Shown here: positions 1 through 39,405 of the stretch, piece by piece
Layout of the letters: each line of letters starts with the position of its first letter
Numbering within the stretch: the first letter of the stretch is position 1
Notes under the pieces: model-generated
What the model was told of the DNA's origin: nothing
The model's input: the letters and a program-made list of their open reading frames with translations, nothing else
Database searches by the model: none
Position numbers and translations under genes: made by a program
Assembly (NCBI GenBank): GCA_017940565.1
Contig: JAGAYH010000045.1
Location: forward strand, 1 to 39,405
Origin: Bacteroidaceae bacterium
GTDB taxonomy: Bacteria; Bacteroidota; Bacteroidia; Bacteroidales; Bacteroidaceae
Direction: 5' to 3'
DNA length: 39,405 bases

Positions 1-4
1 CTGC

Positions 5-40
5 AAAGGCGGCGTTTCAAAATTTTGAAGCGCCGCCTTT
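5..40. repeat. 36-bp GC-rich intergenic palindrome (family A)
   Basis: Two 18-bp halves form an almost perfect inverted repeat: AAAGGCGGCGTTTCAAAA facing TTTTGAAGCGCCGCCTTT, with one G-T wobble. The same layout recurs at 5064-5099, 11485-11520, 18623-18658 and 37121-37156. It is followed at about 48-72 by loose half-site-like sequence (GAAACGCCGTCTCG). It may end a transcript entering from the left, but there is no strong T-run after it. The rest of 41-222 holds a small hairpin at 139-157 (AGTTGCGA / TCGCAACT) and nothing else recognisable. Confidence 0.75.
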
Positions 41-222
41 GTCGCACCGAAACGCCGTCTCGTTTTTGGCGTCTGAAATCTTTGTGACAATCAGCCGGTT
101 ATAGAAGTGTTAAAGCCGCCTGTCTGTAACCGGGAGTTAGTTGCGAAAATCGCAACTTGCGCTGTTGCTGTTATCAAAAAACGCCTGTGCCCGCACGTTT
201 TTTCAAAAGTTAAGACATAGAT

Positions 223-254
223 TTTGCGCAGTCCAATCTTTTTGAGTACCTTTG
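223..254 (+). promoter_or_regulatory. Bacteroidota promoter for the DUF2723 operon
   Basis: The -7 box TACCTTTG lies at 247-254 and a -33 TTTG at 223-226, with 20 bp between. Transcription would start near 261, downstream of the possible TTG start at 252. This rules that start out and supports the ATG at 288. Confidence 0.8.
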
Positions 255-287
255 CCCACTGATTTGGACGAAAATAAACATTACGTA

Positions 288-3200
288 ATGAAGCAATACA
301 GAACGATTAACAACATTTTCGGTTGGCTGGTGTTTGCCATAGCGGCTTTCACCTACTGCTCCACCATTGAACCGACAGCCAGTTTCTGGGACTGTCCCGA
401 GTTTATTACCACGGCTTACAAATTTGAAGTAGGTCACCCCCCCGGCGCACCATTCTACATGATATTCGGCAATCTGTTCACGCAGTTTGCCGGCGACCCC
501 TCGCAGGTGGCCAAGATGATTAACATGATGTCGGCCTTGCTGAGCGCCGCGGGCATCCTGTTCCTCTTCTGGACCATCACGCACCTGACGCGCAAGCTCA
601 TCTGCCACAAGGGTGTGGTGGAAAGCACTTCGCAGCTGATAACCATCATGGGAGCCGGTCTGGTGGGCTCGCTGGCCTACACTTGGAGCGACACCTACTG
701 GTTCAGCGCCGTCGAGGGTGAGGTATATGCCTTCTCCTCGCTGTTCACTGCGCTGGTGTTCTGGCTTATATTGAAGTGGGAAGACCACGCCGACGAGCCT
801 CACAGCGACCGTTACCTGGTGCTCATCGCCTTCCTGACGGGTTTGTCAATAGGTGTGCACCTGCTCAACCTGCTGTGCATCCCCGCCATGGTGCTGGTGT
901 TCTACTACAAGAAAGCCGGCGACAAGAGCGACCTGCGCGGCTCGTTGCTGGCCCTGCTATTCAGTTTCGTGCTCATAGCCCTGGTGCTCTATGGCATCGT
1001 GCCGGGCATCGTGAAGATAGCCGGCTGGTTTGAACTGCTGTTTGTCAACACGCTCGGCCTGTCGTTCAACACGGGTGAAATCGTTTACATCGTGCTGCTC
1101 ACGGCGACCATTCTGTGGGGCATCTACGAAAGTTATACGGCCAAGAGCCACAAGCGCATGAATGTGTCGTTCATGCTGTCTATCGCCATGCTCGGCATCC
1201 CCTTCTATGGCTTCGGCGTGGGCGCCGTCATCGTGGCCGCCATCGTGCTGGGCGCCTTGGGCTACGCCCTGTTCAGCTATAAGAAGATCAGCCAGTATGC
1301 CGAACTGCCGCGTGTGCTCAACACCACGCTGCTCTGCTGCCTGATGATCATGATAGGGTATTCCACGTATGCCGTCATCGTGATACGCTCCACGGCCAAT
1401 CCACCGATGGACCAGAATTCGCCGGAAGACGTCTTTACCCTCGGTGAATACCTCAACCGCGAGCAATACGGTTCCACACCGCTCTTCTACGGTCCGGCCT
1501 ACACGTCGCAGGTGAAGATGGAACGGCAGGGCGACTACATGGTGCCCGTCCGCGAAAAGGGCGCGCCCATCTGGCAACGCAAGGAGAAACAAAGTGCTGA
1601 CGAAAAAGACCAGTACGAAAAGATAGGCAACAAGGGCGACTACAAGTATGCCCAAAACATGCTCTTCCCCCGCATGTGGGACAACTCCAACGAGCATCCG
1701 CAGGACTACGAAGCCTGGATGGGCGGCGTGGAAGGCCGTATGGTGGACTACGACCGCGGCGGGCAAATCGTACAGGTGAAGATGCCCACTCAGGTGGAGA
1801 ACCTGCGCTTCTTCATCTCCTACCAAATCAACTTCATGTATTGGCGCTACTTCCTGTGGAACTTCGCCGGCCGCCAGAATGACATTCAGGGCTTCGGCGA
1901 AGCCGAGCACGGCAACTGGCTCACCGGTATTCCCTTCATCGACAACCTGCGTCTGGGCGACCAGAGCAAGTTGCCCGACGACCTGAAGAATAACAAAGGC
2001 CACAACGTGTTCTACATGCTGCCGCTGCTGCTGGGTATCCTCGGACTGTGCTGGCAAGCCTTCCGCGGCAAGAAGGGCATACGCCAGTTCTGGGTGGTAT
2101 GCTTCCTGTTCTTCATGACGGGTCTTGCCATCGTGGTCTATCTGAACCAGACGCCGTCGCAGCCCCGTGAGCGCGACTATGCCTATGCCGCCTCGTTCTA
2201 CGCCTTCACCATTTGGATTGGCATGGGCGTGGCCGCCATAGTGGAATGGCTCAAGAAGTTCAAGATGAACGAAAATGTGAAAGCCGCCGTCGTTTCGGCC
2301 CTTTGCCTGCTCGTGCCCATACAGATGGTGACACAGACGTGGGACGACCACGACCGCTCGGGCCGCTACACCTGCCGCGACTTCGGACAGAATTACCTGA
2401 ATTCATTGCAGGCAGAAAACAATCCCATCATCTTCACCAACGGCGACAACGACACCTTCCCCCTGTGGTATAACCAGGAGGTGGAGGGCGTGCGCACCGA
2501 CGCCCGTGTCTGCAACCTCAGTTACCTGCAGACCCCCTGGTACATCGACCAGATGCGCCGCCCGGCCTATGAATCGCCCGCTGTACCCATCACCTGGAAC
2601 CGTTACGAATACGTTGCCGGTACCAACGAAGGCGTGCCCGTGCGGCCCGAGATGATGGCCATGATTGACGAATACTATAAGACCAATCCTGAACAGGCCA
2701 AGCAGGAACTCGGCGAGAATCCCTATGAGCTGAAGAACATCCTGAAGTATTGGGTGCGTAGCACGAATGAACAGATGAAAGTCATTCCCACCGACTCCAT
2801 TGTGGTGCCCATTGACAAGGAGGCAGTGAAGCGTTCAGGCATGACCATTCCCGACAGTGTCGAGATACCCGACTACATGGTCATTTCGCTCGAAGGCCGC
2901 AATGCCCTTTACAAGAACAGCCTGATGTTGCTCGAGATGTTGGCCGAGTGCAACTGGGAGCGCCCGCTCTACTTCGCCATGACTGTAGGCCCGTCGAATT
3001 TCCTCAATCTGGAGAGCCACTTCGTACAGGAAGGCCTGACCTACCGCATCACGCCCTTCGATGCCTATAATTCCGGTATGGGTGTTGACGTGGACAAGAT
3101 GTATGACAATATGATGAACAAGTTCAAGTTCGGCGATATCAACAAACCGGGTGTCTATCTTGATGAAACCGTGGCCCGCATGTGCCTCACCCACCGCCGC

Positions 3201-3614
3201 ACCTACAGCCTGCTGGCCTTCCAGCTCATGGCGCGCGGCGACAGTGTGCGTGCCCTCAAGGTGGCCGAGTTCATCGACAAGAACATTCCCGAGTCCACCC
3301 TTACCTACGCCGACAATCTGGGCGGCAGCACCGACTTGGCCAGCATCTTCATGTCTTGCGGCAAGAAGGAAAAAGCCATGGCCATCTACAACACCGTTTA
3401 CCGCTCTGCCAAGCAGTACCTCGACTGGTATATGGAGTATTCGCCCAACGACATTCAGAGCAACAAGCGCGAGTGTGCCCGCAACCTGTCGAGCATGTTC
3501 TCTGTTGTTTCCAACCTGCGCGATGCCGGTGTCAAGGAAGCCGAGTCGCTCTTGGAAGAGACCAGCAGCTATTACGCACGCCTTCAGAGCAAAGGCATCA
3601 ACGTAGCTTTCTAA
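288..3614 (+). CDS. DUF2723 polytopic membrane protein, GT117/TMEM260-like putative glycosyltransferase
   Basis: The protein has 1108 residues. The N-terminal half is a multi-pass membrane domain with a first segment at about residues 9-24. An acidic first loop follows with E28-P-T and W34-D-C-P-E38, as expected for a GT-C fold enzyme that uses a lipid-linked sugar. Further hydrophobic segments run to about residue 370, with more around 580-680. The C-terminal third is soluble and, from about residue 960, looks TPR-like. Human TMEM260, of the same DUF2723 family (CAZy GT117), is a protein O-mannosyltransferase, so protein O-glycosylation at the inner membrane is a reasonable inference, not shown here. 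The reading frame could open at TTG 252, but that codon lies inside the promoter, so ATG 288 is chosen. It is first in an operon with the deacetylase and methyltransferase genes (4- and 6-nt gaps). Confidence 0.85.
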   Translation: MKQYRTINNIFGWLVFAIAAFTYCSTIEPTASFWDCPEFITTAYKFEVGHPPGAPFYMIFGNLFTQFAGDPSQVAKMINMMSALLSAAGILFLFWTITHLTRKLICHKGVVESTSQLITIMGAGLVGSLAYTWSDTYWFSAVEGEVYAFSSLFTALVFWLILKWEDHADEPHSDRYLVLIAFLTGLSIGVHLLNLLCIPAMVLVFYYKKAGDKSDLRGSLLALLFSFVLIALVLYGIVPGIVKIAGWFELLFVNTLGLSFNTGEIVYIVLLTATILWGIYESYTAKSHKRMNVSFMLSIAMLGIPFYGFGVGAVIVAAIVLGALGYALFSYKKISQYAELPRVLNTTLLCCLMIMIGYSTYAVIVIRSTANPPMDQNSPEDVFTLGEYLNREQYGSTPLFYGPAYTSQVKMERQGDYMVPVREKGAPIWQRKEKQSADEKDQYEKIGNKGDYKYAQNMLFPRMWDNSNEHPQDYEAWMGGVEGRMVDYDRGGQIVQVKMPTQVENLRFFISYQINFMYWRYFLWNFAGRQNDIQGFGEAEHGNWLTGIPFIDNLRLGDQSKLPDDLKNNKGHNVFYMLPLLLGILGLCWQAFRGKKGIRQFWVVCFLFFMTGLAIVVYLNQTPSQPRERDYAYAASFYAFTIWIGMGVAAIVEWLKKFKMNENVKAAVVSALCLLVPIQMVTQTWDDHDRSGRYTCRDFGQNYLNSLQAENNPIIFTNGDNDTFPLWYNQEVEGVRTDARVCNLSYLQTPWYIDQMRRPAYESPAVPITWNRYEYVAGTNEGVPVRPEMMAMIDEYYKTNPEQAKQELGENPYELKNILKYWVRSTNEQMKVIPTDSIVVPIDKEAVKRSGMTIPDSVEIPDYMVISLEGRNALYKNSLMLLEMLAECNWERPLYFAMTVGPSNFLNLESHFVQEGLTYRITPFDAYNSGMGVDVDKMYDNMMNKFKFGDINKPGVYLDETVARMCLTHRRTYSLLAFQLMARGDSVRALKVAEFIDKNIPESTLTYADNLGGSTDLASIFMSCGKKEKAMAIYNTVYRSAKQYLDWYMEYSPNDIQSNKRECARNLSSMFSVVSNLRDAGVKEAESLLEETSSYYARLQSKGINVAF

Positions 3615-3618
3615 ATAA

Positions 3619-4263
3619 ATGTTCATAGAACAGCCTTCCGACTGGCTCCGCCACATCTATCCCGACGCCCTCTGGCGTATGGATACGAATGTGAAGGCTG
3701 TCTATCTCACGTTCGACGACGGGCCCATTCCCGAAGTAACGCCCCGCGTCCTTGACCTGCTTTCGCAGTACGGCGTCAAAGCCACCTTCTTCATGGTGGG
3801 CGACAATGTGCGCAAGTATCCCGACATTTACCGGATGGTCAAGGATGCAGGGCACCGTATAGGCAACCATACCTATAACCACATTGGCGGTATGCGTCAC
3901 GGCATACGCAGCTATCTGAACAACGTTGAAAAGGCCAACGACCTGCTCCATACCGACCTGGTGCGTCCGCCCCACGGTTGGCTCAAGTGGGAACAGTATT
4001 ATTTCCTCCGCCACAAGTACAAACTCGTCATGTGGGACGTCGTCACCCGCGACTACAGCAACCGCCTCAACGGCAAGGAGGTGCTCTGGAACGTGCGCCA
4101 CTACACCCGGCCCGGCTCCATCATTACCTTCCACGATTCCCTCAAAAGCGCAGACAAACTCTGGTATGCCCTGCCGCGCAGCATCGAGTGGCTGCAGTCG
4201 CAAGGCTATATTTTCAAAACATTCCCGGTGTATCGCGCTGAAACCAACGAGAATAATCTCTAA
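3619..4263 (+). CDS. Polysaccharide deacetylase (NodB homology domain, CE4)
   Basis: This 214-residue protein is essentially one NodB domain. Motif 1 is TFDDGP at residues 31-36, with D33 as expected base and D34 as metal ligand. Motif 2 is H84-T-Y-N-H88, the metal-binding HxxxH, and motif 3 is RPPHG at 116-120, close to the usual RxPYG. The late motif ITFHDS (about residues 170-175) supplies the second catalytic histidine. All metal and catalytic positions appear intact, so it should be an active metal-dependent deacetylase of an N- or O-acetylated sugar. No signal peptide or membrane segment is visible, which suggests cytoplasmic action on a precursor. It starts 4 nt after the DUF2723 gene and 6 nt before the methyltransferase gene. 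The substrate is unknown. Confidence 0.88.
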   Translation: MFIEQPSDWLRHIYPDALWRMDTNVKAVYLTFDDGPIPEVTPRVLDLLSQYGVKATFFMVGDNVRKYPDIYRMVKDAGHRIGNHTYNHIGGMRHGIRSYLNNVEKANDLLHTDLVRPPHGWLKWEQYYFLRHKYKLVMWDVVTRDYSNRLNGKEVLWNVRHYTRPGSIITFHDSLKSADKLWYALPRSIEWLQSQGYIFKTFPVYRAETNENNL

Positions 4264-4269
4264 CCATCC

Positions 4270-5049
4270 ATGCAAGAACGTCAGAAAGACCGCACCCGCT
4301 ATTTCCGCGAACTGGCCGAGACCAGCGAGCGCTATTTCATGCCCTACATCGGGCGTTTCCGCCCCATTGAGCCAGGCCTTCGCGTGCTGGAGATAGGTTG
4401 TGGCGACGGAGGCAACCTGTTGCCCTTTGCCCGCCACGGATGCCACGTGCTTGGCGTTGACATGGCCGCCTCGCGCATCGATGTTGCCCGCGCCCAGTTT
4501 CAGGCTGCCGGGGCCGAGGGCGAATTTATTGCCAGCGACATATTCAGGCTGACCGAGTTCCGCCACCGTTTCGACCTCATCCTCTGCCACGACGTCATAG
4601 AGCACATCGGCGACAAGGCCCTTTTCCTGCGCAACATCAAGGACTACCTCGCCCCCGACGGGCTGCTCTTCATGTCGTTTCCCGCCTGGCAAATGCCTTT
4701 CGGGGGCCATCAGCAAATCTGCCGCAGCCGCGTGCTGAGCCATCTGCCGTGGTTCCATCTGCTCCCTTCATGGTTGTATAAAAACATGTTGCAATCGTTT
4801 GGCGAGACAGCCGGCGTGGTGGACGAACTGCTCAGCATCAAGCAGACCCGTTGCCCCATCGAAACCTTTGAGCGGCATGCGCGGAACGAACGTTTTGTCA
4901 CCATCGACCGCCTTCTCTGGTTCATCAATCCCCACTACCGCGTCAAGTTCGGCCTGCGTCCCCGCCGGCTGTGGTCTCTGCCGGGCCGTATTCCCTACGT
5001 TCGCAATTTCTATACGACTTCGTGCTTCTACATGCTGCGTCCGCAGTAG
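4270..5049 (+). CDS. Class I SAM-dependent methyltransferase
   Basis: The protein has 259 residues with a Rossmann-type methyltransferase core. Motif I is VLEIGCGDGG (residues 39-48). The acidic end of beta-2 follows at GVDMA (about 62-66), a further acidic motif sits near ASDIF, and the beta-4 motif is DLILCHDVIEHI (about 101-112). The C-terminal 80 residues are basic and aromatic and are not recognised. This arrangement is common in methyltransferases of glycan or lipid pathways. It is third in the operon. With the deacetylase it could trim or cap a sugar handled by the DUF2723 protein; that link rests on gene order only. Confidence 0.85.
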   Translation: MQERQKDRTRYFRELAETSERYFMPYIGRFRPIEPGLRVLEIGCGDGGNLLPFARHGCHVLGVDMAASRIDVARAQFQAAGAEGEFIASDIFRLTEFRHRFDLILCHDVIEHIGDKALFLRNIKDYLAPDGLLFMSFPAWQMPFGGHQQICRSRVLSHLPWFHLLPSWLYKNMLQSFGETAGVVDELLSIKQTRCPIETFERHARNERFVTIDRLLWFINPHYRVKFGLRPRRLWSLPGRIPYVRNFYTTSCFYMLRPQ

Positions 5050-5063
5050 CGCGTGATAAACAA

Positions 5064-5141
5064 CGAGGCGCCGTTTCAAATTTACGAAACGGCGCCTCGA
5101 AATTTTGAAGCGGCGTCTCGAAAATCTGAGGCGCCGCTTTG
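5064..5141. terminator. Double hairpin between convergent genes (family A palindromes)
   Basis: The first hairpin, 5064-5099, is a perfect 14-bp stem (CGAGGCGCCGTTTC / GAAACGGCGCCTCG) with an 8-nt loop and is 36 bp in total. The second stem pairs 5108-5119 with 5128-5139 (AAGCGGCGTCTC / GAGGCGCCGCTT) with one G-T pair. They fill the 109-bp gap between the methyltransferase stop (5049) and the end of the convergent M16 gene (5159), so a bidirectional terminator role is likely. Classical T-runs are weak, and the sequence belongs to the dispersed 36-bp palindrome family. Confidence 0.6.
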
Positions 5142-5158
5142 GTATGTCACCTTATTCC

Positions 5159-6382
5159 TTATTTATATATAAGTGTGGTCAGCCTGTCCTCTCGGAAGAT
5201 GTCGCGCGCCACCTCCATGAGGTCCTCGGCCGTGAGCGCACGTATCTTGCGTATGGTGTCGTCCACATCGCGGTGCTCACCATAGCGGGCAAACGCCTTG
5301 CCCATGGCGATGGCGTAACTGCCGAAGTGGTCGCAGTTGAGCAGCAGTTGGCCCACGGTCTGCTTCTTCGCCGCATTGAGTCGTGCCGTGCTCAGGGGCT
5401 CCTCGCGCAGTTGGTCCAGCTGGCGCAGCACCAGCGAGCGGCAGCGCTCCACATCGTCCTCGTCGCAGCCGAAATAGACGCTCCACACGCCCGAGTCGCT
5501 GTAGTGGAACGACGAGCAATCGACCGTATAGACCAGCCCGTGTTTCTCGCGCAGGCTCACGTTGAGCAGTGAGTTCATGCCCGGACCGCCCAGCAGGTTG
5601 CTCAGCAGGAACAGAGCCTGTCGGCGCGGGTCCATGCGGCCGTAGCAGCGGTTTCCCATCACCACGTGGGCCTGGTGGGTGTCGTGGTGGGCGGTGCGCA
5701 CCTCAGGCACGTAGTCGGGCAGAGGTTGCGGCGCGTGGCAGGCACTGGCGGCAGGCACGTCGGCCGTGGCCTTTTCGACCAATTTGACCACGCGGCTGAA
5801 AGGCACGTTGCCCAGCACATAGAACGTCACATTGCCCGTCACATAGTATTTCCCCGTGAAGCGTCTGGCGTCGTCGGTGGTGTACTGCCGCAGGCGGTCG
5901 GCTTGTCCCAGAATGTCGCGCCCCAGGGCGTGGCCGCGGAAGAGCATGGACTCGAACTCGTCGTAGATGAGTTCGGCCGGCGAGTCGCGGTAGCTGTCTA
6001 TCTCGTCGATGATGACTTCCTTCTCCTTGTCCAGTTCGTGCTGCGGGTAGGTGCTGTGGAACACGATGTCGCACAGCAGGTCCACCGCACGGGCGAAGTC
6101 CTCCTGTTGCACCGTGGCGTAGTAAGCCGTCTCCTCCTTGTTCGTATAGGCGTTCAGGTCGCCGCCCACGCGCTCCAGGCCGTTGCGTATGTGACAGGCA
6201 CGGCGGCGCACGGTACCCTTGAAGGTCGTGTGCTCGCAGAAGTGGGCCAGACCCGAGTCGGCCTCGTCTTCGTCGCGGGTGCCGGCACCCACGATGAGAC
6301 CGCAGTACACTACGCCCGTGGGGCAGGGCTCCTGTATGATGCGCAGGCCATTGGCCAGCGTCGTTTGATGAAATTCTCTCAT
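5159..6382 (-). CDS. M16 family zinc metallopeptidase (mitochondrial-processing-peptidase-like)
   Basis: The product is 407 residues from the ATG at 6382. The inverted zinc motif is H47-F-C-E50-H51, and the third ligand is probably E127, exactly 76 residues after H51, as in active M16 enzymes. The conserved NAYTNKEETAYYA stretch (about 77-89) precedes it. The C-terminal half (about 170-400) is the second, inactive-type M16 domain. No signal peptide is visible. A longer frame opens at 6496, but its extra 38 residues do not resemble the family and overlap the divergent promoter region; the family's typical N-terminus begins at MREFHQTTLANGLR. Peptide or protein turnover is the expected role; the substrate is unknown. 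It is a single-gene unit, divergent from ridA. Confidence 0.9.
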   Translation of the reverse strand: MREFHQTTLANGLRIIQEPCPTGVVYCGLIVGAGTRDEDEADSGLAHFCEHTTFKGTVRRRACHIRNGLERVGGDLNAYTNKEETAYYATVQQEDFARAVDLLCDIVFHSTYPQHELDKEKEVIIDEIDSYRDSPAELIYDEFESMLFRGHALGRDILGQADRLRQYTTDDARRFTGKYYVTGNVTFYVLGNVPFSRVVKLVEKATADVPAASACHAPQPLPDYVPEVRTAHHDTHQAHVVMGNRCYGRMDPRRQALFLLSNLLGGPGMNSLLNVSLREKHGLVYTVDCSSFHYSDSGVWSVYFGCDEDDVERCRSLVLRQLDQLREEPLSTARLNAAKKQTVGQLLLNCDHFGSYAIAMGKAFARYGEHRDVDDTIRKIRALTAEDLMEVARDIFREDRLTTLIYK

Positions 6383-6390
6383 AGCGGGTG

Positions 6391-6398
6391 CAAAATTA
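6391..6398 (-). promoter_or_regulatory. -7 box for the M16 gene
   Basis: CAAAATTA on the plus strand reads TAATTTTG on the minus strand, 9 nt upstream of the start codon at 6382. No convincing -33 box was found, and the leader would be very short. Confidence 0.4.
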
Positions 6399-6417
6399 AT
6401 AAATAATAGGCTTTTCT

Positions 6418-6449
6418 GTTGTTTCTTCCATCGAAAAACCCGAAATTTG
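6418..6449 (+). promoter_or_regulatory. Probable promoter for the ridA-LOG operon
   Basis: A -33 GTTG at 6418-6421 is followed after 20 bp by GAAATTTG at 6442-6449, a near match to TAnnTTTG with the first base changed. Transcription from about 6456 favours the ATG at 6488 over the in-frame ATG at 6455. Confidence 0.5.
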
Positions 6450-6487
6450 CAAAAATGATTAAGTCTAACTTGCCAAAATCCACAAGA

Positions 6488-6865
6488 ATGAAACAACCCA
6501 TTGCCACAGCCGGTGCCCCTGCCGCCATCGGTCCCTACAGCCAGGCCGTCGAGGCCGGCGGATGTGTTTATGTGTCGGGCCAGCTGCCCATCAACCCCGC
6601 CACAGGCCAGATGGCCGAAGGCGGCGTGGCCGAACTCACGCGCCAGTCGCTCGCCAACATCCGCGCCATACTGGCCGAAGCCGGGCTCGGTATGGAAAAC
6701 GTGGTGAAGACCACCGTCATGTTGGCCGATATGGCCGACTTTGCGGAGATGAACGCTGTCTATGCCGAGTTTTTCACCGCTCCCTTCCCCGCGCGCTCGG
6801 CCTTTGCCGTGAAGGCTCTGCCCAAGGGAGCCCGGGTGGAGATAGAATGCCTTGCCGTCAGATGA
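6488..6865 (+). CDS. ridA: RidA family reactive imine/enamine deaminase
   Basis: The product has 125 residues, the normal RidA length. The family opens with a pattern seen here as AGAPAAIGPYSQAVEAGG and continues with YVSGQLPINPATGQ. The C-terminal signature PARSAFAVKALPKGARVEIE (about 99-118) includes the arginine (GAR-VEIE) that binds the carboxylate of the 2-aminoacrylate-type substrate. RidA hydrolyses reactive imine intermediates from PLP enzymes to ketoacids and ammonia in the cytoplasm, protecting other PLP enzymes. Starts at 6419 and 6455 are in frame, but the promoter position and family alignment favour 6488. The stop overlaps the next gene's start (ATGA). Confidence 0.93.
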   Translation: MKQPIATAGAPAAIGPYSQAVEAGGCVYVSGQLPINPATGQMAEGGVAELTRQSLANIRAILAEAGLGMENVVKTTVMLADMADFAEMNAVYAEFFTAPFPARSAFAVKALPKGARVEIECLAVR

Positions 6866-7395
6866 ACGTAGCTCTCTTTTGCGCCTCCGCCGAGGGGTTG
6901 CCCGCCGATGTGGTGGCCGCCGCCGGGTCGTTTGGCCAATGGATTGGCCGTCAGGGCCACACCTTGCTCTATGGCGGGGTGAGGAAAGGGCTCATGGAGG
7001 TGACGGCGCAGGCCGTGAAGGCGGCTGGCGGACGTGTGATCGGCGTGGTGCCGCGCTACATGGTCGAAGCGGGTCTGGTGAGCCCGTGCGTCGATGAGTG
7101 TGTGGCGTGCCGCAACCTCAGCGAGCGCAAATGGCTCCTTCAGCAACAGGCCGATGCGTTTGTGGTGCTGCCCGGGGGAGCCGGCACGCTCGACGAACTC
7201 TTCAGCATGCTTGCCGCGGCCCAGGCCGGCGAGCATGGCAAACCCATCTATCTGCTCAACCTGCACCATTTCTGGGAACCGTTGCTGCATCTGCTGCGCG
7301 CCGCCGAGGCCGGAGGCTATGCCCGTACCGGCAGCGCCGACCGCCTGAGGCTCGTTCCCTCGGTGACCACACTGGCTGAGGCCCTTTCGCTCTGA
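6862..7395 (+). CDS. LOG family protein (nucleoside-5'-monophosphate phosphoribohydrolase)
   Basis: The protein has 177 residues. The diagnostic PGGAGTLDE lies at residues 104-112, and the upstream conserved arginine-lysine pair is in NLSERK (85-90). The nucleotide-binding loop LYGGVRKGLM at 36-45 is the usual LVYGGGxxGLM with a Gly-to-Val change. LOG enzymes cleave the N-glycosidic bond of nucleoside 5'-monophosphates, including cytokinin-type ones; in bacteria the physiological substrate is often uncertain. It overlaps ridA by 4 nt (ATGA), so the two are probably translationally coupled. Longer in-frame starts inside ridA are rejected because the family begins at MNVALFCAS. Confidence 0.9.
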   Translation: MNVALFCASAEGLPADVVAAAGSFGQWIGRQGHTLLYGGVRKGLMEVTAQAVKAAGGRVIGVVPRYMVEAGLVSPCVDECVACRNLSERKWLLQQQADAFVVLPGGAGTLDELFSMLAAAQAGEHGKPIYLLNLHHFWEPLLHLLRAAEAGGYARTGSADRLRLVPSVTTLAEALSL

Positions 7396-7464
7396 GGACG
7401 GGAAGGGCTTTCCCCGTGGCTGACGGTTGCCGGAAAACGTTGCCCGGGGCAGACCGGTGAATGA

Positions 7465-7500
7465 CTAACTCCGTTTTCGTCACGACGAAAACGGAGTTAG
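7465..7500. repeat. 36-bp palindrome (family B)
   Basis: The halves are CTAACTCCGTTTTCGTCA and CGACGAAAACGGAGTTAG, an inverted repeat with a single central mismatch. It lies 69 nt after the LOG gene. A close relative is at 37225-37260, and composite relatives are at 30771-30832 and 33527-33590. It could act as a terminator hairpin but has no T-run. The rest of the 7396-7900 gap holds the two promoters listed separately and a leader with nothing recognisable. Confidence 0.8.
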
Positions 7501-7654
7501 TTTAGACGAGACCGCATATGGTGCGGCCGGAATTTCCTGCCGGCGGTCCGATGTGTGTTTTGAGCCGGAAAATGACAATTCAGGACTTCGCGGAGTGGAA
7601 AAACGGGAAAATTGCAAGAATTTTGTCCGAAAAGAAAAATTTTTTGCTCTTTTC

Positions 7655-7685
7655 TTTGCAAGTAATCAACATTTTTATACCTTTG
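7655..7685 (+). promoter_or_regulatory. Distal promoter P1 for the 1134-residue secreted protein
   Basis: A -33 TTTG at 7655-7658 and a -7 TACCTTTG at 7678-7685 are separated by 19 bp. The start point near 7692 would give a leader of about 210 nt. Confidence 0.7.
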
Positions 7686-7773
7686 CACAATCGATTGCGC
7701 AACAACCGGCTCGGCCGTAATGGCGGCCAAGACGTTAAAAAACGTCTATAACGGCTGAATTTGACGGGCATCT

Positions 7774-7806
7774 TTTGGCTATGTCTCAATGAAATTGTTA
7801 ATTTTG
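7774..7806 (+). promoter_or_regulatory. Proximal promoter P2 for the 1134-residue secreted protein
   Basis: TTTG at 7774-7777 and TAATTTTG at 7799-7806 are separated by 21 bp. The start point near 7813 leaves a leader of about 88 nt. It is in tandem with P1. Confidence 0.55.
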
Positions 7807-7900
7807 CAAAGCCATGTGTCCGCTTTTGTGGCATGAGATAAAATGGACGAAAAATAAAAGAACTAAATAAACTGATTTACTAACTAAATTATTTCTGCAA

Positions 7901-10900
7901 ATGAAGAAAATTTTACTTTCTCTGCTGTTGCTCTTAGGAGGCAGCACGTTGTGGAACACCGTTAGCGCGCAGTATTACATAGTTCAGCGCTCTAACGATG
8001 AAAATCCCGAACTGTGGCAATGGACCACGGACGAAACAATGATTTCGGACGACTGGTTTGCTGTTGACTTCGACGACAGCGACTGGGACACCGACGAAGC
8101 CGGCTTCGGCCGCAACGCCGACGCTTGTATGGGCACCGTCCGCACCCTGTTCGAGCCCAGCACCTGCTGGATGCGTAAGACGGTGAAGCTGGATGTGAAA
8201 GACATCTCCAGCCTCAAGTTTGAACTTACATGGGACGAAGACCCGGAAATTTACTTCAACGGCGTGAAGGCCTTCCAGGCTACCGGTTGGCAAGACCAAC
8301 GGTACGAGGACATCACTCCGAGAATTTCGGCAGCCGCCCTGAAAGCCCTTAATCCTCATGGTGACAACGTCATCGCCATCCACTTCATCAACAAGTCGGG
8401 CGGTTGCGGTCTGGACTTCGCCATCTTCTGCAGCGAAGAAAGCAACGACCCCTACACCCGTCTGAGCTACCTGGTGCGTGTTTGTGAAGAAAAAACCGGA
8501 GCTTACATCGCCGGTGAAGACCCCGGTTGCTATCCCGAGGAAGACGTGGTTGAATATGAAATAGTCCTGGCCGATGCTCAGGATGCCCTCTACGAAGGCG
8601 ACGACGACACGATGGACAAAGCCTACAAGGCCCTGAAGGCCGCCCTCGACAAGCTGGAGGCCCACATGGTGCCCATCACCGACGGCCTCTACTACCTCAA
8701 AGGCGGTCCCAACCTCGTTGAAAAGCGCGGTTACGATATCGGTATCCGTGCCGTGAACGACAACTCCCTGATGTGGGGACCCTTCGACGGCACGAGCCCC
8801 GACCAGGTTTGGGAAATCAAGCGTCTGGAAAGCGGTAACTTCAGTGTGCAGAACTATGCCCTGAAGACCTACATCGGCTACATGAAGTCGGAAGCCTTCA
8901 CCGAATGGCGCTTTGTCGATATGACCGAAGAGCTCGAGGCAGAGCAGATCTTCAGCAGCGTGGGCGGCGGCATCTGGTGGCTTGGCAACAACAAGCGCCC
9001 GGACAATGTCTACGGTTTCGACTGCTGGGGCGGCGGTGCCCGCTCGGCCTATGTGGGCGCCCTCTCCAACAAGAGCGACCTCGTTTCGCAGTGGTCACTC
9101 GTCCGTGTGCCCGAAGACTCGCTGGCAATCATCAACCCCATCGTGGAGCAATATGGTCTCACCGCCCGTCTGGAAGCTCTCCTCGACCCGGCTCTGACCA
9201 CCTACAACGCTTGCTTCACCTACGACACCGACTTTGACAATGCTCTCATCACCGATGCCAGCCAGTTCAGCGCCAGCTCCAGCCAGGACGGTGCAGAATT
9301 TGGCGCGCTCATCGACGTGAACAGCAAGGGCAACCTGAACAACACGACCGGCTGGGGTACCACGGTAAGTTCCGCCGGCATGACGGAACACCAATATCTG
9401 CAGGTGGCCTTCAACGATCCTGTCGAGACCTTCACCCTGAGAGTGAACAAGGCCTCGCGTGTGCCGAGCGGTTACTCCTATACCGGCCAGCAGATGCGTC
9501 CGCGCCGCGTGGTCATCTATGCCTCCAACGACGAGGAAGAATATGACAAGGAATGGACCAAGATTGAAGAATACTATCCCACCGTTCTGAGCGGTGCCGC
9601 TTCCGACGAGCACACCGTGGTGCTGGGTAAGCCCTACAAGTACCTCAAGTATTCCGTGCTCGACACCGAGAGCCACTATCGTCAGTGGAACTACGTTTAC
9701 TTCGTTCTCGGTGCCTTCCAGGCCTACCCCGCCACACCTAATGCCGAGTACTCGCAGTACACCTACATCCCCGGTCTGAAACCCGCTTGCGACGAACTCG
9801 CCAGCCAGCTGGCCAGCGCCCGCGACAAGGTATCGGCCAACACGGCTAAGGAAAGCGACATCACCGCCCTCCGTGCTGCCATTGAAGGCGTGAGAGCCCT
9901 CATGGTTGACACCATGGAAATCTTCGCCAAGATTCAGGAAGTACGTGAATACGCCGAAACCTTCGGTGCCGGTCTTGACTACGGTCAGGTAGAAGAAGAA
10001 GACGTGACAGCCATCGAGGCTGCCCTCGTTGAAGCCGACAAGTGGGATCACAAGAAGCCCATGGCCAACGACATCGCCACGCGTCTGACCGACCTTGAAA
10101 AGGCATTCGACGCCTATAAGGCTGCCCAGAAGTCCATTGAACTGGGCAAGTGGTACTACATCCAAAGCACCGACCTGAGCCGCGACGGCAACACCGATCC
10201 CGAAATGGGCGGCAGTCCTTATCACACCATCGTCAACGGCAACCTGATCTATCCGGGCTCCAACAACTCGGCCGAGCAGCGCCTGAAGAACGGTGTGGAC
10301 AATCTGCGCCACGGTCACTTCAACCGTGAGATTGAAGAAATCGAAAACATCTACGACCCGTACATCATGTGGCGTGCCGTCAACCTCGGTGACACGGCCA
10401 TTGCCCTGCAGAACCGCGCTACCGGCACCTACATCGCCGTGACCCGCAACACCAACCGCTGCAGCATGTCCGAGACCCCCGCTCCCTACAATCTCGAGTT
10501 TGTGGCTCCGGGTGAAATCCGTCTGGCATGTGCCGATCCGTCCAACACCGGTCACTATTCGCTCTATGCCGCTTACGATGCATTCGTAGCCGGTAACGCT
10601 TCTGAACTGGGTAAGGACGAGCCCGCCACCTGGACCTTCCTGCCTGTTGACGAAGACGTGACTGCCGTGATGATTCCTGTCATCGACAACACCATCTCCA
10701 TCGTTACGCTGCCCTACGAGCAGAAGTCGTTCTACGCCATCAACGAAGGCATGAAGGCTTACTACATCAAGGGTGTCAACGGTAAGGAAGAGGGCAACGA
10801 AACCCTCGTGCTCTCGCCCTATGCCGACGGTGACGTCATCGCAGCCGGTGAGCCGTTCATCCTCGTGGCCGGCGATCCCGAAAGCTATGATCCCGAAACG

Positions 10901-11305
10901 GCTGAGGTAACTTCTCTCGGCGTCGAGGCTCCCGAAACCTTCGCCACCGAAGCCCTCACCAAGAACGGTCTCGTAGGCGTGCTCCACGGCTATGCTCCGA
11001 GCGAGGATATCTACGGTTACTTCGTGGACAACGAACTCAAGATGACCCCCGACTATGAGCCGTTCATCGAAGGCCACACGGGTTACATCGACCGCAGCCA
11101 GCTCAAGGCAGCCGTTGCCGAAGGCGACGACATCGAGATTAGTGCAATTGACAAACTGCTCGAAAGTGTCAAGACGGCAGTTGCCCTGAAGAATGCAGGC
11201 AGCAACGGCGTCTACACCGTCGACGGCAAGTATCTCGGCACCGGCGTGAAGAACCTCCAGAAGGGTATCTACATCGTTGGCAAGAAGAAGATTGCCGTGA
11301 AGTAA
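7901..11305 (+). CDS. Large secreted multi-domain protein (jelly-roll, discoidin-like, helical linkers), function unknown
   Basis: The protein has 1134 residues. A Sec signal peptide (MKKILLSLLLLLGG...) probably ends at VSA-Q near residue 24. Residues about 30-175 look like a galactose-binding jelly-roll (DDSDWDTDEAGFG, then EIYFNGVKAFQ). Helical FIVAR-like linkers lie at about 220-255, 630-667 and 700-745. Residues about 448-610 resemble an F5/8-type C (discoidin) domain (PRRVVIYASNDEEEYDKEW, KYLKYSVLDTES). Two beta-rich domains begin DGLYYLKGGPN (about 260) and GKWYYIQSTD (about 747). The C-terminus ends VYTVDGKYLG ... GIYIVGKKKIAVK, like short C-terminal motifs of Bacteroidales secreted proteins. 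No catalytic motif was recognised, so glycan binding or adhesion is the best inference. Two promoters precede it and a strong terminator follows. Confidence 0.8.
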   Translation: MKKILLSLLLLLGGSTLWNTVSAQYYIVQRSNDENPELWQWTTDETMISDDWFAVDFDDSDWDTDEAGFGRNADACMGTVRTLFEPSTCWMRKTVKLDVKDISSLKFELTWDEDPEIYFNGVKAFQATGWQDQRYEDITPRISAAALKALNPHGDNVIAIHFINKSGGCGLDFAIFCSEESNDPYTRLSYLVRVCEEKTGAYIAGEDPGCYPEEDVVEYEIVLADAQDALYEGDDDTMDKAYKALKAALDKLEAHMVPITDGLYYLKGGPNLVEKRGYDIGIRAVNDNSLMWGPFDGTSPDQVWEIKRLESGNFSVQNYALKTYIGYMKSEAFTEWRFVDMTEELEAEQIFSSVGGGIWWLGNNKRPDNVYGFDCWGGGARSAYVGALSNKSDLVSQWSLVRVPEDSLAIINPIVEQYGLTARLEALLDPALTTYNACFTYDTDFDNALITDASQFSASSSQDGAEFGALIDVNSKGNLNNTTGWGTTVSSAGMTEHQYLQVAFNDPVETFTLRVNKASRVPSGYSYTGQQMRPRRVVIYASNDEEEYDKEWTKIEEYYPTVLSGAASDEHTVVLGKPYKYLKYSVLDTESHYRQWNYVYFVLGAFQAYPATPNAEYSQYTYIPGLKPACDELASQLASARDKVSANTAKESDITALRAAIEGVRALMVDTMEIFAKIQEVREYAETFGAGLDYGQVEEEDVTAIEAALVEADKWDHKKPMANDIATRLTDLEKAFDAYKAAQKSIELGKWYYIQSTDLSRDGNTDPEMGGSPYHTIVNGNLIYPGSNNSAEQRLKNGVDNLRHGHFNREIEEIENIYDPYIMWRAVNLGDTAIALQNRATGTYIAVTRNTNRCSMSETPAPYNLEFVAPGEIRLACADPSNTGHYSLYAAYDAFVAGNASELGKDEPATWTFLPVDEDVTAVMIPVIDNTISIVTLPYEQKSFYAINEGMKAYYIKGVNGKEEGNETLVLSPYADGDVIAAGEPFILVAGDPESYDPETAEVTSLGVEAPETFATEALTKNGLVGVLHGYAPSEDIYGYFVDNELKMTPDYEPFIEGHTGYIDRSQLKAAVAEGDDIEISAIDKLLESVKTAVALKNAGSNGVYTVDGKYLGTGVKNLQKGIYIVGKKKIAVK

Positions 11306-11329
11306 AATAATTTCTCATAATTCACGTTT

Positions 11330-11366
11330 GGCGGTGTGCCCCCCGGGGGTGCACCGCCTTTTTTTT
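11330..11366 (+). terminator. Intrinsic terminator after the 1134-residue secreted protein
   Basis: GGCGGTG pairs with CACCGCC around an inner TGCCCCC/GGGGGTG stem (11330-11358) and is followed directly by eight T residues (11359-11366). It lies 25 nt after the stop codon. Confidence 0.9.
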
Positions 11367-11423
11367 GTGCCGTCTCCGCCAGAACCGGGCTTGAGGCTCC
11401 CGCCTCCGGCTGTATGGCGAAAA

Positions 11424-11594
11424 TTTTTGACATTTCTCCGGCAGAGGTCCTGTTTCGGCGTTCACAAGTGGGACTTCGGCGCGCAGAAACGCCGTTTCAA
11501 AATATCGAAACGCCGCTTCTGTTTGACCACATTTGAGAGCCGGTGAATATCAGCGGATTACAAAACCGGTGGAATTATTCCAAAAAATCTTTAC
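11424..11594 (-). repeat. ~175-bp dispersed intergenic element, copy 1 (inverted)
   Basis: Read on the minus strand, this matches the elements at 15390-15563 and 18548-18725 along its length. Shared blocks are TTTTTTGGAA near one end, GTAATC-GCTGATATTCA, CTCTCAAAT-T-GTCA-ACAGAAGCGGCG, a 36-bp palindrome (11485-11520 here), CGAAGTCCCACTTGT and GGACCTCTG. The far end is TGTCAAAA. It lies after a complete terminator, so it is not needed to end the upstream transcript. There is no coding capacity. Confidence 0.85.
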
Positions 11595-11789
11595 AAAACC
11601 CCACTGCAGAAGAGTAGAGGGATGCGGACCGGGTGTCGTAAGGCTGGCGTAGCCATGCGCAGTAGGGCCTTCCCGAGCGATGCCAGCCAATCACTTTGCA
11701 CTGCGCGGGAAACTGGCTGAACATATCGGCTTTTTCGTGGTATGCAAACGGGGTCTTCGTAAAAAAACTCCGGTGAAAAGGCGTTGCAA
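11595..11789. other. Unassigned intergenic stretch
   Basis: Between repeat copy 1 and the next promoter there are about 195 bp with no recognised gene, RNA or repeat. A 79-codon minus-strand frame (11575-11814) covers it but matches nothing known to me and would run into the plus-strand promoter. Nothing further is supported. Confidence 0.4.
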
Positions 11790-11822
11790 TTTGGGGGGTT
11801 GGAAAAATAATCACTATCTTTG
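11790..11822 (+). promoter_or_regulatory. Promoter for the NAGPA-GLUG gene pair
   Basis: A -33 TTTG at 11790-11793 and a -7 TATCTTTG at 11815-11822 are separated by 21 bp. The leader would be about 25 nt. Confidence 0.75.
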
Positions 11823-11853
11823 TAACTCAAAATGAAACAAATCCGATTGTAAT

Positions 11854-13980
11854 ATGAAAGTAAAAACCCTTACAACAACCGCCATCGTCTGCCTGTTGCT
11901 GGCAGGCCGTGCGCTGAGTGCCTATGCCCAGAACGTGTATGCCAACGTGGAGCGCAAGACCGGCGACATGGTGTCGCTGCAGGTGGCGGCTAACCAGAGA
12001 ATTTCGTTTGCCGCCGACGGCGACTATGTGTTGGGAACCTACCATGGTCCCTATGTAACCTTTACCGGCCAAAATGTTTACAAGAGTGTGGCCCGCACGG
12101 CCACAATGCCTCAGGGCACGGCGGCCGGTGCCTGCTTTGGCAGCCGCTACTATCAGTTCACACCCGGCGGCTACGCCGTTTACGACCTGGCCACGGGTGA
12201 GAGCGTCAAGTCGCTCACCACGCTGAGCCAAGCCGCCGACATCACTTTCGGCAGCGTGGACTTTGCCGGGGGCGACACGCCCGTGGCCTATGCCACCGGT
12301 TCCACGTCGAACAGTTCCAGCCTGACGGTAAAAGCCATCGATGTGGAAAACGATGCCGTAGTGCACACGTATGGCTTCAGCGACAAGTCGGGCGGTGCCG
12401 TGGCCGCGTGGGATTTTGACGGCGGACAGTTCTGGGTCATCGACTATGCCTCGACCCCAGGCGACGCCCCCTACACCGTGCAGCAGTATCAGTTCAGTGA
12501 AGACGCCGCGGGCTATACGGCCCAAGGTTCTGCGGTAACGGTGGAAAAATCAGCCAGCGTGTCGGGCGAGTTGGGCGACTGCAAATATCTGAACGGACAC
12601 ATCTACATCCTGACCGGTAACAGCCTCCAGGACTATGACGTGACCAAGGGGGCTGTGGTGGCCACCATTCCCACGGCCTCACAGGCCACGGCCCTGGCCA
12701 TCGTTCCGGAGCAGCGCCGCTTCGTCACCACCGGTGCCGACGGCTGGACCGACCTGCTTGTGGCTCCGTTTGCCTACGAAGCCAATGAAAGCCAGAAGCA
12801 AGTGGTGAGCATCACCAAAACCGACGGCACTACGTTTACCTCCAGCGTTGATTGCCTGGAGAACATGTACTATTCGGAAACTCCGGCAACCCTGCCCCAA
12901 GGCGTGAAAACCTATGAGGGCAGTCCCGTCTATTTCGGTGAATCCTATTTCTTCAAGCGCAAGAAACTGGCCGCCGCCCCGAGCATGGACGGAGCCGCCG
13001 TGTCGCAGTCGCTCAACGGCACCACCTATACGCTGTCGAGCAACGGTACCATCAGTTTCGGCGACTACAAAATAAGCACGGGCCTCACCGGTGCCAGCCA
13101 ATTCCTGGTCGATGCCGACAGCCGCAAGTTTGTAGTTGCTGCCGCGGATGGCACCTACGATGTGGTCTTCGACGGCACGTTCATGTATATCCCCGGCGCC
13201 TCGGGCGAGATAAACCTCGATTCGCTGACGTTGGCCCGTGCCGACTGGAACTGGCAAACCGTGAGCAGCAGCGCCCAGTACGGCACGGTGTCGTTCCCGT
13301 CGCTCTTCAACAGCGCGCAAACCATTTCCATCGTGAAATACCCCGAAAGCGCTCTCTCCAGCAGTCTGGTGCACAAGCCTGGCCAGGAAGCCAACGGCAC
13401 CGACAAACTGGCGGCTGCCGCCGGAGCTACGGTGGCCATCAACGGCAGCTATTTCGACATGTCAACGTTTGAACCCGTCACGGCACTTTGGTACAACGGC
13501 GCCATGCAGTGCGAAGGCGGCAAATCGGCCCGCTGCACAGGCATCGTGGCCTTCAAAGACGGCAAGATAGACTTTGACAAATACGACTACGAAACCACGA
13601 CAAGCGAGGAACTGGCAGCCTGGCAGTCGCGTTACGACGCATTCATGGTAAGCGGCCATCTGCTTCGCCTCAAAGGGGTGGAACAATCCCCCTTCGTGGC
13701 CGACAGCCAGGCCTTCGACGGGGTGAATCCCCGCTCCATGATAGGCGTGACCTCCGACCGCACCGTCTATATGGTCGTTGTCGATGGCCGCCAGTCGGGC
13801 AAAGCCGACGGCCTGACCATCCCGCAAATGGCCCAACTGGCCAAGTACCTGGGTCTGGTCGATGCCATCAATCTTGACGGCGGCGGCTCATCCACCCTGT
13901 GGGTCAAGGGAAAGGGTGTCATCAACACGCCCAGCGGCGGCTCCGTGCGCAAGGTGCCGAATATCATCATAGCAAAATAA
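11854..13980 (+). CDS. Secreted phosphodiester glycosidase family protein (NAGPA domain)
   Basis: The product has 708 residues with a signal peptide ending AYA-Q near residue 26. Residues about 27-450 are a beta-rich region, possibly a propeller, with repeated GDYVLGTYHGPY- and YNGHIYIL-like strands and no recognised motif. The C-terminal part (about 490-708) is the NAGPA-type domain: VAINGSYFD (about 527-535), then NPRSMIGVT, VVVDGRQSGKADGLTIPQ, and the hallmark AINLDGGGSSTLWVKG (about 671-686). In mammals NAGPA removes GlcNAc from mannose-6-phosphate diester (the uncovering enzyme). Bacterial members are thought to cleave phosphodiester-linked sugars on polymers, so a cell-wall or host phosphoglycan substrate is possible but unproven. 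The GLUG/dockerin gene starts 20 nt downstream. Confidence 0.85.
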   Translation: MKVKTLTTTAIVCLLLAGRALSAYAQNVYANVERKTGDMVSLQVAANQRISFAADGDYVLGTYHGPYVTFTGQNVYKSVARTATMPQGTAAGACFGSRYYQFTPGGYAVYDLATGESVKSLTTLSQAADITFGSVDFAGGDTPVAYATGSTSNSSSLTVKAIDVENDAVVHTYGFSDKSGGAVAAWDFDGGQFWVIDYASTPGDAPYTVQQYQFSEDAAGYTAQGSAVTVEKSASVSGELGDCKYLNGHIYILTGNSLQDYDVTKGAVVATIPTASQATALAIVPEQRRFVTTGADGWTDLLVAPFAYEANESQKQVVSITKTDGTTFTSSVDCLENMYYSETPATLPQGVKTYEGSPVYFGESYFFKRKKLAAAPSMDGAAVSQSLNGTTYTLSSNGTISFGDYKISTGLTGASQFLVDADSRKFVVAAADGTYDVVFDGTFMYIPGASGEINLDSLTLARADWNWQTVSSSAQYGTVSFPSLFNSAQTISIVKYPESALSSSLVHKPGQEANGTDKLAAAAGATVAINGSYFDMSTFEPVTALWYNGAMQCEGGKSARCTGIVAFKDGKIDFDKYDYETTTSEELAAWQSRYDAFMVSGHLLRLKGVEQSPFVADSQAFDGVNPRSMIGVTSDRTVYMVVVDGRQSGKADGLTIPQMAQLAKYLGLVDAINLDGGGSSTLWVKGKGVINTPSGGSVRKVPNIIIAK

Positions 13981-14000
13981 TCAGTAAACGATATGGCTTT

Positions 14001-15389
14001 ATGAAAGAGTTATTTTTCTTCGCCCTGATGTCAGGGCTCGCAATACTGACCGCCACAGCGCAAATGGACAAGTTGCAGCTTGTGGTGAACAGCGCCGGTC
14101 AGACCAAAAACTACGTGCTTGCTGACATCACACGGGTGCACTTCGGTCCTGACAAATTGGAAATATCCACGTCTGCCGCCACCGACGGCTACGCCTACGA
14201 AGGCACGTCGGCCGTTGTGCAGGACGGCGACCACACCCACAACTATGTCAACGGCTTCTGCACCTGTCAGACAGAACCCTACCAGTCGGCCACGAAAGGC
14301 AGCGACGGTTCTTATGAGATAGACAACGGCGGCAAACTCTTCTGGTATGCCACCCAAGTCCTCAACGGTGCGGCTTACGATGCCAGACTCACGGCCGACA
14401 TCGATCTGGAGGACCGCCTGTGGGCTCCCATGGGCAATGACGCGCATCCCTATACCGGCACCTTCGACGGTCAGGGCCACGCCATCAAGGGTCTTAACGT
14501 CAATCAGGCTGGCAAGTACACCGGTTTCATCGGTTACCGCACGGGCACGAATGCCGTGAAAAACTTCATTCTCTCCGGTAAAGTGACCTACACCGGCAAC
14601 ACGGCCGAAGACTGTGTGGGCGGCGTAGTGGCCTGGGCCAACGGCCAGAACCTGATACAGGACGTCTGGTGCGCCGTCGATATCGAAGCTCCCAACGCCA
14701 CCAAGAACGTGCGCATCGCCGGCATCATTGCCCGTGAGGAAACGCAGAGCACCATTGACCGCTGTGTCTATGCCGGCACGGCCAACGGCTACGCCACCGC
14801 CATGCAGGTGGCCGGCATCCTGGGCATGGCCGGCAATCCCGGCTCAGGTGTCACGGTGTCGAACAACCTGTTCATCGGTACGCTCAAGGCCACCAACAAG
14901 GAGGCATACGTGGGCGGCATCGTGGGCTATATGGGCAAGTCCAATTTCAGTTGCAAGAACAACCTGAGCATCGGTACCTACGAAGTGCCCAGCGGAGCCA
15001 CACGCACCGGTGCCATCATCGGCAGCTGCAACCGGAACATCAATGCCTCGATGTTCGTGAACAACTATATGCTTTCGGGCCAGAGAGTCATCGGCACGTC
15101 CCATTCCGCTCCCTCCGTGCCCACGGCCACGGCCGTCACGGCAGAAACGTTGGCCGACGGTTCCATAACGGCAGCTCTCGGCACGGACAACTGGCGTCAG
15201 GACACCGACAATCCCGTTCCTTCCGGCGGTTACCAGAAGGCTGACGTCAACCGCGACGGTACGGTCGACTCGGCCGACATCGTGGCCGTCATCAAGGAAA
15301 TGCCCGACGGCGACAAGAAAGCCGACGTCAACGGTGACGGTGTCATCGACTCGGCCGACATCGTGGCGGTCATCAAAGCCATGAAGTGA
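14001..15389 (+). CDS. Secreted GLUG-repeat protein with C-terminal dockerin
   Basis: The protein has 462 residues. Its signal peptide (MKELFFFALMSGLAILTATA-Q) supports the ATG at 14001 rather than an earlier in-frame ATG at 13899, which lies inside the previous gene. An N-terminal motif (LADITRVHFGPDKLEI) is common near the start of Bacteroidales surface proteins. Residues about 145-370 carry GLUG-type repeats (GTFDGQGHAIKGL, FIGYRTGTNAVKNF, VGGVVAWA, VGGIVGYMG), which usually form a beta-helix in adhesins and surface enzymes. The last 50 residues are a type I dockerin-like domain with two calcium loops, DVNRDGTVDSAD and DVNGDGVIDSAD, each followed by IVAVIK. The gene lies 20 nt after the NAGPA gene and is probably cotranscribed. 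Its dockerin DNA is nearly identical to that of the gene ending at 18547. Confidence 0.85.
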   Translation: MKELFFFALMSGLAILTATAQMDKLQLVVNSAGQTKNYVLADITRVHFGPDKLEISTSAATDGYAYEGTSAVVQDGDHTHNYVNGFCTCQTEPYQSATKGSDGSYEIDNGGKLFWYATQVLNGAAYDARLTADIDLEDRLWAPMGNDAHPYTGTFDGQGHAIKGLNVNQAGKYTGFIGYRTGTNAVKNFILSGKVTYTGNTAEDCVGGVVAWANGQNLIQDVWCAVDIEAPNATKNVRIAGIIAREETQSTIDRCVYAGTANGYATAMQVAGILGMAGNPGSGVTVSNNLFIGTLKATNKEAYVGGIVGYMGKSNFSCKNNLSIGTYEVPSGATRTGAIIGSCNRNINASMFVNNYMLSGQRVIGTSHSAPSVPTATAVTAETLADGSITAALGTDNWRQDTDNPVPSGGYQKADVNRDGTVDSADIVAVIKEMPDGDKKADVNGDGVIDSADIVAVIKAMK

Positions 15390-15563
15390 TGTCAAAATTT
15401 TTTGGAAGAATTTCAGCGATTTTGTAATCCGCTGATATTCATCGACTCTCAAATATAGTCAGACAGAAGCGGCGTTTCGAAATTTAGAAAAGCCCCGTAT
15501 GCGCGACGAAGTCCCACTTGTGAACGCCGAAATCGGACCTCTGTCTCCGTTTTGTCAAAAAAA
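15390..15563 (+). repeat. ~175-bp dispersed intergenic element, copy 2
   Basis: It begins directly at the dockerin gene's stop codon with TGTCAAAATTTTTTGGAAG and ends with TTTGTCAAAAAAATC. It is collinear with copy 3 (18548-18725) with scattered substitutions and is inverted relative to copy 1. The central palindrome (15465-15500) is degenerate on its right side. The two ends share TGTCAAAA as a direct repeat. Confidence 0.88.
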
Positions 15564-15593
15564 TCAATTTTTTGAGGTAACCCTTGCCGCCTG

Positions 15594-15624
15594 CCGGCCT
15601 CTGGGGGCGGCCGGAGATTTTTTT
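15594..15624 (+). terminator. Possible intrinsic terminator
   Basis: CCGGCC (15594-15599) pairs with GGCCGG (15609-15614) around a 9-nt loop and is followed by AGA and seven T residues. It would end the NAGPA-GLUG transcript about 200 nt after the stop codon. The stem is short. Confidence 0.5.
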
Positions 15625-15638
15625 AGTTCCTCATTCTC

Positions 15639-15669
15639 TTGGCCTATTCGATGAAAAATAATATCTTTG
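15639..15669 (+). promoter_or_regulatory. Promoter for the phosphatase-like dockerin protein
   Basis: The -7 TATCTTTG at 15662-15669 is clear. The -33 box is a weak TTG at 15639-15641, 20 bp upstream. The leader would be about 82 nt. Confidence 0.6.
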
Positions 15670-15757
15670 CACATATTAAAAGATTTTTTTGATAAGTGAC
15701 GTTCGTCTCTTAGAGCCCAATATGTCTGTGTGAAGTAATAATTAGCCCCTTATAAGT

Positions 15758-18547
15758 ATGAAGAAGAAGATGACCTGGTTGATTCTGTTCGTATGCGGCA
15801 TGTGCCTGTCAGCGCAGGGTCAGATTTTGGAAAATGTAAATGCTTTCGGCGTCAGCAACGCCCCGGCGGCCGTCGGTTTGCCGGCAGCTGACGGTGACGA
15901 TGCCAGCAGTTTCACGGTCGACAACATCAAGTATGCCATCACGGCCTCGAATGCGGTGTCGGTCACTTACCCCAACGCCGAGCAGCCCTCGTCGGAAAAC
16001 AAGAGCACCTACACCGGCGACATCGTCATTCCGGCCACGGTCACCAACGGCGGGAAGACATACAAGGTCACCGCCATCGGCGACTATGCCTTCAATTATG
16101 CCGACATCACGTCCATCATCCTGCCTGAGGGAATAGAGAAATTGGGCTACAAGGCCATTTGCCAGACGCAAATCAAGGAAATCACGGTGCCCAATTCCGT
16201 GACCCTGATGGACTACGAAGCCTTGGGCTATAACAAACAGCTGGTGAAGATAGTCTTCGGCAAAAACATCGCTGCCAACAAGTGGGGCGACAAGCTCTGC
16301 ATCTATGGCGGCAAGAAATACGACGTCTATATGCACTGCAACGCCGTGCCCGAACTGCGCTCCTACACGTTCTCGTTCACCGGCGCCACCGTTCACGTGT
16401 ATCCCATGATGTACGAAGCCTTCAAGGCCAATGCGGCCTGGAATGCCTATGACATCGTGGGTGACCTGTGGATAGAATTTACCTACCAGCAGTTGCAGGA
16501 CACCATAGCCAAATACAAGGCCCTGCTGCCTACCGAGGCAGAGGTGGGCACCGACCCCGGTTTCTATTCGGCCGCGCCGGTCAAGAGCCTTGCCGGGGCC
16601 CTGCAGGACGCCGAGGCCCTTGACGAGAGTGCCACCTTAAAGGAAATCAACGAAGCCATCAACGACGTCGTCATAGCCTACAACGGCCTGTACATCTATC
16701 CCTTAAACGAAGGCTACTACTACATAGAGAATGTCTATGAACCCGGCCAGGCCCTCTATGGCGATATGGCCTCGTACTCCCAGCAGGGCTTGAAGGCGGC
16801 GCCGTTCAATCCCGACAGCCTGAAGTTCTGCTTCAAGGTGACCCGCAACGACAATAACTGGGCCATCCAGTCAGTGGAGAACACTTTTTACATCGGCAGC
16901 AGCGTAGGCGGCTCCAGCAGCGGCAAATACATCGCCCTGACGCGTACCCCCACGAAAGCCCAAATCATCAAGTGGGCAGGCGGCGGCCGTTTCAAGCTGC
17001 AAAGCAAGTATTCCTCTACGGCCACGACGCCCACCTACCGTCTGGCTGACAATGGTGAGGTGACCACATTCAATTATGCCGCCGACGACGCCGAGGCCAC
17101 CCGCGCCATGTGGCATTTCCGTCCCGTCAAGTCCGGTGTGTGCGCCATGGACTATAATCTCGAAAACGTCCGCGTGCGCGGTTTCGTGCACGACTTCACC
17201 TATTCGACCGCGGCTTCATCGCGTGTGAACAGCTACAATGTGGCTCCGCCCGAGCGCCGCGACCAACCTGCACCAGCCATAGTGGCCTGGACGCCCAGCG
17301 CCACGGCCACGGCCCAGAAAGTGGTATGGAGCCTTGACGAAGATTTCGCCAGCTCCACTACTGTCAGTGTCAAGCCCGAGGAAACTTTCTGTGAAATCTA
17401 CAACCTCATTCCCGGCAACACCTATTACTACAAAGTGGTGGCCACCGGGGCCGACGGCAACGAGAGCGAACTGGTGTCGTCGTCGTTCACCACCTCCGGC
17501 CAGGTGCGCCAAATCAAGGCCAACAGCGCGGCCAACATGCGCGACCTCGGGGGGTGGCCCACCTTGAGCGGCTATTCCATACATTATGGCAAAATCTACC
17601 GCGGCGCCGAGTTCAACGGCGGCCACAGTATCACGGCCGACGACGCCCTCATACTGAAGCAGGTGGGCATACGCTCCGAGCTGGACCTGCGCTATGACTC
17701 GGAAGCCAAGAACATCACCACCTCGCCTCTGGGCACGGGTGTCACTTACAAACGCATAGCCCACTCCTACAGTGACGTCTATTACGACGGCATGACCGCC
17801 GGCCGCCATCTCTACAAGCAGGACTTGCAGTATGTGATGACCTGCGTCAAGGCCAACCGCCCCGTTTACTTCCACTGCGCCATCGGTGCCGACCGCACGG
17901 GCACGCTGGCTTTCATCATCGAGGGCGTGTTGGGCGTGAGCGAGAGCGACCTTTACAAGGATTACGAGATTACCACCTTCTCGCACTATCAGACTGGCCG
18001 CGGCAAGAGCCAGTTGTCGAAGCAGATGTCTTATATCAAGGGCATCAAGGGCAACACCCTGGAAGAGAAATTCTTTAAGTATTGCACTGACTCCCTCGGG
18101 CTGAAAGCGGCCGACATCATCGACTTCAAGAGCCGCATGCTGGGCAACACCTTCGCCACCTCCGTGGCGCTGCCCGATGACACCGTCAACCTGTCGGTGG
18201 GCCAGACGTTTGCGCTCGCCCCGACCGTGCTGCCCGCCGACGCCAATCCCACCTACACCTACAAGTCCTCGGCATCGACCGTGGCCAAGGTATCCAAGGA
18301 AGGGGTCATTACCGGCCAGAAGGAGGGTACCGCCGTCATCACCGTGATGGCCGGCGTGGTCAGCACGGAAGTAGTGGTCAATGTCACCCTTAATCCCGCC
18401 GACGTCAACCGTGACGGCACGGTGGACTCGGCCGACATCGTGGCCGTCATCAAGGAAATGCCCGACGGCGACAAGAAAGCCGACGTCAACGGTGACGGTG
18501 TTATCGACTCGGCCGACATCGTGGCGGTCATCAAAGCCATGAAGTAA
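15758..18547 (+). CDS. Secreted BspA-LRR / tyrosine-phosphatase-like / Ig-like / dockerin protein
   Basis: The protein has 929 residues with a signal peptide (MKKKMTWLILFVCGMCLSAQ). Residues about 80-215 are BspA-type leucine-rich repeats (GDYAFNYADITSIILPEGIEKLG). A helical linker and beta-rich region follow. A fibronectin-III-like domain lies at about 500-580 (NTYYYKVVATGADGNES). Residues about 586-795 form a tyrosine-phosphatase-like domain: entry motif NMRDLGG, then R-S-ELDLR, and the P-loop H706-C707-A-I-G-A-D-R713-T-G, with both the nucleophilic Cys and the phosphate-binding Arg of C-x5-R present. Residues about 804-878 are a Big_2-like Ig domain (VNLSVGQTFAL, EGTAVITV), and the last 50 are a dockerin. 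An intact phosphatase P-loop on an exported protein is unusual; phosphorylated host proteins, phospholipids or inositol phosphates are candidate substrates, none proven. It has its own promoter. Confidence 0.85.
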   Translation: MKKKMTWLILFVCGMCLSAQGQILENVNAFGVSNAPAAVGLPAADGDDASSFTVDNIKYAITASNAVSVTYPNAEQPSSENKSTYTGDIVIPATVTNGGKTYKVTAIGDYAFNYADITSIILPEGIEKLGYKAICQTQIKEITVPNSVTLMDYEALGYNKQLVKIVFGKNIAANKWGDKLCIYGGKKYDVYMHCNAVPELRSYTFSFTGATVHVYPMMYEAFKANAAWNAYDIVGDLWIEFTYQQLQDTIAKYKALLPTEAEVGTDPGFYSAAPVKSLAGALQDAEALDESATLKEINEAINDVVIAYNGLYIYPLNEGYYYIENVYEPGQALYGDMASYSQQGLKAAPFNPDSLKFCFKVTRNDNNWAIQSVENTFYIGSSVGGSSSGKYIALTRTPTKAQIIKWAGGGRFKLQSKYSSTATTPTYRLADNGEVTTFNYAADDAEATRAMWHFRPVKSGVCAMDYNLENVRVRGFVHDFTYSTAASSRVNSYNVAPPERRDQPAPAIVAWTPSATATAQKVVWSLDEDFASSTTVSVKPEETFCEIYNLIPGNTYYYKVVATGADGNESELVSSSFTTSGQVRQIKANSAANMRDLGGWPTLSGYSIHYGKIYRGAEFNGGHSITADDALILKQVGIRSELDLRYDSEAKNITTSPLGTGVTYKRIAHSYSDVYYDGMTAGRHLYKQDLQYVMTCVKANRPVYFHCAIGADRTGTLAFIIEGVLGVSESDLYKDYEITTFSHYQTGRGKSQLSKQMSYIKGIKGNTLEEKFFKYCTDSLGLKAADIIDFKSRMLGNTFATSVALPDDTVNLSVGQTFALAPTVLPADANPTYTYKSSASTVAKVSKEGVITGQKEGTAVITVMAGVVSTEVVVNVTLNPADVNRDGTVDSADIVAVIKEMPDGDKKADVNGDGVIDSADIVAVIKAMK

Positions 18548-18725
18548 TGTCAAAATTTTTTGGAAGAATTTCAGCGGTTTTGTAATCTGCTGATATTCAT
18601 CGGCTCTCAAATGTGGTCAGACAGAAGCGGCGTTTCGAAATTTCGAAGCGCCGTTTCTGCGCGCCGAAGTCCCACTTGTAACGGCCGAAATCGGACCTCT
18701 GTCTCCGTTATGTCAAAAAAAATTG
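18548..18725 (+). repeat. ~175-bp dispersed intergenic element, copy 3
   Basis: It starts at the stop codon of the phosphatase-like gene with the same TGTCAAAATTTTTTGGAAG as copy 2 and ends at TATGTCAAAAAAAATTG. The central 36-bp palindrome at 18623-18658 is intact here (AGAAGCGGCGTTTCGAAA / TTTCGAAGCGCCGTTTCT, two wobble positions). The rest of the gap up to 18834 holds no clear TAnnTTTG box; a TAAACTTTTTG-like stretch near 18757 is too irregular to call. Confidence 0.88.
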
Positions 18726-18834
18726 GAAAACCAGTCCGCCGGCTTTCATCCTTCCATTAAACTTTTTGGCTTTCCGGCGGTCTTAAACAATGACCGCACG
18801 ATGGTCTTGTATCAATGATTTATCCTAAACAGAA

Positions 18835-20172
18835 ATGAAGAAATACATAACATCGCTGGTTCTGCTGACGGCCTGCACAACGTTCCTGTCAGCGCAGAAG
18901 CAGTGGACGCTGCAAGAGTGTATCGACTACGCCCTGACCAACAACATTCAGTTGAAGCAAAACCTGATTTCTGCCGCCACGGCCGAAGAAAACGAGCGTG
19001 CCTCGCGCGCAGCCCTGTTGCCCAGCCTGTCGGCCAGTACCAACCAATCGGTTACTAACCGCCCGTTCAGCCAGTCAACCATCAACCTGACGAACGGAAC
19101 CATGACAACTTCAAGCAACGAGACCAACTACAACGGCAACTACGGTCTCAACGCCAACTGGACCATATGGAACGGAGGCAAAAACCGCAAGAATGTCACC
19201 CTGAGCCGTTACCAGCGCCAGATGGCCGACCTGCAGACGCAGGAAACGGCCAACAGCATCCAAGAGCAAATCACGCAGCTTTACGTGCAGCTGCTCTATG
19301 TGGCCGAAGCCGTGCGCGTGGACAGCCAGATAGTGAAAGCCTCGAAACTGCAGTTGGAGCGCGGCCAGGAGTTCCTGCGCGTGGGCAGCATTGCCAAGGT
19401 CGATGTGGCCCAGCTCGAAGCCCAGGTGGCCCAGGACGAATATGCCCTGGTGAGCGCCCAGACCCAGGTGGAGAACTACAAGTTGCAGCTGAAACAACTG
19501 TTGGAACTGCACGGCGAGGAGGCATTCGACGTGGCCGTGCCCAATGTGAACGAAGCCATGGTGCTGGCTCCCGTACCCACCAAGAAAGCCATCTACGAGG
19601 CTGCCCTGCAAGTGCGCCCCGAGGTGGAGAGCGACCGTCTCAACATTGAGGCCAGCAACCTGGAGGTGGACATCGCCAAGGCCGGCTACTTGCCCACGGT
19701 GAGCATGAACGCCGGTGTGGGAACGAACAACGGCAGCGGCATGGACAACGCCTTCGGCACGCAGCTGAAGAACAACTGGAGCAATTCCGTGGGCGTGACC
19801 GTGTCTATCCCCATTCTCGACAACCGCCAGACGAAATCGGCCGTGAACAGGGCCCGCCTGGCCGCCGAGAGCAGCCAGCTGCAACTGCAGGACACGCAGA
19901 AACGCCTCTACAGCGAGATAGAAACCTATTGGCTGCAGGCCACCTCGGCGCAACAGCAGTACCGCGCCGCACAGGCTCAGGTGAAAAGCGCCCAAGCCAG
20001 CTACGACCTGGTGTCGGAACAGTTCAAACAACAGTTGAAGAACATCGTGGAACTGACCAACGGCAAGAACGACCTGCTCCAGGCCCGGCAAAACCTGCTG
20101 CAGTGCAAATATACCGCCCTCTACAATCTGGCCATGCTGCGCTTCTACCAGGGGCAGCAGGTGAAGTTATAA
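18835..20172 (+). CDS. TolC family outer-membrane efflux protein
   Basis: The protein has 445 residues with a signal peptide ending LSA-Q near residue 20. Two OEP repeats are visible. Each has a coiled-coil helical hairpin: about 30-70 plus 125-225 (QEQITQLYVQLLYVAEAVRVDSQ), and about 245-290 plus 340-430 (QLQLQDTQKRLYSEIETYWLQ). Amphipathic strands for the barrel lie between them (NYGLNANWTIWNGGKN). The N-terminal motif WTLQECIDYALTNNIQLKQ is typical of the family. It provides the outer-membrane exit duct for a MacAB-type pump encoded directly downstream (24-nt gap to the adaptor gene). Length and motif order are complete. Confidence 0.93.
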   Translation: MKKYITSLVLLTACTTFLSAQKQWTLQECIDYALTNNIQLKQNLISAATAEENERASRAALLPSLSASTNQSVTNRPFSQSTINLTNGTMTTSSNETNYNGNYGLNANWTIWNGGKNRKNVTLSRYQRQMADLQTQETANSIQEQITQLYVQLLYVAEAVRVDSQIVKASKLQLERGQEFLRVGSIAKVDVAQLEAQVAQDEYALVSAQTQVENYKLQLKQLLELHGEEAFDVAVPNVNEAMVLAPVPTKKAIYEAALQVRPEVESDRLNIEASNLEVDIAKAGYLPTVSMNAGVGTNNGSGMDNAFGTQLKNNWSNSVGVTVSIPILDNRQTKSAVNRARLAAESSQLQLQDTQKRLYSEIETYWLQATSAQQQYRAAQAQVKSAQASYDLVSEQFKQQLKNIVELTNGKNDLLQARQNLLQCKYTALYNLAMLRFYQGQQVKL

Positions 20173-20196
20173 CCGAGAATAAAAACAAGAAGCTAT

Positions 20197-21399
20197 ATGA
20201 AACTACAGACAGCGGCTCTGGCCGCCACGGGAATGCTGCTGCTCGCCATGCTGGCGACTTCGTGCAGCAAAGAGAAGAAAACAGAATATGCCACGGCCAA
20301 GGTGGAACTGCAAGACATCTCCACCAGCATCACGGCCACGGGTACCATTGAACCCGTAACGAAGGTGGAAGTGGGTACACAGGTGTCTGGCATCATCAGT
20401 CACATCTATGTGGACTACAACAGCGTGGTACACAAAGGACAGGTCATTGCCGAGCTCGACCGCACCAACCTGCAGAGCGAACTGGTGAGCGCCCAGAGCA
20501 ACCTGAGTAATGCCCAGAGCAACCTGAACTATCAGAAGTCGAACTACGACCGCTACAAAACCCTCTACGAAAAAGGGCTGGTGAGCGCCAACGACTTTGA
20601 AAACGCCCGCCTGGGCTATCAGCAGGCGCAGGCCCAAGTGCGGGTGCAGCAGCAAAACGTGCAGAAGGCGCGCACCAACCTGGGCTATGCCACAATCACG
20701 GCCCCCATCGACGGCGTGGTGCTGAGCAAGGAAGTGGAGGAAGGCCAGACGGTGGCTTCGGCCATGACCACGCCGACCCTCTTCATCATTGCGAAGGATT
20801 TGACCGACATGCGCGTCATTGCCGACATTGACGAAGCCGACATCGGCGGTGTCAGGGAAGGCCAGCGCGTCACGTTCACGGTGGATGCTTACCCTGACGA
20901 CGTCTTCTCGGGCAATGTGACCCAAGTGCGCCAGGAAGCTACCACGGAGAGCAATGTCGTGACGTATCAGGTGGTCATCTCGGCGCCAAACAATGACCTG
21001 AAATTGAAGCCGGGCTTGACGGCCAACGTCACCATCTACACCATGGAGCGCAGCGGTGTGCTCGTGGTGCCTTCAAAAGCCCTGCGCTTCGCACCCAGTC
21101 CCGAGTTGCTGCAAGACGATGAAAAGATAGTGGACTGTGAAGGCGAAAGCAAACTTTGGGTGCGCGACGGCAAGGACTTCAAGGCCATCGCCGTGACAAC
21201 GGGTATCAGCAACGGCAATGTGACCGAGGTGAGCGGCGTAAGCGCCGGTACAGAGGTCATCACCGAGTTTTCTGTCGTGGCTGCTGAAGAGGGCGGAAAA
21301 CAGCAAAACAGCAACCCCTTCATGCCCGGACCGCGCAACCGCAACAATCAGAAAAGCGGCACAGGCAACAGTAACAGCAACAACAAGGCGACCAAGTAA
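20197..21399 (+). CDS. MacA-like periplasmic adaptor (HlyD/RND membrane-fusion family), lipoprotein
   Basis: The product has 400 residues. The N-terminus ends in a probable lipobox (LATSC, Cys near residue 26), so it is likely anchored by lipid in the inner membrane. The order is: lipoyl half-motif (TGTIEPVTKVEVGTQVSGIISHIYVDYNSVVHKGQVIAELD, about 47-87), a coiled-coil hairpin (about 90-160), the second lipoyl half (ATITAPIDGVVLSKEVEEGQTVAS, about 167-190) and a beta-barrel (about 200-280). A low-complexity N/S/K-rich tail ends the protein (about 370-400). It bridges the ABC permease and the TolC duct. The ATPase gene follows after 12 nt. Confidence 0.93.
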   Translation: MKLQTAALAATGMLLLAMLATSCSKEKKTEYATAKVELQDISTSITATGTIEPVTKVEVGTQVSGIISHIYVDYNSVVHKGQVIAELDRTNLQSELVSAQSNLSNAQSNLNYQKSNYDRYKTLYEKGLVSANDFENARLGYQQAQAQVRVQQQNVQKARTNLGYATITAPIDGVVLSKEVEEGQTVASAMTTPTLFIIAKDLTDMRVIADIDEADIGGVREGQRVTFTVDAYPDDVFSGNVTQVRQEATTESNVVTYQVVISAPNNDLKLKPGLTANVTIYTMERSGVLVVPSKALRFAPSPELLQDDEKIVDCEGESKLWVRDGKDFKAIAVTTGISNGNVTEVSGVSAGTEVITEFSVVAAEEGGKQQNSNPFMPGPRNRNNQKSGTGNSNSNNKATK

Positions 21400-21411
21400 T
21401 CCCGCACCGCC

Positions 21412-22167
21412 ATGGCAGAAGACAAGAAAGTCATCATTGAACTCGACAACGTGAAGCGCAACTTCATCGTAGGCTCCGAGACGGTACACGCCCTGCGTGG
21501 CGTGAGCTTCAAGGTGCATCAGGGCGAGTTCGTCACCATCATGGGCACCTCCGGCTCAGGCAAGTCAACCCTGCTCAACCAGCTGGGCTGCCTCGACACG
21601 CCCACAAGCGGCGAATACTACCTTGACGGTGTCAGTGTGCGCACCATGTCGAAGCGCCAGCGGGCCCGCCTGCGCAACCTGAAGATAGGTTTCGTCTTTC
21701 AGAACTACAATCTGTTGGCCAAAAGCACTTCGGTGGAGAATGTGGAGCTGCCCCTGATGTACAACAGCCGCTACAGTGCCGCCCAGCGTCGTGAAGCCGC
21801 CGTCAAGGCGTTGCAGGCCGTGGGCTTGGGCGACCGGCTCAACCACAAGAGCAACCAGATGTCCGGCGGACAGATGCAGCGCGTGGCCATAGCCCGTGCT
21901 CTGGTCAACGACCCCGCCGTCATTTTGGCTGACGAGGCCACCGGTAACCTTGACACCCGCACGTCGTTTGAAATGCTGGTGCTCTTCCAGAAACTCCATG
22001 CCGAGGGGCGCACCATCATCTTCGTCACCCACAACCCCGACATTGCCCGCTACAGCAGCCGCAACATCATGTTGCGCGACGGAAAGATACGCTCCGATGA
22101 AATCAACACCAACATCCTCTCGGCCGCCGAGGCTCTGGCAAAATTGCCCAAGCCGCAGGACGATTAG
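21412..22167 (+). CDS. MacB/LolD-type ABC transporter ATP-binding protein
   Basis: The protein has 251 residues. Walker A is GTSGSGKST (45-53), the Q-loop lies in FVFQNYNLL (about 98-106), the signature is MSGGQMQRVAIARAL (150-164), Walker B is VILADEATGNLD with D174-E175, and the switch histidine is in IFVTHNPD (about 202-209). All ATPase motifs are intact. Mechanotransmission-type ATPases (MacB, LolD, FtsE) share this pattern. The C-terminal extension (about 225-251) is charged. In E. coli MacB the ATPase and permease are one chain; here they are separate genes with 33 nt between, the usual arrangement in Bacteroidota. Confidence 0.95.
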   Translation: MAEDKKVIIELDNVKRNFIVGSETVHALRGVSFKVHQGEFVTIMGTSGSGKSTLLNQLGCLDTPTSGEYYLDGVSVRTMSKRQRARLRNLKIGFVFQNYNLLAKSTSVENVELPLMYNSRYSAAQRREAAVKALQAVGLGDRLNHKSNQMSGGQMQRVAIARALVNDPAVILADEATGNLDTRTSFEMLVLFQKLHAEGRTIIFVTHNPDIARYSSRNIMLRDGKIRSDEINTNILSAAEALAKLPKPQDD

Positions 22168-22200
22168 GGCGTAAGGTAACTAATAGTATAAAGTTCAAGC

Positions 22201-23418
22201 ATGAATATAATCAATCTGTTTAAGGTGGCCCTGCGCGCCATAGCCAGCAACAAGTTCCGCTCGTTCCTCTCCATGCTGGGCATCATCATCGGCGTAGCCG
22301 CCGTCATCATCATGATGGCCATCGGCCAGGGTTCGAAGGAGAGCATCCGCCAGAACATTTCGCAGATGGGCACCAACATCATCATGATACGCCCCGGTGC
22401 CGACATGCGCGGCGGTGTGCGCCAGGACCCCAGCGCCATGCAGACCCTCAAGGTGGAGGACTACAAGCGCATTGACCAGGAAAAGCGCTTCATCTCGCAC
22501 GTCAGCCCTGAGGTGACCGCTTCGGGCCAGGCCATCAACGGCGCCAACAACACCTCGACCTCGCTCTACGGTGAGATGCCCGAATATCTCGACATCAAGC
22601 AGTGGTCGGTAAGCGACGGTGAATGCTTCACCGAGGAGGACGTGAAGAAAAGCGCCAAGGTGTGCCTCATCGGCAAGACCGTGGCCGACGAGCTCTTTCC
22701 CAACGGCCAGGACCCCGTGGGCCGCACCCTCCGTTTCAAGTCCATTCCCTTCCGCGTGGTGGGCGTGCTCAAGTCGAAGGGCTACAACTCTTTCGGCATG
22801 GACCAGGACAACCTGATGATAGCCCCTTACACCACCGTCATGAAGCGCGTCTTGGCGCAGAACTACCTGTCGAGCATCAACTGCTCCGCCCTGACCGAGG
22901 AACTGACCGACAAGGCCATTGAGGAACTCACCACGGTGCTCCGCTCCAACCACAAAATTTCCGGCGAGGCAGACAACGACTTCACCATCCGTTCTCAGGA
23001 AGAGATGATGCAGACCATGTCGAGCACCATGGACACCATCACCATCATCCTCGTAGTGGCCGCCGCCTTCTCGCTCCTGGTGGCCGGCATCGGCATCATG
23101 AACATCATGCTCGTCAGTGTCACCGAGCGCACCCGCGAAATCGGCCTGCGCATGTCGGTGGGCGCCACCGGGCTCGACATCAGCAACCAATTCCTCATCG
23201 AATCCGTCATGATCAGCATCACGGGAGGGGTGCTCGGCATCATTGTGGGCTACTTGGGCACTTTGATCTGCAACAAGTTCGGCCTGCCCACAAGCATTCC
23301 CCTGTGGAGCATCCTCGTGAGCTTTGCCGTGTGCACCGTCATCGGCATCGGCTTCGGCTACTTCCCGGCCCAAAAGGCTGCCAACATGGACCCCATCGAG
23401 GCCATCCGCTACGAGTAG
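22201..23418 (+). CDS. MacB-like ABC transporter permease (FtsX family)
   Basis: The protein has 405 residues. One membrane segment lies at about 20-42 (SMLGIIIGVAAVIIMMAIGQG), followed by a MacB_PCD-type periplasmic domain (about 45-270). Three C-terminal segments follow: about 283-305, 332-357 and 366-390, within an FtsX domain (TERTREIGLRMSVGATGLDISNQFLIES). Four TM helices with a large periplasmic domain match type VII ABC exporters, which drive substrates from the periplasm through TolC without moving them across the inner membrane. Likely substrates are drugs, lipids, peptides or a surface product; the neighbouring secreted proteins do not settle which. It is the last gene of the operon and a terminator follows. 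Confidence 0.93.
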   Translation: MNIINLFKVALRAIASNKFRSFLSMLGIIIGVAAVIIMMAIGQGSKESIRQNISQMGTNIIMIRPGADMRGGVRQDPSAMQTLKVEDYKRIDQEKRFISHVSPEVTASGQAINGANNTSTSLYGEMPEYLDIKQWSVSDGECFTEEDVKKSAKVCLIGKTVADELFPNGQDPVGRTLRFKSIPFRVVGVLKSKGYNSFGMDQDNLMIAPYTTVMKRVLAQNYLSSINCSALTEELTDKAIEELTTVLRSNHKISGEADNDFTIRSQEEMMQTMSSTMDTITIILVVAAAFSLLVAGIGIMNIMLVSVTERTREIGLRMSVGATGLDISNQFLIESVMISITGGVLGIIVGYLGTLICNKFGLPTSIPLWSILVSFAVCTVIGIGFGYFPAQKAANMDPIEAIRYE

Positions 23419-23442
23419 GGCATACACCGGAAAACGGCATTT

Positions 23443-23474
23443 CCCACCTTGTAAAAACGGGGTGGGACTTTTTT
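23443..23474 (+). terminator. Intrinsic terminator of the efflux operon
   Basis: CCCACCTTG (23443-23451) pairs with CGGGGTGGG (23458-23466) around TAAAAA, then AC and six T residues. It lies 24 nt after the permease stop. Confidence 0.85.
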
Positions 23475-23496
23475 ATTCCTAAATGGGACTTAGAAA

Positions 23497-23556
23497 TTTT
23501 GAAACGCCGTTTGTGATTTTCGAGGCGCCGTTTCAAAATTCTGAGGCGCCGCCTTT
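23497..23556. repeat. Degenerate cluster of family A half-sites
   Basis: A right half-site, TTTTGAAACGCCGTTTGT (23497-23514), is followed by a 36-bp unit at 23521-23556. The unit's halves (CGAGGCGCCGTTTCAAAA and TTCTGAGGCGCCGCCTTT) resemble family A but pair imperfectly. The preceding GGGACTT matches the flank of the ~175-bp element in the orientation of copy 1, so this may be an eroded copy. Confidence 0.55.
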
Positions 23557-23641
23557 GCGCCACGAAGCGGTCGCATGGGCCGCGGCGGCCGGCCGTCGGA
23601 TTTTTTTGGCAGGTTATTCTATTTCTTTCCATGTTTTTACA

Positions 23642-23649
23642 TATCTTTG
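23642..23649 (+). promoter_or_regulatory. -7 box for the GH26 gene pair
   Basis: TATCTTTG lies 33 nt upstream of the ATG at 23682. No good -33 box was found at the usual distance. The position argues against the in-frame ATG at 23631, which lies upstream of it. Confidence 0.55.
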
Positions 23650-23681
23650 TCCCAAAATACAGACAGAGTAATCATCAGGAA

Positions 23682-24596
23682 ATGAAGAAACCGTTTTTTT
23701 TGATTCTTTTCCCGGTCCTGTGGTTCTGCCTCAGCAGCGGGGCCACGGTGAGAACCTTGTGGAGCGGCAACAAAGCGTTTGCCTCGTGGAGCGATTGCCA
23801 GGACATTGCGGCCACGGCGCTGGCGGCGGTAAAGCCGGAGAGCCTGCTCCAGCTTGACATCTCGGCTCGCAGCGGGGCGCAACTGCAGATATCCTACGGC
23901 AGTTCGTGGACCAATCTGCCCGGACTGGGTGCCCTCGGCATCAGTGGCAACTTCGAACTGCTGGTCACGGCTGAACTGGCGCCGAAACTGAAGCAGGGCA
24001 TCCACATCAAGGGTGTGAACTATACGCTGACGGCCGTACGGCTCGTAACGCCCGACCAAGCCTACACCACCCACAACGATTCCTGGTTCCCCTGGGAGTC
24101 GCTCTTCGCCAGCGGAGGCGAGAAGGGCCCCACCTGTCTGCTCAATGTGAAGAAGAAAGGAGGCGCCGGGTGGTACTATGCCGACGGCATCGACCTCAGC
24201 ACCTATGGCAACGTCCATATAACCTTTTCACAGGCCACCCGGGCAGCGCTGACATTTCAGATTCTCTATGGCAACGACAAGGTGGCCCAGGCCACGGTCG
24301 AGGCGGGCACAACCGAATTCAACTATCCCCTCAACAGCCGGCTGAAAGGTGTTTACAGCATCAATCTCGTCACAGACGAAGCGCAAAGTGTCTTCCTGGG
24401 CAGCGTGGACGTGATGGACAATGAAGGCCATTACGTCTCAGGCATCAAGGCCGTAAGAAATACGGCGGCCGGCAGGGTAGTGAAAACGGAATACTTTACT
24501 GTTGACGGCAAGGTTGCCCCGACCCGTACGCCAGATATCACCATTGTGCGGCAGACACTGGAAAACGGCCAGACAGTCACCCGAAAAATCAAATAA
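23682..24596 (+). CDS. Secreted protein of unknown function, partner of the GH26 mannanase
   Basis: The product has 304 residues with a signal peptide (MKKPFFLILFPVLWFCLSSG). Two beta-rich regions follow: about 22-115 (TLWSGNKAFASWSD, then LDISARSGAQLQISYG) and about 130-255 (GWYYADGIDLSTYGNVHITF). Each has the look of a carbohydrate-binding or jelly-roll fold, but I do not recognise a family with certainty. The last 35 residues, with EYFTVDGK and ending in TRKIK, resemble the C-terminal motif of the 1134-residue protein (VYTVDGK ... KKIAVK). The mannanase gene starts 8 nt later, so the pair is almost certainly cotranscribed, and a mannan-binding role is the natural inference. The start at 23682 is preferred over 23631 because of the promoter and the signal peptide. 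Confidence 0.75.
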   Translation: MKKPFFLILFPVLWFCLSSGATVRTLWSGNKAFASWSDCQDIAATALAAVKPESLLQLDISARSGAQLQISYGSSWTNLPGLGALGISGNFELLVTAELAPKLKQGIHIKGVNYTLTAVRLVTPDQAYTTHNDSWFPWESLFASGGEKGPTCLLNVKKKGGAGWYYADGIDLSTYGNVHITFSQATRAALTFQILYGNDKVAQATVEAGTTEFNYPLNSRLKGVYSINLVTDEAQSVFLGSVDVMDNEGHYVSGIKAVRNTAAGRVVKTEYFTVDGKVAPTRTPDITIVRQTLENGQTVTRKIK

Positions 24597-24604
24597 TATA
24601 CGCC

Positions 24605-25645
24605 ATGAAACAAACCATACTCCTGCTGCTGACGACTCTGTTTGCACTGACAGCACCGGCACAGATTGACAGCAATCCCTGCGATGCCGAGGCCATCGCC
24701 GCGGCCAAGAACCTCTATGCCTACCTGCGCGACGAGGTGTGGGGAAAGAAGGTGCTCTCGGGATGCCAGGCCCGGTGGAACTACAATACCGACGATGCCG
24801 AAACCATCTACCAGAAGACAGGCAAGTATCCTGCCGTCAATGTGTTTGACTTCCAGCACTACGACATGAGTTGGGTAAACTACCGCTCCGCAGTGGCCCG
24901 CGACTGGTATCGTAACGGTGGCATCGTGTCCTTCATGTGGCACTGGAACGTGCCTGTCAACGCCTTTACGGCGGCCAACCGCGATGCCTATACCGTGATG
25001 ATTTCCAGCGGTGACGAACTGACCTACTTCTCGCCCTCACGGGCCGTGACGGAGGGAACGCTCGAAAACCGCATCGCCCGCCAGCAGCTCGACGGTGTGG
25101 CAGCCTTGCTGCTGCTCTATCAGTCGCAGGGCATCCCCGTCCTGTGGCGTCCGCTCCACGAGGCCGCAGGCAACCGTCTGGACGACGGCACACGGCAGCC
25201 CTGGTTCTGGTGGGGCAGCGAGGGGGCGGAAGCCTACAAGCGGCTCTACCGCTACATGTATGACTACTTCCAGAAGAAAGGTCTCCACAACTTGTTGTGG
25301 ATATGGACTTCACAGACCGACGACCCCGACTGGTATCCCGGTGACGACTGCGTGGACTTCATTGCCCGCGACGCCTATGAAAAGAACAGCAGCCATGCAG
25401 CCATCAAAGCCGACTTTGATGCGCTCAAGAAGCGCTACCCCAACAAGATGCTGATTCTGGCCGAAACCGACGGGGTGCCTAGCTATGCCAATATGGAAAA
25501 GGACGAGGCCAAATGGCTCTTCGTGGCCCCTTGGACGGGCGACTTCCCCTTCAATGAGGCGTATGGCAACACCGATGCCTTCTGGAAAACCTTTATGACC
25601 GACCAGGGCATCATCACCCGCGACCAGGTAACCGTCAAGAAGTAA
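24605..25645 (+). CDS. GH26 beta-mannanase (endo-1,4-beta-mannosidase), secreted
   Basis: The protein has 346 residues with a signal peptide ending APA-Q near residue 20. The rest is one GH26 (beta/alpha)8 barrel. The acid/base is E186 in VLWRPLHEAAG and the nucleophile is E287 in LILAETDGV. The conserved W-H-W (FMWHWNVP, about 103-110) and WFWWGSEGAEAYKRLYRYMYD (about 199-219) are also family hallmarks. GH26 enzymes hydrolyse internal beta-1,4-mannosidic bonds of mannans and galactomannans with retention. There is no lipobox, so it is periplasmic or released. No SusC/SusD pair is present, so this is not a full utilisation locus within the window. Cotranscribed with the preceding unknown protein. 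Confidence 0.92.
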   Translation: MKQTILLLLTTLFALTAPAQIDSNPCDAEAIAAAKNLYAYLRDEVWGKKVLSGCQARWNYNTDDAETIYQKTGKYPAVNVFDFQHYDMSWVNYRSAVARDWYRNGGIVSFMWHWNVPVNAFTAANRDAYTVMISSGDELTYFSPSRAVTEGTLENRIARQQLDGVAALLLLYQSQGIPVLWRPLHEAAGNRLDDGTRQPWFWWGSEGAEAYKRLYRYMYDYFQKKGLHNLLWIWTSQTDDPDWYPGDDCVDFIARDAYEKNSSHAAIKADFDALKKRYPNKMLILAETDGVPSYANMEKDEAKWLFVAPWTGDFPFNEAYGNTDAFWKTFMTDQGIITRDQVTVKK

Positions 25646-25678
25646 AAGCAATCTATCTGCGATTTTTAGGACAGAATG

Positions 25679-25709
25679 ATTGAGATGTCACGCTTTTTAT
25701 CTACCTTTG
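25679..25709 (+). promoter_or_regulatory. Promoter for the nfeD-SPFH pair
   Basis: A -33 ATTG at 25679-25682 and a -7 TACCTTTG at 25702-25709 are separated by 19 bp. The leader would be about 26 nt. Confidence 0.75.
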
Positions 25710-25741
25710 TAAAATGAAATAACAAAAGATACTGAATAATT

Positions 25742-26182
25742 ATGGAAATTGCATTCTACCTCTGGTTGGGCGCCGCTGTGGTGCTATTCATCCTGGAACT
25801 GCTCACACTGAGCTTCTTCCTGCTGTGCTTCTCTGTGGGTGCTGTAGTGGCTGCCGTGTGCGCCCTGTGCGGCCTGGGCACGGGAGTCCAAATACTGGCC
25901 TTTGCCATTGGCTCGCTGTTGGCATTCCTCTTCATCCGCCCGGTGCTCATCCGTCACTTCAACCGGCGCAGTGCCTCGCGGCCCAAGACCAACGTGGATG
26001 CCCTGGTGGGCAAACAGGGCCGGGTGGTTGAAGCGGTAGAGGGAGGAATACACTGCGGCCGCGTCACCATTGACGGCGATAACTGGCAGGCACGCTCCGA
26101 CGACGGACAACCCATCGGAGAAGGCGAGGTAGTGACCGTCACTGCCATCGACAGCATCATACTGACCGTCAAAAAGAATTGA
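25742..26182 (+). CDS. NfeD family membrane protein
   Basis: The product has 146 residues. Hydrophobic segments lie at about 5-25, 28-45 and 49-66, and a soluble OB-fold domain at about 80-146 includes LVGKQGRVVEAV, GRVTIDGDNWQARS and IGEGEVVTVTAIDSIILTVKK. This is the short NfeD type that lacks the ClpP-like protease domain. NfeD OB domains work with SPFH/stomatin proteins in membrane organisation, and the next gene encodes one 40 nt downstream, the classic pairing. Confidence 0.9.
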   Translation: MEIAFYLWLGAAVVLFILELLTLSFFLLCFSVGAVVAAVCALCGLGTGVQILAFAIGSLLAFLFIRPVLIRHFNRRSASRPKTNVDALVGKQGRVVEAVEGGIHCGRVTIDGDNWQARSDDGQPIGEGEVVTVTAIDSIILTVKKN

Positions 26183-26222
26183 GAATTGAAAAAGGATAAT
26201 CACGAATTAAAATTCTAAAAAC

Positions 26223-27203
26223 ATGTCAACTCCTCTTATCATTCTGGCCATCATCGCACTGGCCATCGTTGTGCTTATCTCGAAGGGCATTCTCATCGTG
26301 CCACAGTCGGAGACACAGGTCATCGAACGTCTCGGCCGCTACGACCGCACCCTGCAGTCGGGCCTGAACATCATCATGCCTTTCGTGGACCGTCCGCGTG
26401 AAATCTGTACGCGTATCTCCTACCAGGCTCCCAACGGCAAGTCGTATGCCATCATCAAGACCACTAAGAAGATAGACCTTCGCGAACAGGTCTATGATTT
26501 CCCCAAACAGAGCGTCATCACAAAGGATAACGTGGTCACTGAAATCAACGCGCTGCTCTACTTCCAAATCATGGATCCGGTGAAGGCCGTTTATGAGATT
26601 GACAACCTGCCCAACGCCATCGAGAAACTCACGCAGACCACCCTGCGTAACGTTGTGGGCGAACTGGAACTCGACGAGAGCCTCACCTCGCGCGACATCA
26701 TCAACTCGAAATTGCGCACCGTGCTCGACGAAGCCACCAACAAGTGGGGCGTTAAGGTGAACCGTGTGGAATTGCAGGACATCACACCGCCCGACTCCGT
26801 ACGCGACGCCATGGAGCAGCAGATGCAGGCCGAGCGTTCGCGCCGCGCCGAGATTCTCCGCGCCGAAGGTGAGAAGCAAAGCGCCATTCTACAGTCGGAA
26901 GGCGAGAAGCAGAGCGTCATCAACCAGGCCGAAGCCAAGAAGCAGGAGCAAATATTGAAAGCCCAGGGTGAAGCCGAAGCCAAGATACTGCAGGCCGATG
27001 CCGAAGCCAAGGCCATACGTATGGTGGCCGATGCCGTGAGCCAGAGCCAGACCGACCCTGCCAGCTATCTGCTCGCCACAAAATACATCGCCACGCTCAA
27101 GGATATGGTCAGCGGCAAGGACGGCAAGACCGTTTACATCCCCTACGAAGCCACCGGCATGCTGGGCAGCCTGGGCAGCATTAAGGAAATTTTTAATAAA
27201 TAG
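26223..27203 (+). CDS. SPFH/stomatin-like membrane protein (QmcA/slipin type)
   Basis: The product has 326 residues. One N-terminal hydrophobic segment (about 4-24) is followed by the SPFH domain (about 25-190; VPQSETQVIERLGRYDRTLQSG, then NVVTEINALLYFQIMDP). A long charged helical region (about 195-265) has repeated AEGEKQSAILQSEGEKQS units that should form a coiled coil and drive ring assembly. A hydrophobic Gly-rich C-terminus (TGMLGSLGSIKEIF) is typical of QmcA-like proteins. Such proteins form large oligomeric cages or microdomains in the inner membrane and modulate proteases such as FtsH. Paired with NfeD. Confidence 0.93.
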   Translation: MSTPLIILAIIALAIVVLISKGILIVPQSETQVIERLGRYDRTLQSGLNIIMPFVDRPREICTRISYQAPNGKSYAIIKTTKKIDLREQVYDFPKQSVITKDNVVTEINALLYFQIMDPVKAVYEIDNLPNAIEKLTQTTLRNVVGELELDESLTSRDIINSKLRTVLDEATNKWGVKVNRVELQDITPPDSVRDAMEQQMQAERSRRAEILRAEGEKQSAILQSEGEKQSVINQAEAKKQEQILKAQGEAEAKILQADAEAKAIRMVADAVSQSQTDPASYLLATKYIATLKDMVSGKDGKTVYIPYEATGMLGSLGSIKEIFNK

Positions 27204-27255
27204 TTGCCAGAACAACAACTAACTTGCCCCGTTTTTCTTAAAAACTATTGAAAAT

Positions 27256-27292
27256 ACGGCCCGGTGCATTAACTTTCGGTGCGCCGGGCCGT
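27256..27292 (+). terminator. Hairpin after the SPFH gene
   Basis: ACGGCCCGGTGC pairs with GCGCCGGGCCGT (one wobble) around a 13-nt loop, 53 nt after the stop. There is no T-run, so it is a weak terminator candidate. The loop contains TAACTTTC, a poor -7-like box, so promoter activity for the next gene cannot be excluded. Confidence 0.5.
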
Positions 27293-27341
27293 CATACAAG
27301 TAAACACAGCATTGTGTGGTAACAATTAAAAGTTAGAAGCC

Positions 27342-28922
27342 ATGAAGAAGATGATGTACCTTTTCAGCACGCTCCTCCTCATCCTCGCAGGAGTTGAGCC
27401 CGTGAGAGCCCAGTGGATTGAGCCCGCACAGTATCAGGACATGCTCGGCCGTGGGGTCGATGTGGAATGGTGGACTGACGGCAACGACTATTCTTCCTAC
27501 GACTGGGACGAAACCCTTTCCGACTACAGCGATGCCGGCATACAGCACGTGCGTATCACCTTGGAAAACGATGTGCTTACCGACTACGACTTCGACCGCC
27601 TGGACCGTCAGGTCAATGCCTGCCTGCGCTACAACATCGTGCCCATCATAGCCTTCCGCCCGCGCTTTGCCCACGGCGGACAGCCTGTGCTCTACCGCAA
27701 CCGTCTCACCTCATGGTGGCGCATCATGGCCGAGCACTACCGCGGCTACCCGGCACGCCTGTCGTTTGACATTCTCATTGAGCCAAACAGCTCCATGTTT
27801 GCCACCACGGCACTGCTCAACGACTTCTATGAGGACTGTGTCAGCGTCATCCGTGTGAGCAATCCCTACCGTATCCTGTTCATTGCTCCGACCTACAACA
27901 GCGACCCGATGTATCTGCGCCACCTGCGCATCCCCTCGCGTCACAATGGATATCTCATGGCCGAGTGGCACTTCCTCTCGCAGGCCAACTACGAACGTGC
28001 CTGGTACAACTGGCAGCATCGCCGTGCCTACGAAGAGCGTTGGATCAACCAGCGCGTTCAGGCTGCCATTGCCTGGCAGCGTGCCACCGGCATCTACACC
28101 TGGGTCGGCGGCTGGGCCACCGGAGCTTGGTATGCCACGGGATACAACGCCATGCAGGAGGCCTACACCGACTTCCTCTGCCGCGCCCTTACCGCCGCAC
28201 GCATTCCCTTCGCCGTTCGCGGATTCAGCCGCTACTACAATCCTGCCGCCCGTGCCTGGCACAACGTAGGCCATGCCCCGATGCGCACTGTCTTCCCGCG
28301 AGGCAACTTTGCCCACAGCGGTCATCCCGTAGGTCCTGCCGCACCGGCCATGCACCCGCAGCATGCCAATCGTAACGGATTCTCCGTAGGTGGCCACCGC
28401 TTCGAACAGAGCGGACGTCCGGCACAGCAGCCCAATCGTCAGCGTGTTGACGGCCGCCGTAACGACAACCGTCGCGACAATGGTTTCATCAACAACGGCC
28501 AGCGCCGCAATGACCAGAACTATAACCGCGGTAACCAGAACTATAACCGCGGAGACCAGAACTATAACCGCAGCGAGGGTCAGAGCCCAGCCCGCATGCA
28601 ACGTCAGGATAACAGCCGTAATAGCGAGAGCACCTGGCGTCGGGAGAGCACCCGGCGTAGCAGCGAGCAAACCTCCCGTCAGCAACAGACCCGGCGCCAG
28701 ACTTCAGACCGTGTGCAGCGTCAGGAAAACACACAACGGCAGGAGCGCGTACAACGCAGCGAGCAGACCTCGCGTCCGCAGCAGATCCAGCGCCAACAGT
28801 CGCAGCCGCAGCGCAGCGAGCGTGTGCAGCAGCCCCAGCGTCAGACGCAAAGTCAAGGCAACACCCAGCAGACAACCAACCGTCGCAGCGGAGGAGGTTT
28901 CTCCCGTGGCGGCAACCGATAA
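27342..28922 (+). CDS. Secreted GH5-like barrel protein with long Q/R/N-rich repetitive tail
   Basis: The product has 526 residues. The signal peptide (MKKMMYLFSTLLLILAG) ends near VRA-Q at residue 23. Residues about 30-310 resemble a GH5 cellulase-type barrel (GVDVEWW, HVRITLENDVLTDYDFDRLDRQVNACLRYNIVPIIAF, then LSFDILIEPNSS). E147 matches the acid/base of the usual NEP motif, but the Asn is Ile (I-E-P). The expected Gly-Glu nucleophile motif near the last strands reads TWVGGWATG (G256-G257), with no Glu at that point. It may be inactive or altered; my alignment is by eye. From about residue 330 to 526 the sequence is low-complexity Q, R, N and S, strongly basic, including three perfect or near-perfect NYNR-type heptapeptide repeats (28512-28574). 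The tail may bind polyanions. Confidence 0.75.
   Translation: MKKMMYLFSTLLLILAGVEPVRAQWIEPAQYQDMLGRGVDVEWWTDGNDYSSYDWDETLSDYSDAGIQHVRITLENDVLTDYDFDRLDRQVNACLRYNIVPIIAFRPRFAHGGQPVLYRNRLTSWWRIMAEHYRGYPARLSFDILIEPNSSMFATTALLNDFYEDCVSVIRVSNPYRILFIAPTYNSDPMYLRHLRIPSRHNGYLMAEWHFLSQANYERAWYNWQHRRAYEERWINQRVQAAIAWQRATGIYTWVGGWATGAWYATGYNAMQEAYTDFLCRALTAARIPFAVRGFSRYYNPAARAWHNVGHAPMRTVFPRGNFAHSGHPVGPAAPAMHPQHANRNGFSVGGHRFEQSGRPAQQPNRQRVDGRRNDNRRDNGFINNGQRRNDQNYNRGNQNYNRGDQNYNRSEGQSPARMQRQDNSRNSESTWRRESTRRSSEQTSRQQQTRRQTSDRVQRQENTQRQERVQRSEQTSRPQQIQRQQSQPQRSERVQQPQRQTQSQGNTQQTTNRRSGGGFSRGGNR
28512..28574 (+). repeat. Three tandem 21-bp repeats inside the Q/R/N-rich tail
   Basis: In-frame units start at 28512, 28533 and 28554, each encoding D/N-Q-N-Y-N-R-G/S. 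The shared core is CAGAACTATAACCGC. This is a candidate for copy-number change by slippage. Confidence 0.9.
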
Positions 28923-28949
28923 ATTAAAAATCAGAATTTGTTAAAAGTA

Positions 28950-28985
28950 GCCGGCCCTACGTTCGTAAGGCCGGCTCTTTTTATT
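28950..28985. terminator. Terminator between convergent genes
   Basis: AGCCGGCC (28950-28957) pairs with GGCCGGCT (28970-28977), with TACG/CGTA pairing inside, followed by CTTTTTATT. On the minus strand the same stem is followed by ACTTTTAAC, so it may also serve the minus-strand gene that ends at 29002. Confidence 0.85.
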
Positions 28986-29001
28986 GTGTGATGTTTATGT
29001 T

Positions 29002-30657
29002 TTATTTAATGTTCACATGGCGGCAATGCACTTGTTTGACCGTTTCGGCTTTCAGGCCGATGTTGTGGCTTATGGTCACGTGTTCGGCATCGTGCAAGAG
29101 GATGCAGACGGGTTTCTTCGAGTCGAACACATTGTTGCGTATCGTGATGTTGCGGTTCACGTAAGGGGGTGTCTCGCGGGCCTCTGTTGTCACCATCACA
29201 CAGGCTGCCGTGCCGTCGCCCCCTGCCTCGCCGCAGTGGGCGATGTAGTTGTTCTCCACCAGGGCATATTCCACCGGCACGCCCTCGTGCCAACTCAGTT
29301 CACCGCCCAGTTTGATGGCTGTCAGGGTAGTGCCTTCCATGCGGTTGCCGCGGATGACGCTCCAGGGAGCCTTTATCAGGAAGGCCCGGCCATTGTGGTA
29401 ATACACCGTATTGTTTTCCACAAACACTTTCGGATAGCGCGTATGGTTCACCAGATACATCTTTTCTGCATCGGCCGTCATGGGCCGGTCGAGAGTCACG
29501 GTCACCTTCCAGTCTTTTTCATCGGTTTCAACGTTCTTAACCACGTATTGCCCTTTCACGGCCATGCTCTGTCGGTCCACGGCCTGCAGCGTGTCGCCCC
29601 GTTGCGGATAGTCGAGCGATTGGGCGTGGAGGTCAGCCCCCTGCACCTTTACCTCCACCTGACGGCGGTCGGCCTGCGGGTAAGGATACCAATAATAATT
29701 ATGCACGTTGGTGCAGTCGTCGCCGTTGCCCTTGAAGGTACAGTTGCGCAGTGTCAGGCGTCCCGAGCACGAGGTGAAGTGGGTGGCGTCGGTGTTCGTC
29801 GAGCTGTAGCGTCCCGGTTCCGGCACCACGCGCAGACCCTCCACCGTGATGTTTTCCGACAGGTGGCCCACCACGCCCATGCCGGGATAGCTCAGGATGC
29901 TCACGCCCCGCAGCGTCACGTCTCTCGACTCCTTGACCATGATGCACGGCCGGTAGTGGCCGCCATAGCGGATGATGCACACGTCGCCCACCGTGGGGTG
30001 CCATTTGTCCGATGCCACGCGGATGAGCCCCGGCCGCATCAGTGTTGTTTCGCCCACATGGCCGTAGTAGAACGTTTTGCGCGATTGGCTGTAGAAGTAG
30101 TAGCGCCCCTGCACCACGCTGTCGATGTATTGGTAGAGTTGCGGGTCAAACGTCAGGTCGTAGCCTGAGTCGTCCACCGCCGTCACGCGTGCTTCCGTGG
30201 CTGCCGGCCGTTTCATGGTGACGGTCAGTCCGTCGATAGTGACGTTGTGCGTCTTTACCAGCGAAATCACCTGCATCCATCCCGCCACCTCCAGCACGGC
30301 GCCGTCGGCTTCTATCCTCATGTTGCGGCAACCGGTGAAGTCCAGCCCCGTGGCATAAGGGCGTTGCGGGTTGAAGAGCGCCCACTGCACCTCCAGTCCG
30401 CGGCCCAGTGCGCCGCTGATGGCGCGGCGCTCGGTGTCCACGGCATCGGCATCGCTCAGCAGGTAGCGGCCCGGGGCCCAGCGCAGGGTGGTGCCGGCGT
30501 GTTCACGGCAATAGGCCGCGGCGCGCCGCAGGGCCTCCGTGTCGTCGCGGCCGTCGTCGGGGCAGGCGCCGAAATCACTTACATTCACAATTTTGGCTTG
30601 GGCGGCTACCGTCAGGCACAGCCCCAGGGCCAGGCATTTCAGGGAGAGACTCTTCAT
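29002..30657 (-). CDS. Secreted right-handed beta-helix protein, GH110-like (alpha-1,3-galactosidase candidate)
   Basis: The product has 551 residues. The signal peptide (MKSLSLKCLALGLCLTVAAQ) is followed by a pectate-lyase-superfamily start, VNVSDFGACPDDGRDDTEALRRA (about 24-46). Several beta-helix rungs follow (NMRIEADGAVLEVAG, NVTIDGLTVTMKRP, DVTLRGVSILSYPGMGVVG, NITIRNNVFDSKKP). The rung DATHFTSCSGRLTLRNCTFKGNGDDCTNVHNYY (about 290-322) matches the GH110 pattern, with paired aspartates D313-D314 at the catalytic position described for this inverting family. GH110 enzymes remove terminal alpha-1,3-linked galactose, for example from blood-group B or linear alpha-Gal glycans. Family assignment is from memory of the motif; another polysaccharide-active beta-helix family is possible. 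It is transcribed alone from a -7 box near 30700. Confidence 0.75.
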   Translation of the reverse strand: MKSLSLKCLALGLCLTVAAQAKIVNVSDFGACPDDGRDDTEALRRAAAYCREHAGTTLRWAPGRYLLSDADAVDTERRAISGALGRGLEVQWALFNPQRPYATGLDFTGCRNMRIEADGAVLEVAGWMQVISLVKTHNVTIDGLTVTMKRPAATEARVTAVDDSGYDLTFDPQLYQYIDSVVQGRYYFYSQSRKTFYYGHVGETTLMRPGLIRVASDKWHPTVGDVCIIRYGGHYRPCIMVKESRDVTLRGVSILSYPGMGVVGHLSENITVEGLRVVPEPGRYSSTNTDATHFTSCSGRLTLRNCTFKGNGDDCTNVHNYYWYPYPQADRRQVEVKVQGADLHAQSLDYPQRGDTLQAVDRQSMAVKGQYVVKNVETDEKDWKVTVTLDRPMTADAEKMYLVNHTRYPKVFVENNTVYYHNGRAFLIKAPWSVIRGNRMEGTTLTAIKLGGELSWHEGVPVEYALVENNYIAHCGEAGGDGTAACVMVTTEARETPPYVNRNITIRNNVFDSKKPVCILLHDAEHVTISHNIGLKAETVKQVHCRHVNIK

Positions 30658-30692
30658 GCGGACAATTTGTTTTCGTTAGACATATGCGACCA

Positions 30693-30700
30693 CAAAGTTA
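30693..30700 (-). promoter_or_regulatory. -7 box for the GH110-like gene
   Basis: CAAAGTTA on the plus strand reads TAACTTTG on the minus strand, 35 nt upstream of the start codon. The -33 region is weak (GTTTAG on the minus strand). Confidence 0.55.
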
Positions 30701-30770
30701 CTCATTTTCCCGACTTCCGCCGCCTAAACGGGGCCTGCTTTTTCAACTCCCGGCCAAGGCGTCAGTGAAC

Positions 30771-30832
30771 CTAACTCCGTTTTCGTCACGCCTAAATCCG
30801 ATTTAGGCGCGCCCAAATGCGTCTTCGTTTTT
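30771..30832. repeat. Composite family B repeat
   Basis: The left half-site CTAACTCCGTTTTCGTCA is the same as at 7465. It is followed by a 21-bp palindrome, CGCCTAAATC-C-GATTTAGGCG (30789-30809), and by GCCCAAATGCGTCTTCGTT. The same order occurs at 33527-33590. It lies in the gap between divergent genes. Confidence 0.75.
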
Positions 30833-30865
30833 GATGGCCGTGGCCGTTAAAAAAGTATATTCTCT

Positions 30866-30895
30866 CTTGCCTCTGAAAAAGTTTTTGTAATTTTG
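30866..30895 (+). promoter_or_regulatory. Promoter for the MG2-domain protein
   Basis: A -33 CTTG at 30866-30869 and a -7 TAATTTTG at 30888-30895 are separated by 18 bp. The leader would be about 20 nt. Confidence 0.6.
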
Positions 30896-30921
30896 ACAGC
30901 ATAAACCCAAATTTTGCAGAG

Positions 30922-33441
30922 ATGAAATCCTTGGTATTACACAGACTGTTGCCGGCGCTGTTCCTTTGTTGCGCGGCGTGTCTGTCGGTTCATGCCGGCG
31001 ATGCCGACGGCCGGTTCCGCCGCTTTTTGGAAAACATTGCGACGTTTGAAAACAATTTCACTCAAGAAAAAGTGTACCTCCATCTCGACAACAACGGCTA
31101 TTTCCCCGGCGACAAAATCTGGTTCAAGGCCTACGTGCTCCGGGCGTCGTCGTTGCTGCCCACGTCGCTGAGCGGGGTGCTCTATGTGGACCTGCTCACC
31201 CCCGACGGCACCGTGTGGCAACACCAGTCGCTCCCCATCGAAAACGGGCGCACCTACGGTGACTTCACCCTCGACGGTCCCGTACCTACGGGTTTCTATG
31301 AGGTGAGGGCCTACACGCGGGCCATGACCAACTGGGACCAGGGCTACATGTTCAGCCGGGTGATACCCGTCTTTGATGCGCCCGAAGATACGCTCAACTT
31401 CACCGACCTGCTCCTTCCGCAGCGCAATCCCGACAACCGCATGGTTGTGGCGCGGCCGCTGACGGCCGTGTCCGACAAGGAAGGCGCTTTGCCCGAACTG
31501 ACGTTTTATCCCGAGGGTGGCCATCTGGTGAAAGGCCAGGCCTGCCGCGTGGCTTACCGTATGACGGCCGGCGGCATGCCCGCCAACGAGCGGATGCGCC
31601 TTTGCCGCAACGACGGCTCCATAGTGCTCATTACTTCGCCGCTGCACGAAGGCATGGGCTCGTTCGTGTTGCCCGCCGACTGGAGCGGCGGCTATCTGGA
31701 ACTGGCCGGCGATGGTCAGGGAGGCGGTGTCAAACGCCTCGGTTCGGCCTTGCCACAGCCGCAGGAGCGTGGATGTGCCCTCACGGTCGATGCCTTTGAC
31801 TCCGACAGCGATGTGGTTATAAGCATGGCCACTGCCGGGCTCTCGGAAACGTTGGGCATGAGTGTCATGTGCCGTGGAAAGGTGGAATACTTCGACACGC
31901 TGCAGGCCGGTCGCGGAGTCGTGAAACGGGTGCCCAAAGGTCAGCTCCGCGGAGGGGTAAATCAGGTCACCGTGTTCACCGACCGGGGCGAAGTGCTGGC
32001 CGAGCGCCTCTTCTGGGTTGCTCCCCATGACGGGATGACGCTCCGGATAGGCCAGAACGAGCCGGCATACGGCCCTTATGCACCGGTGGTGATGGACTTC
32101 ACACTGCGTGACGGACAGGGACAGCCGGTGCAGGGCGAGTTCTCGCTGAGTGTGCGCGACGGCGGTGCCATGACGGCAAGTGACGGCACGGGCATCCAGA
32201 CGGAGATGCTGCTGGCCTCCGACCTGCGCGGTTACGTGCACCAGCCGGAGTATTATTTCGAAAAGGGATACGACCGTCATGAGGCCCTCGACCTGTTGCT
32301 GATGGTGCAGGGCTGGCGCCGCTACGAATGGACGCAGATGGCGGGTGTTGCACCCTTCCGTCTGAAGCAGCCGGCTGAAATGAAACAGCTCATTGCCGGC
32401 CGTGTCATCGACTGGAAACCGAAGAAAAAGCAGGAAGGCACCCAGCCGCTGGTGAACCTGGTTCTCTATGGCAGCGCCAACCTCTTGACCGGCACGGCAC
32501 AGGTGGACAGCCTGGGCTATTTCGCCATGGAACTGAAGCGGCCGCTCTACGATGACATTCTCGGAGCCTTCACCGTCACCAACGAAAAATACCGCCGCCA
32601 GCGGGCCAACGTGGCGCTCTTCCGTCACTTCGCCCCGGCGCCGCGGGCTTATGACCTGCGTGAAATGATGCTGGAATCGCCCGAGGCGGTGCGCCGTCAG
32701 GCCACGGCACGCAGGCCCGAACTGTTCCACTGGGTGGACACGCTGCCCAACGTGCGCATGTTGCCCGAGGCCCGCAAGGATGGCGTGCGCCGTGTGCCCG
32801 ACGCCGGCAGCCGGTTTACCTGGCTGGGCGGCGAGAGCTACGGACAGCGCTACGCTTCGCTCTACTATAACTTGGAAAATGAGCTTGAGACCTATCTCGA
32901 CAAGGGCGAATTGGAGCCTTACCTGTGGGATTGGCTCAAGGAGGTGAACCCCTATTTTGAATATCAGCCCGGCGGAGGCGATTTCCTCTACAAGCGCCGT
33001 CCGGTCCACATCATCTGCGACAATGCCGAGCCCATAGCGCCCTATGAATACGAGATGCACGAGTTCAAGACCCTCATCATCTCCGAGGATTACGAACTGA
33101 AACGGGGATTCAACTCCAGCAGCTACGTGCGCCCGCCGGTCACCTTCTTCCTCTACTCCAATCCCGGCAGCCAGACGTGGAACCAGGCCGGCAAGGGCTA
33201 TCGCTACACGCTGATACACGGCTTTTCGCGGCCCGACGAGTTTTTCAGCCCCGACTACCGCACGATGGACGCCATCAACCCCGCCGACCTTCGCCGCACG
33301 CTCTACTGGAACCCCAATGTGGTGACCAACGCAGAGGGGCAGGCCAATGTGCTCTTCTTCAACAACGCACGGCAGGGAACCCGCCTCAATGTCAACGCCC
33401 AGGGCATCGCCGTCAACGGAGAACTCTTCGGCACCCGGTAG
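30922..33441 (+). CDS. Secreted MG2-domain surface protein, function unknown
   Basis: The product has 839 residues with a signal peptide ending VHA-G near residue 25. Residues about 45-150 are an alpha-2-macroglobulin MG2-type domain (EKVYLHLDNNGYFPGDKIWFKAYV, then GFYEVRAYTRAM). More Ig-like or macroglobulin-like domains follow (LTFYPEGGHLVKGQACRVAYR, about 192-212; MDFTLRDGQGQPVQGEFSLSVRD, about 391-413). A conserved block YYFEKGYDRHEALDLLLMVQGWRRYEW lies at about 444-470. The C-terminal 250 residues include a domain reminiscent of the plug region of TonB-dependent receptors and end VNAQGIAVNGELFG. There is no thioester CGEQ motif and no barrel. Proteins of this build are common and uncharacterised in Bacteroidota. 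It is a single-gene unit with promoter and terminator. Confidence 0.8.
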   Translation: MKSLVLHRLLPALFLCCAACLSVHAGDADGRFRRFLENIATFENNFTQEKVYLHLDNNGYFPGDKIWFKAYVLRASSLLPTSLSGVLYVDLLTPDGTVWQHQSLPIENGRTYGDFTLDGPVPTGFYEVRAYTRAMTNWDQGYMFSRVIPVFDAPEDTLNFTDLLLPQRNPDNRMVVARPLTAVSDKEGALPELTFYPEGGHLVKGQACRVAYRMTAGGMPANERMRLCRNDGSIVLITSPLHEGMGSFVLPADWSGGYLELAGDGQGGGVKRLGSALPQPQERGCALTVDAFDSDSDVVISMATAGLSETLGMSVMCRGKVEYFDTLQAGRGVVKRVPKGQLRGGVNQVTVFTDRGEVLAERLFWVAPHDGMTLRIGQNEPAYGPYAPVVMDFTLRDGQGQPVQGEFSLSVRDGGAMTASDGTGIQTEMLLASDLRGYVHQPEYYFEKGYDRHEALDLLLMVQGWRRYEWTQMAGVAPFRLKQPAEMKQLIAGRVIDWKPKKKQEGTQPLVNLVLYGSANLLTGTAQVDSLGYFAMELKRPLYDDILGAFTVTNEKYRRQRANVALFRHFAPAPRAYDLREMMLESPEAVRRQATARRPELFHWVDTLPNVRMLPEARKDGVRRVPDAGSRFTWLGGESYGQRYASLYYNLENELETYLDKGELEPYLWDWLKEVNPYFEYQPGGGDFLYKRRPVHIICDNAEPIAPYEYEMHEFKTLIISEDYELKRGFNSSSYVRPPVTFFLYSNPGSQTWNQAGKGYRYTLIHGFSRPDEFFSPDYRTMDAINPADLRRTLYWNPNVVTNAEGQANVLFFNNARQGTRLNVNAQGIAVNGELFGTR

Positions 33442-33465
33442 CGGGGAACGGGCGCGGAAAGGCAG

Positions 33466-33503
33466 AACGGCACTTTGGGTTCACCAAAGTGCCGTTTTGT
33501 TTT
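33466..33503 (+). terminator. Intrinsic terminator after the MG2-domain gene
   Basis: AACGGCACTTTGG (33466-33478) pairs perfectly with CCAAAGTGCCGTT (33484-33496) around a 5-nt loop, followed by TTGTTTTA. Confidence 0.9.
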
Positions 33504-33526
33504 AGAGGGAAACCGTCAGGACATTC

Positions 33527-33590
33527 CTATCTCCGTTTTCGTCGCACCTAAATCGGATTTAGTCAGGCCCAAATGCGTTTTCGTCGTGCC
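33527..33590. repeat. Composite family B repeat
   Basis: CTATCTCCGTTTTCGTCG is followed by the palindrome CTAAATC-G-GATTTAG (33548-33562) and GCCCAAATGCGTTTTCGTCG. It is parallel in order to 30771-30832. The remaining 33591-33672 shows nothing recognisable. Confidence 0.75.
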
Positions 33591-33672
33591 GGGGTGTGGC
33601 GTGAAAACCGGCAGGGGGCAAGGCTGCAGGCGGGCAGGAGGGGACGGAAAATGAAAGTTTTTTGTTTTGGCA

Positions 33673-33704
33673 TTTGTTCATTTCATTAAAAAGAGGGAAA
33701 TTTG
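33673..33704 (+). promoter_or_regulatory. Promoter for the M60 peptidase gene
   Basis: A -33 TTTG at 33673-33676 and GAAATTTG at 33697-33704 (first base off the TAnnTTTG pattern) are separated by 20 bp. It lies downstream of the earlier in-frame ATG at 33662, which is therefore rejected as a start. Confidence 0.55.
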
Positions 33705-33748
33705 CATGTTACTTCAAAAGAAAAACTAAAAAGCAAACAAATAGAACC

Positions 33749-36700
33749 ATGCAAAAGAAAAGCTTAATGAAAATTTGGCAACTGCTGCTGCTGGCGGTAG
33801 TCTGCTTCGGCGTGACCGGTGTGAAGGCCGTCACCACGGTGAATGTTGAAACGGCCGGTACGCTCTCCACGCTGTTGACCACGACGGAAACCCAGCTGAA
33901 AGTGACCGGTTTCATCAACGGAACGGACGTGAAATATCTCCGTGAACTGATAGACAACGGAAAGGTCACCACGTTGGATCTGGGCGAAGTGAAAATAGTC
34001 AGTGGCGGCGAAGCTTACTACAACGACTACACGACGGAAAACGACGTGATAGGCACCAGCATGTTCAAGGGCTGTTCCAAGCTCCGCAACATTGTCCTCC
34101 CTGAAGTCTATACCATAGCAGCCACCGCTTTCTCCAATTCGGGCCTGCAAAAGGTGGACATACCCAACAGCGTGACGAAACTGGGCGGCGATGCCTTTGC
34201 CTACTGCAGTTCGTTGGCCACGGTCGTCATCGGCAAACGTGTGAAAACGCTCGACCAGGGCGTCTTCTACAGTTCACCGGTGAAGCACGCCTACGTCAAG
34301 ATGGCCACCCCGCCTGCCACTCCGGCTTACCTGTTCTCCAGCAACCCCACCATCCACGTCTATTCCGACGTGCTGGACAGCTATAAGGCCTCGTCGTGGA
34401 AAAACTACGGCACCATCACCGGAAAGCTCGAAGACACCTATCCGAAAGAAAAGGATCCTATAGACATCATCAAGGAATCGTTCCCCGGCTATTTCGAGGA
34501 TGCCGCCTGCTCCCAGCTGAAGAGCGAATACCAGACGATGAGCGACGAAGAACTCACCGCCGCCATGACGTCAGTCGGTATGCCGGCATCAATGATAGCC
34601 GTGGCACTGAAGATAAAGAACAACACGTGGGCCCCCTACGAGCAGTACTTCCGCGTACACAGTTATCAGGCCTACTCCGATGCCAGCTATTGGAGTTCCA
34701 AACTGATGAGCACCGGCGGCTGCTACATGGGCAACCCCACCGGCATCTATTCGGCCGACCAGAGCCCGCTCTATGTCTTCGTCGACTCCGACATACCCGA
34801 GGATGCTACGCTCTATATCACCGGCTGCACCGGCAATACGCTTATCTACAGTGCCACGTCAGGAACGAAACTCACGAAGGGTCTGAACATCATCGAAGGC
34901 CAGAAGGATGCGCTCTATTACATCCTCTACACCGCCGACACCCGCTCCATGACGAAAACCCTCGGCGAGTGGCCCGACATGAAAATACATATTGAGGGCG
35001 GCGTAGTGAACGGCTACTACGAACTCTCCCGTCACAGCGATACAGACTATCAGGCCCTTCTCAATGCTGCCACCCATGAACTCTTCACCGCGAAGGGCGG
35101 ACGCTGCGTGTATAACTTCAAGAGAGAATCGTACAAGGAAGTATGGCCCAGGTCGATTGACAAGAGCCTTATCTGGTTCGACAGCATCACCGTCTGGGAG
35201 AAAGAACTCATGGGCTACTGCGTCTCCGTGGCCAACGGCGAACGTGCCGGTGCTCCCTTCTATCTCACCGGCGGCGAGGCCATCTATCCCGCCTACTACA
35301 ACAATCCCAACTTCTGTATCGAAGGCAATGCCTCGTCGTCTGGCTGGGCCAACTCAACAACCTACCGCACGTCGTACAACTCGCTGGCCTGCATCAAGTC
35401 GGCCCTCGACGTGACCCAGGCTAACCACGATGAATGGTGCGCCGCCCACGAGACGGGCCATAACAACCAGCGAGCCATCAACCTGGAAGGCTGTACCGAG
35501 GTGTCAAACAATTTGTTCTCCAACTACATTCGCTTCCATAGCGGCATCTCCACCACTTCCGGCCTGTCGCTGGCCGTCACCATGAACGACTTTGCCAACC
35601 ACGTGCCGTTCTTCACCCGTGACATCAGTTCCATGATGCGAATGTACTTCCAGCTCTACCTCTACTACCACTTGGGCCAGCGCAACACTTCGTTCCTGCC
35701 GAACCTCTTCAAGGCCCTCCGCGAAGACCCGCTGAGTCTCTGGAGCAACACCAACAACAGTTCGCTGAAGTTTGTGCGCAAGGTCTGCGAGGTAGCTCAG
35801 GAAGACCTCACCGACTTCTTCGCCGCCTGGGGATTCTTCGAGCCCTTCGACAACCTGACCATTAACGACTATGGCACCCACACCTTCAGCGTGCGCCAGG
35901 CTGATATCGATGCTACGCTTGAAGAGATTTCAAAATATCCCGTGAAGAACCGTCAGATTCTCTTCGTGGAGGACCGTATCGACTACATTCCCACTACCGG
36001 TTTCCTGACCACTCCCGGCCAGAAGCGCCGCGACTCCGACAAGGTAGGCCAGTGCGGTAATCTGGGTCAGTTCACGTCCTACCTCCCCGGTGGCTCCGAA
36101 CCCTCCAGCTACACCTATTCGCAGGCCGATTCCATCTACGCCATGCATGGCAGCGGCGGCGTGGGCTTCGTTCTGCTCGACTCCGAGGAGCACATGATTT
36201 TCGGTTCTAACTCGACCACCTTCTGTGTGCCCAATTGCCTGGGTACTGACTTCACCATCTATTCCATTGATGCCGACGGTACGCTCCATCCGACCTGCCG
36301 TGAAGGCGAAGGCACCGTCACCGTCACCCTTACCCGTGCCGGTACGCTTTCCGATTCGCTGCCAGACCAGACCATCAAGGCGATCATCAACGGTCCGCTC
36401 AACGGTACCGACGTGAAATACCTGCGCGAGCTCCTCACGGACGGCGACCTGTCGTCCATCGACCTCTCGGGAGCCAGAATGGCCAGTGGCGGTTCCGCCT
36501 ACTACAACAACTACCGCGGTGTGGCCAACGCCATCGGTACGAGTGCATTCAATGGTATGATGAATCTGGTGAACATCACCCTGCCGGAGAAAATCACCAA
36601 GATTGAAGGTACGGCCTTCGCCAACTCCGGACTTAAGGAAATCGTCATCCCCGAAAACGTTACCAACATCGGCGGCGACGCCTTCGCTTACTGTGGACAG

Positions 36701-37096
36701 CTCACGCGCGTCGTCATCGGTTCCAAGGTCAAGAACATGAGCCAGGGCGTCTTCTACAGTTCGCCCGTCAAGGAAGCCTTCGTCAGAGCCCTTACGCCGC
36801 CGACCATTGCAGCCTACCTCTTCTCCAGCAAGCCCGTAATCCACGTCTATGCCTCTGCCCTGGAAGCTTATCTGGCTTCGCCTTGGGCTCAGTTCGGCAC
36901 CATTGTGGGCGACCTTGAAGACTATGACTATATGTTCTACGATGCTGCCGATGTCAACCGTGACGGTGTCATCGACTCCGCCGATATCGTGGCCGTCATC
37001 AAGGAAATGCCCGACGGCGCCGAGAAAGCCGACGTGAACCGCGACGGTGTCATCGACTCCGCCGACATTGTGGCCGTCATCAAAGCCATGAAATAA
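33749..37096 (+). CDS. Secreted M60-family metallopeptidase with duplicated BspA-like flanks and dockerin
   Basis: The product has 1115 residues from ATG 33749; ATG 33767 is an alternative. A signal peptide (MKIWQLLLLAVVCFGVTGVK region) ends near KA-V. Residues about 25-229 are a BspA-like LRR unit. Residues about 260-790 hold the M60 (enhancin-like) peptidase: H567-E-T-G-H571 with the third ligand E584 in GCTEVSNN, a fit to HExxH-x(8,28)-E. M60 enzymes of gut bacteria cleave mucin-type O-glycoproteins. Residues about 855-1063 repeat the N-terminal unit almost domain for domain (NGTDVKYLREL, GGDAFAYC, QGVFYSSPVK, AYLFSS in both). The last 49 residues are a dockerin with two loops, DVNRDGVIDSAD twice. 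Zinc ligands appear intact, so it should be an active surface or secreted mucinase-type peptidase. Confidence 0.88.
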   Translation: MQKKSLMKIWQLLLLAVVCFGVTGVKAVTTVNVETAGTLSTLLTTTETQLKVTGFINGTDVKYLRELIDNGKVTTLDLGEVKIVSGGEAYYNDYTTENDVIGTSMFKGCSKLRNIVLPEVYTIAATAFSNSGLQKVDIPNSVTKLGGDAFAYCSSLATVVIGKRVKTLDQGVFYSSPVKHAYVKMATPPATPAYLFSSNPTIHVYSDVLDSYKASSWKNYGTITGKLEDTYPKEKDPIDIIKESFPGYFEDAACSQLKSEYQTMSDEELTAAMTSVGMPASMIAVALKIKNNTWAPYEQYFRVHSYQAYSDASYWSSKLMSTGGCYMGNPTGIYSADQSPLYVFVDSDIPEDATLYITGCTGNTLIYSATSGTKLTKGLNIIEGQKDALYYILYTADTRSMTKTLGEWPDMKIHIEGGVVNGYYELSRHSDTDYQALLNAATHELFTAKGGRCVYNFKRESYKEVWPRSIDKSLIWFDSITVWEKELMGYCVSVANGERAGAPFYLTGGEAIYPAYYNNPNFCIEGNASSSGWANSTTYRTSYNSLACIKSALDVTQANHDEWCAAHETGHNNQRAINLEGCTEVSNNLFSNYIRFHSGISTTSGLSLAVTMNDFANHVPFFTRDISSMMRMYFQLYLYYHLGQRNTSFLPNLFKALREDPLSLWSNTNNSSLKFVRKVCEVAQEDLTDFFAAWGFFEPFDNLTINDYGTHTFSVRQADIDATLEEISKYPVKNRQILFVEDRIDYIPTTGFLTTPGQKRRDSDKVGQCGNLGQFTSYLPGGSEPSSYTYSQADSIYAMHGSGGVGFVLLDSEEHMIFGSNSTTFCVPNCLGTDFTIYSIDADGTLHPTCREGEGTVTVTLTRAGTLSDSLPDQTIKAIINGPLNGTDVKYLRELLTDGDLSSIDLSGARMASGGSAYYNNYRGVANAIGTSAFNGMMNLVNITLPEKITKIEGTAFANSGLKEIVIPENVTNIGGDAFAYCGQLTRVVIGSKVKNMSQGVFYSSPVKEAFVRALTPPTIAAYLFSSKPVIHVYASALEAYLASPWAQFGTIVGDLEDYDYMFYDAADVNRDGVIDSADIVAVIKEMPDGAEKADVNRDGVIDSADIVAVIKAMK

Positions 37097-37120
37097 GCCA
37101 CGTTATATAGTCGGACGAAA

Positions 37121-37162
37121 CAAGGCGGCGCCTCGAATTTTCGAGACGCCGTCTTGTTTTTT
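37121..37162 (+). terminator. Terminator after the M60 gene, built from a family A palindrome
   Basis: The 36-bp palindrome at 37121-37156 (CAAGGCGGCGCCTCGAAT / TTTCGAGACGCCGTCTTG, G-T pairs only) is followed by six T residues. The preceding TATAGTCGGAC resembles the ATAGTCAGAC flank of the ~175-bp element at 15454-15463. Confidence 0.75.
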
Positions 37163-37224
37163 CGAGGCGCCGTCTTTGGGCGGCGGAGCCGGCGGATGGG
37201 AAAGCAACTCTGTTTTCAGTCGGC

Positions 37225-37260
37225 CTATCTCCGTTTTCGTCGCGACGAAAACGGAGATAG
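37225..37260. repeat. Perfect 36-bp palindrome (family B)
   Basis: The halves CTATCTCCGTTTTCGTCG and CGACGAAAACGGAGATAG are exact reverse complements with no spacer. It is the cleanest member of the family; compare 7465-7500. Confidence 0.9.
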
Positions 37261-37347
37261 TGGTCCGCCAGGGCGTAAAACGTCCTCTCAGTGCATTTCC
37301 GTCAGAAAAACAAGAAAGAAAAGCATAGCTATACGTGCGTTTATTCG

Positions 37348-37355
37348 TACCTTTG
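37348..37355 (+). promoter_or_regulatory. -7 box for the SDR-PAP2 operon
   Basis: TACCTTTG lies 25 nt upstream of the ATG at 37381. No clear -33 TTTG was found at the usual spacing. Confidence 0.6.
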
Positions 37356-37380
37356 CACATGATAAAGAATTAATTTCGGA

Positions 37381-38385
37381 ATGAAAATACTCGTGACAGG
37401 CGCCAGTGGATTTATAGGCAGTTTCATTGTGGAACGTGCCCTGGAACTTGGCTTCGAGGTGTGGGCCGGTGTGCGTGCATCGAGCAGTCGGAGGTGGCTG
37501 ACCGATGCACGCATCCGTTTCATCGACCTCGACCTGTCCGACGAAGGCCGCCTGCAGCGGTCGCTCGAGACCTTCAAAGCCGAAGGCGGAGCCTGGGACT
37601 ACGTGGTCCACGCTGCCGGAGCCACCAAGGCGAAAAACCGCGACGGCTTCATGGCCGTGAACCGCGACGGCACGGTCCGTCTGGTCACCGCCTTGGCACA
37701 GATGCAGATGGTGCCCAAGAAACTGGTCTTTCTCAGCTCGCTCAGTGTGCTTGGCGCCATTCACGAAACGGACTATGCCCCCCTGACATCGCTCGACACG
37801 CCGCATCCAAACACAGCCTACGGCCAGAGCAAACTGGCTGCCGAGACGTTTCTCAGACAACAGGGCGATGTGCCCTGCATCGTGCTGCGGCCCACGGGAG
37901 TGTACGGTCCGCGGGAGCACGACTATTTCCTGATGGCCAAAAGCATTTGCCAACACGTGGACTTTGCCGTGGGATACAAGCGGCAGGACATCACGTTCAT
38001 TTATGTGAAAGACCTCGTGGAGGCCGTGTTCCAGGCCCTGGAGCATGGCGTGCCTGGGCAGAACTATCTGCTCTCCGACGGCAAGGTGTATGACAGTCGC
38101 GACTTCAGCAACCTGTTGCAAAAGTATCTCGGCGTGAAGCGCGTCCTGCACCTTAGGGCCCCGCTGTGGGTGCTCCGCGCCGTGTGTGATGTTAGCGGGT
38201 GGTGGGCCAAAAAGACAGGAAAAACGAGCACTCTGAACAACGACAAATATCATATATTAAAACAACGCAACTGGCGCTGCGACATCGCTCCTGCCTGTGA
38301 AGAACTGGGCTACGTGCCCCGTTATGACCTTGAGGCCGGCGTGCGTGAAACCGTGGCGTGGTATAAACAAGAACAATGGATTTAG
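37381..38385 (+). CDS. Extended SDR, NAD(P)-dependent epimerase/reductase; 3-ketosphinganine reductase candidate
   Basis: The protein has 334 residues. The N-terminal Rossmann motif is TGASGFIGS (G7-x2-G10-x2-G13), the active-site serine region is FLSSLSVLG (about 117-125), and the catalytic pair is Y147-x3-K151 in TAYGQSKLAAE. The following RPTGVYGPREHDYFLMAK is typical of extended SDRs. In Bacteroides thetaiotaomicron a protein annotated as an NAD-dependent epimerase has been reported to reduce 3-ketosphinganine in sphingolipid synthesis. The present protein resembles that group as I recall it, so a lipid role is plausible, but sugar epimerase activity is not excluded. It overlaps the PAP2 gene by 10 nt, which suggests a shared pathway. 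Confidence 0.82.
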   Translation: MKILVTGASGFIGSFIVERALELGFEVWAGVRASSSRRWLTDARIRFIDLDLSDEGRLQRSLETFKAEGGAWDYVVHAAGATKAKNRDGFMAVNRDGTVRLVTALAQMQMVPKKLVFLSSLSVLGAIHETDYAPLTSLDTPHPNTAYGQSKLAAETFLRQQGDVPCIVLRPTGVYGPREHDYFLMAKSICQHVDFAVGYKRQDITFIYVKDLVEAVFQALEHGVPGQNYLLSDGKVYDSRDFSNLLQKYLGVKRVLHLRAPLWVLRAVCDVSGWWAKKTGKTSTLNNDKYHILKQRNWRCDIAPACEELGYVPRYDLEAGVRETVAWYKQEQWI

Positions 38386-39405
38386 ATCAACTTTTTGAAG
38401 AACAACGCCCGCTGCCCGGCCTTATCGGCATTGAGCGGGTCATGGTGTGTTACTGTGGTTTCACATTTCTGCTGCTTGGCGTGCTGGGCAGTGTCATGGG
38501 CAACTGGTGGGAACCCGTCGCCTGGCGTGTCGGCATATTGGCTGTGACGTTCCTGCTCTACCGCTTCTACCAGAAGCATCCCTGCAACCTGACCTACATC
38601 ATCCGCGTGTTCTTCCAGTTGGCATTGCTCTCCTACTGGTATCCCGACATCTACCACTTTGCCAAACTGATGCCCAACACCGACCATCTTTTTGCCCTGG
38701 CCGACCAGACGCTGTTCGGTTTTCAGCCGGCGCTGCAGTTCAGCCAAACGCTGCACGGGACTTTCTGGAACGAACTCTTCAACCTGGGTTACTTCTCCTA
38801 CTACCTGATGCTCATCGTCGTCGTGCTGTGGGCCACGGCGCGCTGCTTCCGCCGCTTCGACCGCACCACCGTCATCATCCTCACGTCGTTCATGCTCTAT
38901 TATGTCATATTCATATTCCTGCAGTCAGCCGGACCACAGTTCTACTTCCCTAAAATAGGTATGGAGAATGTGACTGCCGGCACCTTCCCCGCCATAGGCG
39001 ACTGGTTCCGCTGGCACACCGAACTGCAGCACCAGAGTCCTGTCACCGGGCCGTTCAGTTATCTGGTACACATGGCCCAAGGCAGCGAGAAACCCATTGC
39101 CGCCTTCCCCAGCAGCCACGTGGGGCTCTCCACCATCATGGCGTGGCTGGCATGGAAGATGTCAAAGAAGTTGGGACTTTTCCTGTTGCCCTTCTACATC
39201 GTGCTCTGTCTCTCCACGGTCTATATCGGTGCTCACTATGCCATTGACGTGCTGGGCGGATGGATTTCTGCATTCATCATCTACCAGGTGGCGCGCCTCA
39301 TCTACCGGACCAAATTCATTCACCGCCCGCGCAAGTACGATGCCCTGCACCGCTATGGCCACAAGCGTAAGGGCAGCCATCAGCACCATCACCACCACCA
39401 TCATC
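38376..39405 (+). CDS. Membrane PAP2/Aur1-like phosphatase or phosphotransferase (3' end beyond window)
   Basis: The frame is open from ATG 38376 to the window end (343 full codons, no stop). It begins within the last codons of the SDR gene in another frame. About six hydrophobic segments are visible (about 23-43, 49-64, 76-92, 133-152, 164-182, 260-320). The PAP2 catalytic motifs are AFPSSHVGLS with H248, and STVYIGAHYAIDVLGG with H287 and D291. FPSSH plus AHYxxD is the pattern of Aur1/PAP2_3-type enzymes, which transfer phospho-headgroups to ceramide, as well as of simple lipid phosphatases. With the SDR upstream, sphingolipid headgroup addition is a testable idea. The visible C-terminus is basic and runs into a histidine tract (GSHQ then H-rich) at the window edge. 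Confidence 0.85.
   Translation, partial: MDLDQLFEEQRPLPGLIGIERVMVCYCGFTFLLLGVLGSVMGNWWEPVAWRVGILAVTFLLYRFYQKHPCNLTYIIRVFFQLALLSYWYPDIYHFAKLMPNTDHLFALADQTLFGFQPALQFSQTLHGTFWNELFNLGYFSYYLMLIVVVLWATARCFRRFDRTTVIILTSFMLYYVIFIFLQSAGPQFYFPKIGMENVTAGTFPAIGDWFRWHTELQHQSPVTGPFSYLVHMAQGSEKPIAAFPSSHVGLSTIMAWLAWKMSKKLGLFLLPFYIVLCLSTVYIGAHYAIDVLGGWISAFIIYQVARLIYRTKFIHRPRKYDALHRYGHKRKGSHQHHHHHHH

Follow-up and report, generated by a model that had tools for sequence, protein, structure and literature searches.

The BOX elements of streptococci are interspersed repeats in which end modules surround internal modules that are shared but vary in number, and in S. suis one and the same boxB is found between differing end modules; RNA stem-loops are predicted for them, and they occur in excess between convergent genes (PMC3049150). 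The BrickBuilt MITE of Porphyromonas gingivalis consists of a leader, tandem 23-nt repeats and a tail, is always intergenic, and is present in 19 copies in one strain. It is also found in P. gulae, and the two species have some of its locations in common; its terminal inverted repeats are IS5-family-like, and three of four intact copies have short flanking duplications; the term 'palindrom' is never used in the main text describing it (PMC4596501). REPs are short palindromic units in intergenic DNA, often occurring as dimers, and include a GTAG type with RAYT transposases and a CGTC type without a known transposase. The CGTC type has been reported in Bacteroidetes, there too without a dedicated transposase, and has stems of 8–9 bp, loops of 4–5 nt and only rare clusters (PMC3733652, PMC2817692).

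The window (the whole stretch of DNA analysed, 39,405 nt) carries three copies, one of them inverted, of the repeat proposed in the first-pass annotation, a non-coding element of about 178 bp: copy 1 at 11424-11595 (minus), copy 2 at 15390-15563 (plus) and copy 3 at 18548-18725 (plus), with slightly wider extents in Table 1. They share 83–90% pairwise identity and score 134.7–145.8 bits in the family-model search. Given that copy 2 has 42 BLAST matches within its own genome (two of them palindrome-only), the window repeat is far beyond chance. The element is laid out as an 18-bp terminal repeat, a left arm of about 56 bp and three to four 13-bp sites, and it closes with a short right arm and the other terminal repeat. 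The direct repeat first noticed at the ends, TGTCAAAA, is indeed present in copies 2 and 3, once at each end; copy 1 has TGTAAAGA at its left end instead, and the terminal repeat is really about 18 bp long. Likewise, the 36-bp palindrome described at the centre of each copy is present, but decayed in copy 2, and it resolves into two 13-bp palindromes 21 bp apart, followed in phase by a third unit (GAAGTCCCACTTG) and a degenerate fourth. Compared by description, the leader/repeat/tail plan, the intergenic location and the conservation of some positions between two species recall BrickBuilt (PMC4596501), whereas the direct terminal repeats, lack of target duplication, palindromic units, period of 21, two unit classes and higher copy number do not. 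The variable end modules around common internal units are a BOX-like feature, a likeness of kind and not of descent, as judged by architecture and not by sequence; neither the stem-loops nor the convergent-gene excess of BOX is seen here.

Table 1. Copies of the element and 21-bp arrays in the window.
Feature	Position	Strand	Remarks
Copy 1	11417..11595	-	Left terminal repeat 11578-11595 (TGTAAAGATTTTTTGGAA)
Copy 1, right terminal repeat	11417-11432	-	TGTCAAAAATTTTCGC
Copy 1, paired palindromes	11486-11519	-	
Copy 2	15390..15564	+	First base directly follows the stop TGA of a dockerin ORF (13899-15389); TGTCAAAA of the right end at 15553-15560; palindrome decayed in its second unit
Copy 3	18548..18728	+	First base directly follows the stop TAA of a dockerin ORF (15758-18547); terminal repeat of the right end from 18711
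Copy 3, paired palindromes	18624-18657		Third unit GAAGTCCCACTTG at 18666-18678
Bare class-1 21-bp array	5058..5148	.	Without arms
Bare class-1 21-bp array	23472..23556	.	Without arms; partial trace of the first-pass annotation
Class-2 21-bp array	30770..30828	.	CTAACTCCGTTTTCGTC / CTAAATCSGATTTAG units
Class-2 21-bp array	33526..33605	.	
Bare class-1 21-bp array	37114..37176	.	About 18 nt past the stop of a third dockerin ORF; partial trace of the first-pass annotation

A search of the genome and its relatives revealed that the family extends beyond the window and is genome-wide in both the window's own genome (G000) and one congener (G015), two uncultured bacteria with incomplete assemblies (63% and 68% complete). 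Full-length copies number 60 in G000 and 34 in G015, in the genome stretches extracted from each, and BLAST did not find the family in 17 of 18 congeners or in 42 more distant genomes. Paired array sites number 135 and 144, respectively, and 0 in 59 other genomes. No copy lies inside a long ORF; copies are found between genes, with edges that are sharp at both sides and flanks that are mostly unrelated. Those of G000 are spread over the four gene arrangements in numbers of 14/13/12/11, a random order relative to genes; a strand bias by GC skew was rejected (35 vs 27). Matches to the consensus of Bacteroidetes-type promoters were found inside 0 and 2 of 96 copies on the two strands (0.7 and 0.2 when shuffled), and no exact pattern match was found in viral contigs. 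A strong stem (score of at least 18) lies beside the left flank in 8/33 copies in G015 and 7/62 in G000, and beside the right flank in 2/32 and 5/61; a group II-C-like insertion behind terminators was set aside, such a stem adjoining a minority of copies.

The core of the element is an array of palindromic 13-mers with a pitch of exactly 21 bp, or two helical turns, of which the 36-bp palindrome is the first half. Among 13-mer spacings of up to 70 nt in G000, 21 occurs in 96 cases, 42 in 25, 63 in 4 and 24 in 1, and the counts for 21, 42 and 63 in G015 are 72, 18 and 3. The inner dyad pair of unit 3 is kept in 108 of 112 cases though its letters switch (62.8 expected), and this dyad, which is no stem, was the top pair of the covariation scan. 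The core is modular, being found also with other ends, without the left arm, or bare; the partial traces previously flagged at 23461-23556 and 37108-37156 have the 21-bp array in common with the copies, but not the arms. A second sequence class of the array is present in the window at 7464, 30770, 33526 and 37203. As short palindromic units in intergenic DNA these sites resemble REPs, but unlike the CGTC type they are 13 bp long (arms of 5–6) and form arrays of exact pitch. The GTAG tag that defines GTAG REPs/BIMEs is absent from the unit sequences. The stem and loop sizes and terminal CGTC (or TGTC, CCTC) of the other type do not fit either, with unit dyad arms of at most 6 and, for the whole palindrome, 13-bp arms around about 8 nt; a CGTC string follows the unit in 17 of 117 cases among the copies listed, and class-2 units contain CGTC.

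The first-pass annotation had also considered a structured RNA or a 3' processing module, and both are now highly improbable. Copy 3 does fold more strongly than shuffled sequences (z -4.8), mainly via the palindrome, three of five measures give pooled pair counts above those of all 500 shuffles, and G-T is in excess of A-C both overall (96 vs 54) and at positions 4, 14 and 15 of the hairpin (23/6, 17/7 and 17/5). However, the two are balanced at positions 10 and 11 (25 vs 22), the window has 0 Rfam matches at the gathering score, and the RNAalifold fold contains the central hairpin only, with one pair showing a compensatory change and no stem at the right end. A left-arm RNA hairpin looked significant in pooled counts (z 3.0, 1/500 shuffles), but it was set aside because it lost significance when each genome was taken alone (z 1.2 and 1.5). 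Processing at 3' ends is unsupported, since the copies have no orientation relative to genes.

The terminal repeat is an 18-bp degenerate direct repeat, TGTMAARAWTTTTTnnMA, and because this motif is nearly palindromic the ends can also be read as inverted repeats. Size, copy number and intergenic location would fit a DDE-transposase MITE of the classical kind, which has inverted ends and a target duplication of fixed length, but this is improbable: an exhaustive scan over 14,130 combinations of offset and length per set detected no target-site duplication beyond chance (top z 3.4), and a left end resembles the right end of its own copy no more than those of other copies (740 matches vs 761 shuffled in G000). 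The terminal repeats could be ruled out as target duplications themselves, as left and right ends are uncorrelated within copies. Solitary end motifs were similarly rejected, as 37 of the 39 matches to TGTCAAAAATTTTTGG in G000 (up to two mismatches) coincide with family-model matches, the remaining two being at C55:6 (a contig start) and C5:28249 (a stretch without such a match).

If TGTCAAAA were the cleavage or crossover motif at both ends of a single-strand (IS200/IS605-type, 'PATE') or site-specific-recombinase element, direct repeats and the absence of target duplication would follow, and G015 shows a near-invariant left motif and a nearly free sequence past the right TGTCAAAA. This alternative is nonetheless unlikely. 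At assembly completeness of 63–68%, neither genome has a Y1 transposase (Y1_Tnp, including RAYT), and each has only two tyrosine recombinases, the number expected for XerC/XerD; no mobilising enzyme emerged from this search, which covered these two enzyme groups. The core palindrome is internal, not terminal, and the subterminal hairpins of IS200/IS605-derived PATEs are not found at both ends, the left-arm stem being significant only when pooled and the right-end stem absent. No autonomous partner, sought as a locus where solitary left and right arms lie on one strand, was found in the analysed stretches of these incomplete genomes. Several pairs of copies have both flanks different (L016/L007, 93.6% alike; L017/L030, 93.1%; L016/L025, 91.5%), and the most alike copies (95–98%) have one flank in common, a pattern that duplication would give. 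Of the possibilities first raised, a non-autonomous mobile element fits best, with a high copy number, sharp boundaries, flanks that are mostly unrelated, a recent subfamily and no coding, but without the target duplication of a classical MITE and with direct repeats as ends.

At the orthologous sites compared, the array usually persists in position while the arms come and go. An array or element is found at the orthologous G015 place for 5/5 placeable window positions and for 3/4 on a second stretch, and in six orthologous pairs the core is 77% identical, compared with 43% and 29% for the anchored flanks. Where G000 has the class-2 array at 30770, a class-1 array occupies the orthologous G015 place. 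Orthologous copies are 59–66% alike and random between-genome pairs 61.8% on average, so that selection in place is indistinguishable from repeated replacement. A check for empty sites at the candidate loci (L146/L105 and that of copy 1) gave no nucleotide-level case; G015 intergenic DNA does not align where the element is absent, and the boundaries therefore rest on flank divergence. Most comparable insertions are common to G015 and thus do not demonstrate present activity. The concern that the repeat might exist only in the window, riding on a dockerin gene duplication, has some basis in that copies 2 and 3 follow dockerin genes, a pairing already present in G015, but among 62 G000 copies a dockerin end lies within 500 nt of only 3. 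Taken with persistence in position and module swapping at orthologous loci and the shared flank of the most alike copies, a phased pair within 200 nt after 10 of 15 G015 dockerin 3' ends (compared with 6 of 128 tiles of that length from five other loci in G015) could indicate host architectural or regulatory arrays, not mobile as such, that selection maintains and that spread through duplication, gene conversion and the exchange of modules with, for example, dockerin ends. This is doubtful in view of the sharp edges at both sides, the 91–94% identical copies with both flanks different, the few G000 copies near dockerin ends and the failure to find the family in 17 of 18 congeners.

The reading favoured here, with a probability of roughly 0.6, is an intergenic element of modular, non-autonomous make-up that was mobile in the past or is slowly mobile, has a plan like that of BOX and BrickBuilt, and carries a helically phased platform for a putative dimeric DNA-binding protein. 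The arms and terminal repeats would be the past, and at times perhaps present, substrate of an enzyme acting in trans, which may copy the element into A/T-rich intergenic spots without target duplication. The phased core would provide, at the DNA level and on one face of the helix, a platform for a dimeric sequence-specific protein, and would be what a locus retains after loss or exchange of the arms. Mobility in trans, protein binding and selection are what we infer beyond the observed copy number, edges, lack of a detectable target duplication, 21-bp phase, modularity and persistence in position at the compared loci. Tentatively, and with the odds against it, the arrays may form a position-conserved network of helically phased palindromes, whose recognition sequence was swapped throughout the genome from one sister species to the other, with place and 21-bp pitch unchanged, driven by co-evolution with a putative dimeric protein organising chromosome or transcript ends; the 178-bp element would then be the vehicle that seeds new arrays.

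The element adds to the known repeats a family that has direct repeats at its ends and lacks a target duplication. Repeats dispersed between genes are often regarded as transposons in decay. The core described here outlives its surroundings at the compared orthologous loci. With the exact two-turn phase, the persistence of the core and one site that has a changed unit at the same place and pitch, the idea of a selected binding platform becomes testable.

The first-pass annotation had described three copies of an approximately 175 bp element in the window as alignable end to end, and this was borne out both by pairwise alignment and by direct reading of the sequence. Self-comparison of the window gave 87% and 83% identity for the inverted pairs I1 and I2, and 93% over 300 nt for the direct pair D2, a stretch that includes dockerin coding sequence; over the element alone, copies 2 and 3 are 90% identical. 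The window is contig C18 of an assembly (G000) of 1.79 Mb that is 63% complete. With copy 2 as BLAST query, at least 42 matches were found in this genome, two of them palindrome-only (40 of 96 first-look candidates scored), and a sequence-only family model built from 45 copies returned at least 150 matches in G000 and at least 151 in a congener, G015, the weak matches spanning the core only. The fetched stretches, which were picked for matching the family, yielded 60 distinct full-length copies from G000 and 34 from G015, together with 16 and 7 partial rows, some of them palindrome-only.

Copies of the element and class-2 arrays in the window
Feature	Position	Strand
Copy 1	11424-11595	-
Copy 2	15390-15563	+
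Copy 3	18548-18725	+
Class-2 array	7464-7522	
Class-2 array	30770-30828	
Class-2 array	33526-33605	
Class-2 array	37203-37282	

BLAST detected the element in 2 of 61 genomes (its own genome, 18 congeners, 18 from other genera of the family and 24 from the order), and in none of 120 further family genomes drawn and searched under strict filters, a draw that evidently left G015 outside. When 84,980 species genomes, a set that may omit the window's own, were scanned with a pattern, all 28 stretches recovered came from CAMZHB01 (labelled as an uncultured Prevotellaceae bacterium, with contigs matching those of G015); viral contigs gave no exact match to the element pattern. The family is real, abundant and, within the genomes searched, limited to one lineage.

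In an alignment of 30 oriented copies, similarity starts abruptly at TGTC on the left and ends at another motif of this type on the right, and most flanks are unrelated; the exceptions, sharing one flank, are the loci L015/L016/L017/L027, L010/L019/L138, L022/L028 and L159/L163. The first of these groups (contigs C31, C6, C53 and C17 of G000) comprises four young copies with a common right flank and differing left flanks, several at contig ends. Both terminal motifs of G000 copies are TGTMAARAWTTTTT and continue with variable bases (GGAA and ACCA, for example); G015 copies have TGTCAARATTTTTTACC on the left and little beyond TGTCAAAA on the right. Matches between left and right ends within a copy numbered 740 in G000 (shuffled mean 761) and 301 in G015 (shuffled 304), and since the ends are no more alike within than between copies, the terminal repeats are ruled out as target-site duplications. 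Target duplication was also absent at every fixed offset tested around the copies. A and T predominate at the three positions preceding the left edge.

Each of the two genomes, both incompletely assembled, carries two tyrosine recombinases and no detected Y1 transposase; Y1 transposases are present in four congeners, all without a BLAST match to the element. One G000 recombinase gene (C34:5231-5752) adjoins the copy at C34:5858, perhaps by chance. Several copies have REP-like repeats immediately next to them, in which GTAG precedes a short GCCC/GGGC hairpin (AAAGTAGCCCCAACAGGGCGAAAG); these repeats occur in the left or right flanks of L010, L019, L138, L012, L008 and L018, in a genome where no Y1 transposase was detected. 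Another interspersed repeat, of about 200 bp, lies at L212:1621-1831 (G000:C15:30320-30530) and is 92-94% alike at C9:21442 and C10:40045.

Units 1-3 of the core are palindromic and unit 4 more weakly so; positions 0 and 5 are non-palindromic. With up to 1 mismatch tolerated, the spacings of the palindromic 13-mers up to 70 nt in the fetched stretches are 21, 42 and 63 and no others in G015, and the same with a single 24 in G000. Two helical turns at 10.5 bp per turn amount to 21 bp, so this pitch places all 13-mer sites on one side of the helix. The inner pair of unit 3 is preserved in 108 of 112 copies (62.8 expected) and alternates between T-A (74) and C-G (34), a switch that accompanies exchange of the whole unit.

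That the element is a structured RNA is not well supported. The fold of copy 3 (z -4.8) and pooled pair counts are in its favour, but there is no Rfam match, and the central hairpin alone was recovered, with one compensatory pair. G-T exceeds A-C overall (96 vs 54) and at hairpin positions 4, 14 and 15, yet the two are balanced at positions 10 and 11 (25 vs 22); likewise, the left-arm stem is significant when the genomes are pooled (z 3.0) but unsupported within either. Copies also lack orientation relative to genes. By a greedy ORF caller rather than curated annotation, the 50 G000 copies whose two neighbours could be determined fall into convergent (14), tandem (13 + 11) and divergent (12) arrangements, and the 27 in G015, in the same order, into 4, 8, 6 and 9. 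None of 62 G000 and 34 G015 copies lies inside an ORF of at least 200 aa, and such an ORF, sense or antisense, enters the element edge by 63-99 nt in 5 and 1 of these, respectively; ORFs of at least 100 aa, many probably spurious, overlap 24 and 9.

Copies 2 and 3 begin on the base directly following the stop codon of genes with terminal Dockerin_1 domains, and their G015 counterparts likewise begin right past the stop codon (L180). A dockerin end lies within 500 nt of 3/62 G000 and 1/34 G015 copies. With five alignment rows set aside for lack of a stop codon, 10 of 15 dockerin 3' ends in G015 had at least two phased 13-mers within 200 nt downstream (up to 2 mismatches); in a rough control that cut five other G015 loci, with their coding DNA, into 128 tiles of 200 nt, 6 tiles held such a pair. 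This excess, with so few copies near dockerin ends, indicates that arrays travel with dockerin ends and that the full-length family is not restricted there. Such ends at L257, L260, L266-L269, L273 and L277 look as if domain end and array were copied as one module. In the window, 11854-13980 (phosphodiester glycosidase domain) overlaps the dockerin ORF at 13899-15389; a frameshift or assembly error may have broken a single gene into these two.

A second G000 family joins the same core to other ends (left GTTGCGATTTTGTTAACTAAAA, right TTAACATTnnCGTGTTAAAA), and at further loci the core is accompanied by the right arm alone or stands as a bare array of 2-6 units. A pattern of paired phased 13-mers, allowing up to 2 mismatches, hits 135 sites in G000, 144 in G015 and none in the 59 other genomes; the reversed pattern, run as a control, gave no sites. 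Class-2 arrays have the same 21 bp pitch with units CTAACTCCGTTTTCGTC / CTAAATCSGATTTAG; they occupy 48 sites in G000, and the other 60 genomes, G015 among them, have none.

Both flanks are in matching order and the site is occupied in both species at L001, L002, L141, L145, L150, L151, L160 and L167 (only partially at L002 and L151), a set biased towards occupied sites, since presence of the element was the reason for retrieving the G015 loci. One copy in L146 also has flanks that match on both sides, and G015 lacks the element there. The window offers a less biased comparison. Contig C30 of G015 carries both genes that neighbour copy 1 (identities of 81% and 68%); the space between these genes lacks a full element and contains a three-unit array without arms. 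The counterpart of copy 2 is an element, and that of copy 3 a left arm with array. At 30770, G015 has a four-unit class-1 array in place of the class-2 array; the counterpart of the array at 37114 lies 42 nt past a stop codon. The window has five further arrays (5058, 7464, 23461, 33526 and 37203); the search for counterparts covered those at 23461 and 33526 and found none. Five copies lie along a 20 kb stretch of C15: for three of them G015 has an element or core beside the corresponding conserved neighbour (two placed by one flank only), one site is empty and one unplaceable.

Across six orthologous pairs, identity is 77% in the core, 68% in the left end, 56% in the left arm, 52% in the right arm and 51% in the right end, against 43% and 29% in the anchored left and right flanks, so that the family core has outlasted its flanks. 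Orthologous pairs are 59-66% alike, no more than pairs drawn randomly across the two genomes (mean 61.8%). The copy tree groups mainly by genome, with exceptions. Persistence of the core may reflect selection or repeated replacement in place, as the comparison fits both. Excluded from the six were two partial cases, L143/L037 (86% identical, only the right flank in common), and L145/L036 and L167/L181, whose elements (99.5-100% identical) and flanks (85-100%) are unlike the other shared loci compared; these last two were perhaps recently exchanged.

As far as their descriptions go, BrickBuilt and BOX have the same plan of end module, internal periodic units and end module, and CGTC REPs resemble the element in that they are short palindromes for which no transposase is known, but differ in stem length and pitch. 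The open-licence literature yielded no description of this element or of 21 bp phased palindromic arrays in Prevotellaceae, and the element is a variant, not previously described there, of modular intergenic repeats. Of most interest is its array of exactly phased units, which stays put while the arms and, at one site, the unit sequence differ.
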